Shown here piece after piece: positions 1 to 64,000 of a stretch of DNA of 64,000 nt. Within the stretch, counting starts at the first letter, position 1. Each line of letters starts with the position of its first letter. A program made the translations under genes and the position numbers. The notes beneath the pieces are model-generated. The model was not told the DNA's origin. It saw only the letters and a program-made list of their open reading frames with translations, and did no database searches. The DNA lies in NCBI GenBank assembly GCA_029856045.1, contig JAHQWG010000012.1:62001-126000 (forward strand). The letters are read 5' to 3'. The stretch comes from Promethearchaeia archaeon (GTDB taxonomy: Archaea; Asgardarchaeota; Lokiarchaeia; Sigyniarchaeales; SOKP01).

Positions 1-282
1 GAATTGAGATGCCATACAAGCAATTATTGGCTCAGAAGTATTAACAGTAATAGCGGGAATATAATGTTTATCCAGCATATAATTTGTAAATTTTACAATT
101 CCAAGACCTCCTAGACAAATTTCAGATAAAAATTTTCCAGCTCCATAAGATCCTTTACTAAAATCTAATACTGTGGCGCGATTTGACAGAGTATTAACTG
201 AAACGTTTAATATTTCCTTATTTGCGATAACCCTCTTTACAATCTCTAAAGCTAATTTATTTACACTTAAAGGTGCTTCCAA
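1..282 (-). CDS. mch: Methenyltetrahydromethanopterin cyclohydrolase, N-terminal part (cut by window edge)
   Basis: Partial gene: the first 94 codons read to the window edge without a stop. Mch interconverts 5,10-methenyl- and 5-formyl-tetrahydromethanopterin in the cytoplasm, a C1 step of methanogenesis and of the archaeal Wood-Ljungdahl pathway. Seen: the opening block SVNKLALEIVK, then GSYGAGKFLSEICLGGLG and SEPIIACMASQ, which match the conserved N-terminal blocks of Mch as I know them. The start is TTG at 282-280, since an in-frame TGA lies just upstream and GGTG sits exactly seven bases before it. With cdhA at 59.4 kb this supports a tetrahydromethanopterin-based C1 pathway. Only the N-terminus is visible, so active-site completeness cannot be judged. 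Confidence 0.88.
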   Translation of the reverse strand, partial: MEAPLSVNKLALEIVKRVIANKEILNVSVNTLSNRATVLDFSKGSYGAGKFLSEICLGGLGIVKFTNYMLDKHYIPAITVNTSEPIIACMASQF

Positions 283-340
283 ATAATTTCACCATTAGAA
301 TATTTTCTTGATTTTTTAAGTATTTATTAATTTACTCTGA

Positions 341-360
341 AAATAAATAATTATTTATTT
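341..360. repeat. Perfect 20-bp AT palindrome
   Basis: Ten bases (AAATAAATAA) are followed immediately by their exact reverse complement, then by a further ATAAATAAAT copy at 361-370, so two alternative pairings are possible. It lies in the divergent intergenic region between mch and the PP-loop-like gene, where a regulator site or an AT-rich promoter element would be expected. It contains no G or C, so chance in an AT-rich spacer is a real alternative. Confidence 0.45.
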
Positions 361-445
361 ATAAATAAATACAAAATTAAAAAATAATTATATACTTAAA
401 GTTATCAATTAAATTAACAAAATTTTGTATTCAAGTCTAATTTAT

Positions 446-459
446 GGTGTATCCACATA
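446..459 (+). promoter_or_regulatory. Shine-Dalgarno GGTG followed by candidate ATA start codon
   Basis: GGTG at 446-449 is followed by seven bases and then ATA at 457-459, in frame with the PP-loop-like gene. The same GGTG plus seven bases spacing occurs before the TTG of mch, the TTG of the V4R gene (62481) and the ATG at 34358. No ATG, GTG or TTG exists in this frame between the upstream stop at 415-417 and residue 41 of the protein. Confidence 0.45.
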
Positions 460-1284
460 CCCACTAAAATACAAATAATAAAATATTTAGATTTCTTTAA
501 AAATCCTCCAATTCTTCTTGATGTCAATACAAATCGATTCATTGCCGAAATTGCAGGAAAAGACAGTATTGCTGCAGTGATTCTAGCACTTAAGGAGTAT
601 GAAGTAAAGTCATTACTAGGAATTAGTTTGTATCATCGGGTTTTATATGGTAATAAAAATGAACCTTGGGAAAATTTCAACCTTCTAGTAGAGTTGTTTT
701 TATCAAAAGAATTAGATTTCGTACCCTTTATTTATCTCGATGTCGGAAATTTATTTGAGCAATTAATTTTACATAATATTGCTATAGTTCAAAAATATTT
801 TGGATATTTTACCCCATGTCCAGCATGTCATTTATTTTTTCATATGATGCGAATTCCTATAGCAAATTTCTATAATATTCAAAAAATCATAACAGGTGAA
901 AGGGAATCTCATAATTCCGTTGAAAAGTTGAATCAAATTTCTGAAATTTTAGATTTATACAAATCTTTACTAGAAAAACATCAGATTGAATTGGTACAAC
1001 CCATACGGAAGATTAAACAAGATGTCAATATTTATCGAATTTTAGGTGATCAATGGAGAAATAATATTAACACATTAAAATGTAGTTTTTCAAATAATTA
1101 TTATGATGAAAACGGAAAAATCCCTTTTGAATTTGATAGAATTATGGATTCCATAACAAATTTTTACTTTCCTTTGTTTTCTTCCGTTATACATTTTATT
1201 AATACTCAACACGAGGAACCAGACGAACAATGGGTCCGAGAAAAAATCTTAAAGGTTATTGATACTTTAAAAGATAAAAGATAA
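457..1284 (+). CDS. PP-loop-like (adenine nucleotide alpha hydrolase superfamily) protein with CxxC
   Basis: 275 residues if begun at the ATA described above; from the first conventional start (GTG at 577) only 235 remain and the key motif is lost. The upstream part reads DVNTNRFIAEIAGKDSIAA, which contains a glycine-rich KDS signature like the PP-loop SGGxDS that binds ATP pyrophosphate. Further on are PCPACHLFFH, a CxxC likely to bind metal, and TGERESH followed by a PIRKIK block, an arrangement I associate with PP-loop proteins. Known PP-loop enzymes adenylate substrates during tRNA thiolation or NAD and GMP synthesis; the substrate here cannot be named. It stands alone between mch and a minus-strand lipid gene. 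A gene broken at its 5' end is the alternative to a non-standard start. Confidence 0.5.
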   Translation: MPTKIQIIKYLDFFKNPPILLDVNTNRFIAEIAGKDSIAAVILALKEYEVKSLLGISLYHRVLYGNKNEPWENFNLLVELFLSKELDFVPFIYLDVGNLFEQLILHNIAIVQKYFGYFTPCPACHLFFHMMRIPIANFYNIQKIITGERESHNSVEKLNQISEILDLYKSLLEKHQIELVQPIRKIKQDVNIYRILGDQWRNNINTLKCSFSNNYYDENGKIPFEFDRIMDSITNFYFPLFSSVIHFINTQHEEPDEQWVREKILKVIDTLKDKR

Positions 1285-1306
1285 CAAGGGAGAAGTAATT
1301 AAAAAT

Positions 1307-1888
1307 CTACTCTGATTTATGAGATAAATTCTTATAAGCAAAAATAAATCGTTGAATTGCAGTTAAGTGAGTTCCAATTGCTAATATTACCATTGTCCAC
1401 CAAATAGCAAAAGGGATCCAGATTTGGATTATTGTGCCAATAATAAGTATTGGAATCCGGTCTGTCCGTTCCAGTAGCCCCACTCCACTTAAACTTACAA
1501 TACCCAGAGATTCTATTTTCGCTCTAGTATAAGAGGTTAAAAATGCACCGAAAATAACAATAAATCCAATTATTATCTCAGTAAATTCTCCAATAATAAT
1601 TCCAACAAAGATCAATATATCTGAATATCGATCTAATGTTGAATCTAAAAATCCTCCGAATTTTGTAACTCCTTGGAGTCGAGCGATTACACCGTCAAGT
1701 TGATCAAGCAAAAAGATAAAACAGAGGAATACAATATCTAATAAAATCCATTTAAAAGAGAATCCTAAAAATACTAAAATTGCAGAAATAAAACCACAAA
1801 TACTAATATAATTTGCTGGAATCTTTTTTAACTTCTTACCTAAAGGAAGTAGAAGCTTGTCTGAAAATTTTTTCACTCTAAATAACAT
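1307..1888 (-). CDS. CDP-alcohol phosphatidyltransferase family membrane protein
   Basis: 193 residues, the usual length for this family. The active-site signature D-G-x2-A-R-x8-G-x3-D-x3-D is complete (DGVIAR, then GGFLDSTLDRYSD, about residues 63-90). These residues bind Mg2+ and the CDP-activated lipid so that CMP is released and a polar head group is attached at the inner membrane face. About five to six hydrophobic segments surround the motif, with a basic N-terminus. Family knowledge: archaeal members of this length make archaetidylinositol phosphate, archaetidylserine or archaetidylglycerol phosphate; the head group cannot be read from sequence. It is a single gene, convergent with the PP-loop-like gene. 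Confidence 0.85.
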   Translation of the reverse strand: MLFRVKKFSDKLLLPLGKKLKKIPANYISICGFISAILVFLGFSFKWILLDIVFLCFIFLLDQLDGVIARLQGVTKFGGFLDSTLDRYSDILIFVGIIIGEFTEIIIGFIVIFGAFLTSYTRAKIESLGIVSLSGVGLLERTDRIPILIIGTIIQIWIPFAIWWTMVILAIGTHLTAIQRFIFAYKNLSHKSE

Positions 1889-1993
1889 TTATAACAAGAT
1901 AAAGATATATTTTATATTTGAAAATCTATTTGTATATTTTCTTTATTAAGTTAAATTCATTTAGTAACGCTTAAACAAAAAAAAAATAAGAGA

Positions 1994-2155
1994 TTATTGA
2001 GAGGTAATAGTAACTAGGGATCCTAATTCACTTTTCAGTAAATCTCTAATTGCTACACGGATAACTTCTGATCTATTTGGATAAACGTTAGAGTTTACCA
2101 ATTCTTCAATTCCACGTATATAAATTTCTGGAACATGAACAGTTATTAGCTTCAC
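1994..2155 (-). CDS. Small ribbon-helix-helix (CopG/NikR-type) DNA-binding protein
   Basis: About 53 residues from the GTG at 2155 (MKLITVHVPEIYIRG). The N-terminal beta strand with alternating Lys/Thr/His is followed by a helix, a YPNRSEVIRVAIRDLL segment and a short tail, the classic ribbon-helix-helix pattern in which the strand enters the DNA major groove and the S/R-rich turn caps the second helix. AGGTG lies 11 bases before the GTG. The frame stays open upstream to 2206 but that part is low-complexity. Such proteins act as dimeric repressors; neither target nor effector can be inferred. Its neighbours are unrelated single genes on the same strand. Confidence 0.7.
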   Translation of the reverse strand: MKLITVHVPEIYIRGIEELVNSNVYPNRSEVIRVAIRDLLKSELGSLVTITSQ

Positions 2156-2282
2156 TTTTTTAACTACACCTACATATTTTTTTAATATATACTCCAATAA
2201 TATCAAATTAAAAATAGGATATTATACAGATATTATCGAATTGAGTTTATTAAAAATCAAAAAAATCTTAAAAGAAAAAGAT

Positions 2283-2477
2283 TTATTGTTCTTCTAATAG
2301 TTTTTTTCCGACATTCTCATAATAATCTTTTACTTCCGAAATTGAGAGCGATACAATTGCATGTCTTGCATGGTTTAATTCAAATTTCTTAATTATTTGT
2401 TGATTAGATGGATTAGATGGGTTAATGACTACATATTCTTTACATCTATGACATGCTCTTACCATTATGAAACTCAT
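2283..2477 (-). CDS. Small conserved-looking archaeal protein with one CxxC
   Basis: About 64 residues (MSFIMVRACHRCKEYVVINP...). It opens with a CHRC knuckle and continues with a mixed helical part ending KKLLEEQ. I do not recognise a named family; the single CxxC could make half of a zinc site completed by dimerisation or by the two histidines of NHARH. The ATG at 2477 is preferred because an AAATAAAAATT box is centred about 27 bases upstream, which would give a leaderless transcript, common in archaea; no Shine-Dalgarno is visible. It sits just downstream of purF on the same strand, after a 94-base gap with its own TATA-like box, so it is probably transcribed independently. Confidence 0.55.
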   Translation of the reverse strand: MSFIMVRACHRCKEYVVINPSNPSNQQIIKKFELNHARHAIVSLSISEVKDYYENVGKKLLEEQ

Positions 2478-2571
2478 AACCAGTCTCAACCCAGACTTAA
2501 TTTTTATTTGTCCTAATTATTAAATAGATAGATAATTTATATTTTTTTCTAATTAGTATAATAATTAATCT

Positions 2572-4146
2572 TTATAGGCGATCATGCGTTTTCACAAAAT
2601 ATTTCTCTAAATTTTGCAATTCTGAGGCACTCTTAATTACATATTCTTCATTTAAACATGCTAAACAAAGTTGATCCTTCCTTAATCCAATTGCTTTAAC
2701 TAGCCCATTAATACTCTGATAAGCAAGTGAGTCAGCTCCAATTTTTTGTCGAACAAGTTCTATATAATTATCTTTATCTATATATTCCATCCGTCCAGCC
2801 AATAATTCAGAAGAAGAGGGAAAATCAATCCCCATATAACATGGTGCTTTTATTGGTGGTGCGGAGATTCGCACATGAACTGATTTTGCTCCGCCCTTTC
2901 TAAGAAGTGATACTATTTGAGCCATTGTTGTTCCTCTTACAATGGAATCATCAACTAAGACTACATTTTTTCCATCTATAATAGATCTAATAGGGTTTAA
3001 TTTTTCAGAAACTGCGTTCTCACGATTCGTTTGACCGGGCATAATAAAAGTTCGCCAAACATATCTATTCTTCATTAAACCTTCTTCATAAGGAAGTCCA
3101 GATTCTTTTGCATATCCCAATGCAGCACTTCTACCAGAATCTGGGACAGGAACAACTATAGTATTATTTAAACCGCAAGGGTGTTCTTTTGCTAAATTTA
3201 TGCCTAAATTTTCTCTTGCTTTATTTACAGGAATTCCATCAATTATAGAATCAGGTCGTGCAAAATAAACAAATTCAAATTGACATAATGCTGTTCTTTT
3301 TGAATTCGCAAAAGTTTCCCTATTTATACTACCTGTAGGTTCAAAATGAACAATTTGTCCTGGTTTTACATCATCAATTAATTTGCCATTAACAGCATCT
3401 ATTGCACAACTCTCTGAAGCTACAACATTTTTAATTCGATTATTATCATCAACTGTTCCATAACATAGAGGTTTAAATCCAAATGGATCTCTAACAGCAT
3501 AAATATCTCCATCTGGTGTTAATAAAGTAAGAGAATAAGATCCATCAAGGAATTCTGCAGCAATTTTAAAGATTTCAATCCAATCTTTAGTTCCAATGCT
3601 TAAAGAAGCAAATAGAGTGGCTATTACTTCAGTATCGCTATTACTATTGATAATTATTCCTTTTTCGCCTAAATGCTTCTTTAATTTCATAAAATTTGCA
3701 ATAGTTCCATTAAAACCAAAAGAATATTCAATTTGATTAGAACAAAAGTGATATGGTTGAGCAAAAAGAAGTTTTGAGGATTCCGTTGTTCCATATCTCA
3801 CATGACCGATTCCAATATTACCCCAATATTGTCTTAAAAGTTCTTTATTTAAAGATTGTGCAGCTAATCCACTATTTTTATAAGAATAAATTTTTTGATT
3901 TCCATTTACAATAGATATTCCTACAGCTTCTTGACCTCTATGTTGGACACCCATTAATCCTAAATATAAATCATGGGCAATATTGTATCCCAAATCCGGT
4001 GTTGAAATACCAAAGACTCCACAGTGATCTCTAGGTTTATCATTTATCGAGGGAGAGGAATAAAGGAGTTTCATTTTTAAATCTTTCTTAAAGAAATTGT
4101 TTTTTGAACAAAAATTGCAATTTAAACAATTTTTTAACCCACTCAT
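2572..4146 (-). CDS. purF: Amidophosphoribosyltransferase (glutamine PRPP amidotransferase)
   Basis: Catalyses PRPP plus glutamine to 5-phosphoribosylamine, the first committed step of purine synthesis. The N-terminal Ntn-hydrolase domain begins at Cys42 in DHCGVFGI, so a leader must be cleaved to expose the nucleophile. The PRPP loop is intact (VVLVDDSIVRGTT). Four cysteines fit the 4Fe-4S type of PurF: one in ALCQFEF, one in APCYMGI and the pair CLAC near the C-terminus. Length 524 is longer than usual because of about 24 extra N-terminal residues containing CLNCNFC. An internal ATG at codon 25 lacks a Shine-Dalgarno, whereas the first ATG has GGAAGGAG about 13 bases upstream. It is the last gene of the pur cluster, 113 bases after the paralogue. 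Confidence 0.94.
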   Translation of the reverse strand: MSGLKNCLNCNFCSKNNFFKKDLKMKLLYSSPSINDKPRDHCGVFGISTPDLGYNIAHDLYLGLMGVQHRGQEAVGISIVNGNQKIYSYKNSGLAAQSLNKELLRQYWGNIGIGHVRYGTTESSKLLFAQPYHFCSNQIEYSFGFNGTIANFMKLKKHLGEKGIIINSNSDTEVIATLFASLSIGTKDWIEIFKIAAEFLDGSYSLTLLTPDGDIYAVRDPFGFKPLCYGTVDDNNRIKNVVASESCAIDAVNGKLIDDVKPGQIVHFEPTGSINRETFANSKRTALCQFEFVYFARPDSIIDGIPVNKARENLGINLAKEHPCGLNNTIVVPVPDSGRSAALGYAKESGLPYEEGLMKNRYVWRTFIMPGQTNRENAVSEKLNPIRSIIDGKNVVLVDDSIVRGTTMAQIVSLLRKGGAKSVHVRISAPPIKAPCYMGIDFPSSSELLAGRMEYIDKDNYIELVRQKIGADSLAYQSINGLVKAIGLRKDQLCLACLNEEYVIKSASELQNLEKYFVKTHDRL

Positions 4147-4259
4147 ATTTTCGAATTTGCTCCTTCCATTATTTAAATAAATGTAGAATGGTATAAAATT
4201 TTTTGCATTTATAAGATCTAAATTAAAAATTTAAGATAATGCTTGGATATCTTTAACAA

Positions 4260-5657
4260 CTATTCTACACCATCCCAGCAATATGTGCACAATTTTTCCT
4301 TGGGCAGACCAATAGCTTTAACTAGGTCTTCAAGTCTCTGGTATTGTAACGTCGTCAGCTGCAACCTTTTACGTATAACATCAACCATGGCTTTATAATT
4401 ATCAGACTCAGGGTCGATATATTCGGCAGGATCGTCGATATCCTTTCCAATTAGTTCTTTTATGCCCCAGCGACCTGCTAAATCTAACTCAGAACGAGAC
4501 CGGGAGAAATTAAGGAATTTGCAGCTATAAATAAGCGGAGGGCATGCTGGTCGCATGTGAACTTCCTTAGCCCCAGAACTGTAGAGTCTTTGAATTGTAT
4601 CTCTAAGTTGCGTTCCTCTCACGATTGAGTCTTCACAGAAAAGTAGACGCTTACCATCAATGAGTTCTTTAATCGGAATGAGTTTCATCTTCGCAACGAG
4701 TTCTCTAATGGATTGATCTTGTGGCATAAAACTCCGTGGCCAGGTTGGGGTGTATTTTACAAATGGTCGTGAGAAAGGAATTTTTGCTTCACTAGCATAA
4801 CCCAAGCCATGCGGTGTTCCAGAATCTGGGATGCCTGCCACGAGATCAATTTCCACATTATCTTTCTTTGCCAAGTAAGAACCGCATTTGTAACGAACAA
4901 CCTCAACATTAATACCCTCATAATTAGATGCTGGATATCCATAATATACCCATAAAAAAGCACAAATTTGCAGCCGGTCACCAGGTGCAATTTTCTGTTC
5001 AAGACCTTTCTCACTTATGAAAATTACTTCACCTGGTCCAAGGTATTTTGTTATTTTATAATTGATATTTGGGAATGCACAAGTTTCCATTGCAACGGCA
5101 TAAGATCCTAATTTTTCCCCTATAATGAGAGGCGTTCTACCAAGTTTATCTCGTACCGCATAAATACCTTCATCTGTTAATATAAGCATAGTACAAGAAC
5201 CTTCAATCATATCGAGGACTTTCTTAATTCCTTCTTCATAGGTAGAACCTTGGCTAATTATAGTTGCGACCATTTCTGTGGGGTTGATTTCCCCTCCATG
5301 CATTTCTGAGAAATGTGATCCATTCTTTAATACTTCTTCTGCTAGCTTTTCCAAATTGTTAATTCTACCAACTGTAGCAATGGCGAATACGCCTAAACGT
5401 GAGCCGATTATCAAGGGTTGATCTTCATAATCACTGATCACTCCGATGCCTTTATTTCCGTGCATTTTCTTGATATCATCCTCGAATTTCGACCTGAATT
5501 GAGTTGTTGTGATATCCTTAATATATCTTTGAAATCCACCAGAGTTTTTTACGGTCAATCCGCCTCTTCTGGTTCCTAAATGGGAATGATAATCAGTCCC
5601 GTAAAAAAGATCTTCTATACAATCGCTATTTGAAAAGACTCCGAAAAGACCACCCAT
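4260..5657 (-). CDS. PurF-like phosphoribosyltransferase lacking the glutaminase nucleophile
   Basis: 465 residues with the full PurF layout: an N-terminal Ntn-type domain and a C-terminal PRPP domain (CEDSIVRGTQ), and cysteines where the 4Fe-4S cluster would sit (ICAFLW, SCKFLN, CTYC). The protein begins MGGLFGV where PurF has mature CGVFG, so the catalytic cysteine is glycine and glutamine hydrolysis by the normal route is impossible. It may use free ammonia, or be a regulatory or partner subunit of the true PurF next door; similar Cys-less paralogues exist in some bacteria. Start: ATG overlapping the purL stop (TGATG), with AAGGAG seven bases upstream. Base composition is visibly richer in G+C than its neighbours. 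Confidence 0.85.
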   Translation of the reverse strand: MGGLFGVFSNSDCIEDLFYGTDYHSHLGTRRGGLTVKNSGGFQRYIKDITTTQFRSKFEDDIKKMHGNKGIGVISDYEDQPLIIGSRLGVFAIATVGRINNLEKLAEEVLKNGSHFSEMHGGEINPTEMVATIISQGSTYEEGIKKVLDMIEGSCTMLILTDEGIYAVRDKLGRTPLIIGEKLGSYAVAMETCAFPNINYKITKYLGPGEVIFISEKGLEQKIAPGDRLQICAFLWVYYGYPASNYEGINVEVVRYKCGSYLAKKDNVEIDLVAGIPDSGTPHGLGYASEAKIPFSRPFVKYTPTWPRSFMPQDQSIRELVAKMKLIPIKELIDGKRLLFCEDSIVRGTQLRDTIQRLYSSGAKEVHMRPACPPLIYSCKFLNFSRSRSELDLAGRWGIKELIGKDIDDPAEYIDPESDNYKAMVDVIRKRLQLTTLQYQRLEDLVKAIGLPKEKLCTYCWDGVE

Positions 5658-7900
5658 CACATATCTCCTTCCATGATTCTAGGTAATGTTGAATTGAATA
5701 AATTTTTTGCTTTCATAATATCTAAATTAAAATTTTCTTCAAGTCCTTTAATCATAATTTGCTTTTCTTCAGTAATGACTCCAATTTCTTTAAAATAGAG
5801 TTTATACTTTTTAATTAATACTATAAATTCTTTTATTTTATCAGCGTCTACTTCTATTATGAATCTTCCAACCGACTCACTAAATACAATTTGTTCGGAA
5901 GTTAAATCTTTATCAAAACAATCATAAAGATTTAGATCAGCTCCTAATTCATTTGGAAAACTCATTTCTAGAATAGTAATTAAAAATCCACCCTTATTAA
6001 CATCATGAATAGATTTAATATAGCCTTTTTTATTGACATCCAATAGAAAATCCCAAGTTCTTTTAGCGAAATCGAGATTGACTTTGGGTGGAGTGCCTCC
6101 TTCAATATTGTAAATAACTGAATGATATTCCGAACCCCCTAATTCATTTTTTGTTTCTCCAATTAAAAAGATTGGATTTCCTGATTTCTTAAAAGGTAAT
6201 GTGATTATATTTTCTTGACCTTCAATATACCCTAATAACATGATAATGGGTGTTGGTTTGATTACTTTTTGAAGAACTTCATCCTCATTATAAAAAGAAA
6301 CATTTCCTCCAACACAAGGGATATTTAGAAATTTTATACTATCTGCCATACCTTTAACACATTCAGAGAAATACCAAAAAGATGTTGGCTTCTCAGGATT
6401 GCCAAAATTACAGCAATTAACCATTGCAATAGGTTTTAAGCCGTTAGAAATAATATTACATCCTATTTCAACTACTGCACCTTTTGCTCCTTCATACGGA
6501 TCGAGAAAACAATGTTTAGAATTACACCCAGCGCTAGCAGATATATATTTATTTGTTCCAATTATTCTTAATACGCCCGAATCTCCATCTCCACATTTTA
6601 CTACTGATCGTACGCCTACTTCATGATCGTATTGCCTATAAATCCATTCTTTACTACAAATATTTTCGGATGCAATTAGCCGATATATTATCTCATCAAA
6701 TTTTAATGATCTTTCAGGAGTTTTCTGATTAATTAAATCATCTAGAAAGTCTGGGCGTTTCTCTTCTCTAATAATAGCCGGAAAATCTGATAATAGAGTG
6801 GGATCTAGCTCAACTACCATATTATCCGCATCTGTTATTCTTAATAATTTTGAATCATTAATTTTTCCTAATACAGCATAAGGGGTTTCATATTTTTTAA
6901 ATATTTCAAGAATAGTCTCTAACCCTTCAGCTTTTACAATAAACATCATTCTTTCTTGTGATTCTGAAAGCATTATCTCAAATGGAGTCATGTTTGGTTC
7001 ACGAGTAAAAATTTTATTGACATCAAATTCTATCCCAGTACCTCCATCTCCTGTTAATTCACTTGAAGCACAAGAAAGTCCGCCGCCTCCCAAATCTTTT
7101 AATCCTCTTACATATCCAGTTTTAACCGCCTCAATTGTTGCCTCAATAATTAATTTTTTACTAAAAGGATCTCCAATTTGAACCGCTGGTCGATCTGATT
7201 CAGATTGCTCAGTTAAAGTTCTGGAAGCAAAAGTAACTCCATGAATACCATCTCTCCCAGTTGAATTTCCCATTAATACAGCATAATCTCCAGGTTTCGA
7301 TGCTCTACTTGGAGTAAAATCTTCAACTTTACCAACACCTATACACGCTACATTTACTAAGCAATTATTTTCAAAACTATGGTCAAATTCAACTTCTCCA
7401 CCAATTGTAGGAATTCCAGTACAATTTCCATAATCTGCAATTCCCTTTACAACATATTTTAGTAGCCACTGAGAATGAGAATTATTTTTTAATCTTCCAA
7501 ATCGAAGTGGATCCAACAATGCTATTGGAAACATACCCATACATAAAATATCTCTAATTATACCTCCAATACCCGTAGCTGCGCCATGATATGGCTCTAT
7601 TGCAGAGGGATGATTATGAGATTCAATTCGAAATGCTATGCAATAATCATCACCAATATCAACAACACCTGCATCTTGTCCAGGACCCGCTAAAACATAA
7701 TCATAATTTTCTTCTGCAGGTTCAAATAATTTTAATTTAGGGCGAGAAGATTTATAAGAACAATGCTCACTTCCCATTACATCAAACATACCCCATTCCG
7801 TAATATATGGGTCTCTTCCAAGAATTGATTTAATCCTTTCTATTTCCCTTTCTGTTAGAGCAACCTCGACTGTATCTCTTTCATTTCCAACTATAGGCAT
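5657..7900 (-). CDS. purL: Phosphoribosylformylglycinamidine synthase subunit PurL
   Basis: Synthetase subunit that converts FGAR, ATP and ammonia to FGAM, working with PurQ (glutaminase) and PurS (structural). 747 residues, the size of the small archaeal/Gram-positive type rather than the roughly 1300-residue fused PurL. Seen: EHCSYKSSRP near residue 50, a catalytic region of this family; RIESHNHPSAIEPYHGAATG for substrate and metal binding; GGGGLSCASSE, and a second half repeating the AIRS-like fold (GGNVSFYNE, SIHDVNKGG). Its ATG follows the purQ stop directly (TAAATG) and its TGA overlaps the next gene by one base, so the three are translationally coupled. Confidence 0.95.
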   Translation of the reverse strand: MPIVGNERDTVEVALTEREIERIKSILGRDPYITEWGMFDVMGSEHCSYKSSRPKLKLFEPAEENYDYVLAGPGQDAGVVDIGDDYCIAFRIESHNHPSAIEPYHGAATGIGGIIRDILCMGMFPIALLDPLRFGRLKNNSHSQWLLKYVVKGIADYGNCTGIPTIGGEVEFDHSFENNCLVNVACIGVGKVEDFTPSRASKPGDYAVLMGNSTGRDGIHGVTFASRTLTEQSESDRPAVQIGDPFSKKLIIEATIEAVKTGYVRGLKDLGGGGLSCASSELTGDGGTGIEFDVNKIFTREPNMTPFEIMLSESQERMMFIVKAEGLETILEIFKKYETPYAVLGKINDSKLLRITDADNMVVELDPTLLSDFPAIIREEKRPDFLDDLINQKTPERSLKFDEIIYRLIASENICSKEWIYRQYDHEVGVRSVVKCGDGDSGVLRIIGTNKYISASAGCNSKHCFLDPYEGAKGAVVEIGCNIISNGLKPIAMVNCCNFGNPEKPTSFWYFSECVKGMADSIKFLNIPCVGGNVSFYNEDEVLQKVIKPTPIIMLLGYIEGQENIITLPFKKSGNPIFLIGETKNELGGSEYHSVIYNIEGGTPPKVNLDFAKRTWDFLLDVNKKGYIKSIHDVNKGGFLITILEMSFPNELGADLNLYDCFDKDLTSEQIVFSESVGRFIIEVDADKIKEFIVLIKKYKLYFKEIGVITEEKQIMIKGLEENFNLDIMKAKNLFNSTLPRIMEGDM

Positions 7901-8608
7901 TTATATCCTGGATTTTATAAAATTAACCATTGATTTAAATAATTTTATCCCATGAGCATTCTTAAATGGGTTTAAGATTTCTTCTGAGGCTCTTTCAGGA
8001 TGAGGCATTAAGCCAACACAGTTTCGTTCTAAATTGCAAACTCCAGCAATGTTATCGAATGAGCCATTTGGATTTGATTCTTCATTAAGAAGCCCCTTCT
8101 TTGAAACATATTTAAAAACGATTTGATCATTATCATATAATTCTTTTAAATTATCATGAAAATATCTTCCTTCACTATGAGCAATGGGAATATCTATTAT
8201 TTCGTTTTTTTTCATTTGATTTGAAAATGCCGTTTCATTATTTTCAACCCTTAAATGCACCCACCTACATTCAAATTTTAAAGTATCATTTCTTAAAAGC
8301 GCACCAGGTAAAAATTCAGCTTCAGTAAGAATTTGAAAACCATTGCAAATCCCTAATACAGGACGCCCATCTTTAATCATTATCTCAGCTTCCTTTACAG
8401 CAGGACTATGAGCTGCTATAATTCCGCCACGTAAATAATCCCCGAAAGAAAAACCACCTGGAAGAATACAACCGTCATATTTTCTTTCTTTAAAATTAGT
8501 GTGCCAAATCAAATCCGCCTGGATGCCAATAACATTGTTTAATATATGAGTTGCATCACGATCGCAATTTGACCCTGGGAATTGGATAACAGCAATTCTT
8601 ATACTCAT
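7901..8608 (-). CDS. purQ: Phosphoribosylformylglycinamidine synthase subunit PurQ
   Basis: Class I glutamine amidotransferase that supplies ammonia to PurL. 235 residues, typical length. The triad is visible: nucleophile Cys in PVLGICNGFQIL, and His and Glu in MPHPERAS near the C-terminus; the oxyanion-hole glycines are in LPGGFSFGDYLRGG. The N-terminus IAVIQFPGSNCDRD is also diagnostic. It lies 17 bases after purS and its TAA abuts the ATG of purL. No strong Shine-Dalgarno precedes the ATG, which suggests re-initiation after purS. Confidence 0.95.
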   Translation of the reverse strand: MSIRIAVIQFPGSNCDRDATHILNNVIGIQADLIWHTNFKERKYDGCILPGGFSFGDYLRGGIIAAHSPAVKEAEIMIKDGRPVLGICNGFQILTEAEFLPGALLRNDTLKFECRWVHLRVENNETAFSNQMKKNEIIDIPIAHSEGRYFHDNLKELYDNDQIVFKYVSKKGLLNEESNPNGSFDNIAGVCNLERNCVGLMPHPERASEEILNPFKNAHGIKLFKSMVNFIKSRI

Positions 8609-8625
8609 TTTTTTAAAAATATATT

Positions 8626-8889
8626 TTAATTTTTCTTTTTAACACTTAGAACTGTTAGATTTTGGGTCACTGGATTAAAAATCCTGAGATCATTACACAT
8701 TTTTTCAACGAATCTTTCTGCCAATTGCTCATTTTCGGCTTTTACATAAATCCTTAAATATTGTCCTGTTCTAACATTTAAAACCATGTCATATCCTTGC
8801 TTAGCAATCAGGTCTTTCTGAATAGTGGAACCCACTGGATCTCGAGCAGCTGGCTTATTTTCTAATACTACTTCTACAATATATTCCAT
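8626..8889 (-). CDS. purS: Phosphoribosylformylglycinamidine synthase subunit PurS
   Basis: 87 residues, the expected size of this small structural subunit, which dimerises and docks PurQ onto PurL to channel ammonia. The pattern is typical: an opening beta strand YIVEVVLENKPAARDPVG, then a conserved GYD segment followed by VRTGQYLRI, and a C-terminal helix and strand. It is the first gene of the purS-purQ-purL set. The 230-base gap between purC and purS is the largest in the cluster and could hold a promoter. Confidence 0.93.
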   Translation of the reverse strand: MEYIVEVVLENKPAARDPVGSTIQKDLIAKQGYDMVLNVRTGQYLRIYVKAENEQLAERFVEKMCNDLRIFNPVTQNLTVLSVKKKN

Positions 8890-9021
8890 GATATTCTATT
8901 TTTTTATGAAAATTTTCAAGATTCTGATAATTAAAAATATACTCAATACTTTTTATTAATTTTTATTAGTTTTTATTAAAGGAAAAATAAAATGATTTTA
9001 AAGAGCATCTTATAACGACAA

Positions 9022-9046
9022 AAATCTTTAATCATTTAAAAGATTT
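9022..9046. repeat. Inverted repeat with 8-bp stem between purC and purS
   Basis: AAATCTTT at 9022-9029 pairs with AAAGATTT at 9039-9046 across a nine-base loop. It lies in the 230-base spacer after the purC stop and before the purS start on the minus strand, so it could be an RNA hairpin limiting read-through or a protein site. No oligo-T tract follows it directly, and it is AT-rich, so function is uncertain. Confidence 0.3.
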
Positions 9047-9119
9047 AATATAGAAAAAGAAACTCCAGTATGATCCCAATCAAGATTCTTATCAATTCAT
9101 TGGTTTTTTCATCTAAAAA

Positions 9120-10097
9120 TTATAAATAACCAGCATGTTTTAAATTATTTTTAATTCGTTCAATAGGATCCTTTTTAGTATCAGGATTAAATTGCACCCC
9201 AATTATTCTTTCGAAATTGTTAATATACCGTTTTGCTAACTTTACTTTTATATTATTTGGAATTTCGGGGATTTTTTCATTTGGTTTAATATTAGGAAAC
9301 GTTTCTGGAAAAGTTTCCATAAGCCAACCTCTAAAAAATTCTTTATCAAGAATTTCAGGTTCCTCAGATTTACCAAATAATTCTTCATATGTATCAGCAA
9401 TCCAAAATCTTGATGAATCAGGTGTATGAATCTCATCAATAACAAAAAGTTCATCATCCTTTAATCCAAATTCATACTTTGTGTCGACTAATATTAGATT
9501 ATTTTTTTTACTGAAATTTTGCCCAAATTCAAATAATTTAATGGTATCTTCTTCCATCTGTTCATAAATAGATTTTGAGACCAAATTTCTATCTAAAATT
9601 TCCTTTTTAGAGAGATATATATCATGACCATGGGTGGCTTTAGTTGATGGTGTAATTATTGGTTCATTAAATTTTTGATTCTTTCTTAATCCTTTTGGAA
9701 ATTCAATCCCAGAAAATTTTTCTCCTTTTTGATAAGCACGCCACAAGCTTCCAGTAATATAACTACGAATCACCATTTCTATTGGAACTGTCTTGCATTC
9801 ACGAACAACTGAAACATTAGGATCCGGAACAGAAATCAAATGATTTTTTACTACGTTTTTTGATTTTTCAAACCAAAATGATGAGAGCTGATTTAAAATT
9901 TGTCCCTTGAAAGGAATTGTTGTTATTACCCTATCAAATGAAGATATGCGGTCAGTTGAAATAATAATTCTAACACCTTCTTTAGAATAATTATCTCTCA
10001 CCTTTCCTTGATACTTTTTTCCTAATTTTGGAAAATTAGTTACTTTGAGGGTATATCTAAGCTGTTCATTTAATATCTCATCAATCATTTCATTCAT
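9120..10097 (-). CDS. purC: Phosphoribosylaminoimidazole-succinocarboxamide synthase (SAICAR synthetase)
   Basis: Joins CAIR and aspartate using ATP to give SAICAR, the eighth purine step. Seen: GKVRDNY for nucleotide binding, ISTDRISSFDRVI, EMVIRSYITGSLWR, the loop TKATHGHD, LVDTKYEFG and VIDEIHTPDSSRFW, all hallmark blocks. At 325 residues it resembles the longer forms (yeast Ade1 size) rather than the 240-residue bacterial enzyme; the extra length is in the C-terminal third. It is upstream of purS on the same strand. Genes for purD, purM, purE, purB and purH are not in this window. Confidence 0.95.
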   Translation of the reverse strand: MNEMIDEILNEQLRYTLKVTNFPKLGKKYQGKVRDNYSKEGVRIIISTDRISSFDRVITTIPFKGQILNQLSSFWFEKSKNVVKNHLISVPDPNVSVVRECKTVPIEMVIRSYITGSLWRAYQKGEKFSGIEFPKGLRKNQKFNEPIITPSTKATHGHDIYLSKKEILDRNLVSKSIYEQMEEDTIKLFEFGQNFSKKNNLILVDTKYEFGLKDDELFVIDEIHTPDSSRFWIADTYEELFGKSEEPEILDKEFFRGWLMETFPETFPNIKPNEKIPEIPNNIKVKLAKRYINNFERIIGVQFNPDTKKDPIERIKNNLKHAGYL

Positions 10098-10158
10098 ATT
10101 TTATTTGTTATGCCTTATAAGGTAGATTATTAATCAAGTGGTAAATAATTAAAAAATC

Positions 10159-10551
10159 TCATTTCTTTTTGTATGTGCCATTAGAAAACTCACTTAGCGG
10201 ATATTTTTTACGATTTTTTTCCATTTTTTTTTGAAAAGCATAAGAGAGATCTAAATTAATTGCATTTGCAAAGCTAAGAAGATAAATAAAAATATCAGCA
10301 AATTCTTCGGATATATTTGAAAAAATATTGGGATTATTCAAAATTTCCTCTAGAGAGGGGCTTTTGAAAAGAAAGAGTTCTAATAATTCTGCACTTTCAA
10401 TGGATATTGCTTGTGCTAATTCTTTTGGAGTATGATATTTATTCCATTTTCTATCTTTTACAAATTTTTCGACTTCTTTTTTTAAAAAAGAGATTGTTTG
10501 ATTACTATCATTAAAAATAGAATTACTTTTTTCGAAATTCATAATAATCAC
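10159..10551 (-). CDS. MazG-like nucleotide pyrophosphohydrolase (dCTPase/iMazG type)
   Basis: 130 residues, one MazG domain. Metal-binding acidic motifs are present: ESAELLE in the first helix pair and EEFADIFIYLL in the second, giving the ExxE...ExxD arrangement that holds Mg2+ for cleavage of NTP or dNTP to the monophosphate and pyrophosphate. The tail KMEKNRKKYP is characteristic of the dCTPP1/iMazG subgroup, which cleans up non-canonical or excess deoxynucleotides. It lies 61 bases upstream of purC on the same strand and may be the first gene of the purine transcript. The true substrate cannot be read from sequence. Confidence 0.82.
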   Translation of the reverse strand: MIIMNFEKSNSIFNDSNQTISFLKKEVEKFVKDRKWNKYHTPKELAQAISIESAELLELFLFKSPSLEEILNNPNIFSNISEEFADIFIYLLSFANAINLDLSYAFQKKMEKNRKKYPLSEFSNGTYKKK

Positions 10552-10577
10552 AAAAAATAGTTATTAAACAACTAAAG

Positions 10578-11408
10578 TTAGCCCATTTCTTTAAGAAATT
10601 TATCTATATAATTATTTATCTCCTTATAGATTTGTGATGGTGCTAAATGACCAGCAAACTCTATTGCAATCAATTCAGAATTGGGAATTTTTTCAGCTAA
10701 TCTTTCCGAAAAAGTGAGAGGGCTGTAATTATCCAGCATTCCACCCACGATCAACGTGGGACATTTAATATCAGAAGGATCAAAACATTTCGCTTCATCA
10801 ACCATATTGAATATTTCCTCTTCGATGATTTCCTCTAATTCAGGATCACTATATTCTTGGTTTTCGGATGCCTCTTTAAGGGCTAACTTTATAAATGGAA
10901 TTGTACGGTCTAGAACGTCATCAAGAGAATTCTCTGCAATTTTTAGAAAGTTCATACGAATATTATACGGCAAAATGTTCCAAAATGACCCTCGGATATC
11001 ATTATCAATCATTAAGTCCCCAGAATTCAGGAGAATTAAGAATTTAACTTTATCGGGATGTTTTTTAGTTAGGAGTTGTGCAATCATACCTCCAAGAAGA
11101 CTATGAGATAGAATTCCAAATTTTTCATTAATTTTTAGATGTTTCAATAGATCTTCTATATCCCTTAGATATGTCTCTCTTAAATGATCCTTTAATTTTA
11201 TACTAATAGGCTTAAAACTCCTTCCAAGACCAATTGCATCAATTGGAACTAATCTATATTTTTTTTTCTTTAGAAATGAGATTTGATGTTTGAAGAAAAT
11301 AACAGAAGAAGCTTGCCCGTGTAAAAGGATAATGGGGAAATTCTTAGGATCTTCATTGATATCCTCATAATATATGCTTAGAGAATCCTTATTTCGAAAG
11401 AATGGCAT
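10578..11408 (-). CDS. Alpha/beta-fold hydrolase
   Basis: 276 residues with one complete alpha/beta hydrolase domain. Seen: the oxyanion-side HG motif in ILLHGQASS, the nucleophile elbow LSHSLLGG (Ser within S-H-S-L-L, close to GxSxG), the acid in GGMLDNYSP and the catalytic His in FAGHLAP. A lid region with many acidic residues lies at about 150-190. Such enzymes cleave ester, epoxide or C-C bonds of small molecules; the substrate cannot be inferred. It is followed after 26 bases by the MazG-like gene on the same strand, but no functional link is obvious. No signal peptide, so probably cytoplasmic. Confidence 0.82.
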   Translation of the reverse strand: MPFFRNKDSLSIYYEDINEDPKNFPIILLHGQASSVIFFKHQISFLKKKKYRLVPIDAIGLGRSFKPISIKLKDHLRETYLRDIEDLLKHLKINEKFGILSHSLLGGMIAQLLTKKHPDKVKFLILLNSGDLMIDNDIRGSFWNILPYNIRMNFLKIAENSLDDVLDRTIPFIKLALKEASENQEYSDPELEEIIEEEIFNMVDEAKCFDPSDIKCPTLIVGGMLDNYSPLTFSERLAEKIPNSELIAIEFAGHLAPSQIYKEINNYIDKFLKEMG

Positions 11409-11653
11409 AACTTCTTCTTTTCTTTTTTCAATTCTATTATTAAAAGTATTTGATAATAAAAATATTTTATTGAAATCATGGATTAAAATTGTAAATAGTT
11501 TTAAAATGTGAGTAAAAAGATAAATTTAAAAATAATTAATTTGATCTTGAAATTTTTTAGGAGAAAATATATAAAAATGAAGTTTAAGTTTGTTTAGAAT
11601 TTACTCATTTCTTAGTAATTATTCTACATTATTAAAAGAGAGAAAAAAAAAAT

Positions 11654-13195
11654 TTAGAAATTTTCATAGCGCAAAGAGCGAGATATTATATCCTTCCAAC
11701 AGGAATATTTCTTTTTACGTTCTTCTTCCGTCATCTGAGGTTTATAGGTTTTTTCTACTTTTCTAATCTGTAAGAGCTCATCTTCAGACTTCCAAAACCC
11801 CACTGCTAGCCCAGCCATAAAAACAGCACCTAATGCAGTAGTTTCAGGGTTACCTGTATGTTCAACATCTATTCCCAAGATATCACTTAAAAATTGAAGG
11901 AGAAATTTATTTTGAGATACTCCACCATCAGCTTTTATTTTTTCTATTTGAATTTTTGTGTCTATAATAATGCCTTCAACTATATCTTTTATCCTAAGGC
12001 AAATTCCTTCTAAAATTGCTCTTATTATATGTTCTTTTTTAGTATCTAAGTCTACGCCAAAAAGATTTCCTCGTGTGCTAGAATCCCAATATGGAAATGA
12101 AAGGCCAGTTGTAAATGTTGGTAAAAAATAAACGCCATCTGTTGAATCCACACTTAATGCCATTTTTTCCGTTTCGGAGGGATCATTATATAGTCCCAGT
12201 TCATTCTGCAACCAATCTATGATGTTACCGGCATTATGAGACATTCCTTCCGTCATATAAGTGGTTTGCTCATTGATATGCCAAGCAATTAATGGGTATA
12301 ATTTTCTTTTTGAAGCATAACATTTTTGTCCTGTATTAAGGTCTACAAATGAGCCCGTACCATTTGTAACTTTCATTGATCCTTCGTTAAAACAACATTG
12401 TCCGAATAAACTTGCCATTTGATCTCCAATTAAACATGTAATGGGTATTTCGCCGCCAAAAATTTTTGCTTTTCCGAAATCTCCTCTAGTATCTCTAATT
12501 TCTGGTAATATGTATTCTGGAATTCCCATTGCTTTTAAATATATCGAATTGTATTCTAATTTAAATGGATCAAACAAACCGGTATGAGCATTTGAATAAT
12601 CAGTAGCAAAAACCCTTCCTTCAGTTAAATTCCATAATATCCAAGTATCGATTGTCCCCCATACTACGCTAGTATTGGGGTCGCTGATTAATTCTTTAAC
12701 CTCCGGATGAGTTTCAAGAAAATATCCTGTTCTCATGGATGTATGATCAGTAGTGAATTTAATGGTTGAAAATGTTAATAATTTTATATTACGCGTAAAT
12801 AAGTAGATAAATTTTGTTATACCTCTTAAAAATCTAAAATAGAAACTTTTATTTTTTTTCTCAGTATATAAGGCACATCGTTTATCTTGCCAAGTGATAA
12901 TATTAGAATAAATTTTTCCAGTATTTTTATCCCAGAAAAGAAAGGATGCTCTTTGAGTAGTAATACCAATTGCTGCTATATTCTCGGGACTTAAATTATT
13001 TGATTTTATAACTTCTTCCATAACTTGTCTGCTTAATTCCCAGATTTCTTTTGGATCTTGCTCTACTTGACCCTTTTCTTCCATAATATATTTAGGTTTT
13101 CTTTTGGCTTGGGCGAAAATTTCACCATTTTTATCATAAATGAAAGCTTTAATGTTAGTTGTCCCAATATCAAGGCATAAAATATATGTATCCAT
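11654..13195 (-). CDS. FGGY-family carbohydrate kinase, glycerol kinase-like
   Basis: 513 residues of the actin-fold sugar kinase family. The phosphate-1 loop LDIGTTNIKAFIYD and the glycerol-kinase-like ITTQRASFLFWD are at the N-terminus; GDQMASLFGQ and the C-terminal ADGGVSQN loop bind nucleotide and substrate. The ATG at 13195 is preferred to an earlier GTG because GTGAT lies just upstream of it. Third in an operon with an AGPS-like flavoprotein and a CCG Fe-S protein: a kinase making glycerol 3-phosphate and a flavin/Fe-S pair oxidising it would be coherent. Xylulose or another polyol remains possible because family membership alone does not fix the substrate. Confidence 0.78.
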   Translation of the reverse strand: MDTYILCLDIGTTNIKAFIYDKNGEIFAQAKRKPKYIMEEKGQVEQDPKEIWELSRQVMEEVIKSNNLSPENIAAIGITTQRASFLFWDKNTGKIYSNIITWQDKRCALYTEKKNKSFYFRFLRGITKFIYLFTRNIKLLTFSTIKFTTDHTSMRTGYFLETHPEVKELISDPNTSVVWGTIDTWILWNLTEGRVFATDYSNAHTGLFDPFKLEYNSIYLKAMGIPEYILPEIRDTRGDFGKAKIFGGEIPITCLIGDQMASLFGQCCFNEGSMKVTNGTGSFVDLNTGQKCYASKRKLYPLIAWHINEQTTYMTEGMSHNAGNIIDWLQNELGLYNDPSETEKMALSVDSTDGVYFLPTFTTGLSFPYWDSSTRGNLFGVDLDTKKEHIIRAILEGICLRIKDIVEGIIIDTKIQIEKIKADGGVSQNKFLLQFLSDILGIDVEHTGNPETTALGAVFMAGLAVGFWKSEDELLQIRKVEKTYKPQMTEEERKKKYSCWKDIISRSLRYENF

Positions 13196-13227
13196 TTTTA
13201 TCACATTTTTATATTTTCTTTTGAAAT

Positions 13228-14502
13228 TTATATAACTTTAGCAATTAATTCAGTTAAGTCTATTATTTTAATTTTCTTTTTATTATTATCTTCAATTCCT
13301 TTTTCTAATCCTAATTCACAAAGCGGGCAAGCCGTAACGATTATATTTGCACCTGTTTCAATTAATTCATTAACTCTATTTTGCGAGATTTTTTCCGCTA
13401 AATCATTATTTGCCCAATGGAGCGTACCGCTATACCCACAGCAATGGGTATATTTTTCATTACAAATTGGCTCTAATAGATTTAATCCCGGAATTTTCTT
13501 CAAAACTTCTCTTGGCTCGGAAATAACATTTAAATTTCTTGACATTAAGCATGGATCATGATAGACAACGTTTTTGAATTCTTCAGGTATTTGGGTTTTA
13601 AGAATGAGTTTATTTTCCTCAATCAATTGTTTAAATAATTGTAAGATATGAATCACTTTTACTTTTAATTTAACACCAATCTTTTCATATCGATTAAGTA
13701 AAGTATCAGCACAACCTGGACAATCAGTCACAACTAGTTTTGCTCCAGAACTCGTGATTAAATCTATATTTTGCTTGGCATATTCTTTAGCTAAATCCAA
13801 ATGTCGAGTATTAAATAATGGGGCACCACAACACCATCTTTTATCTAAGTTAGTTGAGAATTTAATACCAGCCTTCTTCAATATTTCAATATTAGCTTTA
13901 ACAACTTCTGGAAATTTCATCATTTCGCATCCAATATAATAAAAAACATCATCATTTCCATCAGATTCGATATTTTCAATGCCCTTCTCTTCATAAGTCT
14001 TGAATATATTTGTGTCTTCTATAGTATGAGTTTTATTTAATTTTTCTATTTGTTCTTTTATATAACTTGGAGTCAAACCTTTATCATTAATATCATCTCG
14101 AACCGTTTCAAGCAATGAAACTACTGAAAAATCGAATGGGCACCAAATTTTACAGTTTTCGCAATTACAGCATTCATACATTAAATTAATAAAGTCTTTA
14201 TTTTCTTCTTTAGAAGGATCTATTTTGCCGACTGAAAGATAATAGCCAATTAGAGATTTATAAGCGGGTGCCATACTTTCAGTTTTTGCTCCTTGGAGGG
14301 AATTGCAATCAAATCTGCACATTTTAAGACATAACATGCAATTAATCAAATTTTTTACATCAGCTTTATATTCTCCTTGAGGATAAAAATTTTTCTTTTT
14401 CAACCTAAAATTCTTTAAAACTATTCTTTTAACATCACGGTCAGCATTTGCTATTATAGGAATCATCCATTTATACTTTTTTAATTGTTCCAAGATACTC
14501 AT
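13228..14502 (-). CDS. Fe-S oxidoreductase with two CCG domains (GlpC/GlcF/HdrD type)
   Basis: About 424 residues. The N-terminal half has two ferredoxin-type cysteine clusters (CMLCLKMCRFDC and CNCENCKIWCPF). The C-terminal half has two cysteine-rich CCG modules (CCGAPLFN with TDCPGC, and HDPCLM, HCCGYSG with TACPLC), the fold that carries an unusual 4Fe-4S cluster in HdrB/HdrD and the electron-transfer subunits of glycolate and glycerol-3-phosphate dehydrogenases. Start: ATG at 14502, one base after the stop of the flavoprotein gene and preceded by GGAGGTG nine bases upstream, itself inside the last codons of that gene. It probably passes electrons from the flavoprotein to a quinone-like or thiol acceptor. 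Confidence 0.85.
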   Translation of the reverse strand: MSILEQLKKYKWMIPIIANADRDVKRIVLKNFRLKKKNFYPQGEYKADVKNLINCMLCLKMCRFDCNSLQGAKTESMAPAYKSLIGYYLSVGKIDPSKEENKDFINLMYECCNCENCKIWCPFDFSVVSLLETVRDDINDKGLTPSYIKEQIEKLNKTHTIEDTNIFKTYEEKGIENIESDGNDDVFYYIGCEMMKFPEVVKANIEILKKAGIKFSTNLDKRWCCGAPLFNTRHLDLAKEYAKQNIDLITSSGAKLVVTDCPGCADTLLNRYEKIGVKLKVKVIHILQLFKQLIEENKLILKTQIPEEFKNVVYHDPCLMSRNLNVISEPREVLKKIPGLNLLEPICNEKYTHCCGYSGTLHWANNDLAEKISQNRVNELIETGANIIVTACPLCELGLEKGIEDNNKKKIKIIDLTELIAKVI

Positions 14503-14503
14503 T

Positions 14504-15982
14504 TTATTTAGCACCTCCCTTTTCAGGGGGAAAATAAGTTTTTCCCGGATTTAAAATATTATTTGGATCAAGTAAGTTTTTTATATCTATTAGTGATCTT
14601 AAAGCTTTCCCCCATTCTTTTTCCATCCAACGTGCTCTATTGATACCAATCCCATGATGATGAGCAATAGATCCTCCAGCTTTAACACATGCATCTATTA
14701 CAGCATCCCAACATTCTTGATAAAACTCAAAATCAGATTTTCCTCCAGTTGCAACCCCACTAAATGTAAAATAAAAACCAACCCCATTAGGATAAAAATG
14801 TGAGGCATGAGCAGTTATATGAAGATTACCTTTAACTTTCTTAACTGAATCAAGAACTAAATGATACAATTCTGCAGCATGTTCCCACATAACAGATACT
14901 TCAATAGTATCAAATACAATTTTATATGGCGGACCAAATGATGTTTCTGTTACCCTAAATCTGGTTTCAAACCAGTGTTCTACTGGTTCTTCTCCACAAT
15001 TAGCACCCTTATTATCTTCACATTTTTCTCTTGTAATAATTCCTTCTAAATTTACAAGTCTTTCATTTCCTTCACAAACAAAAACAGCCATAACTTTATC
15101 TTTCGCTTCTTTTATTTGAGGGAAATGTCTACTTGTTTCTGAGGTATCGTAGATGCGTATAACAGCTGGATATATTTGATTCCTTAAAATATTTCTGATA
15201 GCTTCTAATGAATCTTCGATAGTTGGAAAAGCGTAAGAGATTAATTCTCTTTTTTCTGGATATGGCCATATTTTTAAAGTTGCTTTAGTAACTATCCCTA
15301 ATGTGCCTTCTCCTCCAATAAATAATTTATCAAATTGTGGTCCAGTTGCTGCTCTTATTATTGTTTTTAGTTTAATGATTTCACCTTGTGGTAATATGAT
15401 TTCTAAACCTAAGACTATATCTTCTATTTTTCCATATTTTGTGGAAAATTGACCAGCTGCTCTATGGGCAATCCATCCACCAACAGAAGACATATAAATG
15501 GATTGGGGAATATGTCCACAGGTATAGCCTTTAGCATTAAGATATCTCTCTAAATTCATCCCATTCATACCTGCTTGAACTGTAACAGTCAAATCTTTAT
15601 CATTAATCTCCAATATTTTATTGAACTTTTTCATGTCAATAATGATTCCACCATATATTGGTATCGCACCTCCTACAACTCCTGAACCCTCGCCGTAAGG
15701 GATTATTGGAATTTTTTCCTCATTCGCTAATTTTAAAATCTTAGATATTTGATCATTATTTTCAGGCCATGTTATTAAGTCGGGTAACGCCGCTAATTGT
15801 CCTTGGATTCTCCAATTTAAAGTAATTAGCGTAGAATCTTTAGAATAAGCAATTAAATCTATTTCTCTGGTTGAAACATTTTTTTCCCCCAAAATAACCT
15901 TTAATTTAGAAAGAATCTTTTCTTTATCTTTAATCTCACATCTATTATCTTTAAAAATTAAACCAAATTTTTCAAGAGCCAT
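14504..15982 (-). CDS. FAD-binding oxidase of the AGPS/GlcD family
   Basis: 492 residues of the PCMH-type FAD family. FAD loop: PYGEGSGVVGGA near residue 100, then SVGGWIAHRAAGQFSTKYG and GGEGTLGIVTKATLKIWP. The C-terminal cap ends with AHHHGIGINRARWM, matching the triple-histidine HHHG motif of alkyl-dihydroxyacetonephosphate synthase better than the EHGIG of lactate/glycolate dehydrogenases. AGPS exchanges an acyl for an alkyl group on DHAP, whereas relatives oxidise hydroxy acids. The partner CCG Fe-S protein one base downstream and a glycerol-kinase-like gene favour an oxidoreductase on a glycerol phosphate or similar compound. First gene of a three-gene operon. No tyrosine or lysine assignments were attempted. 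Confidence 0.8.
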   Translation of the reverse strand: MALEKFGLIFKDNRCEIKDKEKILSKLKVILGEKNVSTREIDLIAYSKDSTLITLNWRIQGQLAALPDLITWPENNDQISKILKLANEEKIPIIPYGEGSGVVGGAIPIYGGIIIDMKKFNKILEINDKDLTVTVQAGMNGMNLERYLNAKGYTCGHIPQSIYMSSVGGWIAHRAAGQFSTKYGKIEDIVLGLEIILPQGEIIKLKTIIRAATGPQFDKLFIGGEGTLGIVTKATLKIWPYPEKRELISYAFPTIEDSLEAIRNILRNQIYPAVIRIYDTSETSRHFPQIKEAKDKVMAVFVCEGNERLVNLEGIITREKCEDNKGANCGEEPVEHWFETRFRVTETSFGPPYKIVFDTIEVSVMWEHAAELYHLVLDSVKKVKGNLHITAHASHFYPNGVGFYFTFSGVATGGKSDFEFYQECWDAVIDACVKAGGSIAHHHGIGINRARWMEKEWGKALRSLIDIKNLLDPNNILNPGKTYFPPEKGGAK

Positions 15983-16239
15983 AATTTTCTCATTTATTTC
16001 TAAACTTATTTTATAAATTAAATTAGCTTTTATGATTTTTATTAAGTTTTTGTTAAATAAAATCTTAACTTATTATAAATATCTGAAAACGCATTAATAA
16101 GAAGAATCAAATAGGAGTTTTAAATTTACAAGAATTTAAATGTTAATACATAGTAAAAACATTAATATCAAAAATTGATTATGAGAATATTTGAATAATT
16201 AGCTATAAATATAAAAATTAGAAACTTAATTATTATATC

Positions 16240-16824
16240 ATGAGTGAAAATAAAGAACAACTAAGAAAACTCATAATGATTATTTCTGATCTTAGAGCAA
16301 AAGATTCCGAGCGATATGAAAGTCATGTTGCTTTCATGAATGAAACGGTTAAAATGATAAAGGCAATTGCAAATCAAATGAATGAACATTGGAAACAAGT
16401 TCAAAACTCTTTATTGGATTTAAATAAAACTATTGAAACAAGCCTAGATGCTTTATTAACAGGTATTAATCCAAAAGGATTACGTGAAACCTCACATAGA
16501 TTAAAAGAAATAATGGACACTATGAATAAAAGTGTTCAATCAATGAATCTAGAGAATGTTATGAGAGAATTAAAAGCGATTACAACAGAAGGTCCAAAAG
16601 TATCAATAGATTTTTCTCAACCAGTTGCTGAACAAATTTCAGCTGGAATGAGTTATCCACAGAGTGGAACAAAATTAAAGCCTCCTCCTGGAACAGAGCA
16701 AACAGGACAAGCAGAAGAGGAGGAGATATATGGGTATATCCCAGATAGTATGAAAAAGAAAAAGAAGAAGAAAGACGAAGAAGAACCGCATTTAATGAAG
16801 CCAAGCGATTTATTTAAGAAATAA
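16240..16824 (+). CDS. Unrecognised coiled-coil protein with charged tail
   Basis: 194 residues, no family recognised. Residues 1-115 are almost entirely helical heptad-like sequence with few prolines; about 115-165 is Pro/Gly/Gln-rich and probably disordered; the tail has a run of eight consecutive lysines followed by acidic residues and ends KPSDLFKK. The lysine run lies over an A/G-rich stretch and could be prone to slippage. ATG at 16240, with TATA-like AT-rich sequence upstream and no Shine-Dalgarno. It converges with the dehydratase activator gene after 15 bases. A cytoskeletal, scaffold or chromatin role would be a guess. Confidence 0.65.
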   Translation: MSENKEQLRKLIMIISDLRAKDSERYESHVAFMNETVKMIKAIANQMNEHWKQVQNSLLDLNKTIETSLDALLTGINPKGLRETSHRLKEIMDTMNKSVQSMNLENVMRELKAITTEGPKVSIDFSQPVAEQISAGMSYPQSGTKLKPPPGTEQTGQAEEEEIYGYIPDSMKKKKKKKDEEEPHLMKPSDLFKK

Positions 16825-16839
16825 AAAACATTTATTGTT

Positions 16840-17631
16840 TTAAACTTTTTCCTGAGCAATTAAAGCTGCTCCTAATGCCCCAGTTATTTGAGGTGCATCC
16901 AAATTATTATTAAACTGTGGTATTTCAATCTTAAATTCAAGTTCTTTTTCTAAGAAGACCTTCACTGCCGGGTTTTTTGCAACTCCACCACAAAAAATTA
17001 ATTGTGGCTTAACACTAATTCTTTTTGCCATAGAAGCTACTCGCCTAGCGATAGATTTGTGTATGCCGGCTGCAATATCTTCTTTCTTAGCGCCTTGTGC
17101 AAATAATGATATTACTTCTGACTCCGCAAATACTGTACAAGTTGATGAGATAGATTCCGGTTTTTTTGATCTTAATGCTAAATCACCTAATTTTTCTATA
17201 GGTACCTCTAAAGCATTTGCCATAACCTCTAAGAAACGTCCTGTGCCAGCCGCACACTTATCATTCATTTGAAAGTCTATAGGGCTCTTAGTTTTTGAAG
17301 ATATTAAAATTGCTTTGGAATCTTGGCCCCCAATATCAATAACAGAGGTTGCATCTGGAAAAAAGTATAACACACCCTTCGCATGAGCCGTGATTTCGGT
17401 TACCTTTTGATCAGCAATGTCAATAGTATGCCGTCCATAACCAGTGCTCATTATAAAAACATCTTTCTTCTTTAAATTTTCTTCAGACATTATTTGATTA
17501 AATAATTGATGACCAATTTTTTGAAAATTATGAGTAGAGCGTGCAATTTTATAATTTTTGATTTTATTATTATCATCTAATAGAACAATTTTAGTTGAGA
17601 GTGAGCCGATATCTATTCCTACAGTTTTCAT
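16840..17631 (-). CDS. 2-hydroxyacyl-CoA dehydratase activator-type ATPase (BadF/BadG/HgdC family)
   Basis: 263 residues, the length of the HgdC/FldI activator. The actin-like ATPase signature GIDIGSLSTKIVLLDD opens the protein; DIGGQDSKAI is the second phosphate loop. Cysteines in NDKCAAGTGRFLE and SSTCTVFAE correspond to the pair per subunit that bridges one 4Fe-4S cluster across the homodimer. Family role: ATP-driven injection of one electron into a radical 2-hydroxyacyl-CoA dehydratase or benzoyl-CoA reductase. No dehydratase subunit genes are adjacent, so the partner lies elsewhere or this is a stand-alone member acting on another Fe-S enzyme. Confidence 0.87.
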   Translation of the reverse strand: MKTVGIDIGSLSTKIVLLDDNNKIKNYKIARSTHNFQKIGHQLFNQIMSEENLKKKDVFIMSTGYGRHTIDIADQKVTEITAHAKGVLYFFPDATSVIDIGGQDSKAILISSKTKSPIDFQMNDKCAAGTGRFLEVMANALEVPIEKLGDLALRSKKPESISSTCTVFAESEVISLFAQGAKKEDIAAGIHKSIARRVASMAKRISVKPQLIFCGGVAKNPAVKVFLEKELEFKIEIPQFNNNLDAPQITGALGAALIAQEKV

Positions 17632-17713
17632 ACAATCAATATTATGAGTTATTTATTCAATAATCGTAAAAATTAATTAGAATTAATTGAAAAGAAAATA
17701 AAAACTTTCTTAT

Positions 17714-18493
17714 TTAAGTAAATTGACCGATCGTTAATGTAAGAATAATTGTTAATATTATGGCTAATAAGAAATGAATAAAATATTTAATTATTGATCC
17801 CTTAGACAGTCTGGCTAAATATTGAGCTAAAAGGAATACAGTGATAATTATTATTATAAAAGAAATTATGAATTGTATATATATTAGATTGGGATTAACA
17901 AAAAATGGTGTCAACATTAGTAATGCTCCTAAGAATGAAGAAAGTCCATTAATAATAGCCAAAATACGTGAAGCAAAATCTTCTGCTTTCTCATTAATAT
18001 CCTTTTCTTTCTTATTGGATTTCTCGTCTGAATTAACATTAACTTGTTTTTTTATATAGGTTTCTTTCGCTTTTCGGCTTAACCCAATCATATGCTTCAA
18101 TATTTCCTCTTTTATTTGATTTTGATTATCAAGAGCACTTTCTTCATTCTCTGAATCATCATCTTCATTATATATTGCCATCGCTTTTTTCAATTCGTAA
18201 TTGATTTTTGCTCTTTCAGCTTCTTCAGAAAGGAGAGATCCAGAGATACCAGAAACACCCATAGCAATTGCTGTAGCAATACCAGGTAAAATAAGGATAT
18301 CAGTTGTTGAATATAGAGATTGATCTCTTATATATAAAGTAAAGATTCCGATTATAATTCCCAGCGTTGTTAAAAGACCATCTGTAAAGTTCATAATAAA
18401 ATATCGACGAGCAATCGCACCGACTTCTGAAATTTCCCAGTATAGTTTCCAGCGCCCAATAATACTTTTATTACTTTTTTCTCTTACATCCAT
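17714..18493 (-). CDS. VIT1/CCC1-like integral membrane protein
   Basis: 259 residues with about five transmembrane segments: two near 35-100, and three in the C-terminal 85 residues. Segment one carries NFTDGLLTTLGIIIGIF and segment two GIATAIAMGVSGISGSLLSEEAER, the layout of VIT1/CCC1 iron/manganese transporters (conserved Asp-Gly then Gly-rich helix and an E-rich cytosolic helix). A long acidic/basic linker at about 105-170 would be cytosolic. In known relatives the E-rich region binds metal; here EEAER remains but the rest is replaced by a mixed-charge linker. Metal transport is plausible, not proven. It is followed downstream by the dehydratase activator, 82 bases away. Confidence 0.65.
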   Translation of the reverse strand: MDVREKSNKSIIGRWKLYWEISEVGAIARRYFIMNFTDGLLTTLGIIIGIFTLYIRDQSLYSTTDILILPGIATAIAMGVSGISGSLLSEEAERAKINYELKKAMAIYNEDDDSENEESALDNQNQIKEEILKHMIGLSRKAKETYIKKQVNVNSDEKSNKKEKDINEKAEDFASRILAIINGLSSFLGALLMLTPFFVNPNLIYIQFIISFIIIIITVFLLAQYLARLSKGSIIKYFIHFLLAIILTIILTLTIGQFT

Positions 18494-18625
18494 CCTATAT
18501 TACTAATTGTATTTTCCTTAAGAAAATTTAAAATCTATTTTTGGGAGGTAATTTTTCTCTATTAGATAATATTCTTGAGATTTATTAAAATATATAATTT
18601 TATTGTTATAAATTTATCTTCACTT

Positions 18626-19531
18626 TTATGAGTTAGAATTCTCACCTTTTATGTTTGCTTTTCTCCCCAAATATATTGAGAATAAGTAATAAATACCAAA
18701 AAGTATTACTAAGACACCCAATATTATTATGAGAATAAAATTGAAATTAGCTGAATAGACTTCTAACAGTTCAAGAGGTATATCTTCTAAATTAATTGGA
18801 AAACTCATTCCTGGAGGAAATAAAATGCTACCGAGCCAAGAAAAGAAAAAAGCCCTTGGAATAGAGCCAATAAATGTTCCTATGGAATATTTTTTCACAT
18901 CTAAATCGACTAATCCTGCTACATAACTGATAGGATCAAAAGCTACAAAAGGTAGAAATCTCGCCACTATGATTGTTCCCATCCCATATTTCCTAATAAA
19001 ATTGTCAGCTAGGAATAAAGCCTTTTCTCCAATAAACTTTTCAACTAATGGTCTTCCACCTTTTCTGCTTATATAGTAACATACGAGTGCCGCTACCATT
19101 GATCCAATAATCCCCATTATTCCTCCTCCGACCAAACCCCAAATTATTCCAGTAGCTAAAAGCACAATTTCAGATGGAATCGGAACTAAAAGACCTTGAA
19201 TAGCCATAATGGCAATAAAAAGTAATATACCCCAAAATGCTAGTATATAAATTGGATTAACAAACCATTCAATAACCAAGCGATATAGAAAGGTTTGGTC
19301 GACAAAGATAATATAATATAATAAATACAATGAGATGCCAATCAAGAAGATAAAGATTATTATGTATATTATTGTTTTAGCATCATAATTAGAAAAATCA
19401 AATAGCTTTTTAAAATATTTCTTTACTCTTAGGGAAATGGTTATTTTTTCTATAGGTTCTTTCTCTTCAATTATTTTCTCCTTTTCCGAATTTTCTCCCA
19501 TTTTACTAACTTGTTTTTTATTATTTTCCAT
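18626..19531 (-). CDS. VTT-domain (DedA/TVP38/TMEM64 family) membrane protein
   Basis: 301 residues. After a charged N-terminus of about 45 residues come six or so hydrophobic segments. The central block has PIPSEIVLLATGIIWG, then GSMVAALVCYYISRKGGRP and RFLPFVAFDPISYVAGLVD, the re-entrant loop signature (R-F-x-P ... G) of VTT/SNARE-associated proteins. Eukaryotic relatives TMEM41B and VMP1 and bacterial DedA proteins scramble or transport phospholipids or undecaprenyl phosphate. In an archaeon the lipid or polyprenyl carrier is unknown. Upstream is a 293-base divergent spacer to the beta-helix triplet. Confidence 0.8.
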   Translation of the reverse strand: MENNKKQVSKMGENSEKEKIIEEKEPIEKITISLRVKKYFKKLFDFSNYDAKTIIYIIIFIFLIGISLYLLYYIIFVDQTFLYRLVIEWFVNPIYILAFWGILLFIAIMAIQGLLVPIPSEIVLLATGIIWGLVGGGIMGIIGSMVAALVCYYISRKGGRPLVEKFIGEKALFLADNFIRKYGMGTIIVARFLPFVAFDPISYVAGLVDLDVKKYSIGTFIGSIPRAFFFSWLGSILFPPGMSFPINLEDIPLELLEVYSANFNFILIIILGVLVILFGIYYLFSIYLGRKANIKGENSNS

Positions 19532-19824
19532 GATAATTTAAATCTAAATTTATATAAAAATTATATTTTTTTATATTTTTATGTAAAAATCGTTAAGAAT
19601 TATATATGGATATAAGGAAGCTAATTGTACTTAGTCACAGAGGGATAACGGGTCGATTTATGGAATATTTATAATTTATTTTAGATTATAAAAAGAAATA
19701 ATAATATAAAATAAAAACTTTTAATTAAAAATTTTATAAATAACAAATAAAGATTTTTTTGTGTCTTTAATATTGTTGGAAAAAAAATAAAAAATAATCT
19801 AATTTTAGTTTAGAGGAAATAAAA

Positions 19825-20742
19825 ATGACTGAAAACGTTGAAGATTTGATTTCAAACAATAATAAAGATGAAATAGAAAAACAAGAAATTAAACTTCAAT
19901 TTCATTTTTATCTCACATTTTTTGCTTTTATATATTTAGGATCATATTTCTTACCTGGTATAATTTTAATGTTATTTATATTGCTATATTTTGTACCATA
20001 CTTTTTACAGACCACAAATTTTGTTTCTCTTTTTATAGAATTAAACCCCTTACTTGCTTTAACATTAATGCCTTTAATTATTATCAGTTGTTATTTAATT
20101 CATTTATTTTTTATAGGTTTATTAACTCGATGGTGCTGGAGTTTTACTGAAAAGAAGTCTCCAACAAAGAATGGGATTATTCCACGAAATGTTCCTAGCG
20201 ATACTTTAAACTATTACCATATTCGTTCATTTGTAATTAAATATGGGAAATTTGTATTCACTAAAGGTCTTTTTCCTTGGTTACTGAATTGGTATTATAA
20301 TTTCGTTGGATCAAATAAAATTGGAAAAGGTACAACAATTGAAGAGGAAATTGTTGGTGATAAATTTATTGATGTAGGTGAAGATTGTTATATTGGAGTT
20401 AATTCAGCAGTATGTTCACACACTGTCGAGGGAACTTTTGGTCGGATACCTTATTTTGAAATAAAACTTGGAGATAATGTTACTTGTACGGCATTTAACA
20501 TAGTCGGTCCTGGATGTGATATCCATGAGAACTCTTATTTATTGCCGTTAGGCTCTACCGGTAAAAACCAAACTACCAAGGGGAATAGTTATTATTTTGG
20601 AATACCTATGCGCAAGATTTTCACGAAAAAGATAATAGAATATTTAAAGATCTCTCAAGAAGATTTAGAAAAAGATAAAGAGTTAAGAAATAGACAAAAA
20701 AAACTTAAGGAAAAAATAGAGAGTGATGTATTATTAAAATAA
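19825..20742 (+). CDS. Membrane-anchored left-handed beta-helix (hexapeptide) protein, copy 1
   Basis: 305 residues. Two long hydrophobic segments (about 27-60 and 70-100) anchor the protein; the C-terminal half is a hexapeptide-repeat beta helix (IGKGTTIEEEIVG, FIDVGEDCYIGVNSAVCS, LGDNVTCTAFNIVGPGCDI) closing with YYFGIPMRK, the typical final coil of acetyltransferase-like helices. The tail from 265 is a charged helix. I see no obvious catalytic His in the hexapeptide coils, unlike maltose/chloramphenicol acetyltransferases. Start ATG with GAGGA upstream. It leads a tandem set of three related genes, so they probably act together, perhaps on envelope lipids or glycans; that function is inference. 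Confidence 0.75.
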   Translation: MTENVEDLISNNNKDEIEKQEIKLQFHFYLTFFAFIYLGSYFLPGIILMLFILLYFVPYFLQTTNFVSLFIELNPLLALTLMPLIIISCYLIHLFFIGLLTRWCWSFTEKKSPTKNGIIPRNVPSDTLNYYHIRSFVIKYGKFVFTKGLFPWLLNWYYNFVGSNKIGKGTTIEEEIVGDKFIDVGEDCYIGVNSAVCSHTVEGTFGRIPYFEIKLGDNVTCTAFNIVGPGCDIHENSYLLPLGSTGKNQTTKGNSYYFGIPMRKIFTKKIIEYLKISQEDLEKDKELRNRQKKLKEKIESDVLLK

Positions 20743-21662
20743 TTGAAGTTAATAATAATACAAGTGAAGGAGAAAATAATGAATTAAGTATATCGGAAAA
20801 TAATGAAAAGCATGATTTAATTATTGATTTTACTACAAGTAATGCTATTAGCAGAGTTGATATTAAGTTTTTAGTAATATATATTCCGATTTTTTGGTTT
20901 AGCGGTATATTAGTTGCGATATACTGGTATCAATACACTAAAAATCTCCCTTCAATTCAAGAGAACTGGATTTTCTGGCTTTTTCCGATTTTATATCTGC
21001 CTATTGCCATATTGTCCATGCTTTTCATTTTTATTTTTGGTTGTGTTTTTTTTAGTAAATTATTTTTAATAATTATTAATTTAATTCACAAACCAAGAGA
21101 GGGAGTATTTAGAACGGATTTAGGAGATAAGAATTTTGAGTTTTGGTGTCTTCGAACTAAATTAAAAAAATTAGTTATATGGTTACTGAGAACATGTCCT
21201 CTTCCTTGGATCGATATTATAGCTTTTAGATGGTTTGGAGTAAAAATGGATTTTTCAAGTCATCTTCTAGATTCTTGGTTTGATATTGAATTTATTAAAT
21301 TAGGACGTAAAGTAATGGTTGGACAGGGCTCAGTTGTTATGAGTTCAATGATAGTTGGTAAATATTTAATTATTAAACGAATTATTCTTGATGATTACAC
21401 AATAATAGGAGGAATGGCTTGTGTTTCACCAGGAACAATTACAGGTAAAGATTCACTTTTGGCTGCTATTTCTTCTACGATTTACAATCAAGTGCTTGAA
21501 TCAGAATGGGTTTATTTTGGAATTCCATGCATTAAATTTAAACCAAATAAGTTTACATTTAAAAAAAAAATGACTAAAAGGAGTGTGGATGAGGAGGAAG
21601 CGATTAATGTTGAACAAGAAATTAATATTGAAGATGATAAGAAAGAAAAATATAACTTGTAA
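20733..21662 (+). CDS. Membrane-anchored left-handed beta-helix protein, copy 2, with problematic start
   Basis: Homologous to its neighbours: two hydrophobic segments, then a beta helix (VMVGQGSVVMSS, IILDDYTIIGGMACVSPGTI) ending VYFGIPCIKFKP and an acidic tail. The frame is open and clearly coding upstream of the first conventional start (TTG at 21012), since the first hydrophobic segment aligns with copy 3, but no ATG, GTG or TTG is in frame from the upstream TGA on. An ATT at 20733, seven bases after AGTG and overlapping the end of copy 1, would give 309 residues, like the 305 and 304 of the other copies. Alternatively, the ATG at 20779 with an ideal GAAGGAG before it is the start and one base has been lost after it. 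Confidence 0.65.
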   Translation: MKIIEVNNNTSEGENNELSISENNEKHDLIIDFTTSNAISRVDIKFLVIYIPIFWFSGILVAIYWYQYTKNLPSIQENWIFWLFPILYLPIAILSMLFIFIFGCVFFSKLFLIIINLIHKPREGVFRTDLGDKNFEFWCLRTKLKKLVIWLLRTCPLPWIDIIAFRWFGVKMDFSSHLLDSWFDIEFIKLGRKVMVGQGSVVMSSMIVGKYLIIKRIILDDYTIIGGMACVSPGTITGKDSLLAAISSTIYNQVLESEWVYFGIPCIKFKPNKFTFKKKMTKRSVDEEEAINVEQEINIEDDKKEKYNL

Positions 21663-21678
21663 TTTGAGGGGTTAAAAA

Positions 21679-22593
21679 ATGTCAGTACCTACAAGCATGC
21701 GGGTTGGACCATTTACCCCAACTATTTTAGTTAAAAAGAAATATATAATCTTTTATATATTTCTCATCTGGATTTCAATGATCCCTATTTTATTAGAATT
21801 TTGGTTATATTGGCAATGTTTTTGGGATGCAATAAAACCATTATACTTCTATTTTTTTCTCCCGCTTCTCTGTTTTGTTATGTATATAACTGCAGTATTA
21901 ACATCTGTTCTTTTTGCAAAATTAATATTAGTTATTATAAAGGCAATTCTTAAACCAAAAGAAGGTATTTTTCTTAGAGACGCATCAGATAAAGATTATC
22001 GCTATTGGAGTTTAAGAAATACAGTTAAAAAATGGCCAATTTGGCTTTCACACAAATTTCCGTTTCCATTCCTTGATAATATTTGTTTTAAAGTTTTTGG
22101 AGTTAAAACTAAATTTTCAAATTCGTTGTTCGAGGGATGGGTAGATTGTGAATTCATTGAATTTGGAAAAAATGTAATTATAGGACAAGGAAGCATCATT
22201 CAATCCGCTTGTATTGTTGGAAAGTTGTTAATTATAAAAAAAACAATTATTGAAGATAATGTAAGAATTGGAGCACACGCTATATGTATGCCTGGCACTC
22301 ATATTAGAAAAAATAGTGTGTTAGCAGCAAATTCTGTTGCAACAGTTGGACAAGAACTTGAAGAAGGATGGATTTATGTTGGAGTTCCTGCAACAAAATA
22401 TAAAAAGAATAGATTCTTCGAAGATGGTTTAGAAAATGTACTTGGAGATGTAAAAGATGTTGAAAATTTAAGAAAAACGTATGAGAATTTATATATTAAA
22501 CGTTATGATAAACATCTTACTTATAAAGAGAGAAAAGAACTTAAAGAAGAAAGGAGAGTAGAAGAAAAAATAAGATTGGAGCAGGGTGTATAA
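21679..22593 (+). CDS. Membrane-anchored left-handed beta-helix protein, copy 3
   Basis: 304 residues. Hydrophobic segments at about 22-45 and 55-95, a juxtamembrane block KPKEGIFLRDASDKDYRYWS shared with copy 2 (KPREGVFRTDLGDKNFEFW), then a beta helix (NVIIGQGSIIQSACIVG, IIEDNVRIGAHAICMPGTHI) ending WIYVGVPATKYKK, and a very charged helical tail. GAGGGG precedes the ATG; the gap to copy 2 is 16 bases. The beta helix and membrane anchor resemble the C-terminal part of some NRPS-associated Pls/acetyltransferase-like proteins. Acyl transfer is possible but unproven, because the active-site histidine cannot be assigned with certainty (H in IGAHA is one candidate). Confidence 0.75.
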   Translation: MSVPTSMRVGPFTPTILVKKKYIIFYIFLIWISMIPILLEFWLYWQCFWDAIKPLYFYFFLPLLCFVMYITAVLTSVLFAKLILVIIKAILKPKEGIFLRDASDKDYRYWSLRNTVKKWPIWLSHKFPFPFLDNICFKVFGVKTKFSNSLFEGWVDCEFIEFGKNVIIGQGSIIQSACIVGKLLIIKKTIIEDNVRIGAHAICMPGTHIRKNSVLAANSVATVGQELEEGWIYVGVPATKYKKNRFFEDGLENVLGDVKDVENLRKTYENLYIKRYDKHLTYKERKELKEERRVEEKIRLEQGV

Positions 22594-22833
22594 AAATATT
22601 AGCAGACTTAAAAAAATGATAATAATATCTTATAAAATGTTATCCAATTCTGATATGGAAGTAACTTCACCTTATTAGTCTCTTTAACTTTAAGAGAAAA
22701 AAGAGTTAAAAGATGTTAAAGTCTTAAAAATTTAATTTTTTAAAATTAATAACTTTTTTAAGAGCAAATTATATGATTTATATAGATTTAAATTTATCAG
22801 TTAAATGACAGGATTTTTGAGGAAATAGAGCAC

Positions 22834-23460
22834 TTGAATCAATTAAAATACCAAGTAATTGAAATTCTAATAGAACATGTAAGAATAGTTACAAATAGTA
22901 TGAAAGAGATGCATTTATTTTATAAATTATGGACTGAACCTAGAGATAAAAAAGAAATAAATGAAAAAAAAGAAGAAATAAACCATTTAGAAGAACAGGC
23001 GGATGAATTAAAAGCAAGGATCATAAAAAAATTCGCTGAAGCAGAATCACAAGGATTAAGTACATTATTCGATTTAGTCCTAAAAACTGATGGGATTTTA
23101 AATTATATTAATGAATTTACAGATAGAATATTGTATATTGATAAAAGACTTTCTAAGAACATTAATAAAAGAATTAATTCTATCATAAAAATATCTATAG
23201 ATATGGGAGAAGCATTAACAATTGCAGTTAAAAGCTTATTGGGGCTAAGAGAGAAAGCATTTGATACATCAAAAAAACTACATTTGCTAGAACATGAAAT
23301 AGATTCACAATATAGAGATTTTGAGAATTATTTATACAATTCAACTGATTTAGATGTAATTACTATTTTAAAGGTAAAAGGAGCTGTCCAGAAAATTGAG
23401 GAAATGGCCGATTTAATTGAAAACATTGCAGATTTGATTCGAATCATAGCATATAGTTAA
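22834..23460 (+). CDS. PhoU-like DUF47 (putative phosphate transport regulator) protein
   Basis: 208 residues, all helical, with the DUF47/TIGR00153 layout: an N-terminal helix pair, the E-rich segment HLEEQADELKARIIKKF, a central LVLKTDGILNYINEFTDRIL and a C-terminal HEIDSQYRDFENYLY. Pairs of acidic residues in each helix hairpin resemble the metal sites of PhoU. Members are often encoded beside PiT phosphate permeases, but no permease is next door here. Start TTG at 22834 with GAGGA 10 bases upstream. Role in phosphate or metal homeostasis is family inference only. Confidence 0.78.
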   Translation: MNQLKYQVIEILIEHVRIVTNSMKEMHLFYKLWTEPRDKKEINEKKEEINHLEEQADELKARIIKKFAEAESQGLSTLFDLVLKTDGILNYINEFTDRILYIDKRLSKNINKRINSIIKISIDMGEALTIAVKSLLGLREKAFDTSKKLHLLEHEIDSQYRDFENYLYNSTDLDVITILKVKGAVQKIEEMADLIENIADLIRIIAYS

Positions 23461-23504
23461 TAAAAATTAAAACAAAACATTAAATTAAAGAGAATGCAGA
23501 ATAT

Positions 23505-24098
23505 CTAAGGTTTAAACCATTTTAAAATATAATATGTTTTAGTCTGCGGATTTGCTATAATAAAACGTTTCCTCACAGAAGTCGCTAATCTTCCTGCTCT
23601 AACCATCTCAATTGCTGAAATATTGGAATCACTTCGCAATACTTGAATAATAAATGGGGAATGCTCAAGACCAGGTCCTTTCTTGTAAACTGCAAAATCG
23701 GCTCCAAATTTTAATGCGGGTCGAACAACATATCCCTTGTCTCTTAAATCCTTATAGATATTGTACTTATCTTCAAACAGATTATGTTTATTTTTAGCAA
23801 ACTCAAAAAATTCTTCTGAAGTGAGGTTTTTATCAGATTCTACATCAAATATGCTGATCCTTCCAGATTCCAGCAAATATTGTGCTTCAATTAATGATAA
23901 TTCAGTAGGTTTTGAATAATATTCCAATCTAGGTTTATTTATACCCAATGGGCTTCCATAAAAATTATTCACATATAGATAAGAACCGTATAGCGGATTA
24001 AAGATAATTACCCTTGAATTGATTAATTTCGCAGGGATAACCTCTGGAATATCTTCTTCTTTGATTTCATCAAGTGAAATTGCGTTTTCTTTTACCAT
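23505..24098 (-). CDS. endA: tRNA-splicing endonuclease (archaeal alpha2 type)
   Basis: 197 residues, matching homodimeric archaeal EndA. It cuts the bulge-helix-bulge of pre-tRNA introns. The C-terminal catalytic domain carries the expected triad: Tyr138 in FAVYKKG, His146 in LEHSPF and Lys177 in SVRKRF. The N-terminal domain has the PLYGSYLY and EAQYLLESGRI blocks common to this family, and GYVVRPALKFGADF opens the nuclease domain. ATG start; convergent with the DUF47 gene. A lone gene with no operon partners. Confidence 0.93.
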   Translation of the reverse strand: MVKENAISLDEIKEEDIPEVIPAKLINSRVIIFNPLYGSYLYVNNFYGSPLGINKPRLEYYSKPTELSLIEAQYLLESGRISIFDVESDKNLTSEEFFEFAKNKHNLFEDKYNIYKDLRDKGYVVRPALKFGADFAVYKKGPGLEHSPFIIQVLRSDSNISAIEMVRAGRLATSVRKRFIIANPQTKTYYILKWFKP

Positions 24099-24311
24099 AT
24101 CTAAACATAAATCTGATTATTTGATTTATTTTAAGAGTTTATTTATACTAATATTTTTCGATCTTATTGAGTAAAGTTAGCAAATTTTTTTCTGAAGAAG
24201 TAAAATTAGATAGAATATAAATGATATCCTATTTAAATAAAATAAATAATGTTTAAAATGTAGATTTACGTTTTTATAATCATTATAAAACACAAAATTC
24301 TAAATTTAATA

Positions 24312-25223
24312 GTGAAAAATATGGTATTAAAACGGAAGAGTTGTGTTGCAGGCTCTTTTTATCCTCGCTATAAGCCAGATTTGATATCAATTATTGAAGA
24401 ATCTTTTTTAGATAAAAACTTTGGTGTAGGAAAACCTTTTAAATGTGAAAATCTAGAGAATAGAACAATTTATGGGGGAATATCTCCGCATGCTGGATAT
24501 GTTTATTCAGCTGCTTGTGCATCTTTTACATTTTTTAATTTGTTTAAGGAGAAAATTCCTGATACTGTTATTGTTTTAGGCACAACCCATACAGGCTATA
24601 GTGAGATTGCTTTATTGGAAGAAGGTTTTTGGGAAACTCCCTTGGGTGATATTGAGATCGATTCGGAATTAGGGAAAAAGATTGCAGAGAATAGCAATAC
24701 GATAAAAATCGACCAATCGGCATATCTTGGGTTCCCACATAGTCGTGAGCATAACATTGAAGTCCAATTACCATTTATTGTTTACTGTTCGGCTAATAAA
24801 TCAAAATTAGTTCCCATTACAATAGGCTCTATGAATTTTAAAGTATTAAACGAGATTGCAATTGATATTGCAACAGTTATTAAGTCAGAAAACAAAGATA
24901 TCGTTGTAATTGCTTCTTCTGACATGACTCATAAGCAACCCAGGAATATAATGAACCCAAAAGAAGATTTAGAGGAAATGAGAATCGTTGATCAAAAAGT
25001 TATAGATAGTTTTAATGAAAACAACCCTGAAAAGGTCTTTAATAACGCTAGAGCAACAACAGTGTGCGGACCTCAAACAATAACTACTTTAATGCTAATC
25101 TGTAATAATTTAGATGTAAAAACTCCTGAAGTATTAAAATATTACACAAGTTATGCCAAGGGAGGTGGAACTGGACCATGCGAGTATTGTGTAGGGTATT
25201 TTTCAGGGATTATGAAAATATAA
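24312..25223 (+). CDS. MEMO1 family protein (AmmeMemoRadiSam B)
   Basis: 303 residues, the usual MEMO length. Conserved blocks: AGSFYPRYKPDL at the N-terminus, GGISPHAGYVYSA with the metal-site His, LGTTHTGYSE, HSREHNIEVQLPFI, IASSDMTH and CGPQTITTLML near the C-terminus. The fold resembles class III extradiol dioxygenases. In archaea and bacteria MEMO often goes with AMMECR1 and a radical SAM protein, neither of which lies here; biochemical function is unsettled. The frame can begin at GTG 24312 or ATG 24321; no Shine-Dalgarno separates them. Its stop abuts the rhomboid TTG start. Confidence 0.9.
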   Translation: MKNMVLKRKSCVAGSFYPRYKPDLISIIEESFLDKNFGVGKPFKCENLENRTIYGGISPHAGYVYSAACASFTFFNLFKEKIPDTVIVLGTTHTGYSEIALLEEGFWETPLGDIEIDSELGKKIAENSNTIKIDQSAYLGFPHSREHNIEVQLPFIVYCSANKSKLVPITIGSMNFKVLNEIAIDIATVIKSENKDIVVIASSDMTHKQPRNIMNPKEDLEEMRIVDQKVIDSFNENNPEKVFNNARATTVCGPQTITTLMLICNNLDVKTPEVLKYYTSYAKGGGTGPCEYCVGYFSGIMKI

Positions 25224-25820
25224 TTGAATCTAAACATAATTACAATGCTAGTTATAGACGAAGAATCAATAAAAAAAGCTAGAATTACTCTCGTTCTAAT
25301 TACAATCAATTTAATGGCTTATTTTATAATAAATGTTGGACTTGGAGAAGATTATGTGATATTACTCTCTCAAATCAATGTTAATATTTATAATGGGGAA
25401 GTTTATCGACTTTTTACAGCAATGTTTTTACATGCTGATTTATTGCATCTATTTAATAATATGGTTTTTCTATTTCTTTTTGGTATTGGAATAGAATCAA
25501 ATTATCGAAGAATTGAATATATTGTGATTTACTTCATGTCCGGTTTTATTGGAAACCTATTTAGTTTATTTCTCTTACCTTTAAATGTCATTAGTTTAGG
25601 TGCATCTGGTTGTGTTTTTGGTCTAATTGGTGCTGCAATAATGAGTTATATAAGATATGATAGAAGTGCAATACTGTTTGGAGCAATCTATTTAATATTT
25701 TTTTTATTTCAATCAATAGGACCTGAGATTAATATTTGGGCACATTTATTTGGAGGTTTAGTAGGACTTTTTCTAGGATATCTGATTAATAGAAATAAAA
25801 ATGTTGAAAATATATACTAA
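25224..25820 (+). CDS. Rhomboid-family intramembrane serine protease
   Basis: 198 residues with six predicted membrane segments, the minimal rhomboid core. Catalytic dyad: Ser128 in GASGCVFGL on segment 4 and His174 in IWAHLFGG on segment 6; the segment-2 HxxxxHxxxN (H70, H75, N79 in MFLHADLLHLFNN) helps form the oxyanion hole. The YRLFTAMF block after loop 1 is also typical. It cleaves transmembrane helices of other membrane proteins; the substrate is unknown. TTG start directly after the MEMO stop (TAATTG), or ATG at 25245. Confidence 0.92.
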   Translation: MNLNIITMLVIDEESIKKARITLVLITINLMAYFIINVGLGEDYVILLSQINVNIYNGEVYRLFTAMFLHADLLHLFNNMVFLFLFGIGIESNYRRIEYIVIYFMSGFIGNLFSLFLLPLNVISLGASGCVFGLIGAAIMSYIRYDRSAILFGAIYLIFFLFQSIGPEINIWAHLFGGLVGLFLGYLINRNKNVENIY

Positions 25821-25863
25821 AAATTAAACTTTTTTTAAAATAAAAAACTATTTTATAATTATT

Positions 25864-26790
25864 ATGGCAGAAAAAGATATACGTGTTGCCGGGATTATTG
25901 ACAAATTAACTGAAATAACCACTGAATATAACCAACTTACTAAAGAAAACGAAGAATTAAAACAAAAAATAATGAAGAATGTTGAACTTCTATCTGAGGC
26001 AGAGATTGTAATTAAAAATTTAAAAGAACAAGTAGCAATTTTTAAAAATCAAAAGAAAAGTGATATCCCTCAATTGCCACCACAAGTAAATGAGTTAAGA
26101 AGAGAATTGGTAGAAAAAGAAAATGCATTAAAAAATGCACACAATATTATAAAGGAAAAAGAAAATGAAATTTCTATTATGAAACTAAAGGTCAGTACTT
26201 CAGTCTTAAGCGATCAATCACAATTAAATAATTTTAGACAAGAATTACTCGAAAAGAATAGCCAAATATCAGAGCTTTCTAATCTTAATAATGAATTAAA
26301 GAGTCAAATTAAAAGATTGGAGACTGCCAAGATTATTACGGAAGCACCAACCCCTGCAGCTGAAACATCTGCTTCTTTAAATGTTTTAGTCGAAGATTTA
26401 CAAGATAAATTGAATAAAAGTAAACGGCATGCAGAGAAACTTGAAGTAGAGTTTAGAAATTTAAAGTCCATTCAAGGACAAGGAGCAGCCTTAGAACGAA
26501 TTACAGAACTTGAAAATAAAAATGAGAGATTATTACAAAAATTAAAGGAATTAGAGTCTATTCAATTAACTTCAGAAGATCCAAATAAAATTATACAACT
26601 TGAAGAACAATTAAAAGAAAAGGCAACAATTATTATGGAACTTGAGTCAAAACAAACCGAAGCTTCCACTACTGTTAGTTCAGGAGTTGGAGCTCCTGCC
26701 GGATTAATCGAGGATTTACAAATAAAGATTAATAAATTAAAATCTGAAGTTAAAAAGAAAGATGAAATGATTTCTAAATTAAGATCATAA
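25864..26790 (+). CDS. Long coiled-coil protein of unknown function
   Basis: 308 residues, essentially all heptad-like coiled coil with Pro/Ala/Ser/Thr-rich breaks at about 160-175 and 265-280. After each break a similar segment appears (LVEDLQDKLNKSK and LIEDLQIKINKLK), so the C-terminal half looks like an internal duplication. No membrane segment, no nucleotide motif. It is 43 bases after rhomboid, with a PfkB kinase following after 48 bases. Asgard genomes are rich in such proteins; structural or tethering roles are possible but nothing here identifies one. Confidence 0.65.
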   Translation: MAEKDIRVAGIIDKLTEITTEYNQLTKENEELKQKIMKNVELLSEAEIVIKNLKEQVAIFKNQKKSDIPQLPPQVNELRRELVEKENALKNAHNIIKEKENEISIMKLKVSTSVLSDQSQLNNFRQELLEKNSQISELSNLNNELKSQIKRLETAKIITEAPTPAAETSASLNVLVEDLQDKLNKSKRHAEKLEVEFRNLKSIQGQGAALERITELENKNERLLQKLKELESIQLTSEDPNKIIQLEEQLKEKATIIMELESKQTEASTTVSSGVGAPAGLIEDLQIKINKLKSEVKKKDEMISKLRS

Positions 26791-26838
26791 AAGATATTAA
26801 TTATTTTTAAAAAATTTCTTAATTATTTTGATGAGTTA

Positions 26839-27822
26839 ATGAATAATTCAAAAAAAATTGCCTTAAAGGAAAAACTCACATTCATTTTTTGCGGGCATTT
26901 TGCATTAGATAAAATTTTTAGATTCAATCAGGATAGCATGGAAACCGTTGGAGGTGGGGTAACATATGGATCACTCGCTTTAGATACATATACTAGTGAT
27001 GTTTGGATTGGAATAGTTTCAAATTTAGGAAGTTTAAATTTCAAAAAGGAATTTCTGGGAGAATTTCTCGAAAGAAATATTAATTTAGATGGCATAACGT
27101 GGAGCCATTCCAAAAATACAAGTTTTGTTTTAAATTATTTTAATCATAGCAGAAAATTAACCTTAGTTTCTAAAAGTCCTAACCTCAATTTTAGAAATTT
27201 TCCATTAAATTATATTTCGAAAAATCCAGATGCTATTCTTTTATGCACATTATGTAATGAAATAGATATTGAATATATAGAAGATTTGGTAAAAAATTTA
27301 AAAAATAGTTATATTGCCATCGATCTCCAAGGATTTATCAGAAAAATTGATAATTCTGGGCAAATATCATTAAGATATGATAAAAATTTCAACAAAAAGA
27401 TCTCATATATAAGTGATTTAATTAATGAAAATCTTATTTTAAAAGGTTCCCAGGAAGAGATGAGCACACTTTCTGGAATAAAAAACCCCATTAAATCAAT
27501 CAAAAAATTAACAATGAATGATTCGTTAATAATTACAACTCTTGGGGAAAAAGGTTCATTAATTGCAAGGAAAGGAGAGAAAATAATTAAAATCCCTGCA
27601 TTTAGTCCTAATGTTGTTGTAGATGAAACGGGTGCTGGAGATGTCTATATGTCTGTTTTTATGTATGAATTTTTAAAATCCTCAAAAGATTGGGAATCAA
27701 TAAAAAATGCTGGTTATTTTGCTTCTGCTGCCTCTTCTTTTTTAGTTGAAATGAAAGGCCCAAAAGGTTTTAAACTTAAAGAAAAGGTGATCAAACGAAT
27801 AAAAAATAAAAATTATATATAA
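26839..27822 (+). CDS. PfkB/ribokinase family sugar kinase
   Basis: 327 residues. N-terminal GGGVTYGSLAL matches the glycine-rich substrate-binding region, and the C-terminal motif VVDETGAGDVYMSVF is the PfkB signature with the catalytic Asp of GAGD (the usual D-T-G-A-G-D has E for the first D). ITTLGEKGS precedes it as expected for the nucleotide site. It phosphorylates a sugar, nucleoside or related alcohol with ATP; specificity cannot be deduced. The long N-terminal lead of about 15 residues before the first strand is unusual but within range. ATG start. Confidence 0.83.
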   Translation: MNNSKKIALKEKLTFIFCGHFALDKIFRFNQDSMETVGGGVTYGSLALDTYTSDVWIGIVSNLGSLNFKKEFLGEFLERNINLDGITWSHSKNTSFVLNYFNHSRKLTLVSKSPNLNFRNFPLNYISKNPDAILLCTLCNEIDIEYIEDLVKNLKNSYIAIDLQGFIRKIDNSGQISLRYDKNFNKKISYISDLINENLILKGSQEEMSTLSGIKNPIKSIKKLTMNDSLIITTLGEKGSLIARKGEKIIKIPAFSPNVVVDETGAGDVYMSVFMYEFLKSSKDWESIKNAGYFASAASSFLVEMKGPKGFKLKEKVIKRIKNKNYI

Positions 27823-27881
27823 TTGAAAACTAAAATCAATTTAATAAAAAACATAAAACGATTTTTTTTAATGGAAAAGTT

Positions 27882-28469
27882 ATGCATATAAATGTACATT
27901 ATGCCATTGGAGTAATAGTCGCCTCGATTAGCCAATTCTTTCTTAAGATTAATTTATTTGAATTTTTTATGATTATTTTTTGTTCATTTATTATAGATTT
28001 CGATGTTTTTTTTTCCAAATATGCAAAAGATCATAACCATAGGAATCTTATTACACATTCTATTTGGCCCGGGAGTGTTTTACTAATATTTGGAATCATT
28101 TTTTTAAATCTTTTATTAATATTATGCGGAATTACTCTCTTAATTCATGTTTTCTCTGATACATTTGATTGGGGTACAAATTTATTCTATACTGGAAAAA
28201 CAATTGGGTTAAAATTATTAATTACTTCAGAAGAAATGAAAAATATGGATGAAATTCTTTCAAAATATAAAGTGGCGCATTCCTTCTTTGTTTTTAGATA
28301 TTATAATAATAAATTCTGTAAAATTTTAGAAATTCTTGTTTTTATTTTAATGATTTTATTAAATATTTTTCTTGCAAGTGAATTTTGGTATTTCTTTATT
28401 ATCTATTTCTTCTTTTTAAGCATGCAAATGTATGAATATAAGAAATTGAAAAAAATTGAGAATTCTTAA
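27882..28469 (+). CDS. YdjM/DUF457-like membrane-bound metal-dependent hydrolase family protein
   Basis: 195 residues, about five hydrophobic segments. Near the N-terminus are INVHYAIG, then IDFDVFF and a histidine-rich loop DHNHRNLITHSIWPG, followed by LLIHVFSDTFDWGTNLF, which matches the His/Asp pattern of YdjM/DUF457 proteins. The H and D residues probably bind metal within the membrane or at its face. Biochemical activity of the family is poorly known. An out-of-frame ATG lies 11 bases upstream; the ATG at 27882 opens the conserved part. Confidence 0.7.
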   Translation: MHINVHYAIGVIVASISQFFLKINLFEFFMIIFCSFIIDFDVFFSKYAKDHNHRNLITHSIWPGSVLLIFGIIFLNLLLILCGITLLIHVFSDTFDWGTNLFYTGKTIGLKLLITSEEMKNMDEILSKYKVAHSFFVFRYYNNKFCKILEILVFILMILLNIFLASEFWYFFIIYFFFLSMQMYEYKKLKKIENS

Positions 28470-28571
28470 AGTATTTTATAATGAAAAAAAAGCTTTTAAT
28501 TAAAAAAGAAAAAATATAAAATAAAGAAATCACATTAGTAATTAATTTAGAACAACAATGGATGAAAAAAT

Positions 28572-28907
28572 ATGATTAAAACAATTGAAGACTGTCAAAA
28601 GTTTGTTGATGTTTACAATACTATTTTTAATGAGGGAAAAAATGAATTTCTATATAAGATTCAATTAGGGGATAGTCGAACCATTGTAAGAACGTTTAAA
28701 ATGAGAAAGTTTAAGATAACTTTGAACGAAGAGAAAAAAATCAATGTATTATTGAAGGGGGAAAATAAATTTATTGCAGAAGAAGGAGCTCCATATTGTC
28801 CGTGTAAACTCCAACATATTGATCAAAATATATGCCCATGTGAAGAATGTTTAGATGAAGCTGAAGAACTTGGGCATTGCCATTGTCTAATGTATGTTAA
28901 AGTATAA
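28572..28907 (+). CDS. Ferredoxin-thioredoxin reductase catalytic-chain-like protein
   Basis: 111 residues. The C-terminal 40 carry CPC (76-78), CPC (88-90) with C93, and CHC (103-105), the three paired-cysteine motifs of the FTR catalytic subunit that hold a 4Fe-4S cluster and the redox disulfide. Spacing (9 then 12 residues between motifs) differs from the plant/cyanobacterial enzyme (about 16 and 8), and about 70 N-terminal residues are unlike it. No variable-chain or thioredoxin gene is adjacent. It probably passes electrons from ferredoxin to a thioredoxin-like partner. ATG at 28572. Confidence 0.8.
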   Translation: MIKTIEDCQKFVDVYNTIFNEGKNEFLYKIQLGDSRTIVRTFKMRKFKITLNEEKKINVLLKGENKFIAEEGAPYCPCKLQHIDQNICPCEECLDEAEELGHCHCLMYVKV

Positions 28908-28914
28908 ACTCGTT

Positions 28915-29640
28915 TCAAGAAAACTTATATTTTTTTCCAACGATACCAACAAAGCATTTATCTCCAAACTGTCTTTTAAAATTTAGAGCATTCATTGTGC
29001 AATGGCATAAAATAACTGATTTTAACATAGGATTTAACTGTTTTGCTTCCTCATTACTAAATTTGAACCCATGCATACCACCAATTATATGTAAAGGTGT
29101 GTTGAGGCGTATGCCTAAATTGGTTCTTTCTTTTAAAATTGCACTCAATCCTGGATGACAACAACCACACAGTAGGATATAACTCTCATTAATTTTTATA
29201 AATAATGCCTGTTCGTGTATTCCTCCATAATCTGAAGACCATAAAGAATTCGTTAAAAAGAGACCTGGAGATATTTCGCTTATTTCTCTTCCCTTTTCGA
29301 TAATTACTTGATTTTTTTTTGGAACGGTAATACCTTTATAGCTTTCTTGAGCGTCCCAATCTCTGTGAACATAAACAAAAATATTTTCATTTTTTTTTAA
29401 GATTCCTGGCAAGCCATCCGTGTGATCATAATGATTATGACTTAAGATTACAGCATCCAAGGAGGAGGGAGAGACCTCCAAAGTTTTGAAATTAAGTAAA
29501 AGTGGTTCGATCTTTGTGCCTGTGTCAAATAATATTTTTTTATTATTAATTTCAATTAAAGCAGAAAAGCCATAGGATTTTATGAAACCATGTTCCACTC
29601 CATTAAAATCATCTATTAATATCGTAATATTAACAAACAT
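28915..29640 (-). CDS. Metallo-beta-lactamase fold hydrolase (MJ0301-like)
   Basis: 241 residues. Metal motifs: ILSHNHYDHTDG (HxHxDH), then CGCCHPG, GGMHGF and LCHCTMNA, which provide the later metal ligands and the cysteine-rich region typical of the 7,8-dihydropterin-6-methyl ribofuranosylaminobenzene phosphate synthase-like subgroup. The opening DTGTK follows the first strands. If true to that subgroup it belongs to methanopterin synthesis, which would suit an organism with Mch; the substrate is not provable here. Convergent with the FTR-like gene after only seven bases. Confidence 0.78.
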   Translation of the reverse strand: MFVNITILIDDFNGVEHGFIKSYGFSALIEINNKKILFDTGTKIEPLLLNFKTLEVSPSSLDAVILSHNHYDHTDGLPGILKKNENIFVYVHRDWDAQESYKGITVPKKNQVIIEKGREISEISPGLFLTNSLWSSDYGGIHEQALFIKINESYILLCGCCHPGLSAILKERTNLGIRLNTPLHIIGGMHGFKFSNEEAKQLNPMLKSVILCHCTMNALNFKRQFGDKCFVGIVGKKYKFS

Positions 29641-29837
29641 AGCCTTATTATTTCTAATTATTATCCCTTTATATTCTCTTCTAATTTAAATTAGATATTC
29701 CTCTTGTACAAATTGTAATATTAAAAAAAGTTTATAAAAATCTCAAGAAAGTAAAAATTTATTATCCTTAGATTCTTTTAAAAAATAATTCTCTTAGAAT
29801 TAAAGTATTTAATATAATTAAAAATTTGGTTTTAAAA

Positions 29838-30104
29838 TTGGTAAAAGGAACAGTTAAATGGTTTAATAGCCGAAAAGGCTTTGGATTTATAAACTCTGAA
29901 GAGGGGAACGATGTATTTGTTCATTACTCAGCATTATCTGGGGAAGGGGATGAATATAAAACGCTAAACGAAAATGACAAAGTTGAGTTCGATGTTGTTC
30001 AAGGTGAAAAAGGACCACAAGCTTCAAACGTTGTTGTTACAGAAAAAGCTCCTCGACAATTCAATTCATACAATAAAGGCGGCAAACGAAATTATCGCTA
30101 TTAA
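29838..30104 (+). CDS. Cold-shock domain protein (CspA family)
   Basis: 88 residues from TTG at 29838. The five-stranded OB fold is complete: [17 protein letters not shown] includes RNP1 (KGFGFI), and DVFVHYSA holds RNP2. The last 20 residues are Arg/Asn/Tyr/Gly-rich ([11 protein letters not shown]), a likely RNA-binding tail. It binds single-stranded RNA or DNA, melting structures at low temperature. Csp proteins are common in bacteria but uncommon in archaea. An upstream TTG at 29826 is also in frame; the shorter form matches the usual [10 protein letters not shown] opening. Single gene with T-rich flanks. Confidence 0.9.
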
Positions 30105-30281
30105 TTTTATGAATTAAAATAAATCTCTAAAAAGTAATAATAAAAAATTAAGTAGTAAATAATAATAAGTAAAAATCTCTTTTTACGATTGTTATCGAAC
30201 CTTATCTTTTTTTTTAATTAATTTTGGTATTTAATCGGATTAAATAGAACTGATTATGAAAAAGATTAGTTTTATTTATTT

Positions 30282-31529
30282 TTAGTCCCTAATTCCATCT
30301 TCGGAGATTGTGAAAACTGCTTCAGCTTCCGGTAAGTGAGGAGCATCAACAATTTTAGCAACTCGTTGATTTTCTTTACCCTTTCTTAGATAAACTCTTA
30401 CTGTCGAACCATGAGCAACAATATTACCTCCAGTTGCTCTAAGTGGATTTCCGTAGAATACATCTGGTTTTGATTGGACTTGGTTCGAAACAACTATGGC
30501 TAAATCATCATAAATCTCAGTTAATCGAAGAAGATCATGCAAGTGAGAATTCAACGTTTGCTGACGGTCTGCAAGAGTCCCTCTTCCAATGTACTCACTT
30601 CGAAAATGGCCAATTAACGAATCCACAATAATTAATTTTATATTTTCCTTATCAATTATATTAGATGCGTCCTTGGCGAGCATGACTTGATGGTCTGAAT
30701 TAAATGCCCGTGCGAAAATTATATTCTTTAAAACTTTATTATAATCTAAATCCAAAGCATCTGCCATTTGAATTATCCTTTCAGGTCTAAATGTCCCCTC
30801 AGTATCAATGTATAAAGCTTTTCCATTAAGCCCTCCTTTTTCTTCAGGCAATTGCACATTAACACATAATTGATGCATAATTTGAGTCTTTCCTGTTCTA
30901 TATTCTCCAAAGAACTCGGTTAAAGCTCTTGTTTCTATTCCACCCGCTAAAACTTCATCTAAATTAGGACTACCCGTAGAGATCCGTTTTAATAATCTTC
31001 GTTCTTCCCATACCTCACTTGCTGATTTAAAATTAATATTTAACAACTCTTGAGATGACTTAATAATTTTTTCAACAGTTTTATCTCCCAATCCCGAATC
31101 ATCCATTATTACTTGTTTTGGAGTCACCGCAATTGCTCTTATGGATAATAACCCAGCTTCTTTTAATTTCTTTAAAGTTGCAGGTCCGACACCAGGTAAA
31201 TCAGAGAAACCGTAATCAATTTTTCCTTTAGACTTTTCTTTTTGAATATCTGGTTTTTCAGACTCTTCAATAACAAATTCCATATTTTCTTCTATTTCTT
31301 CATTAGTCTCACTTGAAATCTCCATATCTTGACTTGAAATTAATTCTTTTGCATTTGAAATCCAATCCAAAACTTTTTTCTCGGAACTTTTGACTATCTT
31401 TGCTATTATTTTTGGGTCTGCGTTAATAAAATCTTCATAACTATTTATTCCCTCAGCCATCAACTTTTTTGCAGTTACATTACCTATTCCGGGAATTTGG
31501 GTTAAATCTGAATTATTATTATTGCTCAT
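30282..31529 (-). CDS. radA: RadA recombinase with two helix-hairpin-helix domains
   Basis: 415 residues from ATG 31529, longer than the usual 320-350. Strand-exchange ATPase that forms filaments on ssDNA. Residues about 8-65 form one HhH domain ([13 protein letters not shown]); 67-102 is an acidic linker; 108-165 is a second HhH ([13 protein letters not shown]), the position normal for RadA. The RecA core has Walker [10 protein letters not shown] at 208-216, Walker [12 protein letters not shown], and the archaeal features RGTLADRQQ and [12 protein letters not shown]. The Arg-Thr in the P-loop is the form found in eukaryotic Rad51 and Dmc1 (GEFRTGKTQ), where most archaeal RadA have Gly-Ser. 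TTG at 31559 is an alternative start. Confidence 0.94.
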
Positions 31530-31658
31530 AATAAAAGAAGCCTTCCTTTCTTTTTTCAAAATAAAATAAATCTTGATTCTTTAAATAAATTACATATTTA
31601 GATTTTAATAAAAATATAGGAGTTTAAAAAATAATTGATTTTTTAAAAAAAAATAAAA

Positions 31659-32390
31659 TTATTGTGAAGGAGTTCTTTGTCCGCTTTTAGTAACTAGTAA
31701 AAGTGCCACGAAAAGTATAACACAAAATAGAAAGGTTAGCACTGCCGTAGATTCTGGAGCCCATATATAACTTATTATCCAAAATGGTATAATGAATATT
31801 GCAGTAATAACTACAACTGCAACTAAATTTGCCTCTTCACCACGAATATCATTTAACAATGGAATGCAAATCAAAACAACGAGAGCTGTGATACTGATGC
31901 GAAAAGATAATACAACGTTTGGATCGATAACTGGGTTTAAATCTCCTGTTATGGTAAATAACTCAGGCAACCAAAAGAAAGCTAAATATGAAGAACACCC
32001 AGTTTGCATATCAGGAATTAAGTTATCTGATGGCAAAATCGCAGTGAGAACAAACTGAACTATTAAAGCAACCAGTAAAAATAAAAGAACATCATCTATC
32101 TCTTTCTTCTTTTTAATTACATGATATGTATCTCTTAACATAACAACAATCCAAAGCAAGACCAAGATAAGATACATACCTAATACTCCAAATGATTGGT
32201 ATTCTGCATAGGCTGAACTACCACCTTCAGTAATTTTGAACCATAGGTAATTGATTAATGGTAAAGCCATAATATATGCAAGCAGTGAGTAGCGCTCTCC
32301 ACGCTTAAAAATATCAAATATCAAAAAGATTACAAAGATGATACTTAACGTTATCATAATTATTATTGAATTTAGATCAAATAGCGCCAT
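31659..32390 (-). CDS. Polytopic membrane protein of unknown function
   Basis: 243 residues with seven or eight predicted membrane segments separated by very short loops; the longest loop at about 130-160 contains one Cys and several Pro/Asp and could face outside. No motif recognised: no nucleotide, metal or protease signature. ATG start at 32390. It lies 99 bases from radA and is divergent from the exported protein gene at 32542, sharing a 151-base promoter region. No function is offered. Confidence 0.65.
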   Translation of the reverse strand: MALFDLNSIIIMITLSIIFVIFLIFDIFKRGERYSLLAYIMALPLINYLWFKITEGGSSAYAEYQSFGVLGMYLILVLLWIVVMLRDTYHVIKKKKEIDDVLLFLLVALIVQFVLTAILPSDNLIPDMQTGCSSYLAFFWLPELFTITGDLNPVIDPNVVLSFRISITALVVLICIPLLNDIRGEEANLVAVVVITAIFIIPFWIISYIWAPESTAVLTFLFCVILFVALLLVTKSGQRTPSQ

Positions 32391-32541
32391 AATTAAATCA
32401 CTTTATTTTATAATTTTTTTACATAATTTATTAAATCTTTATGTTTTTAATTATTTTTTATTTTAAATTTAATTTAATGTATTAAATTTTTATTAATCTC
32501 AAACATAAATTATTATTAATATATTTTCATAAGACCAGTTT

Positions 32542-34341
32542 TTGAATATGCTCCAGAAAAAAAGATCTAAATTTAAAGGTGAAAATATTGCCAAGATAAT
32601 CGTGGCAATAATTGCAATTGGTGGAACAAGTTTTTATGGCTTTATTTCTGTGTTTCTGTTGAATAATAATTTAAATGTTGAGTATTTTGTGAATGGATTT
32701 GATGTTCAATTAGCCCCTGAGTCCGTTATCGATTATGACTACATATATAATATTATTAACAAATCTGAAGAACTAGTTGGAATTTATCATATTCCTAAAA
32801 ATCTCACAGGAAATAATTGGACTCTACCACCTTTAGGTGTTACATTTAATTATGCACTAATAAATGAGAATCTAACATTCTTTAACAGTTCATTTTATAA
32901 TAATTCTCAGATTTTAGCAACTTTTGATCCATTAAACACAAGTAGCCCTTATAACGATTTTAACATCATGAATTATGGGAGTGATACGGCTCATGTTTCA
33001 CTCTATTCAGGATTATATGTTGCCGGAGAAGCTTTTCGATATGCAGTAGCAAAACGGGAGAATAATAACGCTGAGGTTGAAGCAACTTTGGAAAGGTTGC
33101 GTGATTTGGTATTGGCATATGAGATATTAAGTGAGGTAGCTGGAAATTTCACATGGCCTCGTTATGCAGTTCCAGATACACCCCTTGCAAGAGAAAAGTT
33201 TCCGGGTTATGGTTTTGAAGCATCTAAAGATCGATATATCCGAGAATATAAAGGCTATAATTGGTCATTGATAATGCATAAAAGTCGAGATGTTACATGC
33301 GGGCAGTTATTCGCCATGAGTATGATTTATAATTTAGTAGATGACCCTGATTTAAAAGAGAGAACGGGTAGAATTATAGATAGAACGGTTTCATATTTTT
33401 ATGATTCAAATTGGCGAATCCTTGATGTAAATGGTAAAATTCACACGGTTGCAGCAGAATTGATGAGTGGACGACCTGTTCCAAGTTCTTTATTTGTTCT
33501 AAGCTTTCTAAAGATGGCTGCGATAGTTAATCCTGAAAAATGGCAATCAATTTATCTTCACTACGCATATGATAGAGGATTCGCTAAAGCTTTAGGAAAA
33601 AGTGATCGAGCAGGTATCGGATTTCCAAGTTCTAATGTAGCTGGTCCTTATTATCCATTAAATTTTATATATAATGATATTCCAATATTAATTTGGCTTG
33701 AAGAAGACCCAGTTTTAAAGCAAATGTATTTAGATAATTTATTGGATCCTGCTCAAAATTTTGTCAAGTTTCATCGTAATGGGGAGTTTGATGCTGTTTA
33801 TTTATTATGTCATAGTACTCCTAATTTCGACAATTTACGTGATGTTCCCACTCTATTAGAGAGTGATATTAATAATGATGATCAAATTTGGGGTAGGGTT
33901 CGAGATCGAATTCAAAATCCTTTTGAATTTATTAAATCTGATATAAAAGATTGCTTATGGCGTTCTATGAATAGAAAGTATCCTTATAGAACTTATTATA
34001 ATGATGTTTTTAATTTTCCAAATCAACACCAAACACCGATCCCCGGTGTACCTTACCCAAAAATCGGGTATTGGGAAGGAACCAGTTTTGATTTAGTCGA
34101 ATCTATAGAAGATCTTCTTGAAGGAAAGGAGCCATCAAGTGAGAAAAATTTATTAAATAATTCATGTCCAGTCGATATGAGAAAGACAGAAAGTATGATG
34201 TGGCAGAGAAAAAGTTATGGAATAAATAACGTTAATTATATTCGAGGTGATCAGAGATATGGCTGGACCCAACTTGTTCCCGATATCCTCGTTGTATATT
34301 GGATTGCCAGATATTTAAATATAATACCTAAAGGAAATTAA
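32542..34341 (+). CDS. Large single-anchor extracytoplasmic protein, function unknown
   Basis: 599 residues. A basic start (LQKKRSKFK) and one hydrophobic segment at about 19-42 indicate an N-in anchor with the rest outside. The ectodomain has several N-glycosylation sequons (NLT, NWT, NSS, NTS, NFT, NWS), fitting an archaeal surface protein. From about 150 it is mainly helical with repeated hydrophobic helices and conserved-looking Trp/Tyr/Asp/Arg patches (GYGFEASKDRYIREYKGYN, DVTCGQLFAMSM, YYPLNFIYNDIP), suggestive of an alpha/alpha toroid such as in some glycoside hydrolases or lyases; that is only a guess. The next gene is 16 bases away with a strong GGAGGGTGG, so the pair is co-transcribed. 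Confidence 0.68.
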   Translation: MNMLQKKRSKFKGENIAKIIVAIIAIGGTSFYGFISVFLLNNNLNVEYFVNGFDVQLAPESVIDYDYIYNIINKSEELVGIYHIPKNLTGNNWTLPPLGVTFNYALINENLTFFNSSFYNNSQILATFDPLNTSSPYNDFNIMNYGSDTAHVSLYSGLYVAGEAFRYAVAKRENNNAEVEATLERLRDLVLAYEILSEVAGNFTWPRYAVPDTPLAREKFPGYGFEASKDRYIREYKGYNWSLIMHKSRDVTCGQLFAMSMIYNLVDDPDLKERTGRIIDRTVSYFYDSNWRILDVNGKIHTVAAELMSGRPVPSSLFVLSFLKMAAIVNPEKWQSIYLHYAYDRGFAKALGKSDRAGIGFPSSNVAGPYYPLNFIYNDIPILIWLEEDPVLKQMYLDNLLDPAQNFVKFHRNGEFDAVYLLCHSTPNFDNLRDVPTLLESDINNDDQIWGRVRDRIQNPFEFIKSDIKDCLWRSMNRKYPYRTYYNDVFNFPNQHQTPIPGVPYPKIGYWEGTSFDLVESIEDLLEGKEPSSEKNLLNNSCPVDMRKTESMMWQRKSYGINNVNYIRGDQRYGWTQLVPDILVVYWIARYLNIIPKGN

Positions 34342-34357
34342 TGGAGGGTGGTAAGCA

Positions 34358-35875
34358 ATGCAAGAAGATAAAATGGCAAATATTTCATTTAAGAGATTAA
34401 ATATAATCCCAATTATAAGTGGGCTAATTCTAATCGGGCTAGCATTTATAAATATTCCATTTTTAATAGATGAGGAGGGAAACTTCTACTTTGAACTTTT
34501 AGAGCAACCAGGAATAACGTTTATTATTGAAATGAATATTTACATTTTTATTGGCATAATTCCAATTATTTTTGGACTAATTTTTATAATATTTTCTTTA
34601 ATGACCTCCCGGACTATTACACTCAATTTTCTAAAAAAAAATGATACGAGCTCATTGGAAATAGAATATATTAAAATTCCAGTTTTTAAAAATCTCCTTG
34701 AGACTAACGAGAGATTATCTTTACCAACTAAAATCCAACAAATTATTATTGGAAAACGGCATCAGAGATTTGTAGCTTGGGCCTCATTTGCATTAATATT
34801 CTTTCTTGTATATTTACTTACTGATTACATAAATTTCTTAAATTTATCTTTTAATATGTTTTTTATTTCTGGAGGAATTCCTATATCAACACGATGGATG
34901 TTAACGATAAACATTTTATTATTGCTAATAGCAGCATTTCTGATTGTTCTATTTCCAAGAAGATTTTTTCAATTGGATACGCCTGATGATTTTATTAAAT
35001 TTGATTATAAATCATTCCAATTAGAGAGAATATCAGAAGAGAGTAAGAAGATACAAATATTGGATGTATTTGAATTGGTACAAGAAGAAAAAGGAAAAAG
35101 TATAAAGAAAGAAGATACAATAAATGTTGATAATCTGAAAGTACCTCTCGAAGAAGTCCCTAATTCTCATACTCCATTATTTAATTTAATTTTAAGTTAT
35201 GCTTTTATAATATTAACAATAATTATTCAACTAATTCCGGATTTCTTTTTACTCGATTTTACGGCGGACATTAAATATTTTATTACTTTTAATTCGGTTT
35301 ATTTCTTTATACGCTTACATCACAGTTATTGGATTACAGAACAATCAGTGGAAGTAAAAGAAGATTCATTAACATGTGTTAGAAAAAATCCAATTGCTGG
35401 TACATGGGCAAATTATAATAATTTTAATTCAATAAATAAGGAATATAAGCCATATAAACCTCACTATTTGGAATATTTTGTTGTATTTTTCCTGTTAGTG
35501 GAAGTGATTTGGGTGATTTATAATCTTTTATATTTCCCAAGTTATTTTTTGACAAATCCATACACTTTTGGTTATATTTTAACAGTGATCGGAATAATTG
35601 TGTTTATTTTCTTTGAATTTAATACGCCATCTTCCACAGTTTCATTGACGCCAGAATTTCAATCTAGAGAAAGTAAAACAGAAAAATTCTACTTATTTTT
35701 TCCAGTAAATTTTATTGAAAAAATTCCAAGATTTAAAGATGCGTATAAATCGAAAAATATTTATGATATTTTAAGGATTAATTTGATATTATTAATTCCA
35801 ATTATTTTTGGGGTTATTTGGGTAATTTTAAGCGCCCTCGGATTACTCCCGCCATTAGAATCCACAATATTTTAG
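34358..35875 (+). CDS. Polytopic membrane protein paired with the exported protein
   Basis: 505 residues with about eight predicted membrane segments (roughly 14-34, 53-80, 135-155, 178-200, 265-290, 370-393, 402-421, 475-500) and a long cytosolic or external loop at 205-262 rich in Lys/Glu. No known family recognised. The ATG at 34358 has GGTG exactly seven bases upstream, one of the reference examples for start geometry in this window. Operon partner of the preceding single-anchor protein; together they may form a membrane complex handling surface polymers. Converges with the phosphohexomutase-like gene after seven bases. Confidence 0.65.
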   Translation: MQEDKMANISFKRLNIIPIISGLILIGLAFINIPFLIDEEGNFYFELLEQPGITFIIEMNIYIFIGIIPIIFGLIFIIFSLMTSRTITLNFLKKNDTSSLEIEYIKIPVFKNLLETNERLSLPTKIQQIIIGKRHQRFVAWASFALIFFLVYLLTDYINFLNLSFNMFFISGGIPISTRWMLTINILLLLIAAFLIVLFPRRFFQLDTPDDFIKFDYKSFQLERISEESKKIQILDVFELVQEEKGKSIKKEDTINVDNLKVPLEEVPNSHTPLFNLILSYAFIILTIIIQLIPDFFLLDFTADIKYFITFNSVYFFIRLHHSYWITEQSVEVKEDSLTCVRKNPIAGTWANYNNFNSINKEYKPYKPHYLEYFVVFFLLVEVIWVIYNLLYFPSYFLTNPYTFGYILTVIGIIVFIFFEFNTPSSTVSLTPEFQSRESKTEKFYLFFPVNFIEKIPRFKDAYKSKNIYDILRINLILLIPIIFGVIWVILSALGLLPPLESTIF

Positions 35876-35882
35876 ATGGGCT

Positions 35883-37259
35883 TTATTCAAATAAAATTTC
35901 TTCTAATTCTTTTATTGCTTTATCAATATTCTTTTCTTCGTCATATTCGGCTGAAATTATAACAGCATCTCTAGATAACGAGAGTTTTACTGTAATATTA
36001 ACACCGTCTTTTATTATTTTAACCTCGTTGATAATATCGATGTATTCTAAATTGTGTTTTTCTATTTTTTGAGTTATAAATTCATGAAAATTATCAATAA
36101 ATTTTGAATCTACAGAAATTTTTTTACTGATTTTATTAGTTTTAGGAAAATTTCGAGTTAAATCGCTTAATAAACTTTCTTTTGAAGCCACAATATCTAA
36201 AATCTTAATTAGAGTAAGATTACCGTCTGAAATCGGCCCAAAATATGGAAAATAAAATTCAAAAGAATCTGAGGCGGCAAAACAAGCTCTAGCCTCCCTT
36301 ATACTCCTTGAAATTATACCAGGTTTGGATTTTTTCTTTATAAGATCAAAACCTTGACCATTTACATAATCGTCCAATACTTTTGATGAGGTTTCTGACA
36401 CAATTACACTATTTGGTTTTGATTCTTGAATTTTTTCATCGAAAGTAATAAAGAGCATGAAAAGATCCTCAAAATTAATCTCAATTCCAGACTCATCAAC
36501 TATTATAAATCTCTGACCATCGCTCGAGAAACATATTCCCAAATCACTATGACTAGCTCTGACGATATCTGCGCAATTTCTTATTGTATTAATACTAGGA
36601 ACTGATGCTTTTACTTTTTTTTCTTGGTGGAATGTATTCAAGGCAACTACATCTACATCCAAACTGCTGAGTAAATTTGGTGTTATTTGGCCAGTCGGAC
36701 CAAAGGAACAATCAACAACAACTTTTAAGTTAGTATCAGAAATTTTAGCTTTATTTACAAATTGAGGGAGCGCTTTCATATAAATATCTACTGTATGTGG
36801 GATACTAGATATTTTTCCTATATTTATTGGTTCTGCTCTTCTTATATTTTTAGGAAACTTTTTAGATGCTCGAACTAATTCTTCTAATTGAGATTGAGTA
36901 TATATGAAGCCACCGGCATCCAGAAATGTAATCTCTACATCGTTATTGTATAGATGGCCCGTTGAGAAATACGCTCCACCGCTGGCTCCAAATCTCCTTA
37001 TTGAAAATTGTAAAAGCGGAAATGTTGTATCATGAAGATTTAATAGGTCCACACCAGTCGATAAAACACCTGCAGCGTAAGCTCTTTTTAACATACGAGA
37101 ATCTTTATGAAAATCTCTAGCCATAACGAGTATATCATTTGGTTTTAAAGTAGATCCGTGAAGAATTCCAAGGACAGTTGACATCTCTGGGGGTAAACTT
37201 TCATTAACTCTTCCAGCGATAATACCCCGCTTTAAGATATTCCCTAGTTCGAAAGTCAT
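35883..37259 (-). CDS. Phosphohexomutase-fold protein with degenerate active site
   Basis: 458 residues with the four-domain length and fold order of phosphomannomutase/phosphoglucomutase. The catalytic phosphoserine loop, normally TASHNP, is STGHLY at 99-104, with Gly101 in the Ser position. The metal loop, normally DGDxDR, is SSDGQR at 245-250, leaving one Asp. The sugar loop GExSGH is not found where ASDSFEF leads into FGPISDG, and the C-terminal phosphate loop RxSGTEP is absent (LSLSRDA). So mutase chemistry is very unlikely, although overall fold features (TFPLLQFSIRRFGASGG, GPISDG) remain. It lies beside a GH57 branching enzyme and sugar nucleotidyltransferase, so a sugar-phosphate sensor or regulatory subunit is possible. 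Confidence 0.78.
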   Translation of the reverse strand: MTFELGNILKRGIIAGRVNESLPPEMSTVLGILHGSTLKPNDILVMARDFHKDSRMLKRAYAAGVLSTGVDLLNLHDTTFPLLQFSIRRFGASGGAYFSTGHLYNNDVEITFLDAGGFIYTQSQLEELVRASKKFPKNIRRAEPINIGKISSIPHTVDIYMKALPQFVNKAKISDTNLKVVVDCSFGPTGQITPNLLSSLDVDVVALNTFHQEKKVKASVPSINTIRNCADIVRASHSDLGICFSSDGQRFIIVDESGIEINFEDLFMLFITFDEKIQESKPNSVIVSETSSKVLDDYVNGQGFDLIKKKSKPGIISRSIREARACFAASDSFEFYFPYFGPISDGNLTLIKILDIVASKESLLSDLTRNFPKTNKISKKISVDSKFIDNFHEFITQKIEKHNLEYIDIINEVKIIKDGVNITVKLSLSRDAVIISAEYDEEKNIDKAIKELEEILFE

Positions 37260-37393
37260 CGTAGATCAACTTTTACAAAAATAAATTAATTTATAATTTT
37301 TAATTAATTTTATGGAAAGAATAAAATTAAGGAATTTAATTTTATAGATAAAATAATAAATTTTCTTTCATAGAATATTGATAAAATGAAAAA

Positions 37394-39136
37394 TTGGATT
37401 TGATAAATAAAATGACTGTAAAAAATGTTATTGGGAGTTTTTCTTTTGTCCTTCATGCTCACTTACCATGGGTTATTAACCATGGAAATTGGCCTCATGG
37501 GACATCATGGTTAAACGAGGCAGCAAGTGAGACCTATATACCAATTTTGAATATTTTAAATGAACTTATAAGTGAGGGCTATACTCCAAAAATAACAATT
37601 AGTCTGAGTCCTCCATTAGTTGCAATGTTAAAGCACAGTTCATTCAAGGCTGATTTTAATGCGTATTTAGATACAAAAATTGATGCATCTATCCATGATA
37701 TTGAGGAATTCACCAAATATAAGTTTGAAAATCTAATAAAAACTGCCCATGAATGGGAAAAATTCTACACAGGAATAAAAGATAATTTCAATCATAATTA
37801 CAATCAAGATATAGTGAATGAATATAAGAAACTTCAAGATAAAAATGTAATAGAATTAATGACATGTTTTGCTACACACGGCTATTTTCCTTTACTAGGA
37901 AAGGATAGTTCAGTAAATGCTCAAATTAAAATTGCAAAGGATTATTATAAGCGAATTTTCGATCGTGAGCCGATTGGAATCTGGCTTCCGGAATGCGGTT
38001 ATAGACCGGCATATAAATGGAAAAATCCTTTAACTGAAGAGGAATATTATAGGGAAGGTGTGGAATATTTTCTTGCAAAGCACGGTTTTCGTTACTTTAT
38101 CGTAGATACACATTCAACAATGGGGGGCGAAACTAAAGGTGTTTATCTTGAAAGGTTTCCTATATTGCTAGAGTTATGGGAGCATTTCAAAGTAAAATAT
38201 CAACCTTTAGAAATAAAATTTGACAGAACACCCTATGAACCTTATTTATTGGAACCAAGACCAAATTTACCACCAGTTGCTATTTTTACAAGAGATGAAA
38301 AAACGGGTCTCCTCGTTTGGTCGGGTGAGCATGGATTTCCTGGAGATGGAAACTATTTAGACTTTCATAAAAAGCATTATCCCGGAGGAAATCGATATTG
38401 GAAAGTTACTGGAGCAAAAATAGATATTGGGCAAAAAATGGAGTATTATCCAGGAGATATAGAAAAACGTCTGGAAGAGAATGCATCTCATTTTAAAAAT
38501 CAAGTAAAAGATATATTAAATGAATATAAAAGTAAGAATAATGGATCTGGTGTGGTTGTAGCTCCGTATGATTGCGAGCTTTTTGGTCATTGGTGGTTTG
38601 AGGGACCTCGATGGTTGAAAAAGATATTAAAATGGATGGAAGATGACCCGGAGGTTGATCTTACAACATGTTCAAGGTATTTGAATCAACATCCTCCAAA
38701 TAAAATAATCTCTTTGCCTGAAGGGTCGTGGGGGCTTTCTGGATGGCATAATACATGGTTAAATGATTGGACTTCTTGGTCATATCACTATATTTACGAA
38801 TGTGAGGAAAAAATGGAAGAAGTAGTTGAAAAATATTATGCTTCAGCTGATAAAAATTTGAAAGATATTATTGAACAGTTAGGGAGGGAACTTTTACTTC
38901 TTGAATCCAGCGATTGGCAATTTTTAATAAGCACATGGACAGCTAGAGATTATTCAGAAAATAGAATTGCAGAACATTATGAAAAATTTATTCGTTTGTA
39001 TGATATGGTGATGAAATATGGAAATAAGGAATATGTGGATGAAGGAGAATGGGAATATCTTGGAATGGTTAAGGACAGCGACTCCATATTCGAAAAATTA
39101 GATGCCAATGCATTTAAGCCATTCAAATATGATTAA
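37394..39136 (+). CDS. GH57 1,4-alpha-glucan branching enzyme
   Basis: 580 residues, close to the Thermococcus TK1436-type enzyme. GH57 regions are clear: FVLHAHLPWV (region 1, about 18-27), ATHGYFPLLG (160-169), nucleophile Glu200 in GIWLPECGYRP, the acid/base Asp393 in APYDCELFGHWWFEG, and a C-terminal GLSGWHNTW segment. The enzyme moves alpha-1,4 chains to alpha-1,6 branch points in a glycogen-like polymer. The frame starts at TTG 37394, with ATG 37412 as an alternative just ahead of the conserved part. Genes for nucleotide-sugar synthesis, a second GH57 enzyme and maltokinase follow within 14 kb, but no glycogen synthase is present in the window. Confidence 0.92.
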   Translation: MDLINKMTVKNVIGSFSFVLHAHLPWVINHGNWPHGTSWLNEAASETYIPILNILNELISEGYTPKITISLSPPLVAMLKHSSFKADFNAYLDTKIDASIHDIEEFTKYKFENLIKTAHEWEKFYTGIKDNFNHNYNQDIVNEYKKLQDKNVIELMTCFATHGYFPLLGKDSSVNAQIKIAKDYYKRIFDREPIGIWLPECGYRPAYKWKNPLTEEEYYREGVEYFLAKHGFRYFIVDTHSTMGGETKGVYLERFPILLELWEHFKVKYQPLEIKFDRTPYEPYLLEPRPNLPPVAIFTRDEKTGLLVWSGEHGFPGDGNYLDFHKKHYPGGNRYWKVTGAKIDIGQKMEYYPGDIEKRLEENASHFKNQVKDILNEYKSKNNGSGVVVAPYDCELFGHWWFEGPRWLKKILKWMEDDPEVDLTTCSRYLNQHPPNKIISLPEGSWGLSGWHNTWLNDWTSWSYHYIYECEEKMEEVVEKYYASADKNLKDIIEQLGRELLLLESSDWQFLISTWTARDYSENRIAEHYEKFIRLYDMVMKYGNKEYVDEGEWEYLGMVKDSDSIFEKLDANAFKPFKYD

Positions 39137-39184
39137 TAAAGGACAATTTTTTTCCCTTTCTATAAAAAAATAAATAAGAAAAAG

Positions 39185-40336
39185 TTAGATTTCGGAGCCC
39201 ATTTCAATGGATTTATCGGAAATGACCTTATCATCGCTGATTCTACAGTTTGGACCAATAATTACGTTATTTAAAACAGCATTGTTCCCAATGGTGCAAT
39301 CATTACATATTATTGAAGAGTTAATTTTACATCCAGCACCAATAGATACATTATCCCAAATAACAGTTTTATCTATAATTGAATCTTCTTTAATTTCCAC
39401 ATTTGACCCAATTGATGATAATTCTTTTATTTGAACATTATTTTTTAAACACACATTATCCCCAAAACAAGTCATTTTCTTAATATTAACAGAACCTTCT
39501 GTATCGATTATTTTGGTCGTCCAAATATTATCATCTTCATTTCCATTGGGAGTTATAGGCCAGCCATATTTTCTTAGAAGATCCCAGTTTGCCCAAAGAT
39601 ATGTTTGTGGATTACCAACATCAAGCCAGTAATAATTTTCAACAAAACCATATAGATCATAATTATTTGCAAGAAGATATGGAAATACATCACTTCCAAA
39701 ATCTACAAGTGGTTGACTTTCTAAAATGTCTAGAATTTTTACATCAAATGCATAAATTCCCGTATTTATAATGTTTGTGTGAAGAAATAGGTCAGCACGT
39801 TGTGCCATACCACTTACGTACAGTTCCATGGGTTGAGGCTTTTCTAAAAAAAGATAAATTTTCCTATTTTTATCTAATAAAACTACTCCATACTGGGATG
39901 TATGACTCTGCACCATTTTCATGGAAATTGTAGATATTCCATTTTTTTCACTGTGAAATTGCATAAAATTTTTCATTGGAAGGTTAGTTACAATATCTCC
40001 CATACCAACAATAAATTTTTTACTGTCAATATTCTCACGGCATTTTTTTACAGCATCCGCAGTTCCGCTAGAATCTTGAATTAAATATTCTAATCTTACA
40101 TCTCCTAATTTATCCTTTGTCCATTCTTTTTCCAAATGTTCTTTTAAAAGATTACCCCTATGAGCTAATGCAATAATAATATGTTTAATTCCTGCGTATT
40201 TTACGTGATTTATGGCATAGTCGATCATTGGTTTGTTTGTGACCTTAACAAGAGGCTTGGGAATTATAGATGTAAGTGGCTGTAGCCTTTTCCCAATTCC
40301 ACCTGCTAAAATAACTGCACAAAATTCAATAGTCAT
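39185..40336 (-). CDS. Sugar-1-phosphate nucleotidyltransferase with beta-helix C-terminus
   Basis: 383 residues. N-terminal Rossmann-like domain with AVILAGGIGKRLQPLT, PKPLVKV (nucleotide and phosphate loops), GMGDIV for metal and YWLDVGNPQTY for sugar binding. From about 275 a hexapeptide left-handed beta helix (CFGDNVCLKNN, SIIDKTVIWDNVSIGAG, CTIGNNAVLNNVIIGPN). Makes NDP-sugar from NTP and sugar 1-phosphate; glucose, mannose and glucosamine are all possible and the base (dTTP, UTP, GTP) cannot be told. Lies convergent with the branching enzyme and 130 bases downstream of the galT-like gene on the same strand, fitting an NDP-hexose route. Confidence 0.87.
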   Translation of the reverse strand: MTIEFCAVILAGGIGKRLQPLTSIIPKPLVKVTNKPMIDYAINHVKYAGIKHIIIALAHRGNLLKEHLEKEWTKDKLGDVRLEYLIQDSSGTADAVKKCRENIDSKKFIVGMGDIVTNLPMKNFMQFHSEKNGISTISMKMVQSHTSQYGVVLLDKNRKIYLFLEKPQPMELYVSGMAQRADLFLHTNIINTGIYAFDVKILDILESQPLVDFGSDVFPYLLANNYDLYGFVENYYWLDVGNPQTYLWANWDLLRKYGWPITPNGNEDDNIWTTKIIDTEGSVNIKKMTCFGDNVCLKNNVQIKELSSIGSNVEIKEDSIIDKTVIWDNVSIGAGCKINSSIICNDCTIGNNAVLNNVIIGPNCRISDDKVISDKSIEMGSEI

Positions 40337-40466
40337 AAATCTTCAGATATAAATCTTTAATTTTTCTTAATTCGAACACAATTGGAAATTTAATTTAAGC
40401 CGTATAGAATAAGAGATTAAAACTCATTATAATTTAAATATTTTAATCAAATTTTTTTTAATTTTT

Positions 40467-41708
40467 TTAAGATTTTGATACAATTTCTTTTTTTTGAATG
40501 ATTTTTCTTAGTTCCTTAGCTACATTTTCTGGAAGTAATCGAGCTACTCGCATATCATCTGCCATTTCTGCCCCCCCTATAAACTCATATGGTAAAACAT
40601 CGCCAAATAGATGGAAATGGGATTTTTCATACCCATAGGGTTTCATATTTAGAATAATATTCCTATTTGGATTAACAAAGATGTCATTTAGAGCTTTCCA
40701 GATTATTTTTAGATTTTGTGCGAGTTCGTCAAAATAATTTTTATCAAGTTCATCTAATCGCTCAAAATGCTCATTTGGATAAAATCTGAGATGATAATTT
40801 CTTAAAGGACTGCCAGTTGCAAAAAATGTCCATAAATTTGTTTTTAAAACTATCCTAGAGCCACCACCATGATCTGACTTGCATAGACGACATTCACGTT
40901 CTCTCATCTCTTCAAACGCTTTAAGATGCATTTCTAATCGCGCCCCATGGCCATCCTCGTTTAGATCAATATAAACTTGCGAATGAAATCTTCTCTGACT
41001 GCCCCCTACGGGCTTCCCAATATTAAAAAACGGTGATACCGGAATATTCTTTATTCCTTTTTTATTAGCCTCATCAATAACATAATTTATTCCTGCAGTT
41101 GTTGATTGAAATACTTCAGATATTACATCATCCGGAATTTCTTCAAACTTTAAAGAATCATAATAATCCTGCGAAATAGTAACCAGATTTACACCATACG
41201 CCAGTCTAGAGTTTGAAGGTAAATTATTAATTATATAATCATGGATCGAATCTTCAATCCATCGAGCCATAGCAGGATATCTATTGATTAATGTTATTGT
41301 TTTTCCTTGAATATTCATGTTTCTTTTTGGTATGATACTAAAAGGCGAATCTAATCTTTTATTTCCATTACAAATAATTATTCCAAAACCATCACCAATT
41401 AGATTGCCTTCATTATCCTTTATTGGTTTTCCATTTAAAATTGCTTTAAAAGCATCATTATCTCCATTGTCATTATCCATATTGAATTTTCTTTTTCTTC
41501 TAACGGGAGAGATATAACTATAATGTCCGTAAATTTTTGATAAAACAATACTCTGTCCATTATCCTGTAGAATAATGGGTACGTTTGAAAGTGGATCCCA
41601 TCGTTTGATCGGGATTTTGGTTAGACTTGAAAAACTATGGCTGGAAATGATGCCGAATTGCATAAAGGGAATTTCCCACAATTCTAAAGTCCTTTTAGAT
41701 TCACTCAA
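40467..41708 (-). CDS. galT: Galactose-1-phosphate uridylyltransferase-like (GalT, HIT superfamily)
   Basis: 413 residues. Two HIT-like half domains; the C-terminal half has KSHFHLFGDVLPYEFIGG followed by DMRVARLLPENVAKELR, which matches the GalT C-terminal block; an earlier NYHLRFYPNEHFE and a cysteine pair (ECRLCKSD) with nearby His may bind zinc. GalT swaps UMP between UDP-glucose and galactose 1-phosphate; some archaeal relatives use ADP-sugars. The catalytic HPHxQ motif of classical GalT is not obvious, and HFH is the closest, so the exact transfer is uncertain. Upstream of the nucleotidyltransferase on the same strand, a natural sugar-nucleotide pair. Confidence 0.72.
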   Translation of the reverse strand: MSESKRTLELWEIPFMQFGIISSHSFSSLTKIPIKRWDPLSNVPIILQDNGQSIVLSKIYGHYSYISPVRRKRKFNMDNDNGDNDAFKAILNGKPIKDNEGNLIGDGFGIIICNGNKRLDSPFSIIPKRNMNIQGKTITLINRYPAMARWIEDSIHDYIINNLPSNSRLAYGVNLVTISQDYYDSLKFEEIPDDVISEVFQSTTAGINYVIDEANKKGIKNIPVSPFFNIGKPVGGSQRRFHSQVYIDLNEDGHGARLEMHLKAFEEMRERECRLCKSDHGGGSRIVLKTNLWTFFATGSPLRNYHLRFYPNEHFERLDELDKNYFDELAQNLKIIWKALNDIFVNPNRNIILNMKPYGYEKSHFHLFGDVLPYEFIGGAEMADDMRVARLLPENVAKELRKIIQKKEIVSKS

Positions 41709-41890
41709 AATGTCTAAATCAGTAATGATTATTTACTCCAAAAAAAATTTGTCATTAAATATGTTTCCTAATTTGGATTACTTATTATAAAACTTCATCT
41801 AATATAGAAATTAAGAAACAACTTTTATTAATTATTAATATTTTTTGATATCTATTATTATTTTTTTAAAAAAAATAAAAAAAATATTCG

Positions 41891-44620
41891 GTGATGATAA
41901 TTACTGAGTCTTTAATATTAAATCTAAGAGATATTACTGAAAAGGATATAAATAAAATAGGGAGTAAGGCTGTAAATCTCGGAATGTTAATTCAGAAAAA
42001 TTTTTCTGTTCCAGAAGGGTTTGTTATTACTATTGCTGCATATTCTTTATTTCGAGACGACAATGATCTCGAGACGACAATTCAAAATTTTCTTAAAGAT
42101 ATTGATTATTCTAATTATGAAACAATTGAGACTTGTTCAAGAAAAATCAAAGAAGAAATTGAACGAGCATCTCTCCCTCATAAATTGATAAAAGAGATGA
42201 AAAAAAGATTTGAATATTTGGATATAAATAATTTTGTCGTTCGCTCATCCGGTTTATCAGAAGATTTACCAACAGCTTCTTTTGCAGGACAATATGAATC
42301 TTTTCTAAATATTAAAAGTCTTGATGAGATACTTAAACATATTAAGCGATGTTACTCATCGGTTTGGACTAGTCGAGCAATTGTATATCGGAATGAGAAC
42401 AAAATTCCTCATGATAATGCTGAATTAGCAGTAATTATTCAAAAGATGATTCCAGCTAAGAGTTCAGGGGTCTTATTTACAGCAGACCCAATATCATTAG
42501 ACCGTTCAAATTTGCTTATCGAATCTAATTTTGGATTAGGTGAATCTGTTATGTCAGGAGTGATTAGTCCAGATCAATACACAGTTCATAGAGGTGGTTC
42601 AGTTAAAAAAGAATTATTTGAGATTCTTAAAAAGCGAATTGGCTTAAAAAATGTTGCTGCACACCCAAAATCTTCAGAAAATGAGAATGGAATTGAATAT
42701 ATCAAATTAACCGATGATATGAATAGAAAGTCTTCCCTTTCTGATGAACAAATCATACAGCTCGCCCAAATAGGGAGAGAAATAGAACATCAATTTGGAT
42801 CTCCACAAGACATTGAATGGGCAATAGATCGATCAAATCAAATCCATCTTCTCCAAACGCGACCAATAACCTCAATGAAGTCTGCTCAACCCGTTAAAAA
42901 AATTATTTGGAGTCGAGGATATTCTGATGATTATTGGAATGATTCTGTTACTCCTTTATTTTTTGATCTTTTAGGAGATCAATTAACGCTAACTGTAAAC
43001 ATGGAATTAAATAGTATTATGGGTTACCAACGCATGGAGAAAAAGTTAATGAAACCCTTTAAAGCGCATGTATATTTCAATCTTGATGTTTTGAAGCGAA
43101 AAGTAGAACATGAAATACCGGGGTTTATTAGGAATGAAGATCTTCTGAATTATTTTCCAGAAGGTTCTGGACCATTTGGTCAAAAAACTATAAAAAAACT
43201 ACCTTTTCGTCTTTTAAAGCGAATAGTTGCAGAATTAAGGGTAATGCTACATGATTCTGACGGTTCAATGACAAAAACTGATAAAAAGTATGAGACGTGG
43301 ACCCAAGAAGAATTTTTTCCATATTGCGATGAATTTGATTTACGTTTAGGAAATCTAATAGGAAGTGGAAATATTAAAGCTCTTATTGATTTAGCTGAAG
43401 AATTAGACCAAAAAATAATGGTTACTCATTTTCGTCTTGTTCGCTACGGAATACCTGTTCACAACATTGGGATGAATTTAATGGCTCAGTACCTACTAAC
43501 TCGATTTCTTGGAAAGAAAGAGATGCAGCGGTTATATCCGATATTAATTTCAAATCTAAAGCATAAATTGACCGAAACAAATGAACAAATACATGATCTT
43601 GCTGCATTTATTCGAAAAACCCCAGAATTAAGAGATATAATTCTCGAAAAGGATTCAAAAGAACTTTATATTTATCTATCATCCGAAAAAAATCCTGTTT
43701 TTAAAAGCTTTTTTGATATATTTGAAAGATTTTTACAGGAACATGGTGACCGCGGATTTACGAGAGAACCCTACTATCCACGTTGGAGGGACGCCCCTGA
43801 ATATGTATTTGATATCTTAAAATCTCTAGTCGCAGATGAAATTAAAGAAATAGAAAAAGAAAGTTCAAAAAGAACAATTGCTCAAGAAAATATTGATAGT
43901 TTTGTTCAGCAAAAAATCAGATCAACGAGATTGGGCTTTTTAAAATGGAAAATATTTTCAATAATTTTAAAGTTTGCTCGCAAATATATCATATTTCGCG
44001 AAAATCAAAGATTTAATCTGGATCGGTGGATTACAAGGAATCGACATGTTTTCTTAGAAATTGGAGAACAATTCACACGTCAGGGAAAATTACAAGATCC
44101 AATAGAGATTTTCTTTTTACACAAAAAAGAAATAAAAAAATTAGCTTTTCAGGATTTAAGCAACAAAGAAGTTAGTAAAATCTCAACTTTAGTCAAAAAA
44201 CGATATGAAGAATTTTTAAAATATGAGAATATTATACCACCAAAATTCATCGAAGGTTCGCAGGAATTCAGAGATCCAACTCAATTTACAAAAGAAAGTC
44301 ATTCATTTCGAGGAATTCCCGCAAGTCAAGGAATTAATACCGCTCCAATACGTGTATTAACTAAGATTGAGGATATACCAAGTGTTGAAGCAGGTGAAAT
44401 TCTCGTAGTTCCTCGAACAGACCCTGGTTGGACCCCCATTTTTTCGAAAATTGCAGGCTTAATCACAGAAACAGGCGGTATTCTTTCCCACGGAGCAGTT
44501 ATATCGAGGGAATACGGCGTTCCAGCTGTAACAAATATTCCAAATGCATGTCAACTTTTCCAAACAGGTCAAGTTGTCACAATTAATGGTAATAATGGCT
44601 GGATTACACTTCAAAAATAA
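41891..44620 (+). CDS. PEP-utilising/rifampin phosphotransferase-like protein
   Basis: 909 residues. N-terminal ATP-grasp type domain of PEP synthase/PPDK (VRSSGLSEDLPTASFAGQYE, SSGVLFTADP, ESNFGLGESVMSG, DIEWAID near 310) and a C-terminal swivelling phospho-His domain with His867 in GGILSHGAVISREYGVPAV. The central 500 residues (WSRGYSDDYWNDSVTPLFF, then many helices) replace the PEP/pyruvate TIM barrel, the layout of rifampin phosphotransferase, where this middle domain binds the acceptor. So it likely moves a phosphate from ATP via His to an unknown acceptor, and is not a true PpsA. GTG at 41891 or ATG at 41894. Divergent from galT. Confidence 0.82.
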   Translation: MMIITESLILNLRDITEKDINKIGSKAVNLGMLIQKNFSVPEGFVITIAAYSLFRDDNDLETTIQNFLKDIDYSNYETIETCSRKIKEEIERASLPHKLIKEMKKRFEYLDINNFVVRSSGLSEDLPTASFAGQYESFLNIKSLDEILKHIKRCYSSVWTSRAIVYRNENKIPHDNAELAVIIQKMIPAKSSGVLFTADPISLDRSNLLIESNFGLGESVMSGVISPDQYTVHRGGSVKKELFEILKKRIGLKNVAAHPKSSENENGIEYIKLTDDMNRKSSLSDEQIIQLAQIGREIEHQFGSPQDIEWAIDRSNQIHLLQTRPITSMKSAQPVKKIIWSRGYSDDYWNDSVTPLFFDLLGDQLTLTVNMELNSIMGYQRMEKKLMKPFKAHVYFNLDVLKRKVEHEIPGFIRNEDLLNYFPEGSGPFGQKTIKKLPFRLLKRIVAELRVMLHDSDGSMTKTDKKYETWTQEEFFPYCDEFDLRLGNLIGSGNIKALIDLAEELDQKIMVTHFRLVRYGIPVHNIGMNLMAQYLLTRFLGKKEMQRLYPILISNLKHKLTETNEQIHDLAAFIRKTPELRDIILEKDSKELYIYLSSEKNPVFKSFFDIFERFLQEHGDRGFTREPYYPRWRDAPEYVFDILKSLVADEIKEIEKESSKRTIAQENIDSFVQQKIRSTRLGFLKWKIFSIILKFARKYIIFRENQRFNLDRWITRNRHVFLEIGEQFTRQGKLQDPIEIFFLHKKEIKKLAFQDLSNKEVSKISTLVKKRYEEFLKYENIIPPKFIEGSQEFRDPTQFTKESHSFRGIPASQGINTAPIRVLTKIEDIPSVEAGEILVVPRTDPGWTPIFSKIAGLITETGGILSHGAVISREYGVPAVTNIPNACQLFQTGQVVTINGNNGWITLQK

Positions 44621-44704
44621 CCTTAAAAAAAGGAATTAAATTATTAGAAAAAAAATATTTATTAAATAAGTTTCTTTAGTTAATAATCAAAACTGTGAAT
44701 TTCA

Positions 44705-45577
44705 TTGTCTCGAGAATTAATAAAAAACCATCCCCTCACTTTTTATTTTATAATAAGCTATGCTATAATGATCATTACAGTTTCTATTCAATTAATTTTT
44801 AGTATTCCTAGTTTTGGGGTCTTGAGTTTTAATGTCCCGGGATTTATATTGTGGATTTTGATGATTTTTAGTCCCACCATTTCAAGTATAACCGTAACTG
44901 GTATCATTAATGGAAGGACGGGAATTAAGACCTTATTAAAAGGTTTTTCTATTTGGAAAGTTGGACTAATTTGGTATTTTGCAGCCTCTTTATTTCTCAT
45001 CGCGCCACTTATTGCTGGGATTTTTTATTTTATTTTTGGAGGAGAGGCACCGGGAATTGACCCAAGTTTAACCTTTCAAGTTATCATTTCCTATGTGGTA
45101 TTTGGGTTTTTCTCTGGCCCCTTAAGTGAAGAAGCAGGTTGGCGAGGCTTTGCTCTACCAAGGCTTGAATCAAAATATAATGCACTTGTAGCTAGTCTTA
45201 TTTTAGGAATAATTTGGACGTTTTGGCATTTACCATTGTATTTTTTACCTGATTCTTCGCAAATTGGAATCCCATTTCCAATATATATGGTTCTAGTTGT
45301 TTCTATAACTATTATAATGACTTGGGCATATAATAATACTAATGGTAGTTTAATCATTACAGTACTGATTCATTTCTGTTTTAATTTTGGTAGCGTATTA
45401 GTTGTTTCGATATTAGGATTAATATCTATGATGGTATTTTTCATTGTTGGTGCAGTATTGATCGTAATTTATCTGATATTCGTTATAGTTCATGGTGGTT
45501 CGAAAAAACTTTCCAGAAAACCAGATGAAGAAATGCCTTTTAATAAAATCATTACAAAAGAGGCGGCACTAAAATAA
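44705..45577 (+). CDS. CPBP-family (CAAX protease/Abi) intramembrane glutamic protease
   Basis: 290 residues, eight or so membrane segments. Conserved motifs in order: SEEAGWRGFALPRL (E142, E143, R147), WTFWHLPLYF with His175, and a third helix VLIHFCFNFG with His and Asn. These match the EExxxR, FxxxH and HxxxN motifs of Rce1-like proteases. Eukaryotic Rce1 trims prenylated proteins; bacterial members process peptides or confer bacteriocin immunity. TTG start at 44705. 84 bases after the PEP-utilising gene and probably separate. No prenyltransferase gene is nearby. Confidence 0.87.
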   Translation: MSRELIKNHPLTFYFIISYAIMIITVSIQLIFSIPSFGVLSFNVPGFILWILMIFSPTISSITVTGIINGRTGIKTLLKGFSIWKVGLIWYFAASLFLIAPLIAGIFYFIFGGEAPGIDPSLTFQVIISYVVFGFFSGPLSEEAGWRGFALPRLESKYNALVASLILGIIWTFWHLPLYFLPDSSQIGIPFPIYMVLVVSITIIMTWAYNNTNGSLIITVLIHFCFNFGSVLVVSILGLISMMVFFIVGAVLIVIYLIFVIVHGGSKKLSRKPDEEMPFNKIITKEAALK

Positions 45578-45696
45578 AGATGGTATATATCAATAGTTGC
45601 CGGGGGTTTAGACGTAATATCAAAATAGATATTCTTAACTTCGGGAATTGTTTTTAACTTATTTTTTTCCTAAAAAAAATAAAATTATGGTTAAAT

Positions 45697-45712
45697 AAGG
45701 TGTAGAAAAATA
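45697..45712 (+). promoter_or_regulatory. Shine-Dalgarno AAGGTG followed by candidate ATA start codon
   Basis: AAGGTG at 45697-45702 is followed by seven bases and ATA at 45710-45712, in frame with the lipocalin-like gene. The spacing is identical to that at 446-459 and at several conventional starts. No ATG, GTG or TTG lies in this frame from the upstream TAA (45692-45694) to 45797. Confidence 0.55.
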
Positions 45713-46675
45713 GAACCAAAAACTCATGAATGTAAGACTGCTGATTCCGAATGGAATGAATCCTATTATTTTGTATTTTATGATAAAGAAATAAATTTGG
45801 GTGGAATGAGTCGAATTGGATTCAAGCCAAATAAACCAGAGGGAATGACATTTTTATTTCTCTTTTTGCCGGATGGTTCAGCTGCTGGATATCATCATAT
45901 TGAGAGCATTAAAGAATATTCAACTCCATTTAAAGTGGGTGGTATGGCTCATATATGTCAACCAGATGGAAAATGGAAATATGAATTTAATGGAAATATG
46001 ATTATGGTCAAGAATCCAGAAGATTTGCCGAAAGTTAGGGAACAACCAAAATTAATAGCGGGAGCTCATAAAGTAAAGATAAATCTCAATTTTGATCCAA
46101 TTAATGATGTGTATGAATATAGTGAAAATATGACTCCCGAGTCTTTAGAGCTTGGAAAAAAGGCGGGAGATAAACACTGGGAGCAAATTGCCAAGATCTC
46201 TGGGGATATTCAGGTCGGTGAAAAAAAATATCCTATTCGAAATACTCTTGGGCAACGAGATCACACTTATGGTATTCGAGATTGGACTGGTATAGGTAAT
46301 TGGTTGTATTATGTGGTTTGGTTTAATGAAAATTTAGCGATAAACCCAGCAGTTGTCATAGCTGATGATGGCAGATTATCTACAGGTGGTTTTCTTTTTA
46401 AAAATGGTCAAAATATTCCATTAAAAACGATTCGAATTATTGATCAACAATTTCGTGATGATAATATATTTCCAATTAGTTCAGAGCTTGAATTAATTGA
46501 CGCTTTAGATGATAAGCATATTCTGAAAGCACGTGTGAGATCAATTATTCCAGTTCCCTTTCAAGATAATGAGGGTAACCAATCTATCCTTATTCAATCA
46601 TTTGCAGATTACCAATTAGATGATAATAAAAATGGCTACGGATCATTAGAAACTTTAAGAAAAGTAAAAAAGTAA
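45710..46675 (+). CDS. AttH/CrtC lipocalin-like (DUF7064-type) protein, probable ATA start
   Basis: 321 residues if begun at ATA 45710. The upstream stretch includes EWNESYYFVFYDKE, which leads smoothly into GGMSRIGFKPN; this W-N-E-S-Y-Y-F block is how I know this family to begin, so it is real coding sequence and the shorter form from TTG 45797 would lose it. The rest alternates beta strands: FLFLFLPDGSAAGYHH, GQRDHTYGIRDWTG (with the family's conserved R-D-x-x-x-G-x-R-D-W), and a C-terminal half built like the first. The fold is a double lipocalin-like barrel; relatives include carotenoid hydratase CrtC and AttH. Substrate unknown, probably a hydrophobic molecule. Not obviously co-transcribed with neighbours. 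Confidence 0.72.
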   Translation: MEPKTHECKTADSEWNESYYFVFYDKEINLGGMSRIGFKPNKPEGMTFLFLFLPDGSAAGYHHIESIKEYSTPFKVGGMAHICQPDGKWKYEFNGNMIMVKNPEDLPKVREQPKLIAGAHKVKINLNFDPINDVYEYSENMTPESLELGKKAGDKHWEQIAKISGDIQVGEKKYPIRNTLGQRDHTYGIRDWTGIGNWLYYVVWFNENLAINPAVVIADDGRLSTGGFLFKNGQNIPLKTIRIIDQQFRDDNIFPISSELELIDALDDKHILKARVRSIIPVPFQDNEGNQSILIQSFADYQLDDNKNGYGSLETLRKVKK

Positions 46676-46698
46676 AAAATAAGGAATAAGATAAATTT

Positions 46699-46827
46699 TT
46701 AATTTCTTTTTTTATTACGTCTTTTTTTTTGAGATTTAGAGCCAAAACCCCAATCTGGAGTATGAGAATTTTTATTATTGTGTTTAATTTTATATTTTCC
46801 ATTTGTTTCTTCGAGGGGCGGGTTCAT
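46699..46827 (-). CDS. Small basic protein of 42 residues
   Basis: Too short for most gene finders but well supported: ATG at 46827-46825, AAGGT about ten bases upstream, 42 sense codons and TAA. The protein opens MNPPLEETNGKYKIKHNNK, then SHTPDWGFGSKS and a strongly basic tail QKKRRNKKR. The composition (20 or so charged residues, a WGFG knot) suggests an RNA- or ribosome-binding peptide; I do not recognise a family. It lies between two larger genes with its own upstream region, and after a 23-base gap converges with the lipocalin-like gene. The frame is not a shadow, since no other frame here codes for anything better. Confidence 0.55.
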   Translation of the reverse strand: MNPPLEETNGKYKIKHNNKNSHTPDWGFGSKSQKKRRNKKRN

Positions 46828-46947
46828 TATTAAATAAACCTTCTAATATAAATGAACTATATTATTATTTAATTCTTAACATTACTTTCTATTTAAAAGA
46901 TATATAAATTTTCGTCGGTCTTTAAGACAAAAATGTAATATAATTGA

Positions 46948-49149
46948 TCAATTTAGTGAAAATTCCAACTCAAAATCGACTATACTATTAGTCATTACGA
47001 TATTTAAGCCTTGAAATATTTTTTGATATCCAGTATTCGTTCTTGAAAATGTTTTTATAGAATATTTTCCCATGTTAGCATTTTGTGCATTTCTCAAAAC
47101 TTTTAACGTAAATATTAAGTTATATGTTTGATCATAGGCACTAAAGAAATCACATTTTTGGAAGGTCCTTACTTGAGAGAAATCAGTTTTTGAATCATTT
47201 TTTAAGATTTTTAACTTATCTTCATTAAAAGTGTATTTAAATTGCTTTGGATCTCCATTAAAGAAAAATGGAACCTCAATACCTATTCTTAAATCATTTA
47301 AAATTTTTTCCAATATCTCGGGATTTTTTTTTTCAATAGATGGTTGTATTTTAAATGAAACATTGAATTTATTAGACCCAGATTGAAGTTTAATTATTTT
47401 AATTAGATCAAATCCAAAGGTTTGACCGGATTCTGGTTCAGTGATGCTTCCCGAATATTTCAATTTAACTATTGCAATATCATCATTAATTGTTGTTTCA
47501 AGAATTTCATAATCTCCTGAAATAAAATCACCTAATTCTTTATAAGTATTCCGACCAAGCTCTTTTACTGTGGTATCTTTATGAAATATCATAGTCCTAA
47601 GCATTCCTTTTCTAAAAAAATCAATAATAACTTCTTCCTTTTCATGATAAGCTTCATGCCATCTAGTCATAACATTAAGTAAATTGTATGATTTTGGCTT
47701 AAAATCTAACTCAAAAAGGATACCACCTAACCTTGGTTTTACATATAAATTGAGAATATCCGATTCTATTATTATATCTTCAAAACTGTCAAAATCAAAA
47801 TCTAATACATGAATTCTTGGACTTTTACTGAGTGGAATGATCGTATAATCGCTATATTTATTAATTAAGAGATTTTCGATCTTAGTTATTATTTTTTCTG
47901 CGTTTATAATATGAGTAAATATGGAAAAACGTAAAAATGCAAGGTAGATTCCTCCAAATTGGCCATGCCAATAACAGTCGTTGCACTGACTTTTATAAAC
48001 CTCGTCCCAAGCATTCGATAATAATTCTTGAAGTTTTTGATCTTGATTCCCTAATTTTATTATTTTATTTTCGATCATTTTTAATTTCTTACGAACGTAA
48101 AGCATCTTTTTATGCATTGTATTCGATTCAGGATATTTTACTAGGAAATATCGCCAGAATCCACCCTTAATAAACCTATCAATTTTTGAATCGATAATAT
48201 GATTTTCAATTTTTTCTTTAATTTTTTTAAATTGAATCCTCTGCTTAGTAGGAAGCACCCATTCCTCCATTTTATCGTAAGATGATGTGGGAATATATAT
48301 TAAACCTTTAGAGTTGTAATTTTCAATATATTCTGATAAAGTAAGGCTTTTTATCCAATCATTATCTAAGATTGTTTCAAACAAAGCTGGAATAAATGGC
48401 TTTTTGTCGTCCCCATCATAATGCCCTTTAATATAACAAATCTCATGTGTGGTCCCCCATACGCCCATCTTTTCGGCATCACTTAAAAGGACAACGATTC
48501 GGTCCCCATTTTCATCAGCGGATTTTTTTAAATAATCAATTGTCATAAAAGTAGGTTTCCAAGGAGTTAAATATCTAATTTTTTCGTTAATAGGAAAAAT
48601 CGTTAGAATGTTGCCTCCGTCTTCGACCGTATAAGAATAAAATGTATCTCTTTCTTCAAGACCACAGGCTTTGAGATGATTATCATCAACCAAAATATAT
48701 TTTAATCCTGCCTGATTTAAAAATGAAGGATAATTAGGTTCCCATACTCTTTCACTTAACCATGCTCCATTGACCTTTAATCCAAATTCATCCATTATGC
48801 GTTCGCTTAATTTATTCATTTGAGCGATTTTATCCTCATCAGGAATCATTGCATAAATCGGTTCATAATAACCGCCACCAATTATTTCAATTTGGTCTCT
48901 TTTTGACATTTTCTTCAATTTATCCACAATCTCTGGCTCATAATCACAGAACCAATCTAGAAGATTTCCTGAAAAATGGAGTGTAAACTTTATTTCTGGA
49001 AAATCGAACATTTGATCAATTAATGGTTCATATGCTTTTTTATAGCAGTCTTCAATAACCCAATGAAAATTATCTACGGGTTGATGGAAATGAAATACGA
49101 GAGGAAAATTGATTGATTTCCCTTTTATATCAGAGTTTTGTTCAGTCAT
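46948..49149 (-). CDS. GH57 4-alpha-glucanotransferase/alpha-amylase
   Basis: 733 residues. GH57 catalytic domain (about 12-310): PLVFHFHQPVDNFHW, GGGYYEPIYAMIP, nucleophile Glu133 in AWLSERVWEPNY, acid/base Asp224 in LLSDAEKMGVWG. The C-terminal half is the beta-sandwich seen in Thermococcus litoralis 4-alpha-glucanotransferase. Cuts alpha-1,4 glucan and re-forms a bond with glucan or water. It faces the maltokinase-like gene across a 154-base divergent promoter region, so release of maltose-type products and their phosphorylation may be co-regulated. Cytoplasmic: no signal peptide. Confidence 0.88.
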   Translation of the reverse strand: MTEQNSDIKGKSINFPLVFHFHQPVDNFHWVIEDCYKKAYEPLIDQMFDFPEIKFTLHFSGNLLDWFCDYEPEIVDKLKKMSKRDQIEIIGGGYYEPIYAMIPDEDKIAQMNKLSERIMDEFGLKVNGAWLSERVWEPNYPSFLNQAGLKYILVDDNHLKACGLEERDTFYSYTVEDGGNILTIFPINEKIRYLTPWKPTFMTIDYLKKSADENGDRIVVLLSDAEKMGVWGTTHEICYIKGHYDGDDKKPFIPALFETILDNDWIKSLTLSEYIENYNSKGLIYIPTSSYDKMEEWVLPTKQRIQFKKIKEKIENHIIDSKIDRFIKGGFWRYFLVKYPESNTMHKKMLYVRKKLKMIENKIIKLGNQDQKLQELLSNAWDEVYKSQCNDCYWHGQFGGIYLAFLRFSIFTHIINAEKIITKIENLLINKYSDYTIIPLSKSPRIHVLDFDFDSFEDIIIESDILNLYVKPRLGGILFELDFKPKSYNLLNVMTRWHEAYHEKEEVIIDFFRKGMLRTMIFHKDTTVKELGRNTYKELGDFISGDYEILETTINDDIAIVKLKYSGSITEPESGQTFGFDLIKIIKLQSGSNKFNVSFKIQPSIEKKNPEILEKILNDLRIGIEVPFFFNGDPKQFKYTFNEDKLKILKNDSKTDFSQVRTFQKCDFFSAYDQTYNLIFTLKVLRNAQNANMGKYSIKTFSRTNTGYQKIFQGLNIVMTNSIVDFELEFSLN

Positions 49150-49303
49150 ATTCTAGGTTCCTTCATTTTTATACAAATTAAAAAATCGAGTATAATTATT
49201 CATCTAATTTAAATATAGAATATAAATTTTAAAAAATGAAGTAAAATTCTAAAATATAAATTATCAATTCCTTTTAGATTAGAGAAAAAAATACATTAAG
49301 AGC

Positions 49304-50986
49304 ATGTCATTAAATATTAGTAGAGAAATTGCTTTAGAAATTATCAATACAAATGAATTTAAACATTGGTTGAAAAACAGAAGATGGTTTGGAGAAAAAA
49401 ATTTACCGGATTTTGATATAAAATTAAATTCTATTTATATTGTTCCAAATGAATTTATAACTCCACATGACTGTGCAATTATATTCACTGTTATTAATAT
49501 AAATTCCAATAAAGAAAGCAATTATTTTCTTCCATTATATATTTTAAAATCTTTCGATTCACTCAATGAGGAGATTAATACCTTAAAATTAATTGAGCAG
49601 AAATGTTTAATATTAGATTTGAGTGAAAAAACAAAAAAGATAATACTTTTTGAAGCTGAATTTTTTCCAGATTTTTGGAAGATTTTGTTTTCAAATTTTA
49701 ATAAATTAGGAGAGATAAATTGCGAAATATTTTCTGAAAAATTTAAAAATCTCTTATTAGATGATTTTCAAGTTAAAATAAAAGAATTAGGTGATGCAAA
49801 GACTACAAATATTGTTTTAAATTTGGAGATTGATAAACCAAATGATAAAAATGACACTGGAAGTTTAAATCAGTTGGTAGTAAAATCATACAGAAAATAT
49901 GCTCCACATATTGAAGTAGAAATGCTTAAAACTCTTAATAATAACAGCTTTAATGCGGCTCCTAATATGCTGGGTTTAATTAGTTTTAAAGAATATAATG
50001 TTCTTAATTTTATGAATTTTATAGAGAATGACGGAGATGTTGGTCTTATTTATTGGAATGAATTGAATGACCTTTTTGATTTTTACTTAAATAATCCTGA
50101 CGAATTAAATGAATATAATTTCAAGAAAAATATAAACCAAATAGAGTTAAAATTAAAAGAATATTGTAGAAATTCAATACAATTTAGTGGAAAACTTGGA
50201 GATTTTCTTAAATATTTGCATCAATGTCTTATCAATAACGAATCAAATGAATTTAGGTTAGAAAAAATAGATCAGGAAACAGTAACTTTAATATTAAATC
50301 AATTTAAGAGTCTTTTATCTGATATAATAAACGGTTTAAATCTTAGTAAAGAATTAGAAATTATAAAGAGTGAAGAAATTATTGCGATTTTAGTAAACAT
50401 ATCCTCAATAATGGACAATAAAGATTATTTTTTAAAAATAAAAGATGTTAAAACACAAAGAATTCATCAAGATTTACACATGGCCCAAATTTTAATTAGC
50501 AAGTTGGAAGGAAACTCGGAACTTATTATTACTGATTTTGAGGGAGATCCTCAATTATCTATTATGGAACAAAAAAGAAAATATCCAATTGAAAAAGATC
50601 TCGCCTCCCTTCTCAGATCACTTGATTATATTAAACTTCTCTCCCTAATTGGTGTAATAAAATATTATATAAAAGAAACCTCTGACCAGATATCTAAAAA
50701 AATTTTATTATCTTTATACAAAGAACAGAAGCCGACAGCATTATCGGAAAAAGATTATATTTTTCTTAAAAATCTTGTGAATATTGGAGATTTCTGGCAA
50801 TCTCATATATCCAATTTAATCTCTATTGCATATTATAAATCTGAAGAATTATACCAAATGAAAAAATTCCTTATAAATTTCTTTTCAATTCAAAGATGTT
50901 TGATGGAACTTCTCTACGAAATCAAATTTAGACCTGAAAATATCATGATCCCATTCTTAGGGTTAAAAAAAATCTTGCTAAAGTAA
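49304..50986 (+). CDS. Maltokinase-like protein
   Basis: 560 residues. N-terminal cap begins HWLKNRRWFGEKN, the W-x-x-x-R-W-F-G-x-K block of maltokinase N-caps. The aminoglycoside-kinase-like core contains LVVKSYRKYAPHIEVEML (Lys-Glu pair for ATP), RIHQDLHMAQIL (catalytic H-x-D with Asp) and the Mg2+ motif TDFEGDPQ, the maltokinase signature. Converts maltose and ATP to maltose 1-phosphate, the donor for GlgE. No GlgE or trehalose synthase is in the window. It is longer than the usual 440-460 residues, with extra helices in the C-terminal lobe and AT-rich low-complexity insertions. ATG at 49304. Confidence 0.83.
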   Translation: MSLNISREIALEIINTNEFKHWLKNRRWFGEKNLPDFDIKLNSIYIVPNEFITPHDCAIIFTVININSNKESNYFLPLYILKSFDSLNEEINTLKLIEQKCLILDLSEKTKKIILFEAEFFPDFWKILFSNFNKLGEINCEIFSEKFKNLLLDDFQVKIKELGDAKTTNIVLNLEIDKPNDKNDTGSLNQLVVKSYRKYAPHIEVEMLKTLNNNSFNAAPNMLGLISFKEYNVLNFMNFIENDGDVGLIYWNELNDLFDFYLNNPDELNEYNFKKNINQIELKLKEYCRNSIQFSGKLGDFLKYLHQCLINNESNEFRLEKIDQETVTLILNQFKSLLSDIINGLNLSKELEIIKSEEIIAILVNISSIMDNKDYFLKIKDVKTQRIHQDLHMAQILISKLEGNSELIITDFEGDPQLSIMEQKRKYPIEKDLASLLRSLDYIKLLSLIGVIKYYIKETSDQISKKILLSLYKEQKPTALSEKDYIFLKNLVNIGDFWQSHISNLISIAYYKSEELYQMKKFLINFFSIQRCLMELLYEIKFRPENIMIPFLGLKKILLK

Positions 50987-51024
50987 TTCTGATAATTTTA
51001 ATAAATAAATTATATATAATTTAT

Positions 51025-52413
51025 TTAATCTAATTTTTCTGCTATATATGGTTTCAAAGATTTTATTGCGATTGCGTAAAGAGGAATTACGGATAATTCA
51101 ATAAATATTGAAATTATGAAAGGAGCTTTTGGACCTAAACTATCCCAGGCTAATCCCCCTAAAATCGGGCCCAAAATAGCACCTAATAAACTTAACCACT
51201 GAGCTGCTCCAAAAATTTTTCCACGATGGATTTTTGATATTCGACTGAGAACCTTTTGTAAAACTAAATTACCACCCCAGGCAAAAGTTGAATCAAATAG
51301 TAATATTATACCAAACATTAATCCAGATGTAGAATTAATTATTAACCACGTCACAAATGCACCTAATCCACTCACAACAGCAATTCCTAATATTGGATTT
51401 ACTTTATCAGCAATTTTTCCTATTTTAGAAGCAAATAATTGAGATAATACTTGACTAGGAAAATAAATTAACATTACAAGTGTAGGGTTCTCAATTTTTA
51501 ACTCTTGTATCAAATAGACTTGAAAAAATGGATATGCTAATTCTGAATTCATATTACTTGTCATAAAAGCAATACTCAATACAAAAAAACCGATAAAAAA
51601 TCCAATTGCTAAATTATTCCTTGATTTAAAAAGAGAATCTTGTTTCACAGGCTCTTGAGAAATAATGGTTGGTTCGACTGAAGATGGAAATAAATTAAAA
51701 ATATGCTTTTCATATGTGAGTTCCTCATTAACTTTACGATGAAAAATTATCCCTCCAAAAATATTAGATATAGCAAATAATAATAGTGGGCTGTAAACTA
51801 AAAAAAGATTTTCAGGAATAAAGAAATTTGCTAAACCAAAGATAGTAAAACTAATAATTGATCCAATGAGGTTTCCTTTTCCTATCATTGCAACCCTTTT
51901 ACCGAATGCAAAAGAACGATTATCTTTATTTGATTTTTCGGAAATTAATGTATCTAATGGTGTCCAAAAAAATCCAACAAAAAATCCCAAAACAAACATT
52001 CCAATAGTAAAGATCAATAAAGAAGAAAATAAAATACCCACATACATTAATATATAGCATGCGGCACGCCCAATACTCCCTATTAGGACCAAAACCTTTT
52101 TTGAGACACGATCAGTTAAATAACCAATAATCGGAGCACTAATTAACCCACCCATTATTTGTATTGAAAATGTAAAACCTAATTGCAAACCTGAAGCTCC
52201 AAGTAATTGCACTGTTATATATGGTATTAAAAATGAAAAAAAGAAAAATCCCATACTATTCCAAAAGATAATTCGAATCATAGGAACAAAATCTGGAGTA
52301 ATCTTTACCTGGATTTTATCTTCTTGAGGATTCCCTCCAGAATTAATTCGTTTTGTCTCTTTTGATATATGTTTAGAATTAGAATGATTCTTAGTATCAA
52401 TATTATTAAACAA
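51025..52413 (-). CDS. Major facilitator superfamily transporter
   Basis: 462 residues with 12 predicted membrane segments in two bundles, and a basic central loop (about 205-245). The N-terminal 45 residues are hydrophilic. After segment two lies GYLTDRVSKKVLVLIG, the MFS motif A (G-x-L-x-D-R-x-x-K/R-K/R), and a corresponding KIGKIADKVNPILG follows in the second half. Start: TTG 52413 with AGGGAG eight bases upstream. Substrate unknown; location next to the glucan genes makes a sugar possible, but convergence with maltokinase gives no operon evidence. Confidence 0.85.
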   Translation of the reverse strand: MFNNIDTKNHSNSKHISKETKRINSGGNPQEDKIQVKITPDFVPMIRIIFWNSMGFFFFSFLIPYITVQLLGASGLQLGFTFSIQIMGGLISAPIIGYLTDRVSKKVLVLIGSIGRAACYILMYVGILFSSLLIFTIGMFVLGFFVGFFWTPLDTLISEKSNKDNRSFAFGKRVAMIGKGNLIGSIISFTIFGLANFFIPENLFLVYSPLLLFAISNIFGGIIFHRKVNEELTYEKHIFNLFPSSVEPTIISQEPVKQDSLFKSRNNLAIGFFIGFFVLSIAFMTSNMNSELAYPFFQVYLIQELKIENPTLVMLIYFPSQVLSQLFASKIGKIADKVNPILGIAVVSGLGAFVTWLIINSTSGLMFGIILLFDSTFAWGGNLVLQKVLSRISKIHRGKIFGAAQWLSLLGAILGPILGGLAWDSLGPKAPFIISIFIELSVIPLYAIAIKSLKPYIAEKLD

Positions 52414-52614
52414 TTAAAAAAGCTCCCTTAAGACTATTATATTTAACAAAGAGCCTTTTCCTAAAAAGTTCATTATTTAACTCATAACTAAAATTTATAG
52501 AATAAATCGAAACAACATAATTTAGAGCAAATAATGATACTAATCAAAAACGCCACTTGTTAAATAAAATTTAGATGGAAATTGGAATAAAAACAAAGAT
52601 TTCTCAAAAGAATA

Positions 52615-53205
52615 CTATTCCTCTCTCAAATGCATAAATGTAAAGGTATAATAACCACTTGGAGCGTTTTCAAATTTGCCAAAAACTCTCTCATATTCTT
52701 TTTTTATCTTATCAGACGAAACATTTTCGCTTAAAAATCGCATCGGCATTTTTTTTTCATTCACTAAACGATAACAAAATGACTTTACAAAATTTTCAGG
52801 TCCAAATTCATGAGGTATCTGAATATTTCTGTTACTGTCAAGAATTAGTAAAAACCAACCTAATCTATTGCATAATTTTAATTTGTATTCTAAACTGAAA
52901 TCTCCCTTAATTCTGCATATATCATTCACATATAAAGCCATATCATCACCGAGATCCATTTGAGATATTTCATCCAATTTTGATAATATATTATGAATAG
53001 TCTCCTGCTTTAAGACCATTAAAGATCGATTATTATATCCCCGTATTGTTCCATCATTATGTATTGCTAAGATTTCAGCTAAATTCAGGAAATTTCTTAT
53101 TACACTACCTTTCTTATCATTTAGTATTTTTTCAGAAATAAATTTCAGTTGTTTTATCAAATCAGAACTAATTCTTACTGTTATAGGCTTTTTTTCTGTA
53201 CTCAT
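52615..53205 (-). CDS. Ribbon-helix-helix N-terminal domain protein with unknown C-terminal domain
   Basis: 196 residues. The first 45 (KKPITVRISSDLIKQLKFIS... GSVIRNFLNLAEIL) match a ribbon-helix-helix DNA-binding domain: a strand with alternating polar residues, a helix, then a S-V-I-R-N-F turn. The remaining 150 form a separate mixed alpha/beta region ending APSGYYTFTFMHL; I do not recognise it, and it may bind an effector or a partner. A TATA-like AAAAGTATATATG lies about 25-35 bases before the ATG, so the transcript is likely short-leadered, and the domain suggests autoregulation. Divergent from the ArsR-like gene. Confidence 0.65.
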   Translation of the reverse strand: MSTEKKPITVRISSDLIKQLKFISEKILNDKKGSVIRNFLNLAEILAIHNDGTIRGYNNRSLMVLKQETIHNILSKLDEISQMDLGDDMALYVNDICRIKGDFSLEYKLKLCNRLGWFLLILDSNRNIQIPHEFGPENFVKSFCYRLVNEKKMPMRFLSENVSSDKIKKEYERVFGKFENAPSGYYTFTFMHLREE

Positions 53206-53601
53206 AATTTTTTAATATGAATTTATACATATATACTTTTGTAGAGATCATACACATAAAATTACAAAGTCTTCAAAAAGAATTTTAAGATATAGCCAAA
53301 AATGATAATTTAAAATATAAGTTGTATTATATTTATTCCTTATAATTTCCCATTTTTGTGGAAAATAATTAACATTAATTTAAATATTAGAATTTGTATA
53401 TAATTTTTTCCCAAAAAAGTATTTATTTGAATAAGAAATTATTTATAAAAATATGTAGTCTTTTAGCATATTTTTTATTAAAATGATGACAATCGTGACA
53501 TTTGTTACATTTGATGCGACGAAAAACCTTTAAATCTTAAGAGAATATTAATTTGATTGTAATATAAATAGTAAATCTTGATTAAGGGTTAAAATTATAA
53601 A
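53206..53601. other. Divergent regulatory intergenic region of about 396 bases
   Basis: Separates the minus-strand RHH gene and the plus-strand HTH gene. It holds a TATA-like box close to each gene, and direct repeats ACATTTG at 53498-53504 and 53507-53513. No open frame longer than a few codons and no tRNA, rRNA or snoRNA-like element was found; an ATGATGA that resembles a C box at about 53483 has no D box partner. Confidence 0.5.
53498..53535 (+). promoter_or_regulatory. Putative promoter and operator of the HTH gene
   Basis: Direct repeats ACATTTG (53498-53504 and 53507-53513, nine-base period) precede an A-rich BRE-like GAAAAACC (53521-53528) and TATA box TTTAAAT (53529-53535). A TSS about 25 bases on would give a leader of roughly 40 bases before ATG 53602. 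Repeats immediately upstream of BRE/TATA are where archaeal activators bind. Confidence 0.4.
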
Positions 53602-53940
53602 ATGGAATTTACAGAAACGGTTTCTTTTAAAGAAGTCTTGGATAGTATTGAGCAAGATCTTAAAATAGATGATGATGAAAAAATTGAATTAATTTCAAAA
53701 GCTCTATCGAGTCAAACAAGACGAGATATTATACGCCTTATTAGAAATCAATCAAGAAATGGTGAGTTAATTGATGTTTCATCAATTGCGGGCATATTAA
53801 ATATGACAGAAGCAAACATTTCCGCACAGATTAAACGACTTGAGAAGGCAGGATTGATTCGATGTTATTATATGCCTGGGCATCATGGTGTAAAGAAAAT
53901 TTCTCAAATGACATATAAAAAAATCATTTTTAGTATCTAG
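53602..53940 (+). CDS. ArsR-like winged helix transcriptional regulator
   Basis: 112 residues. A typical winged helix spans about 30-105: SSQTRRDIIRLI, then helix-turn-helix DVSSIAGILNMTEANISAQIKRLEKAGLI and a wing YMPGHHGVKK. The N-terminal 30 are acidic (EQDLKIDDDEK), and no cysteine pair typical of metal-sensing ArsR proteins is present, so it probably responds to a non-metal signal or to protein partners. Autoregulation or control of the divergent RHH gene is plausible from the shared intergenic region. ATG start, no clear Shine-Dalgarno. Confidence 0.8.
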   Translation: MEFTETVSFKEVLDSIEQDLKIDDDEKIELISKALSSQTRRDIIRLIRNQSRNGELIDVSSIAGILNMTEANISAQIKRLEKAGLIRCYYMPGHHGVKKISQMTYKKIIFSI

Positions 53941-54064
53941 TCCTATTAATCTTTCAATTCAGGGGGAAATTCCGATTCTTTCTCCATTTTAATATTATTT
54001 TTAAATTCGATTTGATTTTTTATTTTACGGTAGAGATTATTAATGTAATTAAGATATTATCAAT

Positions 54065-54757
54065 TTAATTTACGTTCTCTTTTGTTTTAGAGTATCTAGT
54101 CTTTATATCTTTGAGTACAATTCGTCTCGTTCCTGGTTTCATTAATCTTAAACCATATACTAATTCAATGAAATTTACAATCATATGGGAGGTTGCTCCA
54201 AATATTACATACTTTTTATTATTTGCTTTATAATTATATTTTCCTACGGCAATGGTGTCACCTCTAAGCTTATATGTTCTCTCAAGATAATTTTTTTTAT
54301 TTACCAAAAATGAAATTGGGACCTTTATAATTTCTTGTACCTCATCGTCATTTTTAACCATATTTTGTAATTTATCAATAAATCCAACAAAAGGAGTTAT
54401 CGTATGTCCTTTCGGTGTAATAACATCGTCAATACATCCCATTATATGAACTTTATCTCTTGGGATACCTAATTCTTCTTCAGTCTCTCTTAACGCTGTT
54501 TCTTCATATGTGTCATCTATTTGAGGTTCATATAATCCTCCGGGAAAGGCCATTTCTCCAGCATATCTATCGGTAGGTCTATGTGTACGTCTAATTAAAA
54601 CTAAATTATAAGGTTTATAGTTATAAGGAATAATCAATAATAATACAACTGAATCTATAAGATAATTCTCTTTAAGAGAGAGTCTAAAAGGTGAATTAAA
54701 TTTTTTTAACCTATTTTTAACTAAATCTTCATTAAATACTAAATTCATGAATATCAA
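54065..54757 (-). CDS. Nudix hydrolase, CoA pyrophosphatase-like
   Basis: 230 residues. The core LVLIRRTHRPTDRYAGEMAF is followed by FPGG and TALRETEEELGI, the UPF0035-type extension before a Nudix box used by CoA/acyl-CoA diphosphatases (NudL, NUDT7/8). Glu residues of R-E-T-E-E-E bind Mg2+. Acts on CoA derivatives to give 4'-phosphopantetheine and 3',5'-ADP in known relatives; specificity here is inferred from the flank. Faces the HTH gene tail to tail, 124 bases apart, and lies 72 bases downstream of the VWA gene on the same strand. Confidence 0.82.
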   Translation of the reverse strand: MIFMNLVFNEDLVKNRLKKFNSPFRLSLKENYLIDSVVLLLIIPYNYKPYNLVLIRRTHRPTDRYAGEMAFPGGLYEPQIDDTYEETALRETEEELGIPRDKVHIMGCIDDVITPKGHTITPFVGFIDKLQNMVKNDDEVQEIIKVPISFLVNKKNYLERTYKLRGDTIAVGKYNYKANNKKYVIFGATSHMIVNFIELVYGLRLMKPGTRRIVLKDIKTRYSKTKENVN

Positions 54758-54829
54758 TATTATTCTTTAAAATAATTGCGTTTATTAACATAATTTAGAT
54801 TGAAGAGTTATGTGTATATGTACATTAAA

Positions 54830-56038
54830 TTAAAATTCTACTTTTTCCTCAAATTTCAACTCTTTTCCGCAGCTTTTACACCTTGAATCTATCAATTTTT
54901 CAAAGCATTTTGTATGGTATAATGCATTACATTTGTAATTGCCACATTTAATTATATCTTGTTCTTCCTCAAATATCATATTACATACAGGGCAGGAGCT
55001 ATATAATGCCTCATCACCTAACTGTGAAGAAGTTGTCCTTTTTGCATAAAAAACATCACTTGTTTCAGATTTAGAAATCAGACTTGGTTTTCTTAATGCT
55101 TGCAGTTTTGTAATTTGCTGAACCTCTACTGGAATTTTTAGAAGATAAAAACAATGAGGACAACGAAAAGCTCCTGAAGCTTTTAATTTATCATCAGATA
55201 AACTTGCCGCGTAAGCCGTGGCACAGTGGAGGTGCATAGGGATTTGGCAGTCAGGACAATATCTTCCCTCTGTAAAGAATGTTCCTCCACAATATGGACA
55301 TATATCAGAAAAACAAATAGAACATTTTTTATAATCCACTTCTCCGCGAATTTGTTTTATCCGTTCTTGTTGGTCTTTGGTTAAATCCTGTGTTCTCAAG
55401 AGAGAGGCAGCAATTTTACGTAAGAATGCTGGATTTTCAATAGTGGACTTGATATCTATTGTACCACTTACTACATTTGATGTTGCCATCACTTTAGCTG
55501 AATTAAGCATACTATCTGAATCATTATTATAAAAGTATTGACCTTTAGTGACCTCTGATAATCTTTTTAATATATTAAAATGGGTTAATTCACCCAATAT
55601 TATTGTATCTATCTTTATATTTAACTTACTTGCTAAATTAGCCATCTTTAAAGGATCAATTGACGTCTTTGTATAATTACCATCAGAAATTATTAAAATT
55701 CGAGGCACCTTAGCACTAATTTTTCTTAGCTCTCCTATTTGTTTTTGGATTCCGAGAGCGAGAGTATCCCCCAGAGTGGATTTTCCCTCAAATTTTATAT
55801 TGTTTAAATTTTTAATTATTACTTCTTCATTGCTATTGAAATCCAAAACAAGTTTAGGATTATCAGATATCGTTATGATAGCAAAAGATGTTGATGGATC
55901 TTTTTGAAGTCTTGTAGAAACTAGGACTTGTAGAGCCTTTTTACAAGATTCTAATCTATTTGGTACGTAATCTTTTCTATACATTGAACGACTAACATCA
56001 AAACATATGATAATATTTTCAGAGACTAGTTGGCTCAT
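54830..56038 (-). CDS. VWA domain plus two zinc modules, arranged like TFIIH p44/Ssl1
   Basis: 402 residues. A VWA domain fills 1-185 with an intact MIDAS: Asp14-x-Ser16-x-Ser18, Thr88 in KSTLGDT and Asp119 in ISDGNY. Zinc module 1 spans 239-296 (CSIC, CPYC, CPDC with HLHC, CPHC). Zinc module 2 spans 349-390 (CPVC, C365, C370, H375, C378, CKSC), a C4HC3/RING-like order. VWA then zinc then RING is the order of eukaryotic TFIIH p44/Ssl1, and the VWA follows PNRL and other p44-like segments, though VWA proteins share many such features. It could be an E3-like or a transcription/repair factor. It is followed by the Nudix gene and divergent from the HhH-Arf GTPase. Confidence 0.75.
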   Translation of the reverse strand: MSQLVSENIIICFDVSRSMYRKDYVPNRLESCKKALQVLVSTRLQKDPSTSFAIITISDNPKLVLDFNSNEEVIIKNLNNIKFEGKSTLGDTLALGIQKQIGELRKISAKVPRILIISDGNYTKTSIDPLKMANLASKLNIKIDTIILGELTHFNILKRLSEVTKGQYFYNNDSDSMLNSAKVMATSNVVSGTIDIKSTIENPAFLRKIAASLLRTQDLTKDQQERIKQIRGEVDYKKCSICFSDICPYCGGTFFTEGRYCPDCQIPMHLHCATAYAASLSDDKLKASGAFRCPHCFYLLKIPVEVQQITKLQALRKPSLISKSETSDVFYAKRTTSSQLGDEALYSSCPVCNMIFEEEQDIIKCGNYKCNALYHTKCFEKLIDSRCKSCGKELKFEEKVEF

Positions 56039-56412
56039 TTCAATTTTAGAAGAAATCTTTTCAGTTGATTATAAGATATTTTAATGAACTTAGAGGAAAT
56101 TAATCCTTTCAAGTTGTATTTATGAATATAATAGAAATTAAGTTTTATAAAAACTTTTATAAAAAGGGACAAATAAAACGCAGATTGTAAGAAAATACTT
56201 AAGGTTCAATTCTACTCAATATGTTCATTTTTTCTATAAATTTGAATTGAAATAAATTTTACAATTGGAGATAATAAATAGATAAAAATAAAAGGGCTTT
56301 TGATGATTTTTTTTATGATATATTTGCAAATAATTAATATAATTTGTGAATAAATAATATTATTAATATATAATTTAATTTTAAAATAAAACAAATAAAA
56401 TGAATTTAGAAT
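56039..56412. other. Divergent intergenic region with tandem TTTTATAAAA palindromes
   Basis: 374 bases between the VWA/zinc gene and the HhH-Arf gene. It includes TTTTATAAAA at 56143-56152 and again at 56155-56164, a 12-base period. Each is itself palindromic and TATA-like. The rest is very AT-rich (56330-56400) and has no credible reading frame; a 68-residue minus-strand frame at 56212-56418 is low-complexity and overlaps the GTPase start. Confidence 0.45.
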
Positions 56413-57624
56413 ATGCAAATATCAGGAAATAAGGACATTGAAAAAATAAAGGGTTTTTTCAAATCAAGCATTCTCATTGATGATATTATGGAAATCCTAA
56501 AATATAAAGTGGACTCTCTAATTGGAATTGATACGATTAGTGCAAATATTCTCAAGAAATCGGCAGTGAATACTATTAAAGATCTAGCAGAATTACCTGA
56601 TGAGAAAATTCTTGAAAATAAAGAAATTCCCGCAGATATTTTAGAAAAATGGATAAGCATTGCAAAATTAATCCAGGAATTTATTAGTTCAAGCAGATTT
56701 GCGCAGAAAAAAGTTTTATTGATCGGATTGGATAATGGTGGAAAGACTTCGATCTTAAATGTAATTCAAGATAAATATTCTATGGTTAAAAATATCTTGC
56801 CTACCAGAGGAGTTCAGCGAGAACAGCTAGACTTCTTTGGGTATGGGGTTATTAGCTGGGATTTAGGTGGTCAAATTCAATATCGTGAAAATTTATATTT
56901 TAAAAGACCAGAATTATATTTTTCTGATGCGGATTTACTTTTATACGTTGTTGATGTTCAAGATCCTAAGAGATTCGTAGAGTCCGCAAATTATCTAAAA
57001 ATTGTCCTTCAAACACTCCAGGATTTAACAGAGAATCCTGAGATATTAATTATTCTAAATAAATTTGATCCTGATTTGAAAAATGATAAAACAACTTTAG
57101 CTAATGTTGTATCTGCAAAAACCAAATTTAATACTATGGTAAAAGAATATGGTTTTGAATCTCTTGATTTTGTGAATACTACAATTTTCGAAAGTTTTAC
57201 CATTAAACAAATGTTTTCAGTTGCACTTAAAAAGATCTCCGAGACATCAGAGATTATTGAAAAGATTTTATCTCGATTTTCAGATTCGGTTGAAGGAAGA
57301 GCTATTTCTATTATTTCTACGGATGGACTTATTTTTGGTAGTTTCGCTAAAAATGAAGCAGATGAGATGTTAATTAACAATACTGCTTTGTTGATGCAGA
57401 CTTTATTGAGTTTTCATTCAACTGTTGGATTATTAAGAGAAAATTCGATGGTGCTCGAATATAGGTTAAATAAGTTCTCTATTCGGGGCGAAAAATTATT
57501 TGAGTATAGTGATAAAAAAATTCCAGTTTATCTTTGGTTGTTGAGTGAAAATGTATCACTTTTAGATGAAAAATTAAATTACTTTACCACAGAAATAATG
57601 CCCTTAATAAACTTATTTGTTTAA
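56413..57624 (+). CDS. HhH-Arf-like GTPase-roadblock/longin-like multi-domain protein
   Basis: 403 residues in three parts. Residues 30-70 have a helix-hairpin-helix-like segment (IDTISANILKKSAVNTIKDL). Residues 98-275 form an Arf-like GTPase: G1 GLDNGGKT (105-112), switch Thr131, WDLGGQ (149-154), NKFD (216-219). Residues 290-403 look like a roadblock/LC7 or longin-type mixed alpha/beta fold (GRAISIISTDGLIFGSF). The protein has no lipid-anchor site at the N-terminus. Arf-like GTPases with roadblock domains occur in Asgard archaea, where they are thought to regulate membrane or polarity functions. The HhH would suggest DNA or protein binding. ATG at 56413 preceded by an AT-rich spacer. Confidence 0.85.
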   Translation: MQISGNKDIEKIKGFFKSSILIDDIMEILKYKVDSLIGIDTISANILKKSAVNTIKDLAELPDEKILENKEIPADILEKWISIAKLIQEFISSSRFAQKKVLLIGLDNGGKTSILNVIQDKYSMVKNILPTRGVQREQLDFFGYGVISWDLGGQIQYRENLYFKRPELYFSDADLLLYVVDVQDPKRFVESANYLKIVLQTLQDLTENPEILIILNKFDPDLKNDKTTLANVVSAKTKFNTMVKEYGFESLDFVNTTIFESFTIKQMFSVALKKISETSEIIEKILSRFSDSVEGRAISIISTDGLIFGSFAKNEADEMLINNTALLMQTLLSFHSTVGLLRENSMVLEYRLNKFSIRGEKLFEYSDKKIPVYLWLLSENVSLLDEKLNYFTTEIMPLINLFV

Positions 57625-57751
57625 TTCGCAAAATTTCTTTTATTTCTTTATTTATTTTTCTAATACCTGAAAATCAAGGATAAAATTTAGTTCAAATTTT
57701 CTAATACTATACAAATCTTAAAAAAAAAAAGTTTAGTAATAGTTAAAATAT
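57625..57751. terminator. Bidirectional oligo-T terminator region between convergent genes
   Basis: On the plus strand, T-rich blocks run from 57638 to 57660 after the GTPase stop; on the minus strand an 11-base T tract (A at 57720-57730 here) lies after the membrane protein stop. Oligo-T tracts alone terminate archaeal transcription; no stable GC hairpin accompanies them. Confidence 0.5.
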
Positions 57752-58261
57752 TTATTTTTTTCTTCCCACTAAAAACGAGCCAACTAATGCAATTACAGCT
57801 CCCGCACACGCAATGAAGAAACCATTACCTAATCGCCAAGTCCATGTTCCTAAAAAATCCACAGTACCAAAAAAAACGTTGTAATCAGCTCCAAACAGCC
57901 ATTCTAAACCAGCGAGGATAGATTCAAAGTGTTCTTCAACATAGAGTGCATAACAGAATAGCGCTAATCCTAAAATCATTAAAAATGAGCACAAAAGTGA
58001 TCCTGCTTTTGATCCCTTTGCTGCAGCTAAAATAACTAAAACAGAACTGGCAACAAACAGTAGTCCCCCGATTAAAAACAATTCTCCTGCAAAATCTCCA
58101 ACTACATTATATCCATATGGATTTAGATAACCTGCATTTGTTCCCCAACCCACATAAGTGACTTCCCACCACCCTAGCGATGGTTCAATAAAGGTTAAGA
58201 TGGCAGCTAAGATACCAATAATTCCACCTATTATTGCTAAAATTTTAGACAAATTTCTCAC
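57752..58261 (-). CDS. Small four-segment membrane protein
   Basis: 169 residues with four predicted membrane segments (about 7-25, 62-80, 88-108, 145-165). Loop 1 (30-60) is Trp/Tyr/Gly/Asn-rich (SLGWWEVTYVGWGTN) and could face outside. No motif recognised; the tetraspan layout recalls small Asgard tetraspan proteins but there is no sequence evidence for homology. ATG start. Convergent with the GTPase gene; divergent from mrp. Confidence 0.65.
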   Translation of the reverse strand: MRNLSKILAIIGGIIGILAAILTFIEPSLGWWEVTYVGWGTNAGYLNPYGYNVVGDFAGELFLIGGLLFVASSVLVILAAAKGSKAGSLLCSFLMILGLALFCYALYVEEHFESILAGLEWLFGADYNVFFGTVDFLGTWTWRLGNGFFIACAGAVIALVGSFLVGRKK

Positions 58262-58485
58262 TCATTAATTAAATAATTTATTTCAGTATCACATTAGAAG
58301 TTTTAATTACTTTTTATTATTACTTAAAAAATTTAACCATAAGTTATAAATTAAAATAATGTATGATCGATTTTTTAATAATTATTCATAAATTTTATCT
58401 TTTATCTTTTTTTTATTATAAATAACCATAATAGGATGCTTAGCATATCTTACTTAAAATAAGTTTTTTATAAATATCGCAAAAA

Positions 58486-59340
58486 GTGCAAGAGAAAATG
58501 GAACAAAAAAGTGAAGAAAAAAAAGGACTTACTAATGAAGAAAGAATGGAATTAATAAAATCAAACATGGAGAAGATAAGATACAAAATAGCGATAATTT
58601 CAGGGAAGGGAGGGGTTGGTAAGAGTACGGTTGCAGTGAATTTAGCAATGAAATTGGCAAGCACAGGTTCTGCTGTGGGATTACTTGATATCGACATCAC
58701 AGGTCCCAATGTAGCGAAAATGATTGGATTGAGTCCTGAATTGAAGCCACAGGTAGATCCTAATAAAATGCAATTTTTTCCAATCAATGGACCTCTCAAC
58801 ATTAAAGTCATGAGCATGGCATTCTTAATTGATGATAGTGATAGTCCGGTAATTTGGCGAGGACCAATGAAAATGAGCGCAACACGGCAATTTCTTGGGG
58901 ATGCACAATGGGGTTATTTGGATTATTTAGTAATCGATTTGCCACCAGGTACCGGGGATGAGACTTTAGATATATTACAATTGATACCAGATGTTCATAT
59001 TATTATTGTTACAACACCTCAAGAAGTAGCACTGATGGATTCTAGAAAAACCATTAAGATGTCTCTTATCATGAATAGAGATGTAATAGGAATTATAGAG
59101 AATATGTCAGGTTATATTTGCTCCGAGTGTGGCCATAAAGTCGATTTATTTGGGAAAGGAGGTGGAGAAAAAGCGGCAAAAGATTTTAATGTGCCTCTTT
59201 TGGGTCAAATTCCTCTAGATCCAAATATTAGAGTAACTGGTGACTCAGGATTACCATTCATAGTTCAATATCCAGATTCTCCAGCCTCAAAAGCTTTTAC
59301 AGAATCAGTAAATAAAATTAAGGATATCTTAGAGAAATAA
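58486..59340 (+). CDS. Mrp/NBP35 family Fe-S cluster carrier ATPase
   Basis: 284 residues from GTG 58486 (ATG 58498 is also possible). Walker A deviant motif SGKGGVGKST, DIDITGPN, PPGTGDETLD and EVALMDSRK are present, all Mrp hallmarks. CSEC at about residue 210 provides the conserved CxxC that holds a bridging 4Fe-4S cluster in dimers. It delivers clusters to Fe-S proteins. No DUF59 N-terminal domain. Convergent with cdhA, whose product needs many clusters, but convergence gives no operon link. Confidence 0.92.
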   Translation: MQEKMEQKSEEKKGLTNEERMELIKSNMEKIRYKIAIISGKGGVGKSTVAVNLAMKLASTGSAVGLLDIDITGPNVAKMIGLSPELKPQVDPNKMQFFPINGPLNIKVMSMAFLIDDSDSPVIWRGPMKMSATRQFLGDAQWGYLDYLVIDLPPGTGDETLDILQLIPDVHIIIVTTPQEVALMDSRKTIKMSLIMNRDVIGIIENMSGYICSECGHKVDLFGKGGGEKAAKDFNVPLLGQIPLDPNIRVTGDSGLPFIVQYPDSPASKAFTESVNKIKDILEK

Positions 59341-59414
59341 TTTCTTCTTTTTTTTTTATTACTCTTTTGAAAATAATCTAATTATAATAAAAAAAAAGAA
59401 TAAAAAATGTAAAT
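59341..59414. terminator. Bidirectional oligo-T terminator between mrp and cdhA
   Basis: Right after the mrp stop the plus strand runs through TTCTTCTTTTTTTTTTATT; toward cdhA an A9 tract (T9 for the minus strand) at about 59390-59398 is followed by more A/G. Each serves one direction of a convergent pair only 74 bases apart. Confidence 0.55.
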
Positions 59415-61772
59415 TTATTTTATATATTTTTTTGATAACCTTTCTACGATAGTAGGATCTAGGACTTCTCTTGGTTCCCAATTCTTCGATTTTAAGTATT
59501 CCAAAATTTCTGTTTTCATATTAATTGGAATATCAGCCTCAACTCGAATATATTTCTCCAATTCGTCTGGTATATTTACGCCAAGATATTTTCGAGATAA
59601 ATCCATCCAGTGTGTTATTTTAATCATTCTTCCTTTAGTATTATCAGCTGGTCGAATACAAAGTTTAGCACAGAGGACAATTGCTTGCTCTATTGATTCT
59701 GCGGTTGTTAGAAGATGTTCTGGGGCGGGGGCGACTGGATGACCTGAAGTTCCATCTCTCGCATTATAAGCTGTCCAAACTTCATCATTATCAGTACGAC
59801 CAAGATACATTCTTCTATATTCTGCAGAATGAGGACCACATACTGCTGGTATACCCAAACCATTAGCACTACTGGCTATGCTTGCCGCCTTCTGGCTCAT
59901 AGCCCCCCAAGCAACACCTACTGCTCCAACGCGGTTTAATATATAATCAGCAATTTCTTCATAGTTTCCACGTAATGGACGCCTTGCAAATATATTTGCA
60001 ACTTTGCAGGCAGCACCACAGATATGCGGATTACTGACACAACTTCCAACATTGACTAAACCACCTCTATCGAAATCACCTGGAAATCTATCATATAAAG
60101 TTTCACCTTCTTCGTTTTTCACAAGTGCAATATCCATTGCAGCACATCCAGATACACACACAATATAACCTCTAATTAAAAACTCTTCCACTAAAATATA
60201 TAGTTCTTGAATTTCTTTCGCGTAGTTTGCACAACCTATAGGTGCAATAATACCAGGAATTTCTCCAAAAACTATAGGAGCGCCAACATTTCTAATTTCT
60301 GTATCTTGAATTGGTCCTCTGCCAGCTCTCATATTAAACTTTTCATTTCTAATATATTCCTGTCCCGCAAATATGATTAAATCTAAGGGAGAGACACCAT
60401 GCATACATTCCCCTTCACATCGACCGCAATCTAAACACCATTCTGAAATATCGGCTAATAATTTGAAATCACCGTCCTTTGCAGCTTCTATTGCATCTAT
60501 TAAAGGTAAATCATTTGGGCAATTGCGCTGACAATTTCCACATGAAATACATTTTTTAGCCATCTCTATTGCTTCTTCTCTGTCAGGAATAGATTTTTTT
60601 CCTTTTCTTATTGGTTTTACTTTAATCGCAACTTCAACTGCTACTTTTCCTGCTTTTTCAGGATTAAGAATGAGCACACCTTTTACTTTTCCTGAAACTA
60701 GATCATCAATAATTTCTTGGGTAGGATCTGCAGTTCTATCCGGAAGTCCTTCCATTCTCTTTTCATTAGTTGCAATATAAGGTGCATTTACCTTTTTTGC
60801 TTCTTCAAAAGTACGTAAATGAACGCATTGTTCATCTACCATCACCACATCTGCCAACCCAGAACGAATATATTTCAATTGTCTTGATAAGGAACCAACA
60901 ACTTTAGCCCCTTCATAATAACGTGTAAGGTCTATTGCAGTACAACATATAGCTCCCACATCTACTTTATCCTCTAATTCTTTTTCTCTCATATAATCAG
61001 CTAATTCAATTCCCGGAGCTACATTATGACCGATCATTAAAATTGTGGCTTTATTTTCTGTATCAAGTGTTCCCATTCCCAATTCTACTATTGGAACGTC
61101 AGCTTCTCCTTTGGGGAATCCAAATGCAGCAATTTGCACAGCATCTGCAATCTCCATTCCTACATTATCACAAAGACCCGCCAAAAAACTTTTAGATTCA
61201 AAATCTAAATAACTAGATTCTTGTCCAGTATGACCCGCAGATAAGAGATGGGTAATGGTATTTTGAACCCATTTCATTGCCTCTAGACAATCAGAAAGGT
61301 TTTCTGGTTTCATTCCAACGATTAATCGAGTCATTGGCATCTCAACTTCAATCTTATCCCCAAAATTTATCGGAACATCCCCAAATTTGTGCATTAAATG
61401 ATGGATTAAATGATCTCCATGAGCACTATGGCAGCTTGCTCCAATGCAACATGCAATCTCTACTATTCTTCCTTGCTGTCCTTTCATATCAATCCCGCAT
61501 GCGCCAGTCTTTCCCTTTGATAAATTGCATTTTCCGAAGGTACAAAGACAGCACATATCACAAATAGGCATATAGAAAGGAGGATATCGTTCCATTAATT
61601 TAAAGAACCAAGGTCTTAAAGTAGGGATTATTGGTTTTGGTGTAGGACCCATAGGTTCCCATTCTTCATAATCACTAGAAACTACTTTGCCAACAGTGAA
61701 CTCAAAACCCTTGATCTTTCCAAGAGGACCTTTATATTCGTCTATCTTTATTCTTGCGCCTTTTTCCGTCAA
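59415..61772 (-). CDS. cdhA: Acetyl-CoA decarbonylase/synthase complex alpha subunit (Ni-Fe CO dehydrogenase)
   Basis: 785 residues, the usual CdhA length. It oxidises CO to CO2 or reduces CO2 to CO in the archaeal Wood-Ljungdahl pathway. N-terminal cysteines for B/D clusters (CDMCCLCTFGKC, CGID, CCIG); a mid-protein pair of 4Fe-4S ferredoxin motifs (CISCGNCQRNCP about 410, CLDCGRCEGEC) diagnostic of CdhA versus bacterial CooS; later His/Cys for the C-cluster such as GHNVAPG, DVGAICC, SGCAAMD, GSCVSN and GAACKVAN. TTG start with CGTG seven bases upstream. Other subunit genes (cdhB, C, D, E) are not in the window. Confidence 0.93.
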   Translation of the reverse strand: MTEKGARIKIDEYKGPLGKIKGFEFTVGKVVSSDYEEWEPMGPTPKPIIPTLRPWFFKLMERYPPFYMPICDMCCLCTFGKCNLSKGKTGACGIDMKGQQGRIVEIACCIGASCHSAHGDHLIHHLMHKFGDVPINFGDKIEVEMPMTRLIVGMKPENLSDCLEAMKWVQNTITHLLSAGHTGQESSYLDFESKSFLAGLCDNVGMEIADAVQIAAFGFPKGEADVPIVELGMGTLDTENKATILMIGHNVAPGIELADYMREKELEDKVDVGAICCTAIDLTRYYEGAKVVGSLSRQLKYIRSGLADVVMVDEQCVHLRTFEEAKKVNAPYIATNEKRMEGLPDRTADPTQEIIDDLVSGKVKGVLILNPEKAGKVAVEVAIKVKPIRKGKKSIPDREEAIEMAKKCISCGNCQRNCPNDLPLIDAIEAAKDGDFKLLADISEWCLDCGRCEGECMHGVSPLDLIIFAGQEYIRNEKFNMRAGRGPIQDTEIRNVGAPIVFGEIPGIIAPIGCANYAKEIQELYILVEEFLIRGYIVCVSGCAAMDIALVKNEEGETLYDRFPGDFDRGGLVNVGSCVSNPHICGAACKVANIFARRPLRGNYEEIADYILNRVGAVGVAWGAMSQKAASIASSANGLGIPAVCGPHSAEYRRMYLGRTDNDEVWTAYNARDGTSGHPVAPAPEHLLTTAESIEQAIVLCAKLCIRPADNTKGRMIKITHWMDLSRKYLGVNIPDELEKYIRVEADIPINMKTEILEYLKSKNWEPREVLDPTIVERLSKKYIK

Positions 61773-61959
61773 TATTTTTCACGAGATATTAATAGTTTAT
61801 ATTTATCTTAAATTAATTAAGATAAAAGAATTCGATTTTAAATTTTAACTTTTATAATTTAATCAATATTTTTGAGTTTTTACTATATTCAATAACTTCC
61901 ACTTTAATTGGAAATGATTGAATTAAAGAATAATATAACTAAATAATTTTTAAAATAAT

Positions 61960-62481
61960 TTATTCTTGCTCAAACTCAAATTTAAATGAGCACATATCTG
62001 CTCCTTTCAAAATACAATTAATCTCTCTCCCTTCACTATCTATTCCTATCTCTTCAATAAGACCTGTGAAAATTCCATTGTAAATTATACAAATATTTTT
62101 TGCCATAATATTATCAATATAATCTTTTGAAAGAGGATTTCCCACATCGATAGTAATATTTCCCTTTCCATAATTTAAAACAAGAATTCCATATCCTAAA
62201 CTCTGTAATATTTCAAGTATAGAATTAATTATTTTCATTTTCTCTCGAAATTTTAATGATGCTACATCGCTAGTTTTAATAAAATCTTTAGCTATGGATT
62301 TTCCAATAGATTTTCCAACCCAGATTAGGATATCCTTAGATTCTGAGCCAGCTAATTCTCCGAACTCAATTAGTTCTTCTGGTCTAATCATTAAAAGAGG
62401 TAAATTTGAATCTTTTAAATAAATATGGGATTTTTCTTCATCTAAGAAAACATTTTCGACTTTTTTTACCCGTTTAAACAA
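61960..62481 (-). CDS. V4R-domain protein (TRAPP/Bet3-like fold)
   Basis: 173 residues. The C-terminal 110 match the V4R pattern: GKSIGKSIAKDF helix, a hydrophobic ILEILQSLGYGILVL strand pair, KNICIIYNGIFTGLIEEI, and a terminal C-x-L-K-G-A-D-M-C-S-F-K-F-E-F with two cysteines (about 159 and 165). The first 55 form a short mixed domain. V4R domains bind small molecules or act as the Bet3 subunit type in TRAPP. The start is TTG 62481, with GGTG exactly seven bases upstream. It lies downstream of the longin-Arf gene on the same strand, with a 175-base gap. Confidence 0.75.
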   Translation of the reverse strand: MFKRVKKVENVFLDEEKSHIYLKDSNLPLLMIRPEELIEFGELAGSESKDILIWVGKSIGKSIAKDFIKTSDVASLKFREKMKIINSILEILQSLGYGILVLNYGKGNITIDVGNPLSKDYIDNIMAKNICIIYNGIFTGLIEEIGIDSEGREINCILKGADMCSFKFEFEQE

Positions 62482-62508
62482 TATTCCGCACCTCTGTTTT
62501 AATTTAAA

Positions 62509-62525
62509 TTTTTTTTTTTTTTTTT
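62509..62525. other. 17-base homopolymer T tract
   Basis: An uninterrupted T17 on the plus strand (A17 on the minus strand) lies in the spacer between the V4R gene and the GTPase gene. For minus-strand transcription it is A-rich leader, not a terminator. Long homopolymers are prone to sequencing error, and length may vary in reads. Confidence 0.7.
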
Positions 62526-62656
62526 AATTGTTTATTATTTTAGTGTTTATTATTATTATATTCTATCTAATTATAATTCAGTTTTTCAATTTTATTTAAT
62601 TTTTTGTAGAATATAAGATTAAAAAAAAACATAAAAAAGATAGTCCAAGATAAATT

Positions 62657-63661
62657 TTAGACATCTGGTAAAATTGTGGATGCTTTCTCACTTAACCAAT
62701 CTAAAGATTTTATAATATTAACATTATCTGCTACACTAATAGTCATAATATCCCAAGTTCGATTAGTAATTTCATTTAAATTAAAATGCTTGATTAATTC
62801 CTTTTCTGATATTAGAGCAAAGGGTAAATCAATTTTATTAGCCAAAATTAGAAGTGGGACACCTTCAAGCTCGTATCGAATTAAAATATTCCATAGCTCC
62901 TTTTTAGATTCATCAAATCTTACCTCATCGGCTGCATCTACCATATATATTAACATATTAGAATCTTGCATTCCTAAAAGCCACTTAGATCTAAGTCTTA
63001 CTTGACCAGGAACATCCCAAAAAATAAAATTATAATCGTTATGTGTATAATGTTCAATATTGAATTGTCTTGTTGGTTCATAATAATTTTGATTATATTC
63101 TCCCGTAGTTATTCTTCGTACATATGAAGTTTTACCAGCTTCATCAAGTCCAAAAATAAAAACTTTTAATATTGATCCATGATCTCTAAATGCTAAAAAT
63201 GGAGAATATCCTAAAACTTCATCATAATATCGTCTTATGTCTATAAAAATTGAGATTATTAATGTCTCTAATTCTAGATAATTACTAATTATATTTTGCT
63301 TTTCAGGTAAAAAATATTTGTTAATTTGTTCTTCAAAAACTTCTTTTAAATCATAGGGATTATCATCTTTTTCCAATACTAAACCAATAATTGCATCGGG
63401 ATAAATTAAACAGCTATAAATATTAATTCCTTCAGTAATTAATGGAGAATACAAAACTGGAGTCTTGTTCTTTCCCACTTCGAGATTGGATACTTTTTCT
63501 CTAAAATTCAATATTAGATCTGAGATAGACTTGTTTTTAACAATGTTAGATAATTTTTTTGGATAGCTTATTGTGTTCATATTTGAAAAATTATCTTGGG
63601 TTAAATCAACATTTAATATACTAATATCTCTACTGCTTATAAAAAATATATCTTTTAGCAT
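62657..63661 (-). CDS. Longin-like/Arf-type GTPase
   Basis: 334 residues. Residues 1-130 form an alpha/beta domain opening KDIFFISSRDISILNVDL, with strand-helix order like a longin or roadblock domain; 130-160 is a helical linker. Residues 163-330 form an Arf-like GTPase: G1 GLDEAGKT (171-178), Thr197, WDVPGQ (215-220), NKID (275-278), VADN near the G5 site. Most Arf proteins have WDVGGQ; a Pro here replaces the first Gly, so the switch II turn may be stiffened. ATG at 63661. Its neighbour downstream is the V4R gene; upstream a zinc-ribbon protein gene starts beyond the window. Confidence 0.85.
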   Translation of the reverse strand: MLKDIFFISSRDISILNVDLTQDNFSNMNTISYPKKLSNIVKNKSISDLILNFREKVSNLEVGKNKTPVLYSPLITEGINIYSCLIYPDAIIGLVLEKDDNPYDLKEVFEEQINKYFLPEKQNIISNYLELETLIISIFIDIRRYYDEVLGYSPFLAFRDHGSILKVFIFGLDEAGKTSYVRRITTGEYNQNYYEPTRQFNIEHYTHNDYNFIFWDVPGQVRLRSKWLLGMQDSNMLIYMVDAADEVRFDESKKELWNILIRYELEGVPLLILANKIDLPFALISEKELIKHFNLNEITNRTWDIMTISVADNVNIIKSLDWLSEKASTILPDV

Positions 63662-63799
63662 AGCAACTCGGTTTCAAATATTGTATTTTTAAACCTAATT
63701 ATTTTTTGGTTTTGTAAATTAAGAATAATTCAAATTATTAACTATTTAAAAATTGGATGATTAAAAAAATTTTTTAAAAAATAGTAAAATTTAATTGTC

Positions 63800-64000
63800 T
63801 TAATCAGAACCATTTTTTTCTTCATTTTGATTTTGCTCTGTATCATTTTGAATATTTTCTTTTTTTTTTGTTTCTTCAGAACTTACTGAAATCAGTTTTG
63901 AACCACAAACAGGACACTCAGACCAACCATTACGGCATCCGTAGGAACATTGCGGGCAAGGAATAATATCCTTAGTATCCTTCCATTCAGGAATATTTAG
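63800..64000 (-). CDS. Zinc-ribbon protein, C-terminal part (cut by window edge)
   Basis: Partial: 66 codons up to the edge, then TAA at 63802-63800. The visible part has CPQCSYGC and CPVCG, forming a C2-C2 zinc ribbon (PCPQCSYGCRNGWSECPVCG), then an Asn/Glu/Lys-rich disordered tail. The N-terminal part lies outside the window, so its role cannot be named; it could be a zinc-binding partner or regulator of the GTPase gene that follows on the same strand after 138 bases. Confidence 0.65.
   Translation of the reverse strand, partial: LNIPEWKDTKDIIPCPQCSYGCRNGWSECPVCGSKLISVSSEETKKKENIQNDTEQNQNEEKNGSD

Follow-up and report, generated by a model that had tools for sequence, protein, structure and literature searches.

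Genes without a standard start codon in the window

The window is a stretch of 64,000 nucleotides of Lokiarchaeal DNA (genome G000), in which the frame 45695-46675 opens behind an in-frame TAA (45692-45694). A scan of the window sequence finds no ATG, GTG or TTG in frame between this TAA and TTG 45797. The frame contains an ATA (45710-45712), which is followed by the codons GAA CCA AAA ACT CAT and is separated by seven bases (45703-45709) from the AAGGTG at 45697-45702. The first-pass annotation had reported both the missing standard start and the seven-base spacing, and both are exact on re-reading. The features of this gene and of two similar cases are listed in Table 1.

Table 1. Features of the window related to genes without a standard start codon
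Feature	Position	Strand	Remarks
Shine-Dalgarno (SD) motif AAGGTG	45697..45702	+	7 nt ahead of ATA; kept in G000, G001, G002 and G004
ATA, predicted start codon	45710..45712	+	same in four genomes of the genus; aligns with the standard starts of homologues
DUF7065/DUF7064 protein, 321 aa if read from ATA	45710..46675	+	Pfam matches; orthologues in the genus
GGTG, putative SD core of the first ATA gene	446..449	+	7 nt before ATA 457; GGTGCATCAAC-ATA in G001, G002 and G004
Gene with predicted start at ATA 457, 275 aa	457..1284	+	orthologues 87-88% identical
SD-like GAGAGTGA before the third, putative AUH gene	20719..20726	+	
Third gene without a standard start	20733..21662	+	first standard start at codon 95

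The protein read from ATA 45710 belongs to the DUF7065/DUF7064 family, as it exceeds the curated Pfam cut-offs for both PF23213 (49.2 bits, cut-off 27) and PF23212 (35.7 bits, cut-off 24.7). Numbered from this ATA, the match to DUF7065 begins at residue 8 and that to DUF7064 at residue 192. Four members of the genus, the genomes G000, G001, G002 and G004, carry the gene, with proteins 93-94% identical to that of G000, and all four read AAGGTG(T/A)AGAAAAATAGAACC at its beginning. In G001 and G002 an in-frame TGA lies three codons upstream of the ATA, so that only AGA, AAA and ATA can precede the GAA. In G004 the DNA 5' of the SD differs, yet the SD and the ATA are retained. A mini-ORF, ATG GTT AAA TAA (ATGGTTAAATAA, 45687-45698), runs into the SD of the gene; it is present in G001 and G002 and missing from G004.

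Fifty homologues from Lokiarchaeota, Thorarchaeota, Hodarchaeota, Bathyarchaeota and other groups were tallied. In 46 of them ATG, TTG or GTG stands at the position of the ATA, directly before a glutamate, and the start codons of the homologues lie 13-15 codons ahead of a conserved tryptophan. The remaining four, of which three come from named members of the genus and one, RDOE01000041, from another Lokiarchaeon, have ATA, and none of these four has a standard start upstream of the tryptophan. Since the codon is kept in the genomes of the genus and aligned with the standard starts of homologues, ATA 45710 is almost certainly the start codon of the DUF7065/DUF7064 gene. The proposal of the first-pass annotation that this ATA is a genuine start is thus upheld by its presence in four genomes, by the close upstream stop in two of them and by the 46 aligned homologues.

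The first-pass annotation had also pointed to a second gene with the same GGTG-N7-ATA geometry, and this gene is indeed found in the frame 418-1284 (GGTG at 446-449, ATA at 457-459). Its first standard start is at codon 53, within a conserved GKDSIAAV core. The orthologues in G001, G002 and G004 retain GGTGCATCAACATA behind an in-frame TAG and have no standard start before the GTG inside this core. The GKDS motif is suggestive of a PP-loop ATPase; the 275-residue protein has no match to a Pfam family.

The third gene lies in the frame 20727-21662. Its orthologue in G001 is 94% identical from the same TGA, and relatives have an ATG near the position of ATT 20730/20733; the gene most likely starts at ATT 20733 or ATT 20730. 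A Pfam search gave no match of its own for this protein. The region 19798-22593 holds three consecutive genes of a related hexapeptide-repeat type, the middle one of which has no standard start and shares 16 bases with the end of the first. The window also encodes a cold-shock-domain-like protein (29772-30104), here in an archaeon, whose start is probably TTG 29838.

In-frame excess of AUH codons

Codons AUA, AUU and AUC (hereafter AUH) were counted in stretches of six genomes of decreasing kinship to the window: G000, the same genome (637 kb, about 19% of it), G004 from the genus (615 kb), G016 from the family (400 kb), G042 from the order (400 kb), G054 from the class (200 kb) and G056 from the phylum (200 kb). 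Non-overlapping, stop-to-stop ORFs of at least 100 codons were used. A codon was tested if it lay at least four positions before the first ATG, GTG or TTG, and an SD at the proper spacing was required. The same codons in the other two frames and the other in-frame codons served as controls. ATA codons directly before an ATG (e.g., C27 204567 and C27 354984) were dropped by the rule that the next standard start must be at least four codons downstream.

AUH codons behind an SD are in excess in frame in G000 (17/476, vs 4/660 out of frame and 21/2801 for the other in-frame codons), in G004 (20/431, vs 3/657 and 20/2502) and in G016 (9/299, vs 1/449 and 11/1732), the counts of G000 and G004 being not independent, since these genomes share orthologues. 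The first-pass annotation had held that the repeated geometry goes beyond sequencing error, and it is in fact enriched in the sampled genome sequence: in the 637 kb of G000, GGTG-N7/8-AUH occurs 12 times among 476 in-frame codons and never among 660 out of frame (p = 2.7e-5), compared to 5 of 2801 for the other in-frame codons (p = 2.4e-7). The spacing between GGTG and AUH shows a sharp in-frame peak, with 21 cases at 7 and 7 cases at 8, vs none at 7 and one at 8 out of frame; the AAGGTG-N7 of the DUF7065/DUF7064 gene matches this peak, as expected of a functional SD. The comparison with shuffled controls within the window gives a mild enrichment (12 matches to bare GGTG-N7-ATA vs 4.86 +/- 2.29), and these bare counts are weak evidence because many matches fall within genes.

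No excess is seen in the 400 kb of G042 or in 200 kb of E. coli. The 200 kb samples of G056 (5/81 vs 1/138, p = 0.03) and G054 (4/99 vs 1/177, p = 0.06) each give a weak hint. In G000 the excess amounts to about 13 of 534 ORFs (2.5%, SD-linked cases only). Very likely this Lokiarchaeal family uses AUH starts habitually, and the counts suggest that about 2.5% or more of its genes initiate at AUA, AUU or AUC. The idea of ATA as a non-standard start holds and has to be widened to the set AUA, AUU and AUC. The scope first given to it was too narrow: the pattern is family-wide, and some genes (aIF1, E2) show AUH elsewhere in the class.

Start codon swaps and conserved proteins

The starts of 321 orthologue pairs were compared between G000 and G004, which are sister species. 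Several pairs have different codons at the aligned start, of the types ATG/ATT, ATG/ATC, ATA/ATT and ATC/ATA. They include a ribbon-helix-helix protein on contig C15 (ATT/ATG behind GGTGGTGA), C27 378973 and C27 274483 (both ATG/ATT), a small-GTPase-like gene (ATG/ATC), a coiled-coil gene (ATA/ATT behind AAGGTGAAAAACA) and C27 277204 (ATC/ATA). Apparent losses of the start at C15a 54972, C27 212851 and C15c 17690 were rejected, being alignment gaps around ordinary starts. In 36 prokaryote triplets, AUG switched to AUU in 1 of 61,358 ancestral AUG starts (PMC5622118), a figure based on annotated starts and to be compared with reservation, as annotation pipelines suppress AUU start calls.

In part of the genomes, the gene of the ubiquitin-conjugating enzyme E2, like those of the DUF7065/DUF7064 protein and of aIF1, has an AUH codon where the start is expected and lacks a standard one. 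The protein opens with (start)-REETDY or close to that. Among 24 homologues, the start position is occupied by ATG (9), TTG (4), GTG (1), ATT (9) or ATC (1) and by no other codon, and of the 10 with AUH, 7 lack any standard start further upstream in the frame. In the leader of the gene a GTG is directly followed by TAA. For order-level relatives (G042 L338 and G037 L336) the leader allows two readings: in that of G042, GAGAAGGTGTTTAAAATTAGAGAA, either the GTG is itself the start, or AAGGTG acts as the SD for a start at ATT.

Two further proteins place an ATT at their expected N-terminus. The ATT of NifU in G016 aligns with Met1 of the chain 4eb5_C, and the frame of a glycyl radical enzyme of G000, read from its ATT, enters the PFL profile at profile position 3. 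A GTPase-like frame on the minus strand of G000 (C27:178687-179877), conserved in G004, opens right behind a stop with FNPKPSSGKSTFLNSAC and shows neither a standard start nor an obvious AUH one ahead of the P-loop; it may be a split gene or contain an intron or a frameshift.

The gene of aIF1

Of 58 genomes searched for the SUI1 family, to which aIF1 belongs, the 21 good ones all contain it. The start was read at 30 loci (L154-L183), that of G000 being C27:190775-191077. In 16 of these 30 genomes, the stretch from the in-frame stop to the zinc ribbon of aIF1 is free of ATG, GTG and TTG. Eleven of the 16 belong to the family of the window (genera g2, g5, g6 and g8) and have ATT or ATC behind AAAGGTTGTGA or a similar sequence. 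The others all have ATA: G003 from the genus of the window, G040 from the order, and G051, G053 and G054 from the class. In several of the 16 genes, the first standard codon lies deep within the SUI1 domain.

A GTG or ATG is present in G055, G056, G057 and G047. In G000, G001, G002 and G004 a GTG stands four codons ahead of an ATA, so that the start is ambiguous in the species of the window. In most of the family the AUH codon of aIF1 lies about 9 nt behind the GTGA in AAAGGTTGTGA rather than 5-6 nt, a spacing which exceeds the GGTG-N7 of the other AUH genes.

Judging from the sequences, aIF1 would begin at AUU, AUC or AUA in the 16 genomes without a standard start; in these 16 of 30, a fidelity factor is encoded from a disfavoured start. 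A work cited in PMC6237735 reports that in Sulfolobus aIF1 promotes discrimination against non-canonical starts, and eIF1 limits its own synthesis via an AUG in poor context, according to works cited in PMC6237735 and PMC3434475. By analogy, aIF1 might limit itself through its own AUH start, in a feedback like that of bacterial infC, a proposal that we put forward tentatively.

Initiator tRNA, 16S rRNA and possible mechanism

The initiator tRNA gene of G000 (C27:220557-220656) has the anticodon CAU, with an intron that immediately follows the anticodon loop; introns also occur in many further tRNA genes of G000. The tail of the 16S rRNA in G000 has the usual sequence GGATCACCTCCTT, and AAGGTG is complementary to the tail GGATCACCTCC found in this genome. 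Standard starts seldom carry an SD in these genomes (23 of 343 first ATGs in G000; see also PMC12993045). Many of the listed AUH starts have an SD, partly because the search required one, and the contrast between in-frame and out-of-frame codons is the fair measure.

These elements can be assembled into a mechanism in which the SD helix, typically GGUG 7-8 nt before the codon, would, if strong, keep the AUH codon of the mRNA at the P site for as long as the ordinary initiator tRNA, with its CAU anticodon, needs to settle there by two base pairs. The mismatch at the third position would be tolerated under relaxed discrimination by aIF1. The product would begin with methionine (MEPKTHEC... for the gene at ATA 45710), and its yield would presumably be reduced. 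The AUA and AUU starts of S. aureus that have extended SDs reach 10-30% of the yield from AUG (PMC13009471), and a yield of this order may be expected here. SD-assisted AUH initiation by the CAU initiator tRNA under relaxed discrimination is the mechanism that we moderately favour. The reading as a whole (the ATA 45710 start, the use of AUH in the family and this mechanism, leaving the feedback aside) appears probable.

An AUH-started aIF1 would add a feedback loop that keeps the level of aIF1, and hence the stringency of start codon selection, low. Lokiarchaeia would then have an enlarged set of starts (AUG, GUG, UUG and AUH), held open by low, self-set levels of aIF1; this extension, drawn by analogy, is possible and somewhat doubtful.

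Alternative explanations

The contigs are assembled from metagenomes and the DNA is rich in homopolymers, so a sequencing or assembly error could in principle have changed a true ATG or concealed the real start behind an indel. The same ATA is found, however, in four separately assembled genomes which differ elsewhere, and the same kind of start occurs in many genes and genera. At the level of the assemblies, the four genomes already refute the error for the DUF7065/DUF7064 gene, and we give this explanation a negligible probability. TTG 45797 or ATG 45806 would be the choice of a gene finder, as the first standard starts, and would leave the conserved upstream codons untranslated. The protein would then lose the conserved EWNESYYFVFYDKE and part of DUF7065, even though in 46 of 50 homologues a standard codon at the position of the ATA serves as the start; the same argument excludes downstream starts for aIF1 and for the glycyl radical enzyme. 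A downstream start is therefore extremely improbable. Initiation further upstream, at GTG 45700, at ATG 45687 with a frameshift, or by readthrough of the upstream stop codon, is suggested by the GTG contained in the SD and by the mini-ORF that precedes the gene. But TAG immediately follows GTG 45700 in G000 and G004, just as the GTG of E2 is followed by TAA, the DNA of the mini-ORF is missing from G004, which keeps the SD and the ATA, and the stop three codons upstream in G001 and G002 differs in kind and place from that of G000. This makes initiation elsewhere very improbable.

A different question is whether discrimination is relaxed at all, since AUH could be read by a modified initiator tRNA or by a second initiator with another anticodon. 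In tRNA-Ile2 a modified C34 (agmatidine) is known to read AUA, the tRNAs found are part of the set of the genome, and modifications are invisible in DNA. The sole initiator gene found, on the other hand, has a plain CAU, and the pattern GGGCTNATAAN{0,1}CC, which would miss intron-bearing genes, gave no further tRNA-like match in G000. Candidates for a tRNA with a changed anticodon were discarded, as the pattern matches besides the CAU initiator of G042 were not tRNAs. Moreover, AUU and AUC are used besides AUA, which one wobble modification would not explain. An altered initiator tRNA is consequently regarded as unlikely, and initiation by the ordinary CAU initiator is retained as the preferred reading.

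Consequences and comparison with known systems

Gene finders commonly accept only ATG, GTG and TTG, so that the N-termini of Asgard proteins, or whole short proteins, are likely truncated or missed. Among the proteins likely to be affected are the ubiquitin E2 and those aIF1 in which standard codons occur only far inside the domain. If the proposed loop is real, it would be the archaeal counterpart of both the eukaryotic eIF1 loop and the bacterial infC loop, a feedback of start codon stringency on a SUI1 protein in a lineage close to eukaryotes. The self-control of a SUI1 factor through a weak start, as for eIF1 in eukaryotes, becomes testable in archaea.

Four genes of S. aureus (infC, ccpN, cvfC1 and citZ) start at AUA or AUU (PMC13009471). 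As in the Lokiarchaeal genes, the start has a strong SD, is conserved in relatives and was missed by annotation. That set consists of four genes in a bacterium under the control of IF3, whereas the present use would be at the percent level in an archaeon with aIF1. The tubulin AtubA, for which an ATT start was recently inferred (PMC13394414), is similarly an Asgard gene whose N-terminus requires an ATT with a ribosome-binding site at a plausible distance; it is a single gene noticed in cloning, without a genome-scale test, while many genes are concerned here. Compared to the SD-led initiation reviewed for archaea (PMC7531240, PMC6237735), the 16S tail, the SD core, the CAU initiator and the presence of aIF1 are the same; the review names AUG, GUG and UUG as starts and does not mention AUH. 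A literature search, with preprints and most subscription journals outside its reach, yielded no description of AUH use at the percent level in any archaeon, nor of an AUH-started aIF1. Single AUA and AUU starts with a strong SD were already known in bacteria, and the scale and the case of aIF1 appear to be new.

The infC gene of E. coli, which encodes IF3, starts at AUU and is autoregulated. The gene of aIF1 resembles it in that a start codon fidelity factor is encoded from a codon which that factor disfavours. SUI1 proteins such as aIF1 are not homologous to IF3, so the factor differs, and autoregulation is here a proposal. The autoregulation of eIF1 through an AUG in poor context was reportedly described by Ivanov et al. 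in 2010. It is closer in that the factor is a homologous member of the SUI1 family with a weak start on its own mRNA. In eukaryotes the weakness lies in a poor Kozak context around AUG, whereas in the Lokiarchaeal aIF1 it would lie in the codon itself, AUU, AUC or AUA.
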